From Gemmatimonadota bacterium (lineage in GTDB: Bacteria; Gemmatimonadota; Gemmatimonadetes; Longimicrobiales; Gaopeijiaceae): a DNA stretch of 51,864 nt. Shown here in pieces: positions 1 to 51,864 of this stretch. Both the position numbers and the translations under genes were made by a program. Position 1 is the first letter of the stretch. Every line of letters starts with the position of its first letter. The stretch lies in NCBI GenBank assembly GCA_028873845.1, contig JAPPNO010000010.1:1-51864 (forward strand), written 5' to 3'. Below the pieces are notes generated by a model. The model did no database searches. It was not told the DNA's origin and saw only the letters and a program-made list of their open reading frames with translations.

Positions 1-1
1 T

Positions 2-595
2 CGTGTCAGGCTGAATCTGGCGCTCTTCCGGGCCGACTACGAGGACTTGCAGGTCGTCATCCGCGAGTCGATCAATCCCATCACCGTCAACGGCGGGGCG
101 GCCGATCTCCGGGGTGGCGAACTGGAGGCGGCGTGGATACCGGGCGGCGGGTGGGACATCGCGGCCAGCGTCGGTGTATTGAGCGCGGAGTACGACAGCC
201 TGAGCGCCGCTGTGCTCGAGAACAGGAACCCGTTGCAGCCGGACTACAAGCTCACCAAGACACCCCGTTTCAACCATTCACTCCGGATCGGCAGGACATT
301 CCACGCCCGCGGCCTGCCCGTCACCCCCCGGCTCCACTGGACATACACGGCGTCGCAGTATCACGACCCGGTCAACACGCCCCAGCTGTTTCAGGAGGGG
401 TATCACCTGCTGCACGCCACGATTGGCCTGGCAAGCGCGGACGGCGGGTGGGAGGTGGTGTCCGCCTTCCGCAACCTGACGAACGAGCGCTATCTGCTGA
501 CCGGGACGTCCGCATGGGGCACCGCGGCGGCCTACATCGAGCAGGTGTATGGAAGGCCGTTCGAGTGGTCTGTTTCGGTGAAGCGAGCCTGGTGA
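2..595 (+). CDS. TonB-dependent receptor, C-terminal part (partial)
   Basis: The reading frame is open from the window edge and has no visible start, so only the last ~197 residues are seen. The segment reads as alternating amphipathic strands with family-typical phrases such as an early 'LFRADYEDLQ', a 'GGELEAAW' strand, and a late 'FRNLTNERYLLTG' strand. It ends in an aromatic residue (Trp), as expected for an outer-membrane beta-barrel recognised by the BAM complex. TonB-dependent receptors import siderophores, vitamins or glycans across the outer membrane using TonB energy. The substrate cannot be told from this fragment. The next gene is about 90 bp away and unrelated. The family call is firm; the transporter subtype is unknown. 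Confidence 0.85.
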   Translation, partial: RVRLNLALFRADYEDLQVVIRESINPITVNGGAADLRGGELEAAWIPGGGWDIAASVGVLSAEYDSLSAAVLENRNPLQPDYKLTKTPRFNHSLRIGRTFHARGLPVTPRLHWTYTASQYHDPVNTPQLFQEGYHLLHATIGLASADGGWEVVSAFRNLTNERYLLTGTSAWGTAAAYIEQVYGRPFEWSVSVKRAW

Positions 596-626
596 CGGGG
601 TGAAATCCGCCACCACCAGCTCCTAA

Positions 627-663
627 TTTTCAATCAGACGACCATCTTTCTTTCATTTGGCCG
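627..663 (+). repeat. Left 37-bp direct repeat flanking the DUF4143 ATPase gene
   Basis: This 37-bp segment matches 1965-2001 at 27 of 37 positions without gaps. The last 13 bases (TTTCATTTGGCCG, 651-663) are identical. The left copy lies just upstream of the ATPase start at 686 and may overlap its promoter: TACATT at 674-679 is a possible -10, only 6 nt before the ATG. Confidence 0.6.
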
Positions 664-685
664 ACACCGACGCTACATTCCGTCG

Positions 686-1933
686 ATGATCGACACCACC
701 ATCTATCCCCGCTTCATCGAGCCGCACCTGCGGGAAGCGCTCGACGACTCGCCGGCCGTTCTGATCCATGGGCCGCGCCAGTGCGGCAAGACGACGCTCG
801 CCCGGATGGTGGGCGCGTCGCGCGGATACCGTTACGTCACCTTCGATGACGATGTGGTCCGCAGTGCCGCCGCGGACGACCCGAACGGATTCGCTGCCGC
901 TTTGCCCGATCGCATCATCCTCGACGAGGTGCAGAAGGTGCCGACCCTGTTCCCCGCGCTCAAGATGGAGATCGACCGGCGGCGCACCCCCGGACGGTTC
1001 CTGCTCACCGGCTCCACTCACGTGCTCCTGGTGCCGCGGCTCTCGGAGTCGCTGGCCGGCCGCCTGCAGATCCTCCGGCTCCACCCCCTGGCACAGTGTG
1101 AGCTGGAGCAGCGCAAGCCCTGCTTTCTGGACGCGTTGTTCAAGGGCGATTTCGGCATCGAGCGGACCGACCGGCTCGGGGCGCAGTTGCCCCATCGCAT
1201 CGTAGCGGGCGGGTACCCGGCAGCGCTCGCCCGTCCGCCGGGGCGGCGGCGCGCCAACTGGCATATCGACCACGTTGAAGCCCTGATCCGGCGCGATGTG
1301 CGTGATTTGACTCACGTTAGACACCTCGCAATCCTGCCTCGGCTTCTCGCGGCTGCCGCCGGCCAGACGGCCAGGCTCTTCAACGTGAGCGAACTGGCCG
1401 CGCCCTTCGAAGTGACCCGGCCCACGATACGGGACTACACGACCCTGCTCGAGCGGGTCTTCCTCCTGGAAACCCTCCCGGCCTGGCACAGCAACCGGCT
1501 GAGTCGGCTGGTCAAGAGGCCGAAGCTGCACCTTGGCGATACGGGAATCGCAGCCGCGCTCCTCGGCCTGGACGGTCCGGCGCTGGCGTACGACCGCACC
1601 CTGCTGGGCCAGCTCCTGGAGACCTTCGTGTTTCAGGAGCTCCGGCGCCAGGCTGGCTGGCACGATGCGCGGATGTCCTTCCACCACTTCCGTGACAAGG
1701 ACGGAGCAGAGGTGGACATCGTCGTCGAGCGTGGTGCCACGGCACTGGCGGGGGTCGAGGTCAGGGCATCGGGGACCGTAAGGACCCGCGATTTTCGTGG
1801 TCTCCGCAAGCTGCGGGGAGCGCTCGGCGAGCGCTTCGCGGGCGGTGTCGTGCTGTACGACGGAGAGGCCACCGTGCCGTTCGGCGACCGGCTTCATGCC
1901 GTGCCGGTGGGGCGGCTGTCGGAGGGGGTGTAG
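686..1933 (+). CDS. AAA-family ATPase with DUF4143 C-terminal domain
   Basis: A 415-residue protein of the usual length for the AAA_14/DUF4143 family. Walker A is GPRQCGKTT at residues 29-37 and Walker B is RIILDEVQ at about 76-83, followed by a sensor-like 'FLLTGSTH'. The C-terminal half has the DUF4143 features: a winged-helix-like stretch around 'FNVSELAAPFEVTRPTIRDY', then 'LGDTGIAAALLG' and a PD-(D/E)XK-like 'EVDIVVERG'. The molecular role of the family is not established; members are common accessory or mobile genes. The ATG at 686 has no Shine-Dalgarno sequence and may be leaderless. The gene sits alone between two copies of a 37-bp direct repeat. It is a distant paralogue of the gene at 12533. 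Confidence 0.85.
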   Translation: MIDTTIYPRFIEPHLREALDDSPAVLIHGPRQCGKTTLARMVGASRGYRYVTFDDDVVRSAAADDPNGFAAALPDRIILDEVQKVPTLFPALKMEIDRRRTPGRFLLTGSTHVLLVPRLSESLAGRLQILRLHPLAQCELEQRKPCFLDALFKGDFGIERTDRLGAQLPHRIVAGGYPAALARPPGRRRANWHIDHVEALIRRDVRDLTHVRHLAILPRLLAAAAGQTARLFNVSELAAPFEVTRPTIRDYTTLLERVFLLETLPAWHSNRLSRLVKRPKLHLGDTGIAAALLGLDGPALAYDRTLLGQLLETFVFQELRRQAGWHDARMSFHHFRDKDGAEVDIVVERGATALAGVEVRASGTVRTRDFRGLRKLRGALGERFAGGVVLYDGEATVPFGDRLHAVPVGRLSEGV

Positions 1934-1964
1934 AGTTCGACGGCGGTACCCGAAGGGCTTTGAG

Positions 1965-2001
1965 TTTTCATTTGGACGGACGATTGTGTTTCATTTGGCC
2001 G
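1965..2001 (+). repeat. Right 37-bp direct repeat flanking the DUF4143 ATPase gene
   Basis: Partner of 627-663, starting 31 bp after the ATPase stop codon. The core TTTCATTTGG occurs twice here (1966-1975 and 1989-1998), 23 bp apart. In the left copy only the second occurrence is well conserved. Confidence 0.55.
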
Positions 2002-2122
2002 CTATCTCCTGCCAACCCTTCGCGTGCGACTTGGCGTCCAACGTGCAGTTGCGCTTTCCCGCAGGCGTATGGTTCGATTCCCGATGCTCACCACCAACCA
2101 CGACCCGGTCAAGATCCCGAAA

Positions 2123-3415
2123 ATGAGTAGCGAACCGGCAAACCGCGCGCATCCGCCGTCCCCACGGCAATGGCTGCTGGTGTGCGCGTTCGGCATTGCC
2201 GCGTGCGACGCGGTCGATCCGCCGCCGCCGGAGCCGGAGTTCTGCGACATCTACCCCTGCATGGGCATGGAGCTCGTGTCCCTTCTGTCGGCCGATCAGC
2301 TCGGTCTGTCCGAGGAGGATATGGACGAAGGGAATCTGAATGACATGTGGGGCTGGACCGATCCCGTGACGGGCACGGAGTGGGCGCTCGTGGGCCTGTC
2401 ACATGGGACCGCTTTCGTGAACCTCGAGGATCCCGGGCACCCGGTGCATGCCGCATTCCTCCCCTTCACCCAGGGAGCGCAGCCGAGCCTCTGGCGCGAC
2501 ATCAAGGTCTACAGCGACCACGCCTTCATCGTGGCCGACGGTGCCAAACACCACGGGATGCAGGTCGTCGACCTGACGCGACTCCGGGAGATCACCGAAA
2601 CGCCCTCGCGGATCGAGCCGCTCACGGTCTACGACCGGATCCAGAGCGCCCACAACATCGCCATCAACGAAGAGACGGGCTTCGCCTACGTGCTCAGCGC
2701 CAACGGCGGCGAGGAGACCTGCGGCGGCGGGATGCACATGGTCGACATCCGGACCCCCGCCACCCCGACCTTCGCCGGCTGCTTCGCGGACGAATCGGAG
2801 GGCCTCCACGGGCGGACCCACGACGCCATGTGCGTGGTGTACCGGGGTCCCGACGCCGAGCATCGGGGCAGGGAGATCTGCTTCCTGTCGAACTACGAGG
2901 TGTTGAGCATAGCGGACGTGTCGGACAAGCACGCGCCCGTCGCGCTGTCCCGGGCCGCCTACCCCGTCGTCGAATACGCCCACCAGGCCTGGCTCGATGA
3001 GAGCCAGGAGTACCTCTACATGGGCGACGAGTACGACGAGAGCATTGGACTCCTCGAGGCCACGCGCACCCTCGTGTGGGACGTGAAGGATCTGGATGAC
3101 CCCGTGCTCGTGCGGGAATTCATGGGCACCACCCCGGCCAGCGACCACAACCTCTATATCGTCGGCGATCTGATGTACCAGTCCAACTATGCCGCCGGCC
3201 TGCGCGTGGCGAGCATAGCGGACCGGGAGAATCCGGTGGAGGTGGCCTTTTTCGACCCCACGCCGGACGACTCGAACGAGCCCGAAGTCCACGGCTCGTG
3301 GAGCAACTATCCGTTCTTCGCCAGCGGCATCATCGCTTTTACGAACCATTCACACCCATGGGACCGGAGTCGGCCTCCGGGAGACGTGTTCTTCGTGAGG
3401 CTGACCGGTCGGTAG
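2123..3415 (+). CDS. Choice-of-anchor B family lipoprotein (LVIVD-type propeller)
   Basis: The protein carries the hallmark of the choice-of-anchor B family near its N terminus: 'DMWGWTDPVTGTEWALVG' followed by 'GTAFVNLEDP'. It then has repeated LVIVD-like blades such as 'GMQVVDLTRLRE', 'GMHMVDIRTPA' and 'GLRVASIADREN', and family His motifs 'AHNIAINEETG' and 'SDHNLYIVGD'. The start at 2123 (430 aa) was chosen because it places a signal peptide at once before a lipobox (FGIAAC, Cys at residue 27). Longer in-frame starts exist from 2024 but add only non-signal sequence. Predicted location: envelope, lipid-anchored. The biochemical role of the family is unknown. The gene is monocistronic between a DUF4143 ATPase and the propeller array. 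Confidence 0.82.
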   Translation: MSSEPANRAHPPSPRQWLLVCAFGIAACDAVDPPPPEPEFCDIYPCMGMELVSLLSADQLGLSEEDMDEGNLNDMWGWTDPVTGTEWALVGLSHGTAFVNLEDPGHPVHAAFLPFTQGAQPSLWRDIKVYSDHAFIVADGAKHHGMQVVDLTRLREITETPSRIEPLTVYDRIQSAHNIAINEETGFAYVLSANGGEETCGGGMHMVDIRTPATPTFAGCFADESEGLHGRTHDAMCVVYRGPDAEHRGREICFLSNYEVLSIADVSDKHAPVALSRAAYPVVEYAHQAWLDESQEYLYMGDEYDESIGLLEATRTLVWDVKDLDDPVLVREFMGTTPASDHNLYIVGDLMYQSNYAAGLRVASIADRENPVEVAFFDPTPDDSNEPEVHGSWSNYPFFASGIIAFTNHSHPWDRSRPPGDVFFVRLTGR

Positions 3416-3556
3416 GGCAGCGCGCGCTCTTCAGCCGAACCCACGCGATCCCGTCCACATGCGCGAAGTGGCGGTCGGCTCGCGCAACCCTCGTGCGTGC
3501 GACGGTCGTCTCAAATCCAGGTGCGCCGTTCCCCGTTACCTCCAGAGGCCCAGGTC

Positions 3557-4765
3557 ATGCGGTCGATCCCATTCGCCCTCACCCTCCTCGCCCTCTCCAA
3601 CCTCGCGGGCAACCACACCGGCGCCACCCCCCTTGACGGTCCCCATTCGGCGATCCAGGACACGACCGACATCCCGATCATCGAGAACGAACGTCCCCCA
3701 CCGGATTCGCGCCTTCCCTGGCGGATCAGCGACGAACCCTCGCTCTCCATCGGAAGCGTCGCCGGCGGAGGCCCCGGCCAGCTCCACTGGGTCATGGACG
3801 CAACCAGGTTGCCGGACAGCAGAATCGTGATCGCCAACGCCGGCAGCAGCGAACTCAGGGTCTTCAACCCCGACGGATCGCACGCGGGGACGTGGGGAGG
3901 CCGCGGCGAGGGACCGGGTGAATTCGCCAGCGAGGCCCCGACCGTCGTCGCACACTGGCCCGGTGACTCCATCGCCGCTCCGAACCGCTGGGCAGGTCGA
4001 TTGTCGATCTTCGACAAGGACGGCAACCACGGCCGCGACGTGCACCTTGAAGCCGGGCTCGCCAACGTTGTCGACCTGCTCCCGGACGGAGGAATCGTCA
4101 CCGGCGGCATTGCGGGAATGCACGGGGGAATGACGGGATCCACGGGACTCGTGCGCCCGGACGTCGAGTGGAAAGTGCTGGGCCCGGACGGAAAGCTGGA
4201 CGCTTCCCTTGGCAAATTCCCCGGCACCGAATGGTGGGCGGTGTTCGCCCGGGGCGGGCAGATCCAGAGCAGCCAGGTGCACCCTTTCGGCCGCAACACG
4301 GTGGGCGCCGTATGGGGGGATCTCGTCGCGATCGGCGATCAGGCCGTCTACGAGATCAAGGCCTTCGCGGCGGACGGGACGCTGGTCCGAGTCGTCCGCC
4401 GCGACGGTGACCTGGGGAGCCCAACCCGGGCCGAACAGGACCGATACTGGGAGCGGCGCTACGCCGACCGGCCGGACGACCGCCGCGCCGAGTCCTTGAG
4501 AGCGGTACGGGACATGCCTCTCGTGGACTCCTATCGCGCCTTTTCCACGATCCTGTCCGACCCGCTCGGCTATCTGTGGGTGCTGGAGTACCGGAGGCGC
4601 GTCTGGACCGTCTTCGACCAGGAGGGACGCGTGCAGGGACTGGTGGAAATGCCGTCCGGCCTCGGCGTCTTCGAAATCGGCGAAGACTACATCCTCGGTC
4701 GGTCCAGAGATGACCTGGGGGTGGAGTACGTGCAGTTGTGGAGGTTGGACCGGGGCGCTGGGTAG
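3557..4765 (+). CDS. Six-bladed beta-propeller protein, array A copy 1
   Basis: A 402-residue exported protein of the 6-bladed beta-propeller (NHL-like) family. After the signal comes an acidic linker 'DIPIIENE', then 'SRLPWRISDEPSLSIG', then blade motifs 'ATRLPDSRIVIANAGSSELR' and 'TWGGRGEGPGEF', and the C-terminal family signature 'FEIGEDYILG' with 'EYVQLWRLDRG'. The start at 3557 was chosen because the hydrophobic signal follows directly; an earlier frame opening at 3497 adds a non-signal leader. Unlike all five paralogues in this window it has no lipobox Cys: the position after 'LSNLAG' is Asn. It should therefore be secreted or membrane-tethered rather than lipidated. No catalytic residues are known. 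DNA similarity to copy 2 is very high around 3830-3920, pointing to recent duplication or conversion. Confidence 0.85.
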   Translation: MRSIPFALTLLALSNLAGNHTGATPLDGPHSAIQDTTDIPIIENERPPPDSRLPWRISDEPSLSIGSVAGGGPGQLHWVMDATRLPDSRIVIANAGSSELRVFNPDGSHAGTWGGRGEGPGEFASEAPTVVAHWPGDSIAAPNRWAGRLSIFDKDGNHGRDVHLEAGLANVVDLLPDGGIVTGGIAGMHGGMTGSTGLVRPDVEWKVLGPDGKLDASLGKFPGTEWWAVFARGGQIQSSQVHPFGRNTVGAVWGDLVAIGDQAVYEIKAFAADGTLVRVVRRDGDLGSPTRAEQDRYWERRYADRPDDRRAESLRAVRDMPLVDSYRAFSTILSDPLGYLWVLEYRRRVWTVFDQEGRVQGLVEMPSGLGVFEIGEDYILGRSRDDLGVEYVQLWRLDRGAG

Positions 4766-4880
4766 CTGTTCCCAGCCACAATTTCCGTGCTTGACACACC
4801 GAGCGGGGCTACACCAAAGTCTTCCCGCGGTGTCCAATCCACCGGGATGCCACTTCGCCTCGTGACAGAGTGCCAGTCCA

Positions 4881-6113
4881 ATGAGAATGAGATCCCCACG
4901 ACCGTGGAGCATGTTCCTCTTGCTGGCACTCCCTGCCGCGTGCGAGAGCTCTGGAGATAGCACTCCAAACGGGCTCGGCGTAGTGATCGAGGACAGTGCC
5001 GGCGTCAGCATCGTGACCAACGACCCTGCCCCGCCCGGTTCCCGCCTTCCGTGGCAGTTCGGCGAGCAGCCGTCCCTTTCGATCGGTTCCGTCGACAGTG
5101 GCGAGGCGGACCAGCTGTTCCGGGTCACGGATGCTACCCGGCTCCCAGACGGCAGAATCGTGATCGCCAACACGGGCAGCAACGAACTCAGGGTCTTCAA
5201 CGCGGACGGCTCGCATGCGGGGACGTGGGGAGGCCGGGGTGAGGGTCCGGGCGAGTTCACGAGCTTCAGCCCTACAGCAGTCGCACTCTGGCCCGGCGAC
5301 TCGATCGCCGCCCCGAACCCCTGGGGTACCCGCCTGTCGCTCTTCGACAGGGAAGGCAACCACGGCCGTGACGTGCCCCTCGACGCCGGTTTGCTCAACG
5401 TCGTCGACCTGCTGCCCGACGGGAAGATCTTTACGAGCGGCAGCGGTGGCATGAACCGGGAGATGGCGGGATCCTCGGGCCTTGTTCGCAGCCGGGCCGA
5501 TTGGGCGGTCCTGGCCGCGGACGGCACGTTGCACGCTTCACTGGGCGTTTTTCCGGGGAGTGAGTTCTGGGCCGTCTTCGGGGAGGACGGAAGCATCGCG
5601 GGCGGCAGGCCCCACCCCTTCGGCCGGGGCACGCTGGGAGCCGCGTGGGGAGATCTCGTCGCGATCGGGGTGCAGGACAGCTACGAGATCAGGGCGTTCA
5701 CCGCCGACGGGACGCTGGTCAGAATCGTGCGCCGTGCCGGTGACCTCGGGCAGCCCACCCGGGCTGATCAGGATGCATACTTCGCCGAGCGCTTCGCCGA
5801 CTGGCCGGACGAGCAGCGGACCAGCGCGCTGAATGACGTGAAGGACATGCCTCTGGTGGACGCTTACCCCGCCTTCCGGGAGATTCGGTCGGATCGTGCT
5901 GGGCATCTCTGGGTGCGCGAGTACCGTGCGTCGGGCGCGGGGGATGCGGTGTGGGCCGTGTTCGACCCGGAGGGGAGGATTCAGGGGCTGGTCGAGACCC
6001 CACCCGGCCTCCGCACCTTCGAGATCGGCGAGGACTACATTCTGGGATGGGTATCGGACGACCTGGGGGTGGAATCCGTGCAGTTGTGGGCGCTGTCGCG
6101 GGGGGCTGGCTGA
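4881..6113 (+). CDS. Six-bladed beta-propeller lipoprotein, array A copy 2
   Basis: A 410-residue paralogue of the neighbouring genes. A short signal ends in the lipobox LPAAC (Cys at about residue 21), predicting a lipid-anchored envelope protein. Conserved blocks in order: 'SRLPWQFGEQPSLSIG', 'ATRLPDGRIVIANTGSNELR', 'GTWGGRGEGPGEF', 'WPGDSIAAPNPWG', 'VDLLPDGKIF', 'WGDLVAIGVQDSYEIRAF', 'LWVREY', 'WAVFDPEGRIQGLVETPPGL' and 'FEIGEDYILGWVSDDLGVE'. The gap to copy 1 is 115 bp and holds a TTGACA (4791-4796) without a convincing -10. The product probably binds something at the cell surface. Substrate and partner are unknown, and the family has no assigned reaction. Confidence 0.87.
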   Translation: MRMRSPRPWSMFLLLALPAACESSGDSTPNGLGVVIEDSAGVSIVTNDPAPPGSRLPWQFGEQPSLSIGSVDSGEADQLFRVTDATRLPDGRIVIANTGSNELRVFNADGSHAGTWGGRGEGPGEFTSFSPTAVALWPGDSIAAPNPWGTRLSLFDREGNHGRDVPLDAGLLNVVDLLPDGKIFTSGSGGMNREMAGSSGLVRSRADWAVLAADGTLHASLGVFPGSEFWAVFGEDGSIAGGRPHPFGRGTLGAAWGDLVAIGVQDSYEIRAFTADGTLVRIVRRAGDLGQPTRADQDAYFAERFADWPDEQRTSALNDVKDMPLVDAYPAFREIRSDRAGHLWVREYRASGAGDAVWAVFDPEGRIQGLVETPPGLRTFEIGEDYILGWVSDDLGVESVQLWALSRGAG

Positions 6114-6183
6114 TGCGGCCCTATGTCGATCCGCCGACGGCGGGCGCCTCCAGCCCCTACGATTCGGGGATCCGGGCGCCGAA

Positions 6184-6225
6184 ATGGCAGTGCAGATGTG
6201 GGCGTTGGAACGGGGGGCCGGGTGA
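6184..6225 (+). pseudogene. 3'-terminal stump of a lost six-bladed propeller gene
   Basis: Reading from 6184 gives MAVQMWALERGAG then stop. This is the same C-terminal signature as copy 1 (VQLWRLDRGAG) and copy 2 (VQLWALSRGAG). The DNA matches the last ~36 bases of copy 2 with only a few changes. It lies between copies 2 and 3 and has no upstream gene body, so it looks like the remnant of a fourth array member removed by recombination. Confidence 0.65.
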
Positions 6226-6266
6226 CCGCGTGGCCACGTACATTCCTGATCAAGGACCAAGGCAGA

Positions 6267-7445
6267 ATGAGTGACTCAATGACCACGCCCCGCTGGACCA
6301 CGATTCTCGCGCTGGCACCCCTCACCATCGGATGCGAGGGCCCCGGCGGCACCGCCGGCCCCGGACTCCACGCGGCGATGCGGGACAGCGCCGACATTCT
6401 GATTGTCGAGAACAGCCAACCCGCGCCCGACTCCCGGCTCCCGTGGGAGATCGGCGCGCAACCGTCCCTCTCGATCGGTTCCGTCGCAAGCGGCGGGGCG
6501 GACGAATTGTTTCGGGTTACGGATGCCATCCGGCTCGGGGACGGCCGGATCGTGGTCGCCAACCTGGGCTCCAACGAGCTGAAGGTCTTCGGTCCCGATG
6601 GTTCCCATGCCGGAACCTGGGGTCGCCGGGGTGAGGGACCCGGTGAATTCACCGCCCACGGTCCGACAGCCGTCGCACACTGGCCGGGGGACTCGGTCGC
6701 CGCCGCCGATGCGCCCTACAGCCCCAGACTGCCGATCTTCGACATGAACGGCAACCACGGCCGCGATGTGGCCTTCGAGGCCACCCGGGGCGGTATTCTC
6801 GACGTGCTGCCGGACGGGAGGATGGTCTCGCGGGGCAGTTACGTATTCAACCGATCGGCCGTCTTTGAGACCAGGGACCTCGTTCGCCTGGAAACGGAAT
6901 GGTCGGTTCTGGACGTGGACGGGACGCTGTCCGCCTCACTTGGGATGCTTCCCTACGGCGAGGCGTATTTCAGCGAGACGTGGGGAGGAGACATGCAGCA
7001 CCCCTTCCAGCGCCGCACCGTGGGCACCGTGTGGGGAGATCTCCTGGCGGTCGGGGTGCAGGACAGCTACGAGATCAAGGCCTTCGCCGCGGACGGATCG
7101 CTGGTCAGAATCGTCCGGCGCGACTGGGACCCGCGAACCCCCACCCAGGCCGAGTACGACGAACGGGCACCCTGGGGCGTGCCCCCGGTGGACGCCTACC
7201 CGGCCTTCGGGGAGATCCTCTCGGACCGGGCCGGGTATCTCTGGGTGCGGGAATACCGGGTATCCGGCGAGGGGGCCGAGGTGTGGACGGTGTTCGATCC
7301 GGAAGGGCGGGTTCAGGGGCTGGTCGAGACGCCGTCCGGGCTGGACATTTTCGAGATCGGCGAGGACTACCTGCTGGGGTTGGCGGAGGATGAGCTGGGG
7401 GTGGAGTATGTGCAGCTGTGGGCGCTGGACCGGGAGGGGGGTTGA
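6267..7445 (+). CDS. Six-bladed beta-propeller lipoprotein, array A copy 3
   Basis: A 392-residue paralogue. The ATG at 6267 has a plausible ribosome-binding site (AAGGA, 6252-6256) and opens a signal ending in the lipobox LTIGC. Family blocks are all present: 'SRLPWEIGAQPSLSIG', 'AIRLGDGRIVVANLGSNELK', 'GTWGRRGEGPGEF', 'WGDLLAVGVQDSYEIKAF', 'LWVREYRVSG', 'FEIGEDYLLGLAEDELGVE' and 'QLWALDREGG'. It is about 18 residues shorter than copy 2, mainly between the 'PTQAEYDE' segment and 'PPVDAYPAF'. An in-frame extension back to 6123 would read through the stump of the lost copy and is not favoured. Predicted surface or periplasmic lipoprotein of unknown ligand. Confidence 0.86.
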   Translation: MSDSMTTPRWTTILALAPLTIGCEGPGGTAGPGLHAAMRDSADILIVENSQPAPDSRLPWEIGAQPSLSIGSVASGGADELFRVTDAIRLGDGRIVVANLGSNELKVFGPDGSHAGTWGRRGEGPGEFTAHGPTAVAHWPGDSVAAADAPYSPRLPIFDMNGNHGRDVAFEATRGGILDVLPDGRMVSRGSYVFNRSAVFETRDLVRLETEWSVLDVDGTLSASLGMLPYGEAYFSETWGGDMQHPFQRRTVGTVWGDLLAVGVQDSYEIKAFAADGSLVRIVRRDWDPRTPTQAEYDERAPWGVPPVDAYPAFGEILSDRAGYLWVREYRVSGEGAEVWTVFDPEGRVQGLVETPSGLDIFEIGEDYLLGLAEDELGVEYVQLWALDREGG

Positions 7446-7468
7446 AGCGGGCACGAGGACGGCGGTCC

Positions 7469-7497
7469 TTTACGGAAGTCGTAACACGCCTTACGAT
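7469..7497 (+). promoter_or_regulatory. higBA promoter overlapped by three phased operator half-sites
   Basis: TTACG (7470-7474), CGTAA (7480-7484) and TTACG (7491-7495) alternate in orientation with spacers of 5 and 6 bp, so centres are one helical turn apart. They overlap a possible promoter: -35 TTTACG (7469-7474), 17-bp spacer, -10 TACGAT (7492-7497). The -10 ends 8 nt before the higB ATG, implying a leaderless mRNA. HigA-type antitoxins autorepress through such inverted repeats (family knowledge); binding here is inferred. Confidence 0.55.
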
Positions 7498-7505
7498 CAG
7501 AGCGC

Positions 7506-7783
7506 ATGATCCGAAGCTTCAAGGACCGGAAAACGCGACGCTTCTTCGAAGGTCAGCATGTCCCGGCGTTTCACGGTTTCGCGATCAGGCGGTGCGCCGA
7601 CTGGCCCTGCTGGACAGCGCGAAAACGCTGGCCGACCTGGCCGCGCTGCCAAGCAACCGGCTGGAAGCACTGCGCGGCGATCGCGTCGGCCAATACAGCA
7701 TTCGGATCAACGTTCAGTGGCGCATTTGCTTCCGTTGGACTGACGACGGACCGTGTGACGTCGAAATCGTGGACTATCACTGA
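7506..7783 (+). pseudogene. higB: HigB-type RelE/ParE toxin, frameshifted
   Basis: HigB toxins are ~92-residue ribosome-dependent mRNA endonucleases. The N-terminal part (MIRSFKDRKTRRFFEG...) reads in the frame of the ATG at 7506. The rest (RDQAVRRLALLDSAKTL, NRLEALRGDRVGQYSIRIN, QWRICFRW, DVEIVDYH-stop) reads in another frame ending at 7783. The switch lies near 7575-7590, in a CG-rich 'ttcgcgatcagg', and fits loss of one or four bases. Read through the switch, the protein matches the family end to end, including the strongly conserved 'GQYSIRIN.QWRICFRW' block. So the gene is intact except for this lesion, which may be a real inactivating mutation or a sequencing error. It is followed after 11 bp by an intact higA. 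Confidence 0.8.
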
Positions 7784-7794
7784 GGATATCTGAC

Positions 7795-8100
7795 ATGGAC
7801 GTGAAGAACCGCATGAGGCCGGTACATCCGGGTGAAATCCTACGCCAGGAACTCGACGAACTCGGATTGTCCGCGAATGCTCTGTCCAAGGCACTAGGCG
7901 TGCCCGTCAACCGCGTGACAATGATCCTGAACGGCCAGCGCGGCGTGAGCGCGGATACGGCATTGCGACTAGCCCGCTATTTCGGGACGACGCCGCAGCT
8001 ATGGCTGAACCTCCAGAAGACGTGGGAGCTTCGTCGTGCAGAGATCGAGGCGGGGCGGGAGATATCCGAGCAGGTGACGCCCCGGCGCGCGGCGGTGTAG
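7795..8100 (+). CDS. higA: HigA-family antitoxin (XRE-type helix-turn-helix)
   Basis: A 101-residue protein with the HigA signature near the N terminus, 'RPVHPGEILRQELDELGLS', followed by an XRE helix-turn-helix 'ANALSKALGVPVNRVTMILN' and 'ADTALRLARYFGTTPQLWLN'. HigA neutralises HigB and, with it, represses the shared promoter. The gene starts 11 bp after the toxin stop, in the toxin-first order typical of higBA. The antitoxin is complete although the toxin is frameshifted, so it could persist as an anti-addiction gene. Confidence in the family is high. Confidence 0.92.
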   Translation: MDVKNRMRPVHPGEILRQELDELGLSANALSKALGVPVNRVTMILNGQRGVSADTALRLARYFGTTPQLWLNLQKTWELRRAEIEAGREISEQVTPRRAAV

Positions 8101-8178
8101 CGGAACTGCGAGCGCTATCCCGTCTCCTGCGCAGCCGACCCGTAGAGCGAACTCCGACCCGCCTTGACGAAACCGCCC

Positions 8179-9357
8179 ATGCCCCCCACCACCCCACCCC
8201 TCACCCTCGTCATCCTCGCGGCCGGCCGCTCCACTCGCTTCGGCCGCCTCAAGCAACTCACCCCCATCGGCCACGGCGGCGAGGCCCTCCTCGACTACGC
8301 GCTCTACGACGCCGCCTTAGCGGGATTCTCGCGCTTCCTGCTCGTCATCCAGGAGGACCTGCAGGCCGACTTCGACGCGCACCTCCACCCCGCCGCCACC
8401 GCCGGACTCGACCTCCGCTACGCCTACCAGTCCCTCTCGCACCCCGGCCACGTCGACACCCCGCCTCCCGGCCGCACCCGCCCCTGGGGCACCGGCCACG
8501 CGGTCCTCACCGCAGCTGAGCAAGTCGACGGTCCCTTCGCCATGTGCAACGCCGACGACTTCTACGGCCGCAGCGCCTACGCGGCCCTGGCGGCAGCGAT
8601 GCGGGGTGTCGCACACCATGACGCTCCCACCCCAGGACCGACCGCAGCCGCCCACGCGGCACCTTCGCAACCCGGCCAAGCCACACCCTCGACCCCAGCG
8701 ACACATTCGACCCCGGCGACACGCGCAATCCCCACCCCCGCCCTCACCGTCGGCTACCCCCTCTCCGTCACCCTCTCCGAGAGCGGCGGCGTCTCCCGCG
8801 GCCTCTGCCAGGTCGACAAAACGGGCGCACTTCAGAAGCTCACCGAGGGCCTCGGCATGCGCCGCGACGGAAACCGGGTCCGCGGCCGGGACGTCGCCGG
8901 AAGGCCCCTCGACGTCCCCCTGGACACTCCTGTCTGCACCAACCTCTGGGGATTCCCGGAGATCCCGGACGTCGGTTCAGCCTCGGAAGCGCCCCATTCT
9001 TCTCCAGATTCCCCCACCAGTCCCGCAACGGCCCACACCCCCCACCGTGACAGATTTCCCCCAGAATCTGTCCCCAAATCTGTCACAGGCATCCTTTCGC
9101 ACCTCAAAACCCTCTTTTCCGAGTTCCTGCACACCAACCCCGGGACAGATTCCGAGTACTATCTGTCCGAGGCCATGAACGAGCTCATCGCCCGCGGGCT
9201 CGTCCACTGCCGGGTTCTGCCCACCGACGAGACCTGGCTCGGCGTCACTTTCCCCGGCGATCACGCCGGAGTGGCCGAAACGCTGCGGACCCTTGTAGAC
9301 TCGAAGGTCTACCCCCGGCGCCTCTGGGACTCCCCGCCCTCCACCAGCCGCGACTGA
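8179..9357 (+). CDS. MobA/GlmU-like sugar nucleotidyltransferase with low-complexity inserts
   Basis: The N terminus has the nucleotidyltransferase signature 'LVILAAGRSTRFGRLKQL' (about residues 10-27), with 'LDYALYDAALAGF' and 'AMCNADDFYGR' (acidic metal-binding motif) later. The C-terminal block 'YYLSEAMNELIARG' and 'DETWLGVTFPGDHAGV' to 'YPRRLWD' fits a family of ~300-residue NTP transferases often found beside sugar kinases. This protein has 392 residues because of two Pro/Ala/Thr/Ser-rich inserts, roughly residues 150-190 and 270-310. The ATG at 8179 is preferred to an upstream TTG at 8164. It is 7 bp from the symporter gene and in operon with a galactokinase, suggesting it converts an imported sugar's 1-phosphate to an NDP-sugar. 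The actual sugar and nucleotide are unknown. Confidence 0.78.
   Translation: MPPTTPPLTLVILAAGRSTRFGRLKQLTPIGHGGEALLDYALYDAALAGFSRFLLVIQEDLQADFDAHLHPAATAGLDLRYAYQSLSHPGHVDTPPPGRTRPWGTGHAVLTAAEQVDGPFAMCNADDFYGRSAYAALAAAMRGVAHHDAPTPGPTAAAHAAPSQPGQATPSTPATHSTPATRAIPTPALTVGYPLSVTLSESGGVSRGLCQVDKTGALQKLTEGLGMRRDGNRVRGRDVAGRPLDVPLDTPVCTNLWGFPEIPDVGSASEAPHSSPDSPTSPATAHTPHRDRFPPESVPKSVTGILSHLKTLFSEFLHTNPGTDSEYYLSEAMNELIARGLVHCRVLPTDETWLGVTFPGDHAGVAETLRTLVDSKVYPRRLWDSPPSTSRD
9047..9152 (+). repeat. GTGACAGATTT/GGGACAGATTC inverted-repeat cluster inside the nucleotidyltransferase gene
   Basis: GTGACAGATTT (9047-9057) pairs perfectly with AAATCTGTCAC (9076-9086) across an 18-bp loop. Inside the loop, GAATCTGTCCC (9064-9074) is the exact reverse complement of GGGACAGATTC (9142-9152). 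A further ATCTGTCC lies at 9161-9168. Such GGGACAGATT-type motifs are known as dispersed intergenic repeats in other bacteria. Here they are in frame within a coding insert. Confidence 0.6.
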
Positions 9358-9364
9358 AGACACC

Positions 9365-11140
9365 ATGCAACTCGTAACCCTCGACTGGTTCGTCATCGCG
9401 CTGTACGGGCTCACAGCCCTGTCGATCGGCCTCTACTTCGCGCGGCGCGCGGGCAAGGGGACCGACGAGTTCTTCCTTTCGGGGCGGCAGCTTCCCTGGT
9501 GGTTGCTGGGCACGTCAATGGTGGCGACGACCTTTTCGACGGACACGCCGAACCTGGTCGCCGACCTGGTGCGCACCGGCGGGGTCGCGCAGAACTGGGT
9601 GTGGTGGGCCTTCCTGATCACGGGGATGTGCACGGCCTTCTTCTACGCCAGGCTGTGGCGGCGGTCGGGGGCGCTGACCGACATCGAGTTCTACGAGCTG
9701 CGCTACTCGGGCAGGCCGGCGGCTTTCCTGCGGGGTTTTCGCGCGCTCTACCTGGGCGTCGTCTTCAACGTGATCATCATCGCGACGGTGACGCTGGCGG
9801 CGACCAAGATCGGTGGCGTTCTACTCGGGCTCGACCCGCTCACGACGGTTCTGATCGCGGGGACCGTGACCATGGTCTATTCGGCCACCTCGGGGCTCTG
9901 GGGGGTCGTCGTCACAGACCTCGTCCTCTTCGCGGTGGCCATGATCGGCTCGATCGCGGCCGCGTACTTCGCGCTGCAGCAGCCGGAGGTGGGCGGGCTC
10001 GCCGGGCTGGTCGCCAACCCGGAGCTGCGGCAGGCGATGCGGTTCCTTCCCGACTTCTCCGACTGGAGCGTCGCGGCGGGGATCTTCATCGTGCCGCTCG
10101 CGGTGCAGTGGTGGGCCACCTGGTATCCCGGAGCCGAGCCGGGGGGCGGGGGCTACGTGGCGCAGCGCATGCTGGCGGCGAAGAACGAGAAGGAGTCGAT
10201 GAAGGCGACCCTCTGGTTCAACATCGCGCACTACGGGCTGCGTCCGTGGCCGTGGATCATCGTGGCGCTCTGTTCGCTGGTCATCTACCCCGAGCTGTCG
10301 GACATCCAGGCCCGCTTCCCCGGCCTCGACCCGTCGCTCGTGGGCAACGACCTGGCGTATCCGGCCATGCTGGTCTACCTGCCGGCCGGGCTGCTGGGGC
10401 TGGTCGTCGCGTCGCTGGCCGCGGCGTACATGTCGACGATCAGCACGCACCTCAACTGGGGATCGTCGTACGTGGTGAGCGACCTCTACCGGCGCTTCGT
10501 GAACTCCGAGGCGAGCGACCGGCGGCTCGTGGCGGTGGGACGCGCGTCGACCGTGGGGCTGATGGTGCTCGGCGCCTTCCTCGCGCTCCAGCTCGACACC
10601 GCACGCCAGGGGTTCCAGATCCTGCTTCAGATCGGGGCCGGGACGGGGCTCATTTTCCTATTGCGCTGGTTCTGGTACCGGGTAAACGTCTGGAGCGAGC
10701 TGGCCGGGATGACGATCTCGTTCCTGGTCGCGCTGTACTTCGCCTTCGCGCACGAGGGGCTGCTCGGCTTCGAAGCGCTGTCGACGACGCGGCAGTTGCT
10801 GATTGGGGTGGGCATCACCACGGCGGGGTGGCTCGCGGTGACGCTGGTGACGCCGCCGGCCGACGCGAGGACACTGCAGCGGTTCTATGACAGGATTCGT
10901 CCGATGGGGCGCGGGTGGGGGCGGGTGGTGGATGTGGGCGAGGGGAGCGCGGACGCGGGGTCGATCACCGCGGCGTTCCTGGCGTGGTTCCTGGGGTGCG
11001 TGGTGGTGTACGCGGCGCTGTTCGGGACGGGGTATGTGCTGTATGGGGAGTGGGTGGCGGCGGTGGTGGCGCTGGGGGTGTCGGGGGGGGCGGGGGTGTG
11101 GCTGTTCAGGGTGTTGCCGCGACTGGGGTATTCGGAGTGA
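9365..11140 (+). CDS. Sodium:solute symporter family (SSS) sugar transporter
   Basis: A 591-residue, multi-spanning membrane protein with about 13-15 predicted segments. Early family features are 'LDWFVIALYGLTALSIGLYF', 'GTDEFFLSGRQLPWWLLGTS', 'TFSTDTPNLVADLVRTGG' and 'WWAFLITGMCTAFFYARLW'. The middle holds 'GLWGVVVTDLVLFAVAM' and 'YMSTISTHLNWGSSYVVSDL', a conserved region of SGLT-like carriers. The family couples Na+ entry to uptake of sugars, myo-inositol or related solutes across the inner membrane. The gene is sandwiched between a sugar nucleotidyltransferase (7 bp upstream) and a galactokinase (9 bp downstream), so a hexose such as galactose or a derivative is the most likely cargo. The specificity is an inference from context. 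Confidence 0.9.
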   Translation: MQLVTLDWFVIALYGLTALSIGLYFARRAGKGTDEFFLSGRQLPWWLLGTSMVATTFSTDTPNLVADLVRTGGVAQNWVWWAFLITGMCTAFFYARLWRRSGALTDIEFYELRYSGRPAAFLRGFRALYLGVVFNVIIIATVTLAATKIGGVLLGLDPLTTVLIAGTVTMVYSATSGLWGVVVTDLVLFAVAMIGSIAAAYFALQQPEVGGLAGLVANPELRQAMRFLPDFSDWSVAAGIFIVPLAVQWWATWYPGAEPGGGGYVAQRMLAAKNEKESMKATLWFNIAHYGLRPWPWIIVALCSLVIYPELSDIQARFPGLDPSLVGNDLAYPAMLVYLPAGLLGLVVASLAAAYMSTISTHLNWGSSYVVSDLYRRFVNSEASDRRLVAVGRASTVGLMVLGAFLALQLDTARQGFQILLQIGAGTGLIFLLRWFWYRVNVWSELAGMTISFLVALYFAFAHEGLLGFEALSTTRQLLIGVGITTAGWLAVTLVTPPADARTLQRFYDRIRPMGRGWGRVVDVGEGSADAGSITAAFLAWFLGCVVVYAALFGTGYVLYGEWVAAVVALGVSGGAGVWLFRVLPRLGYSE

Positions 11141-11149
11141 GGGGGGTGG

Positions 11150-12481
11150 GTGGCCGGAGGGACCCCTGACCACTGGCGGGCGGTGGCCCCCGGACGGGTC
11201 AACCTGATCGGGGAGCACACCGACTACAACGGGTTGCCGGTGCTGCCGATCGCGATTGATCGGGCGATTCGCGTGGATTTCAGGGTGACGGGCGATGCAA
11301 TGGTGCGGCTGGACAGCCCGCTGGCCCGTTTTGAGCCCTTCGCGTTTCAGCTGAAACGTCTCATCGAGGCGGCGGACCAGGGGGACTGGTCGAACTACGT
11401 GCGGGCGGCGGCGCGGGGGTTGTTGGAGCATGGCGTCGAGTTGAGGCGCGGAATCGAGGGGACGGTGAGCGGGGACGTGCCGATCGCGTCGGGGCTGTCG
11501 TCCTCTTCGGCGCTGGTGGTGGCGAGTGCGCTGGCGCTGTTGAAGACGAATGGGGTGGAGGTGGGGGACGGGATGCAGGGCGGCGCAGAAAGCGTCGCGG
11601 GACCTGTAGCTGCCGGACTGGCGCCGGACGTGGACGGGATGGGTGGCCGCGCAAAGGGCAGCGTGGGACCGGTAGCGGTGAGACTCGCGCCGGACGAGGA
11701 GGCGGCCGGCGAGCACCAGGCCGCGAAGGCCATCTCCCGACTCGAACTCGCCGCGTTGATGGCCCGCGCCGAGCGCTTCGTCGGGTTGCAGGGCGGCGGG
11801 ATGGACCAGGCGGCGTGCCTTCATGGGATGCCGGGGCATGCGCTCAGGATCGAGTTCGAGCCGCTGCGGGTGACGCCGGTGGCCGTGCCGGAGGGGTGGC
11901 GGTGGGTGGTGGCGTCGTCGCTCAGGCGTGCCGAGAAGTCGGCGGGTGCGCGTGACGCGTACAATGAGCGGGCAAGGCAATGCCGCGAGGCGCTGGAAGG
12001 GGTGGGGGGCGGCTACCGAGACCTGGTCGCTGATGATAATCCCGATGGTGTGCTTCGCCGTGCCCGCCGGGTCCTCGCCCCCGTGCTCTTCCGCCGTTTC
12101 CGCCATGTCGTCACCGAGGGCCGCCGGGTCGCGCTCGCCGAGGAGGCCATGCGCAATGGTGAAATGGACCGTTTCGGCGAACTCATGGTGGGATCGCATC
12201 GGAGCCTACGGGACGACTACGAGGTGAGCACCGCCGACCTCAACGAGATGGTCGAGATCGCGCTCGAGGCGGGGGCGGCCGGTGCGCGGCTGACCGGGGC
12301 GGGGTTCGGGGGGTGCATCGTGGCCTTATGCGATGCGGGGGCCGTCGCGCCGGTGACGGACGCCCTCGCGACGCGATTCTACGCGCGGCGCCTGGGCGGG
12401 CCACCGGGTCGTGACGTGATGTTTGCGGTGAAGGCGGGGCGGGGGGCGGGGGTGCGGGAGTTGGGAAGCGTATCCAGTTGA
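11150..12481 (+). CDS. galK: Galactokinase (GHMP kinase)
   Basis: The GHMP galactokinase signature PGRVNLIGEHTDYN is at residues 14-27. The ATP-binding motif 'PIASGLSSSSALVVASA' is at 111-127, then 'GGGMDQAACLHG' (substrate pocket/catalytic Asp) and the third motif 'RLTGAGFGGCIVAL' near the C terminus. Galactokinases phosphorylate galactose (or N-acetylgalactosamine) at C1 with ATP in the cytoplasm. The GTG at 11150 is preferred because it follows the symporter stop by 9 bp and sits behind a G-rich ribosome-binding site. At 443 residues it is longer than usual (~380) owing to an insert at about 135-190 that contains a 22-residue tandem duplication. It closes the three-gene sugar salvage operon. 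Confidence 0.92.
   Translation: MAGGTPDHWRAVAPGRVNLIGEHTDYNGLPVLPIAIDRAIRVDFRVTGDAMVRLDSPLARFEPFAFQLKRLIEAADQGDWSNYVRAAARGLLEHGVELRRGIEGTVSGDVPIASGLSSSSALVVASALALLKTNGVEVGDGMQGGAESVAGPVAAGLAPDVDGMGGRAKGSVGPVAVRLAPDEEAAGEHQAAKAISRLELAALMARAERFVGLQGGGMDQAACLHGMPGHALRIEFEPLRVTPVAVPEGWRWVVASSLRRAEKSAGARDAYNERARQCREALEGVGGGYRDLVADDNPDGVLRRARRVLAPVLFRRFRHVVTEGRRVALAEEAMRNGEMDRFGELMVGSHRSLRDDYEVSTADLNEMVEIALEAGAAGARLTGAGFGGCIVALCDAGAVAPVTDALATRFYARRLGGPPGRDVMFAVKAGRGAGVRELGSVSS
11570..11701 (+). repeat. 66-bp tandem duplication inside galK
   Basis: Two diverged 66-bp (22-codon) units, 11570-11635 and 11636-11701, encode related segments containing 'GPVAAGLAPDVD' and 'GPVAVRLAPDEE'. They lie between the second GHMP motif and the 'GGGMDQA' motif, where other galactokinases have a short loop. 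Confidence 0.6.
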
Positions 12482-12497
12482 TGTAGCATCATATCCT

Positions 12498-12529
12498 TGC
12501 TAATCATAAATTGACATTACAGATTAGCA
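12498..12529 (+). promoter_or_regulatory. AT-rich palindrome upstream of the second DUF4143 gene
   Basis: TGCTAATC (12498-12505) and GATTAGCA (12522-12529) form a perfect 8-bp inverted repeat with a 16-bp spacer, ending 3 bp before the ATG. The surrounding 50 bp are strikingly AT-rich for this genome and include a TTGACA (12511-12516). It is a likely operator or promoter region. No Shine-Dalgarno sequence is visible, so a leaderless start is possible. Confidence 0.5.
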
Positions 12530-12532
12530 TGT

Positions 12533-13696
12533 ATGATCACCCGACGTCACAAGAAACTCATCCAGCACGACCTGGCCCATTTCCCCTCAGTGGTCCTGCT
12601 CGGACCTCGTCAGGTGGGGAAGACCACCCTCGCCCGTGCGCTTGCGAGCGAAGACCCGGACGCCCTCTATCTGGACCTTGAGAATCCCACCGATGCAGCC
12701 CGTTTCGACAATCCCGGCCGCTACCTGGATCTGCACCGCAGCCGGCTCGTAATCATCGACGAGGTTCAGCGCATGCCGGATCTCTTTGGCGTCCTGCGGG
12801 GCCAGATCGACGCGCGCCGCCGTGACGGGCGCAGGACCGGCCATTTCCTCCTCCTCGGTTCCGCGTCGGGCGCCCTGCTCCGCCAGTCCGCCCAGTCCCT
12901 CGCCGGACGCGTGGCCTACCACGAGCTTCCGGGCCTCGATGCGCTCGAAACCGGACCCGATCTGAACCGTTCCTGGCTCAGAGGCGGATTCCCCGACAGT
13001 TTCACGGCCGCCAGCGACGACCTCAGCTTGCGGTGGCGCGCCGATTTCATCCGCACCTACCTGGAGCGTGACCTGCCCCAGGCGGGGCTGAGGGCTCCCG
13101 CGGTGACCCTGCGCCGATTCTGGACAATGCTCGCCCATCGCCAGACTTCGATCTTCAACGCGGCCGAACTGGCCCGCAGCCTCGGGATCTCGGTACCAAC
13201 GGTCAACCGCTATGCGGACACCCTCGTGGATCTGATGCTCCTGCGCAGAATGCAGCCCTACTTTGTGAACGTGGGCAAGCGGCTCATCAAGAGCCCGAAA
13301 CTCCTTGTCCGGGACAGCGGCGTGGTGCACGCCCTCCTCAACCTGCGTTCACTCGAAGAGCTTCTGGGCCACCCGGTAGCGGGCGCGAGCTGGGAAGGGT
13401 TCGTGATCGAGAATCTCATCGGAGCCGCGCCACGCGGAACGGACGCCTTTTTCTACCGCACGCGCGCGGGAGCGGAGATCGATCTGCTCCTCCTCCTGCC
13501 GAACCTGGAGTTGTGGGCCGTCGAGGTGAAACGGTCGAGCGCGCCCCGTGTGCCCAGGGGATTCCGCATCGCGACTGCCGACGTCGGAGCGACCCGGAGC
13601 TTCATCGTTCACCCCGGGACCGACGAGTACCCGTTGGGGGACGACATCGTCGCGATCTCGCTGCCCCCGTTGATGCAGAGGTTGGTCAGGATGTGA
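12533..13696 (+). CDS. AAA-family ATPase with DUF4143 C-terminal domain (second copy)
   Basis: A 387-residue member of the AAA_14/DUF4143 family. Walker A is GPRQVGKTT (residues 24-32), Walker B LVIIDEVQR (72-80), followed by the sensor 'HFLLLGSAS'. The DUF4143 part includes 'IFNAAELARSLGISVPTVNRY' (winged-helix-like), 'LLVRDSGVVHALL', 'GASWEGFVIENL' and the PD-(D/E)XK-like 'AGAEIDLLLLLP' plus 'EVKRS'. It shares organisation with the gene at 686 but is clearly diverged in sequence, so it looks like an independent acquisition rather than a recent duplicate. The AT-rich palindromic upstream region contrasts with neighbouring DNA. Its function is unassigned; an accessory or defence-like role is often proposed for the family. 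Confidence 0.87.
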   Translation: MITRRHKKLIQHDLAHFPSVVLLGPRQVGKTTLARALASEDPDALYLDLENPTDAARFDNPGRYLDLHRSRLVIIDEVQRMPDLFGVLRGQIDARRRDGRRTGHFLLLGSASGALLRQSAQSLAGRVAYHELPGLDALETGPDLNRSWLRGGFPDSFTAASDDLSLRWRADFIRTYLERDLPQAGLRAPAVTLRRFWTMLAHRQTSIFNAAELARSLGISVPTVNRYADTLVDLMLLRRMQPYFVNVGKRLIKSPKLLVRDSGVVHALLNLRSLEELLGHPVAGASWEGFVIENLIGAAPRGTDAFFYRTRAGAEIDLLLLLPNLELWAVEVKRSSAPRVPRGFRIATADVGATRSFIVHPGTDEYPLGDDIVAISLPPLMQRLVRM

Positions 13697-13720
13697 TATC
13701 GAAGCGTGGAGCGGGGGCGT

Positions 13721-13852
13721 TCACCCACCTCGGTCCAGGCGGTACACCCGCGCCGTCGCGACTCCCAACTCGTCGCGGTGGACACCGTAGACGCGGCCGC
13801 CCGCGACCATGCTGAGCGTGAAGCCGTCGGGAGTAAGGCTGCGGTGGGACAT
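13721..13852 (-). pseudogene. C-terminal stump of a six-bladed propeller gene, minus strand
   Basis: The last ~43 codons of a minus-strand frame read 'LTPDGFTLSMVAGG' then 'RVYGVHRDELGVATARVYRL' and 'DRGG'. This matches the C-terminal propeller signature in which '..ig.dyvlGv..DELGVe.Vr.yrLdR' is typical. Nothing upstream in this frame resembles a propeller, so only the end survives. It belongs to a 'VRVYRL' subfamily slightly different from the array copies ('VQLW'). Confidence 0.5.
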
Positions 13853-14039
13853 CAGGCTTGCGGCGGGACAATCCCACACTCTAGGTTTGCCATTACCCAT
13901 TGTGCTGCGCGCGAGACTCCGACTGCGGCTGTGTGCAATCCCGGGGAGGCCGGGATCAAGACACACCCGTGAGCAGAACGGTTCACATCGGCGCGCGGGA
14001 ATGCCCGTCGGACCGAGCCACACCGATGCGGAGCCCTGC
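13853..14039. other. Gene-free stretch before the Ig-repeat peptidase gene
   Basis: Apart from the propeller stump, the 370 bp between 13696 and 14066 contain no supported gene. I see no coding pattern, tRNA or clear promoter in this part. Confidence 0.4.
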
Positions 14040-14051
14040 TTGACCGGTCAA
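14040..14051 (+). promoter_or_regulatory. 12-bp perfect palindrome TTGACCGGTCAA before the Ig-repeat gene
   Basis: TTGACCGGTCAA is its own reverse complement and ends 14 bp before the ATG at 14066, overlapping the probable ribosome-binding site AAGGGAG (14050-14056). It could be a repressor site or shape translation initiation. No partner site was found. Confidence 0.35.
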
Positions 14052-14065
14052 GGGAGCGTCGCATC

Positions 14066-16357
14066 ATGCAGCGCCAGGGTCGCCCCTTCTTCGGGGTCAC
14101 ACACTGCCCAGCCGTCCACAGCCGATGGGACAACCCCATCAACGCGGAAGGCCGTCTGCCAGGCCGTCCGGCCCGCACGTTCGGCCTCCGCCTCGCGGTC
14201 CTGCTGCCGGCAGCCGGGCTTCTCTCCTGCGACTGGATCACCGCGCTGGGCAACGACCCGCCCAGCGCGCTCGGGACGATCCCGGACCAGATCGTGGAGG
14301 TGGACAGCGCGGTCACGGTGGATCCGGCCGGCTACTTTGAGGATCCGGACGGGGATTCGCTGAGCTACAACGCGGTGTCGGCCGCACCCGCGACGGCGGC
14401 TGCCGCCGGGCCGGGGGGCATGCTGACGGTGACGGGTGTGTCCAAGGGCGAGACCCGGGTCACGGTAACCGCGAGCGACCCGGACGGTCTGACGGCCACG
14501 CAGAGCTTCTCCGTGACGGTGCCGAACCGGGGCCCGGTGGCGGTGGGCGCCATCCCCGACGGAGAGGTCTTCGTCGACCGCACGCTGGTGATTGACCTCG
14601 AGGCGTACTTTGCGGACCCGGATGGCGACGATCTGACGTATTCATCGTCCTCGTCGGACACGACCCGGGCGACGGCCGTCGTGTCGGAGAGCACGGTCAC
14701 GCTGACGGGGATGGCGGTGGGGGCCGCCACCGTGACGGTATCGGCACGGGATCCGGCCGGTCTGGCGGCCGAGCAGAGCTTCGCCGTGACGGTTCCGAAC
14801 CGGGCGCCCGCGGCCGTGGGCACGATCGATGACCGCGAGCTGGAAGTCGACAGCGTGGTGGAGCTGGACGTGGCGCCCTTCTTCGCGGACCCGGACCGGG
14901 ACCCGCTGGCGTACACGACCGCGTCTTCGGACTCGGCACGGGCGATGGTCGCGCTGTCGGGGAGCACGCTGACCGTGACGGGCGTGGCCAAGGGCGGCAT
15001 CACGGTGACGGTGACGGCGGCCGACCCGGGCGGATTAGAGGCCGAGCAGCGCTTCGCCGTGACAGTGCCGAACCGTGGTCCACGAGCGGTGGGAAGGATC
15101 GGCGACCGTGTGGTGGCTGCGGGCAACTCCGTCACGGTGGATATCGCGGCCCACTTCACGGATCCCGACGGAGACGTGTTGGAGTACGCTGCCGCCTCGT
15201 CCGATCCGACCCGCGCGACGGTGTTGGTGTCGGGCAGTGTGGTCTACGTGACGGGGGTGGCGGGCGGAAACGCCGTCGTGATGGTCACGGCGCGTGATTC
15301 CGCCGGGCTGTCGGCCAGCCAGGAGTTCAGTGTACGGGTGCCCAACCAGGCGCCCGAAGCGGTCGGCACGATTCCGGACCGGGCGGTGTCGGTGAACAGG
15401 TCCGTCACGCTCGATGTCGCACCCTATTTCGGCGACCCCGACGGCGACGACCTGACGCTGGGCGCCACCTCTTCGAACACATCCAGGGCGACGTTGAGCG
15501 TGTCGGGCAGCAGGATCACCATCGCGGGCGAGCGGGTTGGCACCGTCACGATCACGGTGACCGCCAGCGACCCGGGCGGCCTCTCGGCCACCCAGCGCTT
15601 CCGCGTGCGGGTGGTCCAGGGGAACCGGAGGCCACGCAGGGTGGGCTCGATGGACGACGCCACCCTCGCCGCGGGGGGTACGCTGTCGGTGAACGTGGCG
15701 CCGTACTTCAGGGACCCCGACGGTGACGACCTCGACTACACCGCCACCTCCTCGGATCCCGCCGTCGCCACGGCAGCGGTGAATGGCTCCACGCTCACGG
15801 TTGTGAGCGCCGCCGAGGGCAGGACGACCATCGCCGTCACCGCCACCGACCCCCCCGGCCTCTGGGCCTCCCAGCGCTTTGAGGTCACCGTCGAGCCCCC
15901 GGCGCCATCCGATCTCGTGGTGCCGCCTCCCTCGGCGAACCCGAACGTCCTCCGCCCCGGCGAGGCGTTCACGCTCAGCGCGGTCGTGCATAACCAGGGA
16001 GGTGGGGCTGCGTCTTCGGGTACCACCCTGCGCTACCGCCGCTCCGTGGACGCGACGATCTCCGCCGACGACACCGAGATCGGCACGGATGCGGTGCCGG
16101 GGCTCGGTCCATCCCGGTCCAGTGTCGAGTCGCTCCAGGTCACCGCGCCTTCCGGCCTCGGGACGTACTACTACGGTGCCTGCGTGGACGCCGTGGACAA
16201 CGAATCCGACGCGGGCAACAACTGCTCGAGCGCCGTGTCGGTCGAGGTCACGGAGGGTCGATGGTCCCGGCGGTACCGTCGCGCGCGCCAGCTACTGCCA
16301 CAGGCGCCTATCCGACGGAACCCCCATCGTCGCGAGGACGATGTTCGACGTGGATGA
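14066..16357 (+). CDS. Six Ig-like repeats plus CARDB domain: N-terminal part of a broken leishmanolysin-like protein
   Basis: A long leader ends in a lipoprotein-type signal ('FGLRLAVLLPAAGLLSCDW'). Six tandem ~88-residue cadherin/Ig-like modules follow, each with 'vGtIpDr.v.vd', 'YFaDPDGDdLtY..asSsd..rA', 'G..VTVTA.DP.GL.A.Q.F.VTVPN'. A CARDB adhesion domain begins at about residue 614 ('SDLVVPPPSANPNVLRPGE') and ends near 728. After 16256 the frame turns to unrelated Arg-rich sequence and stops at 16357. The continuation, an M8 metallopeptidase domain, is in another frame (16257-16964). The protein is therefore probably one secreted or surface-bound peptidase that has been broken. The modules are typical of cell-surface stalks. 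Confidence 0.8.
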   Translation: MQRQGRPFFGVTHCPAVHSRWDNPINAEGRLPGRPARTFGLRLAVLLPAAGLLSCDWITALGNDPPSALGTIPDQIVEVDSAVTVDPAGYFEDPDGDSLSYNAVSAAPATAAAAGPGGMLTVTGVSKGETRVTVTASDPDGLTATQSFSVTVPNRGPVAVGAIPDGEVFVDRTLVIDLEAYFADPDGDDLTYSSSSSDTTRATAVVSESTVTLTGMAVGAATVTVSARDPAGLAAEQSFAVTVPNRAPAAVGTIDDRELEVDSVVELDVAPFFADPDRDPLAYTTASSDSARAMVALSGSTLTVTGVAKGGITVTVTAADPGGLEAEQRFAVTVPNRGPRAVGRIGDRVVAAGNSVTVDIAAHFTDPDGDVLEYAAASSDPTRATVLVSGSVVYVTGVAGGNAVVMVTARDSAGLSASQEFSVRVPNQAPEAVGTIPDRAVSVNRSVTLDVAPYFGDPDGDDLTLGATSSNTSRATLSVSGSRITIAGERVGTVTITVTASDPGGLSATQRFRVRVVQGNRRPRRVGSMDDATLAAGGTLSVNVAPYFRDPDGDDLDYTATSSDPAVATAAVNGSTLTVVSAAEGRTTIAVTATDPPGLWASQRFEVTVEPPAPSDLVVPPPSANPNVLRPGEAFTLSAVVHNQGGGAASSGTTLRYRRSVDATISADDTEIGTDAVPGLGPSRSSVESLQVTAPSGLGTYYYGACVDAVDNESDAGNNCSSAVSVEVTEGRWSRRYRRARQLLPQAPIRRNPHRREDDVRRG

Positions 16358-16964
16358 TATCGGCGCTCTGGTCAGCAATGGGGATCTCGAAGATGTCGCG
16401 TTCCATGAGTTTGCCCACGGCCTCGGGTTTGGGCCCGGTTACTTCGACGACCACGACCTGCTCAACACCGGTTCCGACCCGCACTTCAGCGGACCGCTGG
16501 CGATCGCGGCGTTCAATTCCGCGGGCGGCACCTCGTACACGGGAGCCAAGGTGCCGGTCTCGTCACCTGACCACGCCCACTGGCCGGAGTCCGTATTCGA
16601 ACTTGAGGTGATGACTCCCCTGATGGACCCCGCCAGGACACACCCCTACAGCGCCGTCACGCTGCAGGCCATGGCCGATCTGGGCTATGTGGTCGACGTG
16701 TCGCTGGCGGACGACTATCAGCTGTCCGGCGTTTCGCCGCCGCGGGTGGCCGGCCCGGTAATCGACCTGAGCAACGATGTCGTGCAGGGACCGGTCATGG
16801 TCATCGATGCCGATGGCCGGATCGTTCGGGTGATTCCTCCTCCGCCGGGAACGGTCCTGCCGTCCTTCCAACGCAGGGAGGTGCAGCTCGACCGCCGCGA
16901 CAGTGACGGACCCGTCCGCTGGACCCGCATCCCGTCAACCCGGCGGCGTCCTTCCGGTCGCTGA
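16257..16964 (+). pseudogene. Leishmanolysin-like (M8) metallopeptidase domain, out of frame and missing its first part
   Basis: The frame from 16257 reads 'VDGPGGTVARASYC', 'MFDVDDIGAL', the zinc motif HEFAHGLG (HExxHxxG, from 16404), then 'SPDHAHWPESVFELEVMTPL' with the downstream His, and 'SAVTLQAMADLGYVVD'. This is the order seen in bacterial leishmanolysin-like domains. Family members usually have about 70-100 further residues (the 'AF..Aa.RWe.iI' region) between the stalk and the 'DGPGG' phrase. These are absent and the frame differs from the upstream Ig/CARDB part. A deletion with frameshift at ~16256 is the simplest reading. Its 3' end overlaps the convergent TPR gene by 30 bp. Confidence 0.75.
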
Positions 16965-18806
16965 CCGGTCCCGCCCCCTGCCCTGCCACACCCCCTGGGC
17001 CTGCCGCTCGATCGCTCTGAACCGGGAATCCGCCCTCAGCGGATCCCAAACCGGGTCCCGTCTCAGCGACAGCAACGCCGGATCCCTCCTGTCCACCGCA
17101 ATCTCCAGCTGTTCAAGGGCCCCCTCGAAGTCACCCAGACCGACCGCCGTCAACGCAAGCTCCACGCTGGACACCCGCTCGCCCCGCTGCTGCCGCGCCT
17201 GGTTGTTCCAGTCCCTCCACTCCCAGTAGGTCGCGGGGTCCAGGGGGTCGAAGCGGCCGCGCAATTCCTCGACCGCCGCGCGGGCGTCCGCCGTCTCACC
17301 CATCGTCGCCAGGATCCGCTCCTCCCGAACCTGGACCGCGCCGGCGTAGTCCTCCTGTCTGAGGTGCAGGTCCTCAAGCGCCATCCACGCCGGCACCAGC
17401 CGCGGACTCTCGTCCACCATGGACCGGAGTCCGGCGGCCGCGCTGTCGTATTGGCCCGCTTCCCAGTGGCGGCGGACCGCGGTCATCGGTGACGGCTGTC
17501 CGAGTCGCCTGCCGAGCCCCGTCTCCTCGCGCGCGTACCTGCGCCGGAGCGAATCGCCCGCCTCAAGTGCTCTCATGCCTCCGCCGAACGCCTCCTGGAT
17601 CGTGGCCCGCAGCCCTTCGAACGCTCCGCCGTGCTCCTGGTCCAGCCGGTCCTCCAGGACGACCATCACGGTCCTGACCTCGTCCTCGGCCCCGCCCAGC
17701 TCCGCGGCCATCTCCAGGTCTTCCCGGACCCTCGCGATCACATCGGGGGGGATCGAGTCGGCCTGCGCCAGCGCCGCCACCCGGGCACCCGCGCGCCACG
17801 CCCACGCCCTCGCAAAGGTCGTATCGTTGGCCACCGCCCGGTCGAACCAGGTCAGCGCGGTTTCCGGTCCCTCCGGCGAGCCGCGCTCGAGTTCCTCCCG
17901 GCCGTGCAGGAAGGCCCGGTGCGCCTCCGGATCCACCTGGGCGATCTGCTCCGGCGCGGGGACCACCTCCGCGCCCAGTTCCCCCTGCACCAGCGTGGCG
18001 ATGTCGACCGCGATCTCGGTCTGGAGGCGCAGGATGTCCTTCATCTCGCGCTGCCAGGTGAGCGACTCCATGTGGGTGTCCGAGGGCGCGTGAAGGAGCT
18101 GGATCGAGATGCGAACGCTGTCGCTCTCGGCAGTCATGGCAACCGAACCGGTGACGATGGCCTGTACCCGCAGTTCGGCCGCGATCTCCGGGAGCAGCTG
18201 GTCGGTGGTGCGGTAGCGCTCGACCGAGGTGCGCGAGACGACGCGCAGGCTGGTCAGCTCGCTCAGCCGCGTGATGATCTCGTCGTGGAGCTGGCGGGCG
18301 AAGAGGTCGTCACCCTCGGCGAAGTGGGCCAGCGGAAGGACGGCGATGGCGGTGATGGGGGCGGCGGGGTCGCGTGAGGCGAAGGCGGCGTCCGCGGGCT
18401 GCGCGGCCTCCCGCGGACGGCTGGCGTCCGGCGGTACCATGGCGCTCCGGCTGAACCACCAGGCGCCCAGTCCCGCCGAGACCGCCGTCACGCCGATCAG
18501 AGCCAGAACGGGAAGCAGCCGTCCCCGGCTCGCGGGAAGGAGGGACCGTGTGCGCGTCAGGCCCTCGTCACCGAGGTCGTATACCCACGACAGGGCCACC
18601 GCGACGGGAAACCCGAGGGTGACGAAGACCACCAGCGTCTGCAGCGCCCAATCCGGCGCGTTGAAGGCGGGCAGCACGATTTCGCCCAGTTGCAGCAGGA
18701 CGAAACCTCCGGCGACGTAGATGCCGCCGACCCGGAAGACGCCTCGGCGGCGCACTTCGGCCCAGAAGGTGTTCGGCTGCTGCATGTCGGGCTGTGGATC
18801 CGTCAC
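16935..18806 (-). CDS. Membrane protein with TolB/FlgO-like and TPR domains
   Basis: A 623-residue protein. The N terminus 'FWAEVRRRGVFRVGGIYVAGG' is followed by hydrophobic segments at roughly 25-48, 54-75 and 96-118. A periplasmic TolB-N/FlgO-like domain follows ('AIAVLPLAHFAEGDDLFARQ', 'LHDEIITRLSELTSLRVVSR', 'VQAIVTGSVAMTAESDSVRI'). The C-terminal ~330 residues are TPR-like helical repeats ('AHRAFLHGREELERG', 'TFARAWAWRAGARVAALAQ', 'LVPAWMALEDLHLRQEDYAG'). Similar proteins are usually annotated as TPR or adenylate-cyclase-associated proteins, but no cyclase domain is present here. It probably scaffolds an envelope complex or signalling. It converges on the M8 remnant with a 30-bp overlap of 3' ends. 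Confidence 0.8.
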   Translation of the reverse strand: MTDPQPDMQQPNTFWAEVRRRGVFRVGGIYVAGGFVLLQLGEIVLPAFNAPDWALQTLVVFVTLGFPVAVALSWVYDLGDEGLTRTRSLLPASRGRLLPVLALIGVTAVSAGLGAWWFSRSAMVPPDASRPREAAQPADAAFASRDPAAPITAIAVLPLAHFAEGDDLFARQLHDEIITRLSELTSLRVVSRTSVERYRTTDQLLPEIAAELRVQAIVTGSVAMTAESDSVRISIQLLHAPSDTHMESLTWQREMKDILRLQTEIAVDIATLVQGELGAEVVPAPEQIAQVDPEAHRAFLHGREELERGSPEGPETALTWFDRAVANDTTFARAWAWRAGARVAALAQADSIPPDVIARVREDLEMAAELGGAEDEVRTVMVVLEDRLDQEHGGAFEGLRATIQEAFGGGMRALEAGDSLRRRYAREETGLGRRLGQPSPMTAVRRHWEAGQYDSAAAGLRSMVDESPRLVPAWMALEDLHLRQEDYAGAVQVREERILATMGETADARAAVEELRGRFDPLDPATYWEWRDWNNQARQQRGERVSSVELALTAVGLGDFEGALEQLEIAVDRRDPALLSLRRDPVWDPLRADSRFRAIERQAQGVWQGRGRDRSATGRTPPG

Positions 18807-18845
18807 TTCGGTCCTCGCGGGTGACTGCGGGCTCGCGGCTGGTCG

Positions 18846-18863
18846 AATAGGCCTACTGTGAAT
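18846..18863 (+). promoter_or_regulatory. Intergenic 18-bp motif shared with 48563-48580
   Basis: AATAGGCCTACTGTGAAT matches AATAGGACCACTGTGAAT at 48563 in 16 of 18 positions. It lies in the divergent region between the TPR gene (start 18806, minus) and the Tat-SDR gene (start 19086, plus). GAATAGG is also directly repeated at 18845 and 18860. It could be a regulator-binding site; evidence is limited to the match. The rest of the 280-bp gap shows nothing else recognisable. Confidence 0.35.
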
Positions 18864-19085
18864 AGGACATCAAGATGGGGCGAGATGTTGCGCCACGGGA
18901 GACCCCGGACGGTCGGCGGTGCCGGTGCCGATCATTGCGGTGCGGGCCTGGGCGGCCATCTTCCTCGTGACGGGATTCCCGGGCACGCGCAGGCGCGACA
19001 TGCGAGCGAAGTATCGAGATGCACCTCGGTTCGCGCCGCCTGACGCCTGAGCCGACAGACCACCAGCGAGGGAGACACACGAACG

Positions 19086-20285
19086 ATGGACACGAACCGG
19101 AGAGCCTTTCTCAAGACCGCCACGGCTGCCGGCGGGGCGCTGGCGGCGGGCCTGGCGGGGGCCGGCAAGCTGGCGGGCGGGTCCACCGCCGCTGGCCACC
19201 CGGGTCTCGCCTCGTCGCGCCCCCCACCCCCCCGTTCCCTCAGGATCCTCATCCTCGGCGGGACCGGCTTCATCGGCCCGCACCAGGTCGAGTACGCCCT
19301 GTCGCGCGGCCATGAAGTCACCCTCTTCAACCGGGGACGGACCAACACGCACCTCTTCCCCGGGGTGGAGAAGCTCGTCGGGGATCGCGCGAATGACCTT
19401 TCCGCGCTGGAAGGGCGAAGCTGGGACGCGGTGGTGGACAACTCGGCGACGAGCGCCCCGCAGTGGGTGGAGCTGAGCGCGAACCTGCTCAAGGACAGCT
19501 GCGAACGCTACATCTTCGTCTCCACGCGTTCGGTCTACGCGGACACCAGCCGGGTCCCGATGACCATTGCCGCGCCCGTGTGGACGTATGAGCGTGCGGG
19601 GGTCGAGCCCGGTGCCGGGCGGCTGCCGTACGGGCTCGCCAAGGCCCTGTCCGAGCAGATCGCCCGTGACGCTTTCGGGCCCGAGCGCACCCTCGTCTTC
19701 CGGCCCGGCCTGATCATCGGTCCAGGCGACACGACGGACCGTTTCACCTATTGGCCCGTGCGCATTCATCGCGGCGGCGAGGTCCTCGCGCCCGGCGACG
19801 GCACCGACCCCGTTCAGATCATCGACGTGCGCGATTTCGGGGAATGGCTGATCGAGATGGCCGAGGCGGGGGAGTCGGGGACGTACAACGTGGTGGGACC
19901 GCGCACGCCCCGGCCCATGGCGGAGCTGCTCTACGGGATACGCGCGGTGACCACGGCCGAGACGACGTTCACCTGGGTCGACACGGACTTCCTGGTCAAC
20001 GCGGGGCTGCGGCCGTACCGGGAGTTGCCGGTGTGGCGGCCGGCGCGGGACGGGGCGGAGGGGTTCGCGCGGTTCGACCTCACGCCCGAGGTGGAGAAGG
20101 GGCTGACGTTCCGGTCGCTGGCGGATACGGCGGCGGCGACGCTGGAGTACCATTTTTCGCGGCCGGCCGAGCGGCAGGCGGCGCTGCGGGCGGGGGTGGG
20201 GGCGGAGCGGGAGCGCGAGGTGCTGGATCTGTGGCGGGCGTTTCGGCGGGCCGGGTCGAACCCTCTATTGGGGCGAAGGGCATGA
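19086..20285 (+). CDS. Tat-exported NAD-dependent epimerase/dehydratase-like SDR
   Basis: The N terminus 'MDTNRRAFLKTATAAGGALA' is a twin-arginine signal, so a folded, cofactor-loaded enzyme should be exported. After a Pro-rich linker, the extended-SDR fold starts with 'RILILGGTGFIGPHQVEYAL' (Rossmann GxxGxxG), 'GHEVTLFNRG', and 'YIFVSTRSVYA'. The active-site Tyr/Lys pair is likely in 'PYGLAKALSEQ' (YxxxK, Y-G-L-A-K). It resembles the subgroup related to chloroplast mRNA-binding CSP41 and sugar-nucleotide reductases. Length 399 aa. The gene starts a run of six closely spaced genes ending at 26739 and sits 32 bp before the amidohydrolase. The substrate is unknown. Confidence 0.85.
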   Translation: MDTNRRAFLKTATAAGGALAAGLAGAGKLAGGSTAAGHPGLASSRPPPPRSLRILILGGTGFIGPHQVEYALSRGHEVTLFNRGRTNTHLFPGVEKLVGDRANDLSALEGRSWDAVVDNSATSAPQWVELSANLLKDSCERYIFVSTRSVYADTSRVPMTIAAPVWTYERAGVEPGAGRLPYGLAKALSEQIARDAFGPERTLVFRPGLIIGPGDTTDRFTYWPVRIHRGGEVLAPGDGTDPVQIIDVRDFGEWLIEMAEAGESGTYNVVGPRTPRPMAELLYGIRAVTTAETTFTWVDTDFLVNAGLRPYRELPVWRPARDGAEGFARFDLTPEVEKGLTFRSLADTAAATLEYHFSRPAERQAALRAGVGAEREREVLDLWRAFRRAGSNPLLGRRA

Positions 20286-20317
20286 GGCTTTTCCCAACCA
20301 ACAGGAAGACCGAAACG

Positions 20318-22069
20318 ATGAGATACTCCGCACTGTCGGCCAAGCGGTTCGTGCGCACGGCCTCGCTTGCCGGCGGCATCCTCCTCCTCGCCGCCTGCGC
20401 CGATTCGCAGCCCGGCGCCGACGCGCCCACGACCGCCGACCTCGTGCTCCGCGGCGGGGTCGTCGCGACCGTCGACGCCGACAACACCATGGCCGAGGCC
20501 CTCGCCATTACCGACGGCTGGATTGTCGCGGTGGGCAGCAACGATAAGGTGGGCGCGTACATAGGCGGCGAAACCGAGGTCATTGAGCTCGATGGCCGCT
20601 TCGCTGCGCCCGGGTTCATCGAGGGACACGGGCACTACATGAGCCTGGGCAACAGCAAGACAATCCTGGACCTCAACGGCGCCGCAAACTGGGACGCCAT
20701 CGTGGAGATGGTGGCCGAGGCGGCCCGGGAAGCCGAGCCAGGTCAATGGATACGCGGGCGCGGCTGGCACCAGGAGAAGTGGGATCGCGCGCCCGATCCG
20801 GCCGCCGAGGGCAATCCGACCCACGCGTCCCTCTCCGCGGTCAGCCCCGACAACCCGGTCCTCCTGGGCCACGCCTCCGGTCACGCCGCCTTCGCCAACG
20901 CGGCCGCCCTGACCGCCGCCGGCTACAACCGCGACTCCGAGCCCCCGCCCGGAGGCGAACTGGTCCGTGATGAGAACGGCGAACTCACCGGCCTCCTCCG
21001 CGAGACCGCCCAGCGCCCGGTTTCCGCAGCCTTCACCCGCTCCCAGTCGGGCCGCACCGCGGAACAGATCGACGCGCAGTTCCGCCGCGAGGTCGCGCTG
21101 GCCGCCGAAGAGGCCCTCTCGAAGGGTGTCACCTCGTTCCAGGACGCGGGCACGCCCTTTTCAACCATTGACCGGCTCAAGCAACTGGAAGACGAGGGCG
21201 CGCTCCCGGTCCGCCTCTACGTCATGGTGCGCGGCCAGTCCAACGAGGAGATGGACGCGCGCCTGGCCGGCTACTACATGCCGTCGGAGGGCGACGACTA
21301 CCTGACCGTGCGCTCCGTCAAGCGCCAGATCGACGGGGCGCTGGGGTCGCACGGGGCGTGGCTGCTGGAGCCGTACGAGGACATGCCCTCGTCTACCGGC
21401 CTCGTGCTGGAACCCGTCGAGGACATCGCCGGCACCGCGCACGTCGCCGTCAAGCACGGCTACCAGGTCAACACGCATGCGATCGGCGACCGCGCAAACC
21501 GCGAAGTCCTCGACATCTACCAGGCCGTCTTCGACTCGGCGGGCGCGGGGGACGACCTGCGCTGGCGCATCGAGCACGCGCAGCACGTCCACCCCGACGA
21601 CATCCCCCGCTTCGCCGAACTGGGCGTACTCGCCTCCATGCAGGGCGTCCACGCCACCTCAGACGCGCCCTGGATCCCCCTCCGCCTGGGCGACGATCGC
21701 GCCGAAAAGCGAAGCTACATGTGGCGCGCGTTCATGAACGCAGGCGTCCCCATCAACAACGGAACAGATGTTCCAGTCGAGGACATCGACCCGCTGGCCA
21801 GCTTCCGCTCGTCGGTCACGCGTCAGACGGCGGACGGATCCGTCTTCTACCCGGAGCAGAAGATGACCCGCACCGAGGCGCTCCGCAGCTACACCATCAA
21901 CAACGCATTCGCGGCCTTCGAGGAGGCGTACAAGGGGTCGCTCGAGGTCGGGAAGCTGGGCGATGTGGTCGTGATCGACCGCGACATCCTGACCGTGCCG
22001 GACGCGGAGCTCGCGGATGCGCGCGTGGACGTGACGATCGTGGGCGGGGAGGTGCGGTATGCGCGGTAG
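20318..22069 (+). CDS. Amidohydrolase_3 family lipoprotein (YtcJ-like)
   Basis: A 583-residue exported metal-dependent amidohydrolase. The ATG at 20318 opens a signal with lipobox LLAAC (Cys 27); an upstream in-frame ATG at 20282 only lengthens the leader. Catalytic motifs: 'FIEGHGHYMSLG' (HxH), 'NTHAIGDRANREVLD', 'RIEHAQHVHPDD', and the late Asp in 'INNGTDVPVEDIDPLASF'. The composite barrel is completed by the C-terminal 'GKLGDVVVIDRDI'. YtcJ-like enzymes hydrolyse amide or cyclic C-N bonds, and the exact substrate here is unknown. The stop overlaps the start of the RidA gene, indicating translational coupling. An exported amidohydrolase next to an exported RidA suggests shared chemistry on nitrogen compounds in the envelope. 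Confidence 0.88.
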   Translation: MRYSALSAKRFVRTASLAGGILLLAACADSQPGADAPTTADLVLRGGVVATVDADNTMAEALAITDGWIVAVGSNDKVGAYIGGETEVIELDGRFAAPGFIEGHGHYMSLGNSKTILDLNGAANWDAIVEMVAEAAREAEPGQWIRGRGWHQEKWDRAPDPAAEGNPTHASLSAVSPDNPVLLGHASGHAAFANAAALTAAGYNRDSEPPPGGELVRDENGELTGLLRETAQRPVSAAFTRSQSGRTAEQIDAQFRREVALAAEEALSKGVTSFQDAGTPFSTIDRLKQLEDEGALPVRLYVMVRGQSNEEMDARLAGYYMPSEGDDYLTVRSVKRQIDGALGSHGAWLLEPYEDMPSSTGLVLEPVEDIAGTAHVAVKHGYQVNTHAIGDRANREVLDIYQAVFDSAGAGDDLRWRIEHAQHVHPDDIPRFAELGVLASMQGVHATSDAPWIPLRLGDDRAEKRSYMWRAFMNAGVPINNGTDVPVEDIDPLASFRSSVTRQTADGSVFYPEQKMTRTEALRSYTINNAFAAFEEAYKGSLEVGKLGDVVVIDRDILTVPDAELADARVDVTIVGGEVRYAR

Positions 22070-22730
22070 GGGCTTGTCGCCAGGTCCGCGCCACATGCGC
22101 GGAAGAGGTGGTCCGGGGGATGAAGGGCGACGGTTTGCGCCATTGCAACGGCCGCGTTCAGGACCGGCCGCCCTCCGGCCCCGTTGCGCCTGCATCAGCC
22201 TTCCCCTGGCCGCGCTCGTCACCATCATCGCGTGCGAGTCACCCCCTTCACCCGGCGACAATCAACAACCGGAGGGCGGCGCAATGGCCGAAACGGGCCC
22301 CACCGAACACACTGCCCAGGAGGGCGGCGCAATGGCCGAACCCACCCCGATCGAACACATCGTCCCCGAGGGCGTCGCCCGCCTTCCCGTCTTCACCCCT
22401 GCGGTGCGCGTCGGCGACCTCGTCTTCCTCTCCGGCGCCATCGGGACTCCGCCCACCGGTGAACTGCGCGTCGTGGAGGGCGGCGTCGGCCCCGAGACAC
22501 GCGCAACCATGGACAACATCGGCCGCGTCCTAAAGGCGGCGGGGCTCGGCTTCGAGGACCTCGTGAAGTGCACGGTCTTCCTGGCCGACATCGCCGACTA
22601 CGCGGCCATGAACGAGGTCTACGTCACATACTTCGAGGGCATGGAACCGCCCGCGCGCTCCGCCATGGCCGGGAGCGGGCTGGCACTCGGGGCGAAGGTG
22701 GAGATCGAGTGTATTGCGAGAGGGAAGTAG
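22059..22730 (+). CDS. RidA/YjgF family protein with lipoprotein leader
   Basis: The RidA domain occupies the last ~130 residues: 'RLPVFTPAVRVGDLVFLSGA', 'RATMDNIGRVLKAAGLGFED', 'VKCTVFLADIADYAAMNEVY', and 'PPARSAMAGSGLALGAKVEI'. The Arg in 'ARSA' corresponds to the catalytic/carboxylate-binding Arg of active RidA imine deaminases. Upstream is a long leader with a hydrophobic stretch and lipobox-like 'LVTIIAC', so the full product may be lipid-anchored. RidA proteins are usually cytosolic, so this is unusual. Two 'gcaATGGCC' starts (22284, 22332) within a 48-bp tandem repeat could alternatively give a cytosolic form. The ATG at 22059 overlaps the amidohydrolase stop by 11 bp. Confidence 0.82.
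   Translation: MRGRGLSPGPRHMRGRGGPGDEGRRFAPLQRPRSGPAALRPRCACISLPLAALVTIIACESPPSPGDNQQPEGGAMAETGPTEHTAQEGGAMAEPTPIEHIVPEGVARLPVFTPAVRVGDLVFLSGAIGTPPTGELRVVEGGVGPETRATMDNIGRVLKAAGLGFEDLVKCTVFLADIADYAAMNEVYVTYFEGMEPPARSAMAGSGLALGAKVEIECIARGK
22272..22367 (+). repeat. 48-bp tandem repeat carrying duplicated start-like sites in the RidA gene
   Basis: Two 48-bp units (22272-22319 and 22320-22367) begin with an identical 21-bp block that contains a purine-rich GAGGGC and an ATG 12 bp later. They encode 'EGGAMAETGPTEHTAQ' and 'EGGAMAEPTPIEHIVP'. Confidence 0.65.
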
Positions 22731-24034
22731 CGAAGACGGTCTTGGCGGGAAGGCGGTTGCGGGCCCTCCGATCCATCGCCGGATGCTGCGCGGGCCTGTT
22801 GGGCATTGCGTTTTCGGGTTGCGGTGGCGCTGAGCAGGACCCACCGGAAGTCGAGAACCCCATCGCCAGCGAGATGCACGACAGCGGCGGCATCCGCATC
22901 ATCGAGAACGACCGGCCTCCCGATGGCTCGCGGCTCGACTGGCGAATCGGCCCCGAGCCGGCCGTGTCCATCGGCACGCGCGAGGGCGAGGACCCCTACC
23001 TGCTGCACCGGGTCTCCGACGCCACGAGGATGCGCGACGGACGGATCGTCGTAGCGAACGGGGGGTCGAGCGAACTCAGGTTCTTCGACTCCCTGGGCAA
23101 CCACCTGGCAAACCGGGGGGGCTCCGGCGAAGGACCCGGTGAGTTCGTTTTCCTCCGGCGCGTCGATCCGTGGCCGGGCGATTCGATCGTAGCCTGGGAG
23201 GCGCCGCGTCTCGGCTTCTCCGTATTCGACAGCGGCGGCAGCTTCGGACGCACCTTCACACTGTTGAACGCGAATCCACGACCCTTGCGCCCGTCGCCCG
23301 AGTCCGCCGCACCAGCCACGACGCCCGCCGGACACCAGGGTGGACCGGTCCCCCGCGGCATGTCTGCCGGGATGTTGCTGTGGCTCCCGGTTTCAGCCAC
23401 AACAGACGGCGGGATCCTCGCAATTGCGGGCGGCACGGACGAGAACACGACCGTCGCGCAAATCAGAGGCAGCGAAGGAGGGGAACTGAGCTCCCCGGTT
23501 ACGCATCCGGGCCCGGAGCCCATGCTGTTGACCCAGGCCTACGCCGGAGAACCGGCCGTGGTGCCCTGGGGCGATCTCATGATCGTCACCAGCACGATGC
23601 GCTACGAGTTGAAGGCCTTCGGCCGGGACGGCGAGCTCGCCCGAATCGTCCGGCGCGGCCATGAGCTGCGGGCGCCCACCGAGGCCGAGGTATTCGCCTA
23701 CATGGAGGAGAACTCCCCTCCCGGAATGAGTCCCGAACAGATCCGCCGCCAATTCCAATCCCTGACGGTCCCCGAGCACTTCCCCGCCTTCGGCAGGATC
23801 ATGACCGACGCGGCAGGTCACCTCTGGGTGCGGGAATACGACCTGCCCGACATGGAGAGGGACGCACCGCTGTGGACCGTCTTCGACGCGGAGGGGCGGG
23901 TGTTGGGGTTCGTGGAGACGCCGAAGGGCCTGGGGATCTACGAGATCGGCGAGGACTACATCCTGGGGAAGGTGCGGGATGAGCTCATGGTCGAGCATGT
24001 GCAGCTGTGGCCGCTGGCGCGATCAGGTATGTGA
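22709..24034 (+). CDS. Six-bladed beta-propeller lipoprotein, array B copy 1
   Basis: Conserved propeller blocks: 'HDSGGIRIIEN', 'SRLDWRIGPEPAVSIG', 'ATRMRDGRIVVANGGSSELR', 'GSGEGPGEF', 'WGDLMIVTSTMRYELKAF', 'LWVREYDLPD', 'VFDAEGRVLGFVETPKGL', and 'YEIGEDYILGKVRDELMVE'. The GTG at 22709 was chosen: it follows AAGGTGGAG (22694-22702), overlaps the RidA stop by 22 bp, and gives a signal ending in the lipobox-like 'IAFSGC'. TTG starts at 22742 or 22757 are alternatives. There is a Pro/Ala-rich insert at ~190-220 ('SPESAAPATTPAGHQGG'). It is translationally linked to RidA and precedes two more propellers, so it is probably part of the same envelope complex. Ligand unknown. Confidence 0.83.
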   Translation: MYCEREVAKTVLAGRRLRALRSIAGCCAGLLGIAFSGCGGAEQDPPEVENPIASEMHDSGGIRIIENDRPPDGSRLDWRIGPEPAVSIGTREGEDPYLLHRVSDATRMRDGRIVVANGGSSELRFFDSLGNHLANRGGSGEGPGEFVFLRRVDPWPGDSIVAWEAPRLGFSVFDSGGSFGRTFTLLNANPRPLRPSPESAAPATTPAGHQGGPVPRGMSAGMLLWLPVSATTDGGILAIAGGTDENTTVAQIRGSEGGELSSPVTHPGPEPMLLTQAYAGEPAVVPWGDLMIVTSTMRYELKAFGRDGELARIVRRGHELRAPTEAEVFAYMEENSPPGMSPEQIRRQFQSLTVPEHFPAFGRIMTDAAGHLWVREYDLPDMERDAPLWTVFDAEGRVLGFVETPKGLGIYEIGEDYILGKVRDELMVEHVQLWPLARSGM

Positions 24035-24083
24035 GCCGCATTTCCGGGCGCCATTCGTCCGCATCACCATGGAGGACATTGAT

Positions 24084-25394
24084 ATGAAGAGAAGCCGAAC
24101 TTGGCGCGTCGCGGGGGCCATGGCGCTCGTGGCCGTCGCCGCGTGCGAGCCGCGGGACGACACGGAAGCGTCGGGGTCCGACGCGGCAGCCGCGCCGCAA
24201 CACGAGATTCACGACAGCGCCGGGATTCGGATCATCCAGAACCGGGCACCGGCACCCGGTTCGCGCCTGGGGTGGGTCGTCGGAGAGGAGCCCCTTGTGT
24301 CCATCGGCACTCGCGACGCCTCCGACGCCTTCCAGTTCCACCGGGTCGGCGACGCGACCAGGCTCGGGGACGGTAGGATCGTCGTCGCCAATGGCGGCTC
24401 GAACGAGCTCCTGGTCTTCGACGCGGATGGGAACCACCTCGGCGCCTGGGCGGGCGAGGGCGATGGACCCGGCGAGTTCTGGGACCTCTCCACCGTGCGT
24501 CCGTGGCCCGGGGACTCCCTGATCGCCGGGGACGACCTGCAGGGGCGGGCCTCCATCTTCGGCCTGTCCGGGGCGCACGGCCGGACGTTGTCGTTGCGCG
24601 GCCCGCCCGATCCTGCCACGCGGGAGATGGCGGCGGCCGGTCAGGCGCCGGAGGCCGAAATCGGCAGCGTCGAGCCCCATATCGTACTCAGAGTGTTGCC
24701 CGACGGCACCTTGCTCACGCGCACCCCCCGGGGCTACGCCCAGGGGTTCCACCGGTGGGAGTCCCCGTATGCGCTGATGGACGCCGACGGAGCGACCCGC
24801 GCGTCGCTCGGCAACTACCTCGGCATCGAGACCTTTTCCGCGTTCTACCAGCAGGCCGACGGGAACTATGCCGTCATTCCGTTGTGGCATCCCTTCGGCA
24901 AGACGACGGTCACCACGGCGTGGGGGGATCTGGCCGCAATCGGCGACACCGAGACCTACGAGATCAGGGCCTACCGGAGCGACGGATCGCTGGCCCGGAT
25001 TGTCCGCCGCGACCACGAGATGAGAATCCCCACACAGGCCGAACAGGACGAGGCATTTAGCGACCGGTTCGCGGGGCTCTCGGAGGAAGACCGCGAACCG
25101 AGGATGGAGGTCGCCGCCACTGTCCCGCTGGTAGAGAGTTTTCCGGCGTACTCCAGACTCCGCGGCGACGCCCCGGGCAACCTCTGGGTCGGGGAGTTCA
25201 GGCTTCCCGAGGCCGCGTACGAGGGGGCGTTATGGACCGTCTTCGACGCGGAGGGGCGGGTGCTGGGGTTCGTGGAGACGCCGGGCGGGTTGAGCATCTT
25301 CGAGATCGGCGAGGACTACATTCTGGGGAGTACCACCGACGAGGTGGATGTCGAGTACGTGCAGCTGTGGGAGCTCGGCAGGTCGAATCGCTGA
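24084..25394 (+). CDS. Six-bladed beta-propeller lipoprotein, array B copy 2
   Basis: A 436-residue paralogue. The ATG at 24084 has a strong ribosome-binding site (GGAGG, 24071-24075, 8-nt spacing), which decides it over the ATG at 24069. The signal ends in the lipobox AVAAC. Blocks: 'HDSAGIRIIQN', 'SRLGWVVGEEPLVSIG', 'ATRLGDGRIVVANGGSNELL', 'GEGDGPGEF', 'WGDLAAIGDTETYEIRAY', 'LWVGEF', 'VFDAEGRVLGFVETPGGL' and 'FEIGEDYILGSTTDEVDVE'. The gap to the preceding copy is 49 bp. The 3' third is nearly identical in DNA to copy 1 around the 'FDAEGRVLGFVETP' segment, indicating recent duplication or gene conversion. Confidence 0.88.
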   Translation: MKRSRTWRVAGAMALVAVAACEPRDDTEASGSDAAAAPQHEIHDSAGIRIIQNRAPAPGSRLGWVVGEEPLVSIGTRDASDAFQFHRVGDATRLGDGRIVVANGGSNELLVFDADGNHLGAWAGEGDGPGEFWDLSTVRPWPGDSLIAGDDLQGRASIFGLSGAHGRTLSLRGPPDPATREMAAAGQAPEAEIGSVEPHIVLRVLPDGTLLTRTPRGYAQGFHRWESPYALMDADGATRASLGNYLGIETFSAFYQQADGNYAVIPLWHPFGKTTVTTAWGDLAAIGDTETYEIRAYRSDGSLARIVRRDHEMRIPTQAEQDEAFSDRFAGLSEEDREPRMEVAATVPLVESFPAYSRLRGDAPGNLWVGEFRLPEAAYEGALWTVFDAEGRVLGFVETPGGLSIFEIGEDYILGSTTDEVDVEYVQLWELGRSNR

Positions 25395-25440
25395 TGCCGT
25401 ACCCGGGTGCCGAAGGCGGTCACCGCCGGAAAACACGACC

Positions 25441-26739
25441 ATGAACACACCGAACCCGCGACCGACGGCCCTCGTCGCGCTCGTCTCCCTCGCCGCATGC
25501 GGAACCGACACCGACTCGGAACAGTCTCGGCCCGGCACGCAGGCAATCCCACAACACCAGGCCCGCGACAGCGCCGGCATCCGCATCATCGAGAATCGCA
25601 GGCCCGCCGAGGGATCACGGCTCGGGTGGCGAATCGGGGCCGAACCCGCGCTGACGATCGGCTCGGTTTCGGGGGACGAGGCATTTCAGCTACACCGGGT
25701 CGACGACGCGTTGAAGCTCCCGGACGGCCGCCTCGTCGTCGCGAACGGAGGCTCGCACCAGCTGCTGGTCTTCAACGAGGTCGGCATCTATCTCGCAGCG
25801 TGGGGACAGAAGGGCGAGGGTCCCGGCGACTTCGGCGGCGCATGGGGCGGAGACGCTCTCGGCTCCAGGCTTTTCTGGGCGGAACCATGGCCGGGTGACT
25901 CCATCGCCGTGTGCCACGGCACGTATGAGCTGGGACTGGACCTGTTTTCGACCTTCGACTCGGACGGCAATCACGGGCAAACCATCAACCTGGCACCCGA
26001 CGGGTCGAGTACGCGCTGCCGCGATGTGCTCCCCGACGGCTCGATCCTCGCGAGCCGCGAACCGAAGTGGTCGGGATACCCTCCCACCGGGATGCAGCGC
26101 AACGAGATGGAGTTCTTCCTCGTGGAGGGAGACGGCACGCGGCGGGCCGAACTCGGCAGCCATCCCGGAGCCGAAGAGTTCTACTACCTGGACGAAACCG
26201 TCTTTCCTCCGTTCAGCTTCTGGATGCTCGACCCTCCGTTTCAGCAAACGGTGGTGTGGGGTGCGTGGGACGGACTGGCGATCGTCAGCCCCTCGGACCG
26301 GTACGAGATCAGGGCGTATGGCCCCGAAGGCACCCTCCAGCGCATCGTGCGGCGGGATCACGCCGTCCGGCTTCCCACCGAGGCCGATCTCGAGTCCTAC
26401 CGGAACGGCCAACTGGAATCCATACGCGGTTCCGAGTACAGAGAGATGATGGCCCCGGTCCTGGGCGCGTTGGAAGTGCCGCCGTCATTCCCCGCCTTCT
26501 CGGCCATCGAAGTCGATGCGGTCGGTTACCTCTGGGTGCGGGAGTACGATCTGCCGGGTCAAGAGCGCGATCGCGCCCTGTGGACCGTCTTCGATTCCGG
26601 CGGGATCGTGCTGGGCTTCATGGAGACACCGCCCGACCTCGCGATCTACGAGATCGGCGAGGACTACATCGTGGGCAAGGTCTACGACGAACTGCGGGTG
26701 GAGTACGTACAGATTTGGGAGCTGGCGCGGTCGGATTGA
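25441..26739 (+). CDS. Six-bladed beta-propeller lipoprotein, array B copy 3
   Basis: A 432-residue paralogue with signal and lipobox SLAAC (Cys 20). Blocks: 'RDSAGIRIIEN', 'SRLGWRIGAEPALTIG', 'DALKLPDGRLVVANGGSHQL', 'GEGPGDF', 'WPGDSIAVCHG', 'DVLPDGSIL', 'DGLAIVSPSDRYEIRAY', 'LWVREYDLPGQERDRALWTV', 'LGFMETPPDL' and 'YEIGEDYIVGKVYDELRVE'. It begins 46 bp after copy 2 and is the last gene of the six-gene run. The next 130 bp hold an AT-rich palindrome and then a convergent gene. The array B copies share the 'HDSAGIRIIEN' opening and differ as a group from array A, so the two arrays expanded separately. Confidence 0.88.
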   Translation: MNTPNPRPTALVALVSLAACGTDTDSEQSRPGTQAIPQHQARDSAGIRIIENRRPAEGSRLGWRIGAEPALTIGSVSGDEAFQLHRVDDALKLPDGRLVVANGGSHQLLVFNEVGIYLAAWGQKGEGPGDFGGAWGGDALGSRLFWAEPWPGDSIAVCHGTYELGLDLFSTFDSDGNHGQTINLAPDGSSTRCRDVLPDGSILASREPKWSGYPPTGMQRNEMEFFLVEGDGTRRAELGSHPGAEEFYYLDETVFPPFSFWMLDPPFQQTVVWGAWDGLAIVSPSDRYEIRAYGPEGTLQRIVRRDHAVRLPTEADLESYRNGQLESIRGSEYREMMAPVLGALEVPPSFPAFSAIEVDAVGYLWVREYDLPGQERDRALWTVFDSGGIVLGFMETPPDLAIYEIGEDYIVGKVYDELRVEYVQIWELARSD

Positions 26740-26780
26740 GGGGGCAAGGAGCCCAAATGGTCCGTTGCTGTAAACTAACG

Positions 26781-26816
26781 ATTACATTTTGTAATGTTAA
26801 CATTACCTGACGTAAT
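26781..26816 (+). promoter_or_regulatory. AT-rich element of four phased ATTAC/GTAAT half-sites
   Basis: ATTAC (26781), GTAAT (26791), ATTAC (26802) and GTAAT (26812) alternate with spacers of 5, 6 and 5 bp. The centre GTAATGTTAACATTAC (26791-26806) is a perfect 16-bp palindrome. It sits between two convergent genes and is far more AT-rich than its surroundings. The same 5/6-bp spacing of TTAC-type half-sites occurs at the higBA promoter. A regulator-binding site without an obvious target gene, or the relic of one, is the best reading. A terminator is less likely because no T-tract follows. Confidence 0.5.
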
Positions 26817-26870
26817 GGAAGGCAGCGAACGGAAAGCGGGAGGGACTCCTTCCCCGGGGGGCGTCCGGAC

Positions 26871-27428
26871 TTACGCCGGGATCGGCAACGTCGCCGTGAT
26901 CGGGTGTCCGAACAGAGCGGAGAGCGTCCCGTTGCGAAGGGCGGCATCGAGTTCACCGGGCCGGAGCGCCGCCACTCCCGCCGCGTGCGCTTCCGCGAGC
27001 AGGCGCGGGTGAGAAGAGCAAACTCCGCGCGAGAGTTCGATCAGGGCCGGCCGCTCGGCCGGAGTGACCTCGTCAATCACATGCACCCGTCGCAGGGTTT
27101 CATTCGCGACCGCGGACGCAATGCCGGCACCAGTCGGCACGTCCATGAGCGCGACGCGAAGCCGGGTTCGCTCCCTGATCCGGTCACAGAGCCGACTCCA
27201 CCAGGCCACGTCGCTGTGAGAGGCCCCTGACTCCGCGCCACCGGACATCGGCACCACCAGAACGAAGCCGCCCCGCAACCCCGCCTTGTGCAGGCGACGC
27301 AGGGCGGCGGCAAGCTGCAGGGAACTGCAACCATCGCGGCGGGGTGCCGCCAGGAACGGGATCACGTTGGACGGTCCGGCCCTGCGCTTGCCGGGCCGCC
27401 CGGGGAAAGGGATCGCGCTTGTCTGCAT
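26871..27428 (-). CDS. Hypothetical protein, alpha/beta
   Basis: A 185-residue protein that I do not recognise. The ATG at 27428 was chosen over an upstream start because it begins the composition-balanced part. It contains 'SNVIPFLAAPRRDGCSSLQL', a hydrophobic strand 'GGFVLVVPMSGG', 'RLRVALMDVPTGAGIASAVA' and 'HVIDEVTPAERPALIEL', which suggests an alternating alpha/beta (Rossmann- or crotonase-like) fold. No signal peptide or membrane segment is evident. It starts about 55 bp downstream of the stop of the minus-strand BNR gene and reads in the same direction, so it may be the second gene of that transcription unit. Codon-position pattern supports coding on this strand; function unknown. Confidence 0.55.
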   Translation of the reverse strand: MQTSAIPFPGRPGKRRAGPSNVIPFLAAPRRDGCSSLQLAAALRRLHKAGLRGGFVLVVPMSGGAESGASHSDVAWWSRLCDRIRERTRLRVALMDVPTGAGIASAVANETLRRVHVIDEVTPAERPALIELSRGVCSSHPRLLAEAHAAGVAALRPGELDAALRNGTLSALFGHPITATLPIPA

Positions 27429-27483
27429 GCCTGAGTTTCGAAGCCCAGGCGCACGGTAACGCGACGGTCCTGTAACAATCAGG

Positions 27484-30400
27484 TCACAACGAACCGCGCC
27501 CCACCCCCGCCCTCTCCAGCAACTCATTCAACTCGGCCACCACCCCGGCCACCACCTCACGCAACTCCTCCTCCGCCGCGCGCGCCTCCTCCCAAATCCG
27601 CGCCAACCGGCGCCGCTGGTCATCCGACGGCCCCGTCAGCGACCCCATCGTGGACGGCCCTCCGTCGAACTGGCCACGCAGTCCCCTCCACCAACCGCGG
27701 ATGTCGCGGTTGATGCGGCGCCACTCGCTGGCCACCTCGCTGATCTCGGCCGCCAGCTTCCCGGCGCGCTCCAGATCCCCCTCATCCACCTCTTCGGCCT
27801 CGGCCAGCGCGTCGACCCCTTCATCCGCGGCGCGCTGCGCGTCGTACGCCGTCACCCCCTGCTCGTACGCGAAACGCTGAAGCTCGTGCACCTCCATGGT
27901 GAAGTCGTGGCGGGCCCGGCGCTCTTCGTCCGAGATGTCGAGCCGGTGGTCCGGCCGCACGGTGAGCCGCTGTGAGCGCCGTTCGTCTCCCACCTCGAGA
28001 ATGACGCCGAACCGGCCCGGCAGCACGAGGGGGCCACTGGGTCCCGCGTCGAGCGTGGGCACCTCGTAGCGGGCGGTGTCATGGGGGATCGGGTCGTGGC
28101 GCAGGTCCCAGTGGACGCGGTTGAGGCCGCGGGCGCCGGGGCCGTCGAGCGTGCGGACGACGTTTTCGTCGGCGTCACGAATCGTGAACCGCACGCCATC
28201 CTCGACCGCGCGGGGAAGCCAATAGTCGAAGTGGGCGCCGTAGGGGGGATTCGGGGCCTGGTAGATCCCCTGCCCCTGCGACGGCACGTCGGTGCGGTAC
28301 TGGAAGAGGGTGACGGGGCGGAGCGGCGTGAACATGGGTTCATCGATCCCGCTGATCCGGAACATTTCGAAGTGCAGGTACGGCGTGATCAGGCCGATGT
28401 CGTCCAGGATCCAGATGCCGCGGCCGTGGGTCCCGGCCACCACATCGTCGTCGCGCGGGTGGATCTCGATGTCGTCGACGGGGACGGCCGGCATGCCGGA
28501 GCCCAGGCGGCCCCACCTGGCGCCGCGGTTCGTGGACGCGAAGACGCCGTCCTCGGCACCCACGATCAGAACGCGCGGATTGTCATGGTGCTCCCGGACC
28601 ACGTTCACGGTGGCGCTCGGCAACCTGCGGTCAATCGACCTCCAGGACGCCCCGAGGTTCTCGGTCACGAAAACGTACGCCTCGTAGTCGTCGTCCCAGT
28701 GCCCGTCCAGGCTGACGTACGCGCGCTCCGCCACGTGGTGCGAGGCCTCCACCCAGCTCACATAGTACGGAAAGGGCGGCCCGCCCCACGCGCCCACGAT
28801 TCCCTCTGTCACATCCGTCCAGCTCTCGCCCCCGTCGCGACTCACCTGCACGGTGCCGTCGTCCGCGCCGACCCACAGGATGCCCGCGGTGACCGGCGAT
28901 TCGGAAACGGCTGTGATCTCGCCATAGCCCGATGCGCCGTCGTGCTTCGAGAGCGTTGTCGAGTCCGGGAGGATCCCCATGATCGGCAGGCTGTCCTGGT
29001 GGAGCGCCCGGGTGAGGTCCCCGGTGGCGCGCCAGCTCTCGCCCCGGTCGTCGGAGATGAAGAGGCGGTTGCCGCCCAGGTAGACGCGGTCGCTGTCGTG
29101 CGGGGAGACGAGGATCGGGGACTTCCAGTCGAAGCGGTACTCGTCGGCGGTGTCGCGCGGGAAGGGGCGGAGCGCCTTGCGGTCCCCCGTCGCCAGATCC
29201 ACCCGCATGATCCCCGCGTTCTGCGATGTGACGTAGACCATGCCCAGGTCGGACGTGTCGGTCTCGACATACATGCCGTCCCCGTAGTCGATCACCTGCC
29301 AGTCGCGGTTGAGGATGCCGTGGTAGCGGTGCGTCCGGCTCGGTCCCCGGTACGAGTTGTTGTCCTGCAGGCCGCCGTAGACGTTGTACGGGTCGGCCAT
29401 GTCCAGGTCCACGTCGTAGAACTGCCCGATGGGGATGTTGGAGATGAAGGTCCAGTTGTCGCCGTTGTCCCAGGTGGAGTAGAGGCCGCCGTCGTTGGCG
29501 AGGATCATGTGGGCGGAGTTTGCGGGATCGATCCAGAGGTCGTGGTGGTCGACGTGCACGCCGGTGTTGTACACGACCTCGCGCGCCACCGTGTTGAAGG
29601 TCTCGCCGCCGTCGGTGGAGCGGTGCAGCGAGCCGGCGACCAGGTAGACCGTCTCGTCGTCGTTGGGATCGAGGCGCAGCTGGCTGTAGTACATGGGACG
29701 CTGGTTGAGCTCGTTGACGCGCGTCCAGGACGCGCCGCGGTCGGTCGACTTGAAGATGCCGCCCTCCTCGGCCCCGACCACAGCCATGACGAGCGCGGGG
29801 TTGCGGGCCGAAACCACGAGGCCGATGCGTCCCTTGTTGCCCTCGGGGAGCCCTTCGGTGAGTTCGCGCCAGCTGTCGCCGCCGTCGGTGCTCTTATGGA
29901 TGCCGCTGCCGGGCCCGCCGCCGATGAACCCCCAGGCGCGCCGCTGGCGCTGGTACGCGGCCGCGTAGAGGGTGGCCGGGTCGGACGGGTCGATGGCGAG
30001 GTCGACGACGCCGGTGTTCTCGTCGATGTGGAGGACCTTTTCCCAGGTCGTGCCACGGTCGGTGGTGCGATAGACTCCGCGCTCCTCGTTGGGGCCGAAG
30101 AGGTGGCCGAGGGCGGCGACCCAGACGGTGTTCGGATCGGTGGGATGGACGACGATGCGGCCGATGTGCCGGGTCTCTTCCAGTCCGGTCAGCCGCCAGG
30201 TCTCGCCGCCGTCATCGGAATGGTACACGCCCTGTCCCCACGGGGAGCTGTTGCGGTTGTTGGGCTCGCCGGTGCCGACCCACACCTGTGTTGGATCCGA
30301 CGGGGCCAGCGCAATGTCGCCGACCGACAGGTTGGGCTGGTCGTCGAAGACCGGGGTCCAGGTGGTGCCGTGGTTGAGACTCACCCACACGCCACCCGAC

Positions 30401-30639
30401 ACGGCGCCCAGGTAGATATGGGACTGGGTGCCGGGCACGATCTCGACATCGCTGATGCGGCCGCCGGCGATGGCGGGGCCGATGGAGCGCCACTGGAGGG
30501 CGGCGGCGATGCTGCCGGGGGGTTGGGCGGCGAGGGGTGCGGTGGCGAAGAGGGGGGCCAGTGCCACGAATGGAACCGCCAGCGCGAGATGGCGGGCGTC
30601 GGCGCGGACGCCTTTCGGGAATCTTCGACAAGTCGTCAC
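27484..30639 (-). CDS. Exported BNR/sortilin-like (VPS10-type) beta-propeller protein
   Basis: A 1051-residue exported protein. A Sec signal ending near 'LFATAPLAAQ' is followed by 'LQWRSIGPAIAGGRISDVEI', the usual start of this family. Many Asp-box/BNR-like repeats follow, such as 'SDDGGETWR', 'TTDRGTTWEKV', 'STDGGDSWREL', 'STDRGASWTRV', 'SRDGGESWTDV' and 'STNRGARWGRL', consistent with one or two multi-bladed propellers. After ~residue 760 come a beta-rich region and a helical C terminus. The GTG at 30639 is the only reasonable start. Members are often called glycosyl hydrolase or sortilin-like but lack a proven activity. A paralogue of similar length is at 35215 on the other strand. Confidence 0.88.
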   Translation of the reverse strand: MTTCRRFPKGVRADARHLALAVPFVALAPLFATAPLAAQPPGSIAAALQWRSIGPAIAGGRISDVEIVPGTQSHIYLGAVSGGVWVSLNHGTTWTPVFDDQPNLSVGDIALAPSDPTQVWVGTGEPNNRNSSPWGQGVYHSDDGGETWRLTGLEETRHIGRIVVHPTDPNTVWVAALGHLFGPNEERGVYRTTDRGTTWEKVLHIDENTGVVDLAIDPSDPATLYAAAYQRQRRAWGFIGGGPGSGIHKSTDGGDSWRELTEGLPEGNKGRIGLVVSARNPALVMAVVGAEEGGIFKSTDRGASWTRVNELNQRPMYYSQLRLDPNDDETVYLVAGSLHRSTDGGETFNTVAREVVYNTGVHVDHHDLWIDPANSAHMILANDGGLYSTWDNGDNWTFISNIPIGQFYDVDLDMADPYNVYGGLQDNNSYRGPSRTHRYHGILNRDWQVIDYGDGMYVETDTSDLGMVYVTSQNAGIMRVDLATGDRKALRPFPRDTADEYRFDWKSPILVSPHDSDRVYLGGNRLFISDDRGESWRATGDLTRALHQDSLPIMGILPDSTTLSKHDGASGYGEITAVSESPVTAGILWVGADDGTVQVSRDGGESWTDVTEGIVGAWGGPPFPYYVSWVEASHHVAERAYVSLDGHWDDDYEAYVFVTENLGASWRSIDRRLPSATVNVVREHHDNPRVLIVGAEDGVFASTNRGARWGRLGSGMPAVPVDDIEIHPRDDDVVAGTHGRGIWILDDIGLITPYLHFEMFRISGIDEPMFTPLRPVTLFQYRTDVPSQGQGIYQAPNPPYGAHFDYWLPRAVEDGVRFTIRDADENVVRTLDGPGARGLNRVHWDLRHDPIPHDTARYEVPTLDAGPSGPLVLPGRFGVILEVGDERRSQRLTVRPDHRLDISDEERRARHDFTMEVHELQRFAYEQGVTAYDAQRAADEGVDALAEAEEVDEGDLERAGKLAAEISEVASEWRRINRDIRGWWRGLRGQFDGGPSTMGSLTGPSDDQRRRLARIWEEARAAEEELREVVAGVVAELNELLERAGVGRGSL

Positions 30640-30842
30640 GGTGATTCACTCCGGTGAGTTCACGGGAAGAGGGGGCCGGTCGGGATCGGGAACCCCGCTG
30701 GACGATACGATTCGGTCGCGGTGGCCGTTCAGCCGTAAGATGCCTGTGGCCGGTGGCATCGCAACAGCGTAGCGCTGGTCGGACGTCTCAACCGCGTTGT
30801 ATGTTCTCGCGGCAATCAATCCCCCGCCCCGATTCCCCACCC

Positions 30843-31808
30843 ATGAGCCTGGACGACACCCGCATCTCCGATGAGGAGGCACGCGCGCTCTGGCGCCGCG
30901 CGGCCGAGTTGCAGGCCGAGGCCGCCCACCGCCTCGAGGAGCGTTCGCGACAGCTGGCCCCCCGGGAGGACCCCTCCGATACGGCGGAGGCCGACGGGTA
31001 CCTCCTGGCAGACGTCCGGGCCGCCGCGGAAGGCGCCGGCATCTCGCCGGAGTTCGTCGATCATGCGCTCGCGGAGTCCCGCAACATGGCTCTTGTCGAA
31101 GGAGCGCAGCCGCGGCCATCGGGGATGGCGGCCCGTTTCCTGGGCCAGCCGCCGCGCACGCTGGAAGTCTCCCGGGTGTTCCACGCACCGGCCGAGGAGA
31201 TCTACGCAGCCATGCAGCGCGTCCTCCCGGAGCATCCGTATCGCCTGAGCCTCGTCGATCACCACGGTGCCGATCCGGTCGACGGGGGCATGCTGGTCTT
31301 CAAGGTGCCCGCCTTCTCGTACACGGCAACGGTGGCCGACCAGTCGTTCGCATACGAGATGAGCTGGGCGGACCTGCGGCAGCTGGTCTTCAGCCTCCGG
31401 CGCCTGGACACGAGTCCCCCGGCGACCGAGCTGACCGTTCAAGGGAACCTGACACCCAGCCACAGGAAGAACATGTGGGTCGGGGGCATCATGTCCGGGA
31501 TTGGCGCTGCGTTGGGCGGGGTCGGTGGTGCTATTGCAGGCGGCGCCGCGGCCGTCGCTTTCGGGATTGGGGGTGTCGCGGTGGGTGTGGCGGCAATGGG
31601 CTTCCTTGCCGGGGGAGGATCGCTCGGCGGGCTGGCCATGTTGGGCTACCGCAGGTTGTATCGCTACGCTTTGCGCCGCGGGGAGAAGGCCATCCGCGAT
31701 CTGCTCGGCGCGATTGCCGTCGACATCGAGACCGGTGGAGGCTTCTCGAGCCCCAAGCCTCTTCCGAGCGCCTTTGCCGGGTTCCTTCGGGAGGGCCGGG
31801 TGCCCTAG
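30843..31808 (+). CDS. Hypothetical protein with Gly/Ala-rich membrane segments
   Basis: A 321-residue protein. The N-terminal ~90 residues are acidic and helical ('ISDEEARALWRRAAELQAEA', 'ADVRAAAEGAGISPEFVDHA'), resembling a short regulatory helical region. A middle part (about 105-200) reads like a START/SRPBCC-type domain ('LEVSRVFHAPAEEIYAAMQR'). It is followed by a glycine-rich hydrophobic stretch ('GIMSGIGAALGGVGGAIAGG', 'VGVAAMGFLAGGG') that should insert into or bend through a membrane. The ATG at 30843 was chosen; the frame is open further upstream but lacks coding character. It reads divergently from the BNR gene at 30639. The function is unknown. Confidence 0.6.
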   Translation: MSLDDTRISDEEARALWRRAAELQAEAAHRLEERSRQLAPREDPSDTAEADGYLLADVRAAAEGAGISPEFVDHALAESRNMALVEGAQPRPSGMAARFLGQPPRTLEVSRVFHAPAEEIYAAMQRVLPEHPYRLSLVDHHGADPVDGGMLVFKVPAFSYTATVADQSFAYEMSWADLRQLVFSLRRLDTSPPATELTVQGNLTPSHRKNMWVGGIMSGIGAALGGVGGAIAGGAAAVAFGIGGVAVGVAAMGFLAGGGSLGGLAMLGYRRLYRYALRRGEKAIRDLLGAIAVDIETGGGFSSPKPLPSAFAGFLREGRVP

Positions 31809-31883
31809 TCCGAACTTCCGGGTGCAGCCCGGCGACTCACCGCGCTCGCTGCCCGGCCGGCTTTGTCGACGGACTGTGTCTGT

Positions 31884-33068
31884 TCACGCCGTCAGGAAGA
31901 GAACGAACAGGAACCCCGGCAGCAGGATCATCATGTACAGCCACCAAACGATGGAACCCTTGAGTATGGTCCGTATCCAGCCGTCCCGGTAATACCGGCG
32001 AAGCGCAATCAGGTAGTACACCTGGGGAATCAGGACGAAGAACGCCCGGATCCACGCTCCGGCCCATCCGGCCGGCGTGAGCTGGGCGGCCGCAAGACAC
32101 AGGAAGGTGAAGGTCTGGTTGTGCATTCCGAACACCAGGTGCTCGACAAAGAAACGCTTCTTGCGCACATAGCAGAAACCGAGGGCCAGGGCGAGAAACG
32201 GGAGCAGGAAGAACATCGCGATCGGCAGGTTCCCGATCGCACGCTGGACGAAGACCTCGGGGTCGTGGAGGAAGTCGATCGTGCTGGTGAGCAGCATTCT
32301 GACGAAGGAATTGGACCCGTCCGGGTCTTCCTGGCCGGCCGGCCGCGAAACCGCACGGTCCGCTTCGTCGGGGGACATCAGTCCCGCAATCAGCAGCCCG
32401 ACTCTCTTGAAGGTGTTTTCGTCCGGACGCCCCAGGATGTCGTCCAGCTTGCGGCCATGCGTCGGCCCAACCGCCGCCTTCAGTGCTTCAATCTGCGCCT
32501 CGCTCACCTGCGCATCGACGGACAGGTCCAGGTTGCGTCCCCCCGTGCGAAGAACGGGATCACCGCCATCGGGTCTCGGCGGCTGCCGGACCGGCTGGGG
32601 CGACTCGTCCGTGTCATCGTCCGTCACCTCTCCGGCAACCGACGGTGGCTCCCGCGAGTCGCCGGCCGGCACGAAAACACCCTCGGGCAGTGCCTCCGTG
32701 TCGCCGCCCATCCGGATCGCCCCCTCCGACCAGGAGTCCGGCATGGCGAACGACAGCACCAGCACGAAGAGGAAGCTGGTGAAGAGGTACAGCCTGATCG
32801 GCGACATGTACCGGGCGCGCCGGTTGCGGGAGAACTCGATTGTCAGGCTGCCGGGCTTGAAGAGGAGAAGCTTCAGCGTCTGGAAGAACCTCGAGTCCAT
32901 CTCGAAGGCCTCGCGGCCGAACTCCCAGACCACCGTGGCGAGGCCGCGGGCGTAGTTGCGGTCGTTCTGTCCGCACTGGGGGCAGAACGGGCTGGGGCGC
33001 ACGCTGCCGCAGTTCTCGCAGACGGACGGCGCGGGGCCGGCGGCGTTCTGATTGGATGAATCGGACAT
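31884..33068 (-). CDS. DUF3667 family membrane protein
   Basis: A 394-residue protein. The N terminus has a zinc-ribbon-like Cys pair set 'CENCGSVRPSPFCPQCGQND', then 'FEMDSRFFQTLKLLLFKPG' and 'RNRRARYMSPIRLYLFTSFL', the order typical of DUF3667 proteins. Later hydrophobic segments include 'GNLPIAMFFLLPFLALALGF' and the C-terminal 'GSIVWWLYMMILLPGFLFVL', giving about 4-5 membrane spans with a large loop of ~150 residues between. The ATG at 33068 is chosen so that the zinc ribbon lies close to the N terminus. The family role is unknown. It follows the M28 peptidase gene in the same direction after 181 bp and converges on the gene ending at 31808. Confidence 0.82.
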   Translation of the reverse strand: MSDSSNQNAAGPAPSVCENCGSVRPSPFCPQCGQNDRNYARGLATVVWEFGREAFEMDSRFFQTLKLLLFKPGSLTIEFSRNRRARYMSPIRLYLFTSFLFVLVLSFAMPDSWSEGAIRMGGDTEALPEGVFVPAGDSREPPSVAGEVTDDDTDESPQPVRQPPRPDGGDPVLRTGGRNLDLSVDAQVSEAQIEALKAAVGPTHGRKLDDILGRPDENTFKRVGLLIAGLMSPDEADRAVSRPAGQEDPDGSNSFVRMLLTSTIDFLHDPEVFVQRAIGNLPIAMFFLLPFLALALGFCYVRKKRFFVEHLVFGMHNQTFTFLCLAAAQLTPAGWAGAWIRAFFVLIPQVYYLIALRRYYRDGWIRTILKGSIVWWLYMMILLPGFLFVLFLTA

Positions 33069-33249
33069 GTTGAATCGAGATTCCCGGCCGATGGCGAACA
33101 TCGCGCCCATGAGGCGTAGGAATGACAATAGAGCATGGTACGCTGACGCCGACAACTTCGGCGACGGTCCGCTTCCCCACCGGTTTCGAGTCGGCGGCTT
33201 CCGGCGACCGCGGACGAGGAGCACGCGCCCGGGGCCGGAGAGTGCGTCC

Positions 33250-34929
33250 CTACTCCTCGAATACGGTGATCATCCTCGGAAACAGCGCGTCCTGGTTGGC
33301 CGTGAGCATCACGAAGGACGCCACGATCACCGCATTCTTCCGCACGTCCTCCGGGACCACGCGCTCGTACGTATCCATGTTGCTGTGGTGCGTGACCGCC
33401 GGAGAATCGAGCCAGTCCTGCAGGAACTGAAACCCTGGCAGGCCACGGAGCATGAAGCTCACGTGGTCGGTCCCTCCGCCGGTCTGCGCGGCGACGATGT
33501 CCACGCCCAGTTCGGGATCGAGCCGCCCGGTCCACGCGCGGAAGGTCGAGTCGACCTGCATGTCCGGTTGCATGCCCCACGCCACCATCGGAGCCCGGAT
33601 CGCGCCGCCCCCGTTGTCGAGATTGTAGTACGCCGCGAAGCGATCGAAGGCCGGCTTCCGCTCGCTGGTCAGGCTGTCGACGAAGTGCTCGTGCACATAC
33701 GCTTCCGATCCGTACAGTCCCTGTTCCTCGCCGGTCCAGAGCGCCATTCGGACGGTGCGGCGGAGCGGGACGCCGGTCGCCTTGAGGATCCTCATGGCCT
33801 CCATCATGACGGCGACGTTCGCGGCGTTGTCCGTGGCGCTGGTGGCGTAGGCGTACCCGTCCAGGTGGGCGCCGAACATCACGACTTCGTCCGCCTTGTC
33901 GGACCCCGGCAGCTCCGCGAGGAGGTTGTAGGACATGTCGCCGGGCGATCCGTTCAGCGAATTCGCCACCTCCGCCTCGAGCACGACCGGCATTCCCTTG
34001 TCGAGCATTCTCGTGATCCGGCCGTAGTGCTCGCTCGCGAGTGTGAGGACGGGCAGCGGCGCCACCCTGCGGGGACCGTAGTCGCGGTAGATGTTGTTTC
34101 GAAAGATGACTCCACGCGCCCCCCGGCCCGCAAGCAGGACCGCGGCGGCACCCTCTTCGGCAAAGAACTCGAGTCCGATCTCGCGAAGGCGGGCGGTCGC
34201 GGCCATTCGCGCCCTGATCTCCGCCAGGCGTTCAGGAGGAATGGCGGAAGCGGAATTCCCGGAAGCCGGGCGGCTTGGCCACGCGTATTGCAGCAGATCT
34301 TCCGCGGAATGCCGGACGGCCAGCGGCTCGAAGCCCGGAGGCTCGATTGGCGGAGGCTCCGAGAGCAGCACGAACGCGTCCTGCAGTTTACCCCGGTATT
34401 GTTCGATATCGTCGCCGGTGGCGATGCCGGCGGCCATCACCGCGGGCCCCCTGACTACGCCATCGGTTTCGCCCGTCCACGGCTCGAGGTGCATGAGAAT
34501 CATCGCCGGATGCGGCTCGGCGATCCGTGCCCAGGCGCGGTCGTTCGTCCACCCCTGGCCGAAGGGTCCCCAGGGCTCCCGCCAGACCCGGTCGATCCCC
34601 CAATCCGCGAGGCGGCCCTCGATCCACTCGGCCGATGCGTGCATCGAGGGAGAATTGGTGAGGCGGCCGCCGCTCACGTCGGTCAGCCAGCTCAGGGTCT
34701 CCATGACTTGAGAGTTCTCGAGGCCTTCGGCGCGAAGAAGTTCGAGGGCGGTGGTGTCCGGGGGTGAGGGCGGCTGCCGGGCCGCGGCCGTGCAGGGGGA
34801 TGCGGCGAGCAGCAGCAAGGAAGGGGGGAGCAGGAGGATTCCACGGGCGCGCCGGGCGGCGCCGAGGAGGGCGGTGGTCACGTCCATGCGGTGGGTGCGC
34901 CGAGCGTTGCGCCTTGCCTTCCGGGCCAT
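33250..34929 (-). CDS. Exported M28 family metallopeptidase
   Basis: A zinc aminopeptidase-like M28 protein with a basic n-region and hydrophobic signal 'GILLLPPSLLLLAASPCTAA'. A PA-like insert domain lies around 'AAAVLLAGRGARGVIFR'. The catalytic block is 'VVMFGAHLDGYAYATSATDN' (His-x-Asp and the second Asp), 'ALWTGEEQGLYGS' (Glu-Glu pair) and 'SNMDTYERV' preceded by His-His. The spacing matches M28 enzymes, which release N-terminal residues or cleave dipeptides in the periplasm. The ATG at 34929 is favoured by AGGAA six bases upstream; 34887 is a shorter alternative. It reads divergently from the BNR gene at 35215 across ~285 bp in which I see no clear promoter. Confidence 0.88.
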   Translation of the reverse strand: MARKARRNARRTHRMDVTTALLGAARRARGILLLPPSLLLLAASPCTAAARQPPSPPDTTALELLRAEGLENSQVMETLSWLTDVSGGRLTNSPSMHASAEWIEGRLADWGIDRVWREPWGPFGQGWTNDRAWARIAEPHPAMILMHLEPWTGETDGVVRGPAVMAAGIATGDDIEQYRGKLQDAFVLLSEPPPIEPPGFEPLAVRHSAEDLLQYAWPSRPASGNSASAIPPERLAEIRARMAATARLREIGLEFFAEEGAAAVLLAGRGARGVIFRNNIYRDYGPRRVAPLPVLTLASEHYGRITRMLDKGMPVVLEAEVANSLNGSPGDMSYNLLAELPGSDKADEVVMFGAHLDGYAYATSATDNAANVAVMMEAMRILKATGVPLRRTVRMALWTGEEQGLYGSEAYVHEHFVDSLTSERKPAFDRFAAYYNLDNGGGAIRAPMVAWGMQPDMQVDSTFRAWTGRLDPELGVDIVAAQTGGGTDHVSFMLRGLPGFQFLQDWLDSPAVTHHSNMDTYERVVPEDVRKNAVIVASFVMLTANQDALFPRMITVFEE

Positions 34930-35214
34930 TGCCATTTCCTGTGCCTGTTCGATAAAGGGGTCCGGTGCCCGCGGTCGTCGTACCAGGTGCCATCCACCGA
35001 CCTCGTGAAGGCAGAGAGCCCCCTTCGGCCGGTTCGGGAATACGAGGTCGAACCTGCCCATGATGCCCGGAACGCTATCTTCCGGTCAGTCCGGGCGCCA
35101 CCGCCAATCTCCACCTCGCCAGAGTCCTTGCGGCGGCCCACCGGCCGCCATTCATTGCCACTCAATGATGCCGGCAGCCGGCAGAGGAATCTCCAGCCAA
35201 CTCAAGGCCATACC

Positions 35215-38200
35215 ATGCGCGAAATCTCCAACCTCTTCCCGGTGAACGTCGCAACCCCGCAGAGGTTGCCGACCCTACGGCTGGTTACCGCGGTAGTCGC
35301 CACCATCGCGCTTCCCGCCCCCTCCCAGGCCCAACAGCCCGACCCCACCCTCATCGCCGAAGCCGCGCGGGGCCTCGCACTCCGCGGAATCGGCCCGGCC
35401 CTGATGGGCGGCCGCATCGCCGACATCGCCGTCCACCCCGGCGACCCCACCGCCTGGTATGTCGCGGTCGGCTCCGGCGGCGTCTGGAAGACCACGAACG
35501 CGGGGATCACCTGGACCCCGATCTTCGACGACCAGCCTTCGTATTCGATCGGCGACGTCGCGATCGACCCGTCCGATCCGGACATTGTGTGGGTCGGCAC
35601 GGGCGAAAACGTGAGCGGGCGGCACGTGGCGTGGGGCGACGGGGTCTACCGGAGCCGGGACAGCGGCCGCACCTGGCAGCACATGGGACTCGCGGCGTCG
35701 GAGCACATCGGCAAGATCCTGATCGATCCGCGCGACGGGAACACGGTGTTCGTCGCGGCCGAGGGTCCCCTCTGGTCGGCAGGCGGGGAGCGCGGCCTCT
35801 ATCGCACCGAGGACGGCGGCAACACCTGGGACGCGGTCCTCACGGTCGATGAGAACACCGGCGTCACCGACGTCGAGTTCGATCCGGTGGACCCCGACAT
35901 CATGTACGCGGCCACCTACGAGCGGCGGCGCAGCGTGTGGGCGCTCCTGGCGGGCGGGCCCGGCTCCGGGATCCACAAGTCCAACGACGGGGGGCGCACA
36001 TGGAGGCGTGTGTCTGTTGGGCTACCCAATGGCGACATGGGCAAGATCGGCATCGATGTCTCGCCGGCGGACCGCAACGTCGTCTATGCCACCATCGAGG
36101 CCGCCCCCGGCGAGCGCGGCTTCTACCGCTCGACCGACCGCGCCGAGAGCTGGGAGCACCGCAATTCCTACATCTCGGGCGGCACCGGTCCCCACTACTA
36201 CCAGGAGATCGAAGCGTCGCCGCACGACGTGGACGTGGTCTACCAGATGGACGTCTTCGTGCACGTCACCCGCGACGGCGGCACGACCTTCACCGAACTG
36301 GGCACCGGCCGCGAGAAGCACAGCGACAACCACGCCTTCTGGATCGACCCCGCCAACGCCGCGCACATCCTGGCCGGGACCGACGCGGGCCTCTACGAAA
36401 CCTTCGACGAGGGCACGACCTGGCGGCACTTCCCCAACCTGCCGATCTCGCAGTTCTACAAGCTCGCGCTCGACAACAGCGAGCCCTTCTACAACATCCT
36501 CGGCGGTGCGCAGGACCTGGGGACGCTGCACGGACCGTCCCGCACCCTCAACATGGAGGGCGTCCGCAACCGCGACTGGTACGCGCCACTCGGCGCCGAC
36601 GGCTACGCCCTGGCCTTCGACCCGGCCGATCCGGCCATTGCCTTCATCCAGTCCCAGCAGGGGAATCTGCAACGAGTCAATCTTGTCAACCACGAGTTGA
36701 TAAACATCCGTCCGCTACCGGATCTTGACAACCCGCCCGAGCGCTGGAACTGGGACAGCCCGGTGATTGTGAGCGCCCACGCGGAGGGCCGGATCTACTA
36801 CGCCTCGCAGCGCCTGTGGCAAAGCGACGACCGCGGCAACTCGTGGCGCGCCGTCAGCGGCGACCTGACCCGCAACGACAACCGCTACGAGCTGCCGATG
36901 GCCGGGCGGGTCCGCAGCGTGGACGCCCTGTACGGCAACACCGCGATGTCCGTTTACTCCACCATTGCCGCCATCTCCGAATCGCCGCTGGACGAGGATG
37001 TCCTGATCGCCGGCACCGACGACGGCCTGGTCCAGGTGACCGGGGACGGCGGCGCGACCTGGCGCCGGGCGGCCGCGCTCCCGGGCGTCTCCGAGCGCGC
37101 CTTCATGAACGATGTCAAGGCGTCCCGACACGACCCCGCGACCATCTTTGCCGTAGCCGACAACCACAAGGAAGGCGACTACACGCCCTACCTCTTCGAG
37201 AGCAACGACCACGGCCGCACCTGGCGCTCGATCGCGGGCGACCTGCCCGCCGGGATCATCCTCTGGTCGGTGGAACAGGACCACGTACGTCCCGATCTGC
37301 TATTCCTCGGCACCGAACACGGCATCTATTTCACGCCGAACGGTGGAACCAACTGGATCCTGCTGGGGACGGGCGCACCCACGATCTCGTTCCGTGACCT
37401 GGAGATTCAGCGCCGCGACAGTGATCTGGTGGGGGCAACCTTCGGCCGTGGCTTCTACGTCCTCGACGACTACGCTGCCCTGCGAGACATGGCCGGCGGT
37501 GCGCTTGCGGCGGGAGCCGTTCTGTTCCCCGTGCGGGACGCCTGGTGGTACGTCCCCAACGCCCCGTTGCAGGCCCCCGGCCAGCCCACGCTCGGCACGA
37601 CTTCGTTCGTCGCGCCCAACCCCGACTTCGGCGCGACCTTCACCTACTGGCTCGCGGATCCCCCCACGACCATGCGCGAAGAGCGTCGCGAAGCGGAGAA
37701 GGCAGCCGCCGAACGGGGCGAGGACATCGCATTCCCCGGCTACGACCGCCTCACCGCCGAGGCGCTTGAGAACGGCCCGCGCGTCGCAATGCTCGTACGG
37801 GACGCTGCCGGCAATCCCGTCCGGCGCGTCATGGGCCCCGCCACCCGCGGACTCCACCGCGTCACCTGGGACCTCCGCCGCCCCGCCCCCGATCCCGTCG
37901 ACCTCACACCCCCGGGATTCACGCCCCCCTGGGCGGGCCCGTCACGCGGTCCCCTCGCCCCTCCCGGCGACTACACCGTCGAGATGGCGCTGATCACCGA
38001 GACCGGGACGCTACCGCTCGGCGACACCCAACCCTTCACCGTCAAGCCCGTGCCCAACATCGACCCCACCACCGATTTCACCGCCGCGATGGCCTTCGCC
38101 GCCGAGACCGCCGAGCTGCAACGCCGCGCCCGGGGCGCCGCCGCCGAGATCGCCCGCGCGCGCGACCGCCTCCGTCACATGCGCGCCGCCCTCGACGAAA

Positions 38201-38538
38201 CGCCGAAGGCGGGCCCGGAACTCTACCAGCGCCTCGAGGCGATCGAGGGCCGCCTGGCCGTCCTCGCGGCCGAGCTCCAGGGCGATCCCGCACCGCGCCG
38301 CCTCAACGAGCCGATCGTGCCCTCGATCATGGGGCGCATCGGGCAGGTGGCCGGGGGGCACTGGGGTACGCGTCAGGAGCCGACCGGGACACAGCGGGCG
38401 AGCCTTGCGATTGCGCGGGAGGGGTTGGACGAGGTGGCCGCCGCGCTGAGGTCGCTGCTGGACGGGGAGCTGGCCGCGCTGGAGCGGGACATGGAGGCCG
38501 CGGGAGCGCCGTGGACGCCGGGGAGGGGGGTGGGGTGA
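35215..38538 (+). CDS. Exported BNR/sortilin-like (VPS10-type) beta-propeller protein, second copy
   Basis: A 1107-residue paralogue of the minus-strand gene at 27484. After a signal ending at 'ALPAPSQAQQ' come 'LRGIGPALMGGRIADIAVHP' and the same repeat series: 'TTNAGITWTPIFDDQPS', 'SRDSGRTWQHM', 'TEDGGNTWDAV', 'SNDGGRTWRRV', 'TRDGGTTFTEL', 'GDGGATWRR' and 'SNDHGRTWRSI'. The C-terminal third contains 'VLDDYAALRDM', 'PNPDFGATFTYWLADPP' and a helical tail. Compared with the paralogue it has a longer acidic linker with 'EERREAEKAAAERGEDI'. The ATG at 35215 was selected as the signal start. Its stop overlaps the SNF2 start by 4 bp (GTGA), an unusual coupling of an exported protein to a helicase. 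Confidence 0.88.
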   Translation: MREISNLFPVNVATPQRLPTLRLVTAVVATIALPAPSQAQQPDPTLIAEAARGLALRGIGPALMGGRIADIAVHPGDPTAWYVAVGSGGVWKTTNAGITWTPIFDDQPSYSIGDVAIDPSDPDIVWVGTGENVSGRHVAWGDGVYRSRDSGRTWQHMGLAASEHIGKILIDPRDGNTVFVAAEGPLWSAGGERGLYRTEDGGNTWDAVLTVDENTGVTDVEFDPVDPDIMYAATYERRRSVWALLAGGPGSGIHKSNDGGRTWRRVSVGLPNGDMGKIGIDVSPADRNVVYATIEAAPGERGFYRSTDRAESWEHRNSYISGGTGPHYYQEIEASPHDVDVVYQMDVFVHVTRDGGTTFTELGTGREKHSDNHAFWIDPANAAHILAGTDAGLYETFDEGTTWRHFPNLPISQFYKLALDNSEPFYNILGGAQDLGTLHGPSRTLNMEGVRNRDWYAPLGADGYALAFDPADPAIAFIQSQQGNLQRVNLVNHELINIRPLPDLDNPPERWNWDSPVIVSAHAEGRIYYASQRLWQSDDRGNSWRAVSGDLTRNDNRYELPMAGRVRSVDALYGNTAMSVYSTIAAISESPLDEDVLIAGTDDGLVQVTGDGGATWRRAAALPGVSERAFMNDVKASRHDPATIFAVADNHKEGDYTPYLFESNDHGRTWRSIAGDLPAGIILWSVEQDHVRPDLLFLGTEHGIYFTPNGGTNWILLGTGAPTISFRDLEIQRRDSDLVGATFGRGFYVLDDYAALRDMAGGALAAGAVLFPVRDAWWYVPNAPLQAPGQPTLGTTSFVAPNPDFGATFTYWLADPPTTMREERREAEKAAAERGEDIAFPGYDRLTAEALENGPRVAMLVRDAAGNPVRRVMGPATRGLHRVTWDLRRPAPDPVDLTPPGFTPPWAGPSRGPLAPPGDYTVEMALITETGTLPLGDTQPFTVKPVPNIDPTTDFTAAMAFAAETAELQRRARGAAAEIARARDRLRHMRAALDETPKAGPELYQRLEAIEGRLAVLAAELQGDPAPRRLNEPIVPSIMGRIGQVAGGHWGTRQEPTGTQRASLAIAREGLDEVAAALRSLLDGELAALERDMEAAGAPWTPGRGVG

Positions 38539-41500
38539 GCAACCGACCCGGACCGACGGCCGACTTATTCGCCCCCTTTCGCGCCCTGAAGCCCGCGGCC
38601 CGGATCGTCGCGATGGCCTACGGCACCATCTATCCGTGCCGCCGTACACCGCTGCAGATGAGCCAATTCCTGAAGCAAGCCGGGTTCAAGCTCGACGGAC
38701 GGCCCGTGCCCCAATACCGCTACAAGGTCTCATGCGACGAGGTCGTTGCCGCCGGGATCGTCCACAAGACAACCGACCGCGGCAAGCTGGTGGCCGACCC
38801 TATGTGGGCCGCGCGGCTCACGATCGAGGCCTTTCGCCAGCACAAGCTGCCCATCATCGAGCGGGCGTTCCGGACCGAGCGCCAGGACCGCTGGCACGCA
38901 GAGGCGCACCTTTTCGCCGCCATGGAAAAGCGCTGCCATGTGGTGGCCGGCCGCATCCAGCGTCTCGATCAGGATTTCGACGAAATCGATCCGGAGGAAT
39001 GGTGGTGGCTTGGGACACCCGGGGCGGGCGGGCTGCTGGCCAAGCTCCCCGCGCGATACCTGAACGACGCACTCCACGGCTGTGTCGACTACCTGACCCA
39101 GACGACGGCCGCCGATCCAGAACCCCTCCTCGCCGCCTGGCACGAGCGCATGGCCGACGCACCCGGCGGAGCCGACGACGTCGCGTTTATCCGGTTGCTG
39201 CAGGGGCGCCGGGACGATGCCATTGCGGTATTCGACGCCCTCCCCGGTGAGCTGCCGCTGACAAAAGCCGCCAGGACGGGACGCGCGGCCACTCACGCGC
39301 TGGCCGCCACCCTGCAAGGTGACGACGCCGCAGCGTTGCGGTACATCGAGGACGCAATCGCATCGGAAAAGGCGGGCACGCGCAAGCGCAACGTCTTTCC
39401 CGTGTCCCGCGCGTTCACCCTGGCCCTGCTCACGCTGGTCCGCGACCACGGCCCGGACCACAAGGCAAGGCTGGAGCACCTCCTGCGGGTCGCCCAGAAG
39501 ACGGATGCCGACCCGCGCCTGTTGCACTTCGTCTCGCTTGCCGTTCACATTCGCGCGGGAGGCTCTATCTCCTGGGCGCAGGACTGCGGGACCCCGTCGC
39601 TCACCAGGCTGATCGAGGGCTGGACCGCCTGCTGGGAAGATGACTTTTCGCATTTCCACGGCGACTCCCCGCACGGTGACGACCGCTTCCACGGCCTGAG
39701 CGCATTCACCACGCTCGCGTCCCTCAACGGCTACCGCTGGATCGCCGCCGAATGTCTTGAGGTGGTTGCACGGGTCGCGAAGGCGACGGACCGGGAGGTC
39801 GATTGGGTCACACTTGACGGAGTGCCCGCCACTCCGGCCGAAACGGCGTCCGCGTTGCACCGGGACCTGGGGACGACCACGCTGGCCTCCCTCATCTCTC
39901 CCGTGGCGGAGTGGGAGTACGCCCTGCAGGAAATCGAGCAGTTCGCCCACGAGACGCGGCAGAAGACATCCAGGTCCACAAGAACGGCCGCGGCTCCGAA
40001 GCTGCGGCTGGCCTGGGTACTGGGCGTCGACAGATTCGGGGAGATCTCCCTCGCGCCGAAGGAACAGCGGACGTTGAAGAGCGGCAAGTGGAGCAAGGGG
40101 CGTGCGGTGGCGCTGAAGAGGCTCCAGGCGCAGGCCGGCACGATGGACTTTCTCATCGCCCAGGACCGTGCGGCAGCGGCGCAGATCCAACAAAGCACCT
40201 ACCGATGGCATTCCCAGCCGCCCTACTACCTTCCGCCGGGAGGGATCCATGCGCTGGCGGGGCATCCCTACGTCTTCAACGAGGCCGGAGATCCGGTCGA
40301 GATCGTCCGCCGGGACCCCGAACTGGTGCTCTCGGAGCACAGCGGCGTCATGCGGGCGAAGGTCGAGCCGCACGTCGACGACTCCTACCTTAAGCACTAC
40401 CTCATCGTCCTGGCGACCGACGTGCGCTGCGAGGTTACCCGGTTCACAAGGAGCCACAGGAAGCTCTGTGAAGTGGTCCCGGCCGGAGGTCTGGAGCTGC
40501 CCATGGAGGCCAGGGACCGTCTCGTGGACGCGGTCTCGGCTCTGGCGGGCGAGATACGGATTCAGGGTGCGCTCGAAGACACCGCGCACGCGGCGACCCG
40601 CGTGGATTCGGACCCGCGGCCGTGGGTGCGCCTGGAGCCTCACGGTCCCGGGCTGACCGCCGCGGTGGTGGTCGAGCCCGTCCCGGACTCGGGCACGCAC
40701 TTCCCGCCGGGGATCGGCGGCACCACCGTCTTCGCCACACTCAACGGCGACAACGTTCAGGCGACCCGCGATCTCGCAACCGAAGCCATGGAATTCGAGG
40801 AGCTCCTGCGATCGTGCCCGATGCTGGCCGGCATCGATCCGGACGGCTCGCTCGCCTACCTGGAGCCGCACGACTGCCTCGAGCTGGTGGACCAGCTGGA
40901 TGCCGCGGGGGCCCGCTGCCTGTGGCCGCAGGGCCAGCCGTTCAGGATCGTGGCCCGGGCCGACGCCGCCTCGCTTCGTGTGTCCGTCAAGGCGGCGGCA
41001 GACTGGTTCCGCGCCTCCGGCGAGCTCGACATCGACGGGCAACGCACCCTCGGCCTCCTGCGGCTCTTCGAGCTGATGGACCGAAACCCGGCATCCCGTT
41101 TCGTGCCGCTGGAAGACGGCGCCTTCGTCTCGCTGACGACCGCGTTCCAGCGGCAGCTCGCCGATCTGCGCAGTCTCTCGGCGCCCTCCGGGAAGAAGCA
41201 GCTCCGCCTGCACCGCACGGCAGCCGCGGCCCTGCCCGACTTCTTCGACGACATGCAACTCACAACCGACGCCGGCTGGCGGGCACATCGGAAGGCGATC
41301 CGCGAAGCGGTGGGCTTCGAGCCGCAAACGCCGGGCACCCTGCAGGCCGAGCTCCGTCCCTACCAGGAAGACGGGTTCCGCTGGCTCAGCCGCCTCAGCC
41401 GCTGGGGCGCGGGCGCCTGCCTCGCCGACGACATGGGTCTGGGCAAGACGGTGCAGGCCCTCGCGCTGCTCCTCGCTCGGGCAGGGGAGGGTCCCGCGCT

Positions 41501-42731
41501 CGTCGTGGCCCCCACCTCGGTCGTTGCGAACTGGCTCGACGAGGCCCGCCGTTTCGCCCCCACTCTCAGGACGCGTCCGTACACCGGTCTCGCCGGCACA
41601 CGGGCCCGGCAGCTGGAAGACCTGGGACCGCTGGATGTCGTCGTCACGACCTACGGACTGTTGCACATCGACATCGACACGCTCTCCGCGACCGAATGGA
41701 GCACCGTCGTACTCGACGAGGCGCAGGCCATCAAGAACCCCGCCACCAAGCGCGCCCGCGCCGCCCGCAAGCTGAAGGCCGGATTCCGAGTTGTGACGAC
41801 GGGCACCCCGATCCAGAACAACCTGATGGACCTGTACTCGCTCTTCGCCTTCATCAATCCCGGAATGCTGGGTTCAATGAAGAGGTTTCGCGAGAACCTG
41901 GCGTTTCCGATCGAGCGCGACGGCGACCCGGTTGCGCGTACGCGCCTCCGCCGGCTGATCTCCCCCTTCGTGCTCCGCAGGGTCAAGGCCGAGGTCCTCG
42001 ACGACCTGCCCCCACGGACCGAAGTCACGCTCAAGGTCGAAATGTCCCCGGAAGAGACGGCGTTCTACGAGGCGGTGCGGCGGCGGGCCGTCGACGATCT
42101 GGAGGCCCTCGCGCACGGAGGCTCCGATGCCGGCGGGAACCGGTTGCAGGTGCTGGCCCACCTGACCAGACTGCGGCTCGCATCGTGCAACCCGCGGCTG
42201 GTGCGGCCGGAGGGTCCGCCGAGCTCCAAACTCAAGGCCTTCGCGGCAATGCTCGACGAACTGCGCGAAAGCAGGCACAAGGTCCTGGTCTTCTCGCAGT
42301 TCGTGCGCCACCTGAAGCTCGTCGAGAAACATCTGCTCGAGGCCGGGGTGCCCTACCAGTACCTCGACGGCTCGACGCCGGCGAAGAAGCGGGCCGAGCG
42401 GGTGGCCGCCTTCCAGTCGGGCGACGGGGACGCGTTTCTGATCTCCCTCAGGGCCGGGGGCACGGGTCTCAACCTGACCGCCGCCGACTACGTGATCCAC
42501 ATGGATCCCTGGTGGAACCCGGCCGCCGAGGACCAGGCATCGGACCGGGCCCACCGGATCGGCCAGACCCGTCCGGTAACCATCTACCGGCTGGTGACCC
42601 GAGGCACCATCGAGGAACAGATCGTCGAACTGCACCGCCACAAGCGGGAGTTGGCGGACCGGCTGCTGGAGGGGGCGGATGCGCCGGCGCGGCTGAGCAC
42701 GGAGGAGCTGCTGGCGTTGTTGCGGGGGTGA
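38535..42731 (+). CDS. SNF2-family DEAD/DEAH helicase
   Basis: A 1398-residue SNF2 ATPase. The C-terminal engine has motif I 'DDMGLGKT' (~964), motif Ia region 'VVAPTSVVANW', motif II 'DEAQ' (~1059), motif III 'TTGTPIQNNLMDLYSLFAFI', then 'KVLVFSQFVRHL', 'ISLRAGGTGLNLTAADYVIH' (motif V) and 'DRAHRIGQTRPVTIYRL' (motif VI). The N-terminal ~900 residues hold a helical repeat-like region ('TRKRNVFPVSRAFTLALLTL') and a middle domain specific to bacterial SNF2 proteins. Such proteins remodel nucleic-acid complexes; in bacteria they act in transcription recycling or defence. The GTG at 38535 overlaps the previous stop as GTGA. The gene lies next to, but converges on, the TA/PHP-ATPase operon. Confidence 0.9.
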   Translation: MSNRPGPTADLFAPFRALKPAARIVAMAYGTIYPCRRTPLQMSQFLKQAGFKLDGRPVPQYRYKVSCDEVVAAGIVHKTTDRGKLVADPMWAARLTIEAFRQHKLPIIERAFRTERQDRWHAEAHLFAAMEKRCHVVAGRIQRLDQDFDEIDPEEWWWLGTPGAGGLLAKLPARYLNDALHGCVDYLTQTTAADPEPLLAAWHERMADAPGGADDVAFIRLLQGRRDDAIAVFDALPGELPLTKAARTGRAATHALAATLQGDDAAALRYIEDAIASEKAGTRKRNVFPVSRAFTLALLTLVRDHGPDHKARLEHLLRVAQKTDADPRLLHFVSLAVHIRAGGSISWAQDCGTPSLTRLIEGWTACWEDDFSHFHGDSPHGDDRFHGLSAFTTLASLNGYRWIAAECLEVVARVAKATDREVDWVTLDGVPATPAETASALHRDLGTTTLASLISPVAEWEYALQEIEQFAHETRQKTSRSTRTAAAPKLRLAWVLGVDRFGEISLAPKEQRTLKSGKWSKGRAVALKRLQAQAGTMDFLIAQDRAAAAQIQQSTYRWHSQPPYYLPPGGIHALAGHPYVFNEAGDPVEIVRRDPELVLSEHSGVMRAKVEPHVDDSYLKHYLIVLATDVRCEVTRFTRSHRKLCEVVPAGGLELPMEARDRLVDAVSALAGEIRIQGALEDTAHAATRVDSDPRPWVRLEPHGPGLTAAVVVEPVPDSGTHFPPGIGGTTVFATLNGDNVQATRDLATEAMEFEELLRSCPMLAGIDPDGSLAYLEPHDCLELVDQLDAAGARCLWPQGQPFRIVARADAASLRVSVKAAADWFRASGELDIDGQRTLGLLRLFELMDRNPASRFVPLEDGAFVSLTTAFQRQLADLRSLSAPSGKKQLRLHRTAAAALPDFFDDMQLTTDAGWRAHRKAIREAVGFEPQTPGTLQAELRPYQEDGFRWLSRLSRWGAGACLADDMGLGKTVQALALLLARAGEGPALVVAPTSVVANWLDEARRFAPTLRTRPYTGLAGTRARQLEDLGPLDVVVTTYGLLHIDIDTLSATEWSTVVLDEAQAIKNPATKRARAARKLKAGFRVVTTGTPIQNNLMDLYSLFAFINPGMLGSMKRFRENLAFPIERDGDPVARTRLRRLISPFVLRRVKAEVLDDLPPRTEVTLKVEMSPEETAFYEAVRRRAVDDLEALAHGGSDAGGNRLQVLAHLTRLRLASCNPRLVRPEGPPSSKLKAFAAMLDELRESRHKVLVFSQFVRHLKLVEKHLLEAGVPYQYLDGSTPAKKRAERVAAFQSGDGDAFLISLRAGGTGLNLTAADYVIHMDPWWNPAAEDQASDRAHRIGQTRPVTIYRLVTRGTIEEQIVELHRHKRELADRLLEGADAPARLSTEELLALLRG

Positions 42732-42837
42732 GTGGGGGGTGCCGATGTGGCCGTCTTCCAGAAGCCACGTTCGAGCCACCGGCTCCCGGACTGAACGCCT
42801 TCCTCGACACTCGTTTGCCCGAACGGATGACGAGTAT

Positions 42838-42870
42838 CCATATGTCCATACGATCACTATGGCCATATGG
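42838..42870 (+). promoter_or_regulatory. 33-bp palindromic operator-like element (orphan), similar to the vapBC operator
   Basis: CCATATGTCCATA (42838-42850) and TATGGCCATATGG (42858-42870) form an inverted repeat with 12 of 13 pairs matched and a 7-bp spacer. The element at 47757-47789 has the same 13-7-13 geometry and shares 21 of 26 arm positions. This copy lies between two convergent genes. By the same geometry, a 17-bp spacer separates TGACCA and TATGGA on the minus strand. A 40-codon open frame begins inside the element on the plus strand (42859), but I do not recognise it. Confidence 0.55.
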
Positions 42871-42939
42871 TCACACGACCGTTACGTCCCGGAGCGAGTT
42901 GGTTACGACGACCTTGGACGCGCCGACGCGCGTCGGGAT

Positions 42940-44217
42940 CTACACGTTGTCCGATTGCGCGCGCGCCGCATGAATGGTTAGCGCCAGCTCGGCATCGTCG
43001 ATGAGCCGGTACTCGGGATCCCGGCCCGACAGCTGAAGGCTATTCTCCAGAATGATACGCACGCCCTCGCCGCGTCTGTCCATCAATGTCTCGCGGTCCG
43101 TTTCCAGCCATGGTATGTCGGCCGGAACGCGGCACTTGGCCAGCAGGCTGGTGACCACATCATTCCTGGACGCCTGGAGGTGCACGAGATTCTCGGCGGT
43201 CATCGAGTTCATGATGGAACCCGGCGAGGAGATCTCCAAGCGATCGTCGAAGAGGCGCAGCCGTATCTTTGAGCCGTGGATAGAGTAGTCACGGTGGGCC
43301 ACGGCGTTGACCATGGCTTCGAAGACCGCAGTCATGTCGAACTGCGGGCGGTCGACTCGCCCTAGTTCCTTGAACCCCAGCACCTTCATGTTTCTGGCAA
43401 CGAACCGGCACGACTGCTCCACCTGATGGTCCAAGGGTCCCGCAATGTCCGATGCGTCCATCTGGTAAGGCGCACCCCACCCCTGCGGCTGCACTCGCTT
43501 GCCGCGGTACGCGACCGCCTGAACAAAGGCGTTGGGAAGCCACTCGCGCGGATCCCTTGACGCCAGCAGGACTCCAGCGACGGTCGGTCTGAGCACTCCG
43601 CTGTCGTCTCTCCGAGCCATGTGAAGCTTGGTCAGCAGGTCGTCTCGGTCATCACCTGTTCGGGAGGTCCGGAACCTCTCCCACAGCCCGGGGAACAACG
43701 CATCCAGACGAGCTTGGTGGACGATCTGTTCGTCAAAGCGAATGATGCGCGTCTGGCTTCGCTGCTGGAACAGCCGCGCCAGGTAATCCTGCGACATCGC
43801 CCGCTTGGAATCACCGACCCTATGCAGGTGTCCTGCCGGGCTCCGGTGCACGAACAGGCTGCGTTCGATCTCCACCTTGACCACGGCCAACTCTTCGCCG
43901 CCTTCCGAAGGCAGGAGGAGCGCGTCGATGACCGGGACCAGCGGGGGTTCTATGGAGTCCGTGCAAACATCGCGAACAAGGGTAACCACCTGCTGTACGC
44001 GATCGTCGGGGATTCCCACAATCTCACGAGACTTGTCGTTGATCCCCAGTACGCACACTCCCCCGCGCCCGTTGGCAAACGCCGCCAGTTCGTCGGCCAG
44101 GTCCCCCCGCTTCGGGCCGCGCACCTTGCCGCCCGCGAAGCGAACCTCCTTGAACTCTAGGAAGGTCGTCTCACCCAGCCGAATCGCTTCCAACAGTTCC
44201 GTGCGACCGTCAAACAC
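42940..44217 (-). CDS. AlbA_2 (Schlafen-type)/HATPase_c_4 protein
   Basis: A 425-residue member of the family with an N-terminal AlbA_2 domain ('ETTFLEFKEVRFAGG', 'LADELAAFANGRGGVCVLGI') and a C-terminal HATPase_c_4-like domain ('VFEAMVNAVAHRDYSIHGSK', 'LRLFDDRLEISSPGSI', 'RRGEGVRIILE'). The AlbA_2 fold is shared with Schlafen nucleases and binds nucleic acid; HATPase-type pockets bind ATP. Members serve as putative transcriptional regulators and occur in defence loci. The GTG at 44217 overlaps the stop of the preceding ATPase gene by 8 bp, so the two are translationally coupled. It is the last gene of the vapBC-initiated operon. I cannot say whether it regulates the operon or acts as effector. 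Confidence 0.87.
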   Translation of the reverse strand: MFDGRTELLEAIRLGETTFLEFKEVRFAGGKVRGPKRGDLADELAAFANGRGGVCVLGINDKSREIVGIPDDRVQQVVTLVRDVCTDSIEPPLVPVIDALLLPSEGGEELAVVKVEIERSLFVHRSPAGHLHRVGDSKRAMSQDYLARLFQQRSQTRIIRFDEQIVHQARLDALFPGLWERFRTSRTGDDRDDLLTKLHMARRDDSGVLRPTVAGVLLASRDPREWLPNAFVQAVAYRGKRVQPQGWGAPYQMDASDIAGPLDHQVEQSCRFVARNMKVLGFKELGRVDRPQFDMTAVFEAMVNAVAHRDYSIHGSKIRLRLFDDRLEISSPGSIMNSMTAENLVHLQASRNDVVTSLLAKCRVPADIPWLETDRETLMDRRGEGVRIILENSLQLSGRDPEYRLIDDAELALTIHAARAQSDNV

Positions 44218-47068
44218 CGGAAACCTCCCGCCCCAGCCTTCGGTACCGGCGCCTGAAGGCTTCCCGGCCTCCTTCCATCACGCGGCAGACCTCCTCACGC
44301 ATGGCGTTCCGCAGCAGCGAGCCGGACTGGTGCACGACGCACTGCCCTGCCTTGAAGTCAAGTGCGTGCAACATCTCGGCGTCCCCGTTTACGACGATGT
44401 TCGGATTGTGGGTCGCAACGATCAGTTGGCACCGCATCTTCTTTTGCCTAATCTGCTGCACGACCAGATCGTAGATCAGATGGTTGTCCAGATCGTCCTC
44501 CGGCTGGTCCAGCACTAGCGGTTCCTCGCCGTGAGCGAGCAGAAAAGCCAGCATCGCCGATGCGCGCTGGCCGGCGGACGCCTGCCCGATCGGGCGAAAG
44601 TCCGTTCCCTTGCCCGACTGACTGTACTCCACGGTCAACCCGTCCTCGGGGAACCAGGTCATTAGCCGGTCGAGAAACCCCGAATCCTCCGCGTTCCTCC
44701 GCATGATGTGCTTGTTGAAGAAGCCGCCGAATCTGCCCTGCCCGTCACTGGCGGCGGTCAGGTCCTGTCTGAGGGTGTCCAGCCGGCCCTCAACTGTAAG
44801 TCGCTGGTCTTCCAGATTGCGTGGTCTTCCCGCGAGGAGCTCGGCAACGATGCCTTTCACCGCCCGCCCGTCCTCCATCCTGAGGATGTCGTCGGCAAAC
44901 CGGTCGTCCTCGACCCCCAGTGCTTTCCGCCAGGACCGCTCAACGAAGATCGGATCCACGCCGTACGGACACACCTCGATCTTCACGAATTCGTTTGTCC
45001 CCAATGCCGATGCCAGGAATTTCACGCGGCAATCGGTCACCGAACGGCGAGCACTCAAGAGTTGGGTGAATTGCTCATGCGCCGCGGCATGCAGCCGATC
45101 GCGCTCCTCCCTCTTCGACTCCAGACGACGCTGCTCGGCGCGCAAGGCCGTACGCTCCTGAACCAAGCGGCCATATTGGCTCGGATCCTCGACTCCCTCC
45201 TGAACGTTGTCGACGAAAGAGCTGTACTCGGATTGGGCATTGTCCGTTGCGCCGCGCCAGCCGCTCTTCTCCAGCACGGTGCGCTGGCGCGAGACCGCCC
45301 GCCGCAACCGACCGGCTTCGTTCTCGAGCTTCGCGGATGCTGAACGCACAGCCTGGTCCAAGGCCCTCACCACTTCCAGCGCCTCTCGATCTTCCGGCGC
45401 GGCCTCGTCAAAGAGCCCGGGCCGCAGATCATCCAGAAGGAGCTCCGACTCGGTTCGCTCAATCCGCTGCGCGGCCTCCTCAGCTGTCTCGAAGTGCCGT
45501 TCGAGCTCGGCCCGTTGGCGCTTTCGCTGCCTGTACTCCCTCAAGATCCGGGCATGCCCGGCCTTCTCGTAGTCCTTGAGTCTCCTTTCGACATCCTCGA
45601 GGCTCACCACAAGCCTGTCGGCCTCGGTTGACATCTCTGATTCAAGTGCCCGAATTCGCGCTCTAGTTGCCAGGAATGCGTCACGCGCCTGTCGCACCTC
45701 GTCCCGTCGCTCCGCCGCACCCGAACCCTTGTCGATCTCCTGCAGCAAGGCCCTCTGGTCTCTGCCGGCCATTTCCGCGATCTGTCCCTGGCTGAAGACC
45801 CGTGCCGGAAACCGTGTGCGAGCCACCAATTGAGATGCGGACTTGATCCACCCACCACCCTGATCGTCCTCCACCGTTGGCTCACCGCTGTTCTGCCGCC
45901 AAGTCAACCGGTGTCGCACGCCCTTGCGCCTCACGACGACGCCTATTTCCGTGTTTTTCGTGAGTCCGCCGTCGTCGGAACGGTCCCGGGGAGTTCGGTT
46001 GAACCGCTCGAACACCGCAAGTGTATCGCTTCCCTCCCCGAGCCGACTCAGATCGTCTTCCAGGCGCAGGGCCAGCCGCAGCGAGTGAATCACCGTGGAC
46101 TTTCCCGTACCTCTCCCCCCCACCAGCGCGTTCATCCACGGACTGAATCGCAACATCGCGCCGCTTCCCCGTCCCATGTATCGGGCGTCGCGTACTTCGA
46201 TGGACTCCAGGAAGAACTGCGGCGTCGAGTTGGCAGCACCGCTTCCTTCCTCGTCGCTCCGAATGATCGAAGACGCATCTCCATCCAGCAGGGCCAGCCG
46301 CAATCCCTCCAACGATGGCTCGGCCATCTTGACCCACGTGTAGGATGAACCAGGCGCGCCGCCGCCGGGGACACCGTGATCGTCCGACCCGATGACCTCC
46401 GCCCACCCGAGCTTGCGCTGACTGTAGATGTCCGGCTTCGGCACACTGCGATCGACGATCTCCATGGCCAGAATCCCGTCGCAACCGAGAATCCGGGCCG
46501 TCGTGTTCGAATCGAGTGCCGTACCGCGTCCCGTTCCATCGTCCCCTGTCTCAAGCCGAAACAGTCCCTTGTCGCGATCCGCATGCGCGGGAATCGGAAT
46601 GCCACCGTGCTCCAGTACGGTCTTCACGACCTCGAATCCCGACTTCCCGGTAACGTCGTCGCTGTCGCCCCTGGTTCCACGATAGTCCACCGCGCCCAGG
46701 AGAGAGTCGACTACAGCCGAGTTTGTCCCTGGAGCGAAGATCGCCAGGAGATGAAAGCCGCCGTTGACCGACAGTTCCACGCCCGGGAAAAGGTACAGCG
46801 GCCGGAATCCCTCGCGCGGATCCGTCTCCATTTCCGCAAGCGCCGACTTCAACTTATCGATCCAATCGCCGGAGTTGTGGTCCGTGACGGCCACGCAGTC
46901 GATCTCCGCTCGCATGAACCGAAGGAGCCATTCCGATGGCGTGATGGTTTCTTCCTGCGACCCTGCCCCATAGTCCACCGATGCCGGCGTATGCGTATGA
47001 AAGTCAAACTTCCACCAGCGTGCACCCGGGTAGGGCCATCGGGGGTGTTGGTGGGAGGAATCAGTCAT
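44210..47068 (-). CDS. TrlF/Ppl-like protein: PHP phosphoesterase domain fused to SMC-like ATPase
   Basis: A 952-residue protein. PHP metal motifs: HTH at 24-26 ('FDFHTHTPAS'), 'VTDHN' (61-65), 'AHADR' (161-165) and 'GSDDHG' (227-232). The ATPase has Walker A GGRGTGKST (317-325), a long coiled-coil (about 450-700), ABC/SMC signature 'ASAGQRASAML' (830), Walker B 'PLVLDQPEDD' (850-859) and H-loop 'ATHN' (885). All key residues are present, so it should bind ATP and metals and may hydrolyse phosphoester bonds. The same fusion is known as TrlF-family and as the single-gene Ppl antiphage system. The ATG at 47068 has GGGGG eight bases upstream and beats the GTG at 47077. It starts 12 bp after vapC and overlaps the AlbA gene. 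Confidence 0.9.
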   Translation of the reverse strand: MTDSSHQHPRWPYPGARWWKFDFHTHTPASVDYGAGSQEETITPSEWLLRFMRAEIDCVAVTDHNSGDWIDKLKSALAEMETDPREGFRPLYLFPGVELSVNGGFHLLAIFAPGTNSAVVDSLLGAVDYRGTRGDSDDVTGKSGFEVVKTVLEHGGIPIPAHADRDKGLFRLETGDDGTGRGTALDSNTTARILGCDGILAMEIVDRSVPKPDIYSQRKLGWAEVIGSDDHGVPGGGAPGSSYTWVKMAEPSLEGLRLALLDGDASSIIRSDEEGSGAANSTPQFFLESIEVRDARYMGRGSGAMLRFSPWMNALVGGRGTGKSTVIHSLRLALRLEDDLSRLGEGSDTLAVFERFNRTPRDRSDDGGLTKNTEIGVVVRRKGVRHRLTWRQNSGEPTVEDDQGGGWIKSASQLVARTRFPARVFSQGQIAEMAGRDQRALLQEIDKGSGAAERRDEVRQARDAFLATRARIRALESEMSTEADRLVVSLEDVERRLKDYEKAGHARILREYRQRKRQRAELERHFETAEEAAQRIERTESELLLDDLRPGLFDEAAPEDREALEVVRALDQAVRSASAKLENEAGRLRRAVSRQRTVLEKSGWRGATDNAQSEYSSFVDNVQEGVEDPSQYGRLVQERTALRAEQRRLESKREERDRLHAAAHEQFTQLLSARRSVTDCRVKFLASALGTNEFVKIEVCPYGVDPIFVERSWRKALGVEDDRFADDILRMEDGRAVKGIVAELLAGRPRNLEDQRLTVEGRLDTLRQDLTAASDGQGRFGGFFNKHIMRRNAEDSGFLDRLMTWFPEDGLTVEYSQSGKGTDFRPIGQASAGQRASAMLAFLLAHGEEPLVLDQPEDDLDNHLIYDLVVQQIRQKKMRCQLIVATHNPNIVVNGDAEMLHALDFKAGQCVVHQSGSLLRNAMREEVCRVMEGGREAFRRRYRRLGREVSGV

Positions 47069-47080
47069 CTTCCACACCCC

Positions 47081-47515
47081 CTACCTCAGCGGATCCACAA
47101 CGTGGAGAAACGGAAACCGGTGAAACCCGGTATCGCGCGTACAGATCCTGCTCACCCCGTGTTCCCGCATCACAACTGCCGTGTGCAGATCGTACATCTG
47201 GTTCCCGCGCACGTCCGGCAACTCCGCCATCGTCTGCTCCAGCACTGCCGAATGGCGGCGTGTCGGAAGGAGGAGCGCCATCCCCGGCGATCCGACCAGC
47301 GCCGCGACGAACCCGCGCGCCTCCGCCGGTGTCCACGGCGATTGGAAGACCCGACGATGCGTGCTGGCCCGAAGGAACTCATAGCAGATGTTCCAGGTCA
47401 GGAAGGCCGGAGAAGCACTCCGCCGGGCATCCTCGATCCGGCTGCGGCAGGGCTCGTGATGCTCCGAGTCCTCGTCGGCAGCGTAGAGGAGCACGTTCGT
47501 GTCGAATACCACCAC
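47081..47515 (-). CDS. vapC: VapC-family PIN-domain toxin ribonuclease
   Basis: A 144-residue PIN domain. Acidic residues in conserved places: 'VVFDTNVLLYA' (Asp near residue 5), 'CYEFLRAS' (Glu), 'QMYDLHTAVVMREHG' (Asp) and 'CTRDTGFHRF' (Asp). PIN toxins cleave RNA, often tRNA or rRNA, with divalent metal. The GTG at 47515 begins one base after the vapB stop, so the two are coupled. The downstream ATPase gene starts only 12 bp after its stop and uses a ribosome-binding site near the vapC end, which indicates one transcript for all four genes. VapC is active only when VapB is lost (family knowledge). Confidence 0.9.
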   Translation of the reverse strand: MVVFDTNVLLYAADEDSEHHEPCRSRIEDARRSASPAFLTWNICYEFLRASTHRRVFQSPWTPAEARGFVAALVGSPGMALLLPTRRHSAVLEQTMAELPDVRGNQMYDLHTAVVMREHGVSRICTRDTGFHRFPFLHVVDPLR

Positions 47516-47516
47516 G

Positions 47517-47756
47517 TCACTGGCCCTCCATCACCCCGTACAGCTCTTCGCGGTTCGCGATGTCGACCCGCTGGCCCCCGCCTTGCCAGGACGGTAGAGG
47601 CGGCAGGGGCTTCGCGTCCTCTTTCCCATCACCAGTGTCGGCAAGCACCAGCCGCAACCCCGCCTCGACCAGCGAAGACATTGTAGTCCGGCGCCGGGCG
47701 GCCTCCTCGCGCAGGCGCCGCATGACGGTGTCGTCAATGTTGAGCGTCGTCTTCAT
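47517..47756 (-). CDS. vapB: VapB-like ribbon-helix-helix antitoxin
   Basis: A 79-residue protein. The N terminus 'MKTTLNIDDTVMRRLREEAA' is a ribbon-helix-helix DNA-binding motif (beta strand plus helix), followed by 'SSLVEAGLRLVLADTG'. The C terminus is Pro-rich and short ('WQGGGQRVDIANREELYGVM'), the part that usually wraps the PIN toxin. The ATG at 47756 abuts the 33-bp operator and has no ribosome-binding site; the promoter geometry suggests a leaderless start. Longer in-frame starts (to 47867) would run through the operator and are rejected. It should neutralise VapC and repress the operon. Confidence 0.88.
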   Translation of the reverse strand: MKTTLNIDDTVMRRLREEAARRRTTMSSLVEAGLRLVLADTGDGKEDAKPLPPLPSWQGGGQRVDIANREELYGVMEGQ

Positions 47757-47792
47757 ACAGATGACCATATGAAACGTATGGTGATATGGCAA
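47757..47792 (-). promoter_or_regulatory. vapBC operon promoter and palindromic operator, leaderless start
   Basis: On the minus strand: -35 TTGCCA (47792-47787), 17-bp spacer, -10 TATGGT (47769-47764), then 7 nt to the vapB ATG (47756). This predicts transcription starting at or one base before the ATG. The operator overlaps it: CCATA (47765-47769) and TATGG (47777-47781) with a 7-bp spacer, extended outward with 10 of 13 arm positions matched. A ribbon-helix-helix VapB is expected to bind here. The rest of the gap up to 47981 shows no other feature. Confidence 0.6.
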
Positions 47793-47981
47793 CCTCAGCT
47801 GTCGCCATCCCGGAAGCACTGGCCGCCCCCCATCTTCGTTCGTACCGTGAATCCGGTCAATCGCCATCCCCTCCCCAGATCGCCAGTCCGACCGAATCCA
47901 CTCGACCGACCAGCTCCAAGCTGTGCGGCCGGCCCGCGCCTCACCGCTCTCCGAGCTCGGGCTCTATCCACGAACCAGCCC

Positions 47982-48425
47982 ATGTCCCCAAACACGGAAT
48001 CCCTCCGCCTCACCCGCATCATCCCGGCCAGTCCCGAGAGGATTTTCGACGCCTGGACCACCGCAGAGCTTCTGGGACGCTGGACGTGTCCCGACCCCGG
48101 CGCGAGGGTGGCAATCGACATCGATCCGCGGAAGGGCGGGCACTACTCGATTCGCATGGATGCCCAAGGTGGACCCTTCACCGCCCACGGCACCTACCGG
48201 GTGATCGACCGGCCGCGCCGGCTCGTTCAAACCTGGGCCTGGGCGGAAGATACCCACCCGATGAAGGAGGAAACGGTGGTAACGGTGGAGTTCGTGCCGG
48301 CCGAGGAGGGCTCCGAGATCCGCCTGACCCACGAAGGCTTCCCCACGCCCGCCGACAGGGACGGTCACGAGGAAGGGTGGAAGATCTGTCTGGGCAGGCT
48401 CGCGGAGCTGTTCGGGGCGCAATAG
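47982..48425 (+). CDS. SRPBCC/AHSA1-like domain protein
   Basis: A 147-residue protein of the AHSA1/START-like SRPBCC superfamily. It opens with 'LRLTRIIPASPERIFDAWTT', then 'LLGRWTCPDPGARVAIDIDP', 'GGHYSIRMDAQGGPFTAHGT', 'RLVQTWAWAEDTHP', 'VTVEFVPAEEGSEIRLTHEG' and ends at 'GWKICLGRLAELFG'. The fold makes a hydrophobic cavity, and many members are annotated as activator of Hsp90 ATPase-like without proof. The ATG at 47982 is favoured because the conserved domain begins about 10 residues later. The frame is open upstream to 47769, but that part overlaps the vapBC promoter region. It reads divergently from vapB. The function is unknown. Confidence 0.85.
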   Translation: MSPNTESLRLTRIIPASPERIFDAWTTAELLGRWTCPDPGARVAIDIDPRKGGHYSIRMDAQGGPFTAHGTYRVIDRPRRLVQTWAWAEDTHPMKEETVVTVEFVPAEEGSEIRLTHEGFPTPADRDGHEEGWKICLGRLAELFGAQ

Positions 48426-48559
48426 ACGCGTCGCGGAACCGTCGCCGCGGCGGCCCTTGGGAATCGTCCATCCGGGGCTGAAAACCGGATCGCTTCATTC
48501 GCCACATTGTCGCCATGTAAATCGCCCATTTTGCCACGTACCACTCACAAAGCAGGCTG

Positions 48560-48580
48560 TATAATAGGACCACTGTGAAT
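48560..48580 (+). promoter_or_regulatory. Putative -10 (TATAAT) plus shared 18-bp motif upstream of the second Ig-repeat gene
   Basis: TATAAT at 48560-48565 is the best -10-like hexamer in the gap 48426-48692; no clear -35 lies at 17 bp. AATAGGACCACTGTGAAT (48563-48580) matches 18846-18863 at 16 of 18 positions. The surrounding ~80 bp are AT-rich for this genome. The rest of the gap shows no gene. Confidence 0.35.
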
Positions 48581-48692
48581 CGATGGAGCACCTCGCCTCA
48601 CCGGAGCACCTGAGTCACCTGACTCCAAGCCAGCCTCCCATCGGTCGACACGCCGGGCCAGGGGTCCTGCCGACATGGACGGAGGGCAGAGC

Positions 48693-51600
48693 ATGAGCAC
48701 CAACCCATTTCACAGCGGCCATGAACCCGCACGGGGATTCCGACACGAACGGTCGGTCTCCGGCTCGGTCTCCTCATCGCTTTGGCCGGGGTCCTGACTT
48801 GTGACGGGACCGCCGGCCCGGAAAACCAGGCGCCGCAAGCGGCGGGGAGGATTCCCGACCAGGTCGTCCAGGTAGACAGTACGGCGGTGCTGGATTTGCG
48901 TGCCGATTTTTCCGATCCCGAGGGTGACACGCTGACCTACGCGGCGAGCTCGGGCGCTCCGGCGACAGCCACGGTGACGGTGTCGGGGAGCGCGCTCAGC
49001 GTCACGGGTCTGGCTGCGGGAGAGGCGATGGTGACCGTCACGGCGCGCGACCCTGACGGCCTCGCAGCCACCCAGAGCTTCGCGGTGAACGTTACGAACC
49101 AGGCACCCGTGATCGCGGACACGATCCCGGACGGGGAAGTGTTCGTCGACAGCTTGCTGGTGTTCGATGCCGCAGTGTACTTCGCGGACCCGGACGGCGA
49201 CACGCTGACGTACACGGCGGTCTCGTCGGACACGACGCGGGCGACGGCGGCGGTGTCCGGGAGTATGGTGACGGTGACGGGGATGGCGGTGGGGAGCACG
49301 ACGGTTACGGTCACGGCACGGGATCCGGGTGGGCTGGACGTGGCGCAGAGTTTCTCGGTGACGGTACCGAACCAGGCCCCCGTGGCCGTGGGGACAATCA
49401 ACGACCGGGCGGTCGAGGCGGGCAGGTCGTTCGAGGTGGATATGGAGGACCACTTCTCTGATCCCGATGGCGATGCGCTCGACCACGCCGCCACTTCGTC
49501 AGACCCGACCCGGGCGACGGCGGAGGTGTCGGGGAGTGTGGTCACCGTGACCGGTGTGGCCGGCGGCAGCGCCACGATCCTGGTCACAGCCCTCGATTCG
49601 GCCGGTCTGTCGGCCGAACACCGATTCGGTGTGACGGTTCCCAACCAGGCCCCCCAAAGCCTCGCAGCGATCGAGGACCAGGCGGTAGCCAAGGACGCAT
49701 CGACGACCCTCTATCTCTCGCCATACTTCAGCGATCCGGACGGCGACGACCTTACGTACAGTGCCGGGTCGTCGGACCAGTCGATAGCCACCGTAAGCGT
49801 GTCGGGCGCCACACTCACCCTCACGGGCATACGGCCGGGAACCGTCACCGTGACAGCGACAGTCAGCGATCCTGCGGAACTCTCGGTCACCGGGAGTTTC
49901 GAGTTGCAGGTGGTTGAGGGGAACCTTCCCCCGCGCGCTGTGGGCAAAATTGGAGATCCCTCCCTGGAGACCGGAGATACGCTCTCGATCGATGTGTCTT
50001 CGTCCTTCACGGACCCCGAAGGGGAGAGCCTGAGTTTCACGGCGAGTTCGTCGAGGCAGGCGACTGCCACGGTTGCATTGTCAGGCTCGACGCTCGCGGT
50101 GACGGCTGTGGCCGAAGGCACGGCCACCATCAGGGTCACCGCTCGCGATCCCTCCAACCTTTCGGCCGTGCAACGATTCGACGTGACCGTGGGGGAGGCG
50201 ATGACGGTGTCCGACCTTGTCGTCACGGCAGCGTCGGCGAACCCGGACATCCTGGGTCCCGGAGAGTCATTTTCGCTGAAGGCCAGGGTTCACAACCGGG
50301 GACCGGGAGGTGCTTCCTCGGTGACCACGCTGCGCTACTACCGTTCCACAGACGAGAACATCAGCACAGGCGACATAGAGGTCGGTACGGACGGCGTGCC
50401 AGTGCTGGGTCCGTCGGGAAACAGCGCGCAATCGCTCGACCTTACGGCTTCCTCCAGCGTTGGCACGTACTACTATGGTGCCTGTGTAGATCCCGTAGGC
50501 AATGAATCCGAGTCGAACAACAACTGTTCCGGCTCGGTGACGGTGCAAGTCACGACCTCCAACCGTGCACCGCGTGCCGTGGGTACAATCTCCGGCAAGA
50601 GACTGGACCCGGGTGACACGGTCGCGATTGATGTGGACCCGCACTTCAGCGACCCGGACGGGGACAGCCTGACCTACACGGCCGTGTCCTCGAACCCGGC
50701 CGCGGCCTCGGTTGCACTGTCGGGAAGCTCGGTCACGGCAACGGCCGTAGCCGTGGGCACCGCCACCATCACGGTGACCGCCACCGATCCCGACGGTCTC
50801 ACGGCCAACCAGCGCTTCGCGGTCACCGTGCAGGCGCCGGGACAGTCCGATCTGGTCGTCCAGCCGCCCGGGGCGAACCCCAACTCACTGGGACCCGGCG
50901 AGATCTTGAGGTTGAGCGTGGTCGTGCAGAACCAGGGGACGGGCGATGCCTCGTCGGGCACGACTCTGCGCTACTACTCCTCCCTCGACGCGACCATCAG
51001 TGCCGCCGACAACCAGGTCGGCACGGACAACGTACCGGAGTTGGGCGCCTCGGAGACCAGCGCCCAGTCGATCGTCCTAGCGGCTCCGTCTACCGACGGT
51101 ATCTACTATTACGGTGCCTGTGCCGATACTGCCGGCAATGAATCCTCCACGGACAACAACTGCTCGAACGCGGTCGAGGTCGAGGTGGTGGTGCCCAACC
51201 AGTCCCCCAGAGCGGTAGGGACGATTTCGAACCGGTCGGTGGGCGTCGGCAATAGCGTGTCGGTTGAAGTCGAGTCGTACTTTACCGACCCCGACAATGA
51301 CGACCTGACCTATACAGCCACTTCAGACAGCACCACCCTCGTCACGGTCACGGTCAGCGGAAGCAGCGTCGAGCTGACGGGCGTAGCTGCGGGCCAAACG
51401 ACCGTTACCGTAAGGGCCACCGACCCCGGCAATCTCTCGGCTACCCAGAACTTCACCGTCACTGTCGCAGAGGGCAACCTTCCACCGAGGGTCGACGTAC
51501 CGATCGCCGATTTCGACGCCGTTCCGGACGGGGTAGTCTACATATTCACCCTCACGGAGTACTTCTCCGATCCCGACGGCGACGACCTCACCTGGGCCGT

Positions 51601-51864
51601 TTCGTCCTCGAACACCGACGTGGCCAGTCCGAAGATCCTGGTGGACACGCTCGACCTGACAACGGGCGAGACCGGCAGGGCCAACATCATCGTTACCGCG
51701 ACCGACCCGGACGGCCTGTTTGCCGCCGACACCTTCACCGTTACCGTCACGACAGGGGTCAACCAGGCGCCGACCGTCGACGTACCGATCGCCGATTTCG
51801 ACGCCGAAGCGGACGGGGTAGTCTACATATTCACCCTCACGGAGTACTTCTCCGATCCCGACGG
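48693..51864 (+). CDS. Giant Ig-repeat/CARDB surface protein (partial, leader frameshift)
   Basis: The frame is open without a stop from 48725 to the window end (over 1040 codons). In order it encodes a signal-like 'VGLRLGLLIALAGVLTC', five Ig/cadherin-like repeats, a CARDB domain from about 50213 ('SDLVVTAASANPDILGPGE'), a repeat, a second CARDB from 50846 ('SDLVVQPPGANPNSLGPGE'), and at least three more repeats. It is homologous to the protein at 14066, so an M8 peptidase may follow outside the window. The ATG at 48693 has a good ribosome-binding site (GGAGGG, 48681-48686) but is in another frame, which stops at 48797. No start codon exists in the main frame between its last upstream stop (48724) and the signal. 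A frameshift at 48725-48790 is therefore likely. Confidence 0.75.
51491..51864 (+). repeat. Near-identical tandem Ig-repeat duplication, 285-bp period, cut by window end
   Basis: About 89 bp from 51776 to 51864 repeat 51491-51579 with about three base changes (the 'FDAVPDG' versus 'FDAEADG' codons). The other repeats in the gene are much more diverged, so this is a recent duplication of one 95-codon module. Confidence 0.75.

Follow-up and report, generated by a model that had tools for sequence, protein, structure and literature searches.

Organization of the Locus

The window, by which we mean the whole 51,864-nucleotide stretch of Gemmatimonadota DNA that was analyzed, contains six closely spaced genes on one strand (Table 1). 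They encode an extended SDR with a predicted Tat signal, followed by an amidohydrolase, a RidA protein, and three propeller-like proteins, each with a predicted lipoprotein signal. A sequence-only reading had described these genes as an operon in which every product carries an export signal. Our recomputation of the ORF list and its translations returned the same six ORFs and candidate export motifs, and it reproduced the spacing along the six genes: a gap of 32 bp, overlaps of 11 and 22 bp, and gaps of 49 and 46 bp. Families were assigned by Pfam and NCBIfam profiles, and export of all products was judged by sequence motifs alone. A scan for promoters and terminators across the operon found nothing above chance level; the operon structure therefore rests on spacing, overlap, and synteny. 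The host genome comprises 4.05 Mb in 137 contigs and is 96.5% complete. Its lineage belongs to the marine Gemmatimonadota.

Table 1. Predicted genes and sequence features of the locus, in window coordinates
Feature	Position	Strand	Details
Tat-exported extended SDR (NAD-dependent epimerase/dehydratase family)	19086..20285	+	twin-arginine motif about 19095–19115; GGTGFIG; YGLAK
Lipoprotein Amidohydro_3 (YtcJ-like) amidohydrolase	20318..22069	+	lipobox LLAAC; Cys27 at 20396–20398; metal-ligand motifs
Lipoprotein RidA	22059..22730	+	lipobox TIIAC; Cys59 at 22233–22235; Arg R109 (core numbering) at 22656–22658
Tandem 48-bp near-repeat, RidA linker	22269..22367	+	duplicates GGAGGG...ATGGCCGAA unit; ATG 22284 and ATG 22332; possible secondary starts
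Lipoprotein 6-bladed-propeller-like protein 1	22709..24034	+	GTG start; lipobox AFSGC; 22-bp overlap with RidA
Lipoprotein propeller-like protein 2	24084..25394	+	lipobox AVAAC; weak DUF5128
Lipoprotein propeller-like protein 3	25441..26739	+	lipobox SLAAC; weak DUF5128

The SDR opens with an apparent twin-arginine start (MDTNRRAFLKTATAAGGALAAG); its motif reads NRRAFLK in the window and NRRDFLK or TRRDFLT in relatives, with a hydrophobic stretch after it. The protein matches the Pfam Epimerase family (PF01370, E = 4.6e-18), and both extended-SDR motifs, GxxGxxG and YxxxK, can be read in its translation. The amidohydrolase covers the full Amidohydro_3 profile (PF07969, E = 3e-100). Its metal-ligand motifs HxH, HAIGD, EHA, and TD (HxH, His, His, Asp) align with 3icj, which along with 3igh is the closest solved structure; both are uncharacterized. 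Full-length PF07969 is common to this protein and other YtcJ-like Amidohydro_3 hydrolases, from which it differs by its lipoprotein signal, and the lipobox is also found in relatives. All three propeller ORFs start with a hydrophobic stretch closed by a lipobox. Two of them match DUF5128 below the Pfam cut-off, and propeller 1 has no Pfam match.

Imine-Deaminase Residues in RidA

The RidA core is a member of Ribonuc_L-PSP (PF01042, E = 1.4e-28), scoring 99.8 bits against a cut-off of 27.3; its TIGR00004 score, likewise 99.8, falls just short of that family's cut-off of 106.25. Its structural model has a pLDDT of 85 and TM values mostly of 0.85–0.91 to solved RidA, and the top PDB matches all belong to the RidA/YjgF family. 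The catalytic arginine noted in the sequence-only reading is indeed present: in an alignment of 15 diverse exported RidA members, R109 is invariant, along with E124, N94, and K79, and so are C80 and C127. The active-site Tyr of RidA is apparently Phe in the window protein, a replacement reported to be common (PMC4433059). The window protein keeps the catalytic-type Arg and Glu of the imine-hydrolyzing subfamilies RidA and Rid1–3. Niehaus et al. tied this Arg to imine hydrolysis and predicted that Arg-bearing Rid subfamilies are imine hydrolyzers (PMC4433059). The window RidA is thus predicted to be competent as an imine deaminase.

A Predicted Lipoprotein Signal on RidA

We searched all 23 genomes of the genus with the RidA core and found an ortholog in 20, at 88–100% identity. 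All 20 ortholog frames open at the amidohydrolase end or at a stop codon a little upstream, and all share one layout, in which a hydrophobic stretch ending in Cys leads into the core through a linker that is short (17 residues long in 13 orthologs). The sequence before the lipobox Cys varies in both length and letters. In L008 and L013, the equivalent ATG directly opens the signal peptide (MRGSLSLATLITIIAC and MRGRGRLPIAALVVLVAC). A signal test that required a start codon, a hydrophobic stretch, and a lipobox was passed by 19 of the 20 genus orthologs and by 38 of 47 other same-family loci, against 0.15% of dinucleotide shuffles and none of 67 in each of the other two frames. The ortholog that failed (L010) does have the hydrophobic stretch and the Cys; what it lacks is a start codon within 60 residues. 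When the test was widened slightly, it detected no signal in any of 14 separate RidA paralogs from this genus. Because 19 of 20 orthologs stand against these shuffle, frame, and paralog controls, the candidate RidA lipobox is not a chance match. RidA is a predicted bacterial lipoprotein whose lipobox Cys is conserved among orthologs, and the earlier proposal that it is exported is strengthened to that extent.

A competing possibility is that RidA translation begins mainly, or additionally, at ATG 22284 or ATG 22332, which would render the protein partly cytosolic and reduce the upstream stretch to a minor product. Both ATGs have strong Shine–Dalgarno-like matches (−10.0 kcal/mol at 22284 and −10.8 kcal/mol at 22332), the stronger of which ranks among the best 1.5% when 799 internal ATGs are compared. 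An ATG lies at the equivalent place in 16 of the 20 genus orthologs, and no separate short RidA was found in the host genome, which is incomplete. However, the start at 22059 has the strongest such match in the operon (−14.4 kcal/mol), and the lipobox has been kept despite the varying sequence and length around it. The internal matches arise from the 48-bp tandem duplication, and a synonymous-codon control gave no signal of selection for the internal Shine–Dalgarno beyond expectation. Outside the genus, only 20 of 73 have an ATG at the corresponding place. Within the genus it is missing from four of the 20 orthologs, so the upstream start is likely the sole one there; for these relatives, translation only from the internal ATGs, the outcome that would have made RidA cytosolic in the sequence-only reading, is ruled out. 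These results weaken the internal ATGs as the true start, and we consider such a start quite unlikely. A mixed product that includes an extra internal start is possible in the window species.

Conservation of the SDR–Amidohydrolase–RidA Unit

Across the 19 same-genus loci that were fetched, the amidohydrolase–RidA pair is present in every one. The SDR is syntenic in 18 of them, and in the 19th the contig ends inside the amidohydrolase; the SDR–amidohydrolase–RidA order is kept throughout. Outside the genus, the amidohydrolase and RidA are adjacent, without the SDR, in 12 genomes of 8 genera (G034, G035, G057, G059, G060, G062, G071, G089, G090, G091, G093, and G100), where the RidA linker often has the motif C[TS][IVL]E.R.DR. 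The adjacency thus spans 9 genera, across which core identity falls as low as 58% and the flanking genes differ. What is conserved is the SDR–amidohydrolase–RidA trio within the genus and, in the 8 other genera, the amidohydrolase–RidA pair. The sequence-only reading had asked whether RidA stays linked in relatives to the exported amidohydrolase, and it does, well beyond the genus; within the genus RidA also stays linked to the SDR.

RidA is absent behind the amidohydrolase in six genomes (G014, G017, G019, G036, G037, and G114), which indicates that the hydrolase can work without it. Two of these, G017 and G019, belong to the same genus and have lost RidA while retaining the SDR and amidohydrolase; RidA is therefore accessory to the first two genes. 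The only RidA remnant in the RidA-less relatives is a 17-residue piece in G019 (L085, 5154–5204, E = 2e-4).

The propellers fared differently. They lie 3′ of RidA in 11 of the 19 same-genus loci, in one to three copies or remnants, and are missing from the other 8; the single-contig genomes G021 and G022 are among these loci, so the pattern is not a binning artifact. In other genera, no propeller turned up next to RidA. We therefore reject them as core parts of the module, and the earlier suggestion that they serve it as binding or scaffold parts does not hold. They are dispensable, lineage-specific additions.

Exported RidA in Other Lineages

In a tree of 154 RidA cores, the signal-bearing forms make up one large group, with low support at many forks. 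This group includes Gemmatimonadota, Pseudomonadota (Gammaproteobacteria among them), Myxococcota, Bacteroidota, Rhodothermota, and one cyanobacterium. Six changes of export state are required on the tree, and the largest is one mostly alphaproteobacterial branch without signals. Beyond the genus, the signals are of the lipoprotein or Sec type.

Several kinds of exported enzyme recur beside these RidA genes. In 14 genomes of other genera, a Tat GFO/IDH/MocA gene follows RidA on the same strand, with or without the amidohydrolase. Its best NCBIfam match is glycoside 3-dehydrogenase, with a score of 447 bits that falls short of that family's cut-off (750). Usually next in line are a Sec or lipoprotein 3-keto-disaccharide hydrolase, a Tat TIM barrel (inosose-dehydratase-like), and a GMC oxidoreductase, and G057 encodes the RidA lipoprotein and a 3-keto-disaccharide hydrolase domain as a single fused protein. 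Divergent from the amidohydrolase in relatives is a Tat gene of the M20 hydantoinase/carbamoylase family (365 bits against a cut-off of 204). A GMC dehydrogenase lies directly 5′ of RidA in 11 loci, mostly of Woeseiaceae, Halieaceae, and Lysobacterales; among solved structures it comes nearest to the fructose dehydrogenase large subunit, and most of these loci also have a Tat small subunit (Gluconate_2-dh3) before the GMC gene. In three genomes (G069, G078, and G086), RidA is followed by a flavoprotein of the DAO/sarcosine-oxidase/N-methyl-tryptophan-oxidase type, with a Tat start where readable. One RidA neighbor (L192) looked like an exported PLP dehydratase, but we discarded it since its N-terminal extension is unlike a signal. 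Many RidA neighbors in other phyla are unrelated genes.

Discussion

With moderate confidence, and judging from sequence features, we read the locus as an exported catabolic module that has a membrane-tethered RidA imine/enamine deaminase and the Tat-SDR, amidohydrolase, and RidA as its core. In such a module, the amidohydrolase would release or open an external nitrogen-containing compound, and an exported dehydrogenase would then oxidize what is released. A RidA trimer, anchored in the membrane through three lipids, would hydrolyze the imine or enamine to a carbonyl and ammonia before this reactive species could harm envelope components or escape. On the basis of the neighbors of RidA in relatives, the substrate would most likely be a sugar, glycoside, or amino-acid derivative that bears an amino or amide group.

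These neighbors bear on the proposal in more than one way. The carbamoylase, the amine-oxidase-like flavoprotein, the glycoside 3-dehydrogenase, and the GMC dehydrogenase fit an amidohydrolase that opens a nitrogen compound and the rise of an imine or enamine, and the DAO-like partner in three relatives would yield imines by known chemistry. But most of them also fit sugar oxidation without nitrogen. Several points count against the imine reading: by Pfam, the window operon has no amine oxidase and no PLP enzyme; SDRs usually act on alcohols; and the commonest partners, GFO/IDH and GMC, oxidize alcohols rather than amines. GFO/IDH and GMC enzymes give ketones, with an enamine or imine arising only if an amino group is near or attacking, so a role without nitrogen, on 3-keto-sugars, is the main rival. 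The exported RidA would then hydrolyze or tautomerize an enol, enediol, or 3-keto-sugar supplied by exported GFO/IDH or GMC enzymes, for which the SDR would be the local equivalent. The most frequent partners (glycoside-3-dehydrogenase-like GFO/IDH, 3-keto-disaccharide hydrolase, inosose-dehydratase-like TIM barrel, and GMC) favor such a role, as do the one RidA fused to a 3-keto-disaccharide hydrolase and the alcohol oxidation for which the partner families are known. Nevertheless, the Arg and Glu that RidA uses on imino acids are invariant, the amidohydrolase and carbamoylase neighbors imply C–N chemistry, an amine-oxidase-like partner occurs in three genomes, and we know of no Rid protein that acts on a nitrogen-free substrate. 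We think a nitrogen-independent function unlikely.

Two further explanations leave metabolism of the locus aside or deny it a common pathway, and to both we assign little probability. Lipoprotein RidA might serve the envelope as a chaperone or as a sink for oxidants that hypochlorous acid switches on, with its operon position incidental. Oxidants reach the envelope first, and there is a precedent in E. coli RidA, which turns into a chaperone upon N-chlorination (PMC4284807). Yet a general chaperone would not be expected to recur beside specific metabolic enzymes, to be fused to a sugar hydrolase, or to keep its active-site residues so strictly. Alternatively, these genes might be exported housekeeping enzymes that are chance neighbors in a lipoprotein-rich genome and share no pathway. 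The freely varying propellers, the loss of RidA in some relatives, and the many unrelated RidA neighbors in other phyla agree with chance co-localization, which is hard to reconcile with an amidohydrolase–RidA adjacency that persists at such low core identity amid different flanks, or with the GMC–RidA adjacency, mostly gammaproteobacterial, in 11 loci.

If the locus is the exported catabolic module that we favor, a conserved lipoprotein RidA, set apart from paralogs without signals, would imply that reactive imines or enamines are also made in the envelope and need clearing, or that a pathway there includes imine hydrolysis as one of its steps. The occurrence of exported RidA beside exported enzymes across phyla suggests that compounds of the imine/enamine type may be processed outside the cytoplasm as well. 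A broader and distinctly tentative extension, which we hold to be rather unlikely, is that envelope-anchored RidA represents an unrecognized, phylum-spanning class of deaminases for extracytoplasmic imines and enamines. In Gemmatimonadota, the amidohydrolase would free an amino group, the dehydrogenase would oxidize the neighboring carbon, and RidA would remove the nitrogen, so that amino-glycoside-type compounds would be deaminated before uptake. With its fusion and its recurrent partners, this defined family offers a place to find the substrate of a non-cytosolic Rid protein. The module likewise points to possible functions for YtcJ-type amidohydrolases that are lipoproteins and for SDRs exported by Tat; the literature searched describes no substrates for either of these in Gemmatimonadota.

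Comparison with Known Systems

Exported RidA has precedent, since periplasmic pairs of amino-acid oxidase and RidA are known. A periplasmic L-amino-acid oxidase complex of Chlamydomonas, cited in PMC5053998, includes RidA as a subunit, and the Gluconacetobacter lao-cccA-ridA operon encodes a Tat oxidase, a cytochrome c, and RidA (PMC5053998). Their likeness to the window lies in a RidA that works extracytoplasmically or is paired with an oxidase exported by Tat. Counterparts among the relatives are G069, G078, and G086, in which a Tat DAO-like flavoprotein sits beside lipoprotein RidA. An exported amine or amino-acid oxidase was found beside RidA only in these three; there is none in the window operon or among the conserved same-genus neighbors. 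In the window, by contrast, RidA is a predicted lipoprotein and is partnered by an amidohydrolase and an SDR.

The ong cluster, by which Pseudoalteromonas uses GlcNAc 1-acid, includes the D-aminoacylase OngB and the RidA OngD that is needed for growth (PMC9537276). It likewise combines an amidohydrolase-type deacylase and RidA in one catabolic cluster. Unlike the window, however, its proteins are cytosolic and include a D-amino-acid deaminase, and it has no SDR and no lipoproteins (PMC9537276).

The resemblance to 3-keto-glycoside cassettes lies in the relatives, where exported genes of this kind come directly after amidohydrolase–RidA and one RidA is fused to the hydrolase. None of the cassette genes is in the window operon; those that the host does carry lie at other sites in the genome. 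Because the defining neighbors of both systems are absent, the locus is a variant of the Rid family rather than an oxidase/RidA pair or a 3-keto-glycoside cassette. In the open-access literature that was searched, we found no description of a lipoprotein RidA, or of RidA with GMC or GFO enzymes. What we did not find described is thus the pairing of lipoprotein RidA with an amidohydrolase and its spread beside sugar oxidoreductases.

The RidA paradigm is the shielding of cytosolic PLP enzymes from 2-aminoacrylate. The window RidA shares with the archetypal RidA/Rid family its fold, its catalytic-type Arg and Glu, and PF01042. It departs from that archetype in its predicted lipoprotein signal and anchoring, and in its linkage to exported hydrolases rather than to cytosolic PLP enzymes.

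Conserved cysteines and RidA architectures

Two cysteines, C80 in the KCT stretch and C127 in the VE.EC stretch of the RidA core, are unchanged in all 15 diverse exported cores of the A1 alignment. These residues could possibly pair as a disulfide, and such a bond, if formed, would fit the envelope location of exported RidA. The near-duplication in the linker of the window RidA (see the table) also occurs in another compared genome, G003 (locus L005).

Both further RidA hits of the window's own genome, G000, lie on contig C118. The second lipoprotein RidA found there immediately precedes a dihydrodipicolinate-reductase-like ORF and also adjoins a propeller-like lipoprotein. No separate short RidA lacking a signal was found in the incomplete G000 assembly; most same-genus genomes carry one. 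Upstream of the operon, the position of the large TPR gene is retained in several relatives, not all. Throughout the genus there occur Sec-signal proteins with three tandem RidA domains, which are probably single-chain trimers destined for the periplasm.

Features of the window and of the compared loci (L)
Feature	Location	Strand	Details
48-bp tandem near-duplication, RidA linker	window 22269-22367		duplicates Shine-Dalgarno-like site and ATG
Large TPR protein, N-terminal membrane segment	window 16935-18806	minus	upstream of RidA operon
Second lipoprotein RidA	L117 (G000:C118) 7103-7600	minus	MNRPLLLIPTLVVLAAGCQFEVD
Aldo-keto reductase with C-terminal RidA domain, one protein	L117 (G000:C118) 17446-19086	plus	Pfam Aldo_ket_red, Ribonuc_L-PSP
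Lipoprotein RidA fused to 3-keto-disaccharide hydrolase domain	L073 6951-8126		PF06439 170.7 bits, PF01042 101.3 bits
Three tandem RidA domains, Sec-type signal	L118 (G007:C34 about 31785-32876)		
Three tandem RidA domains, Sec-type signal	L119 (G021:C1 about 1260023-1261075)
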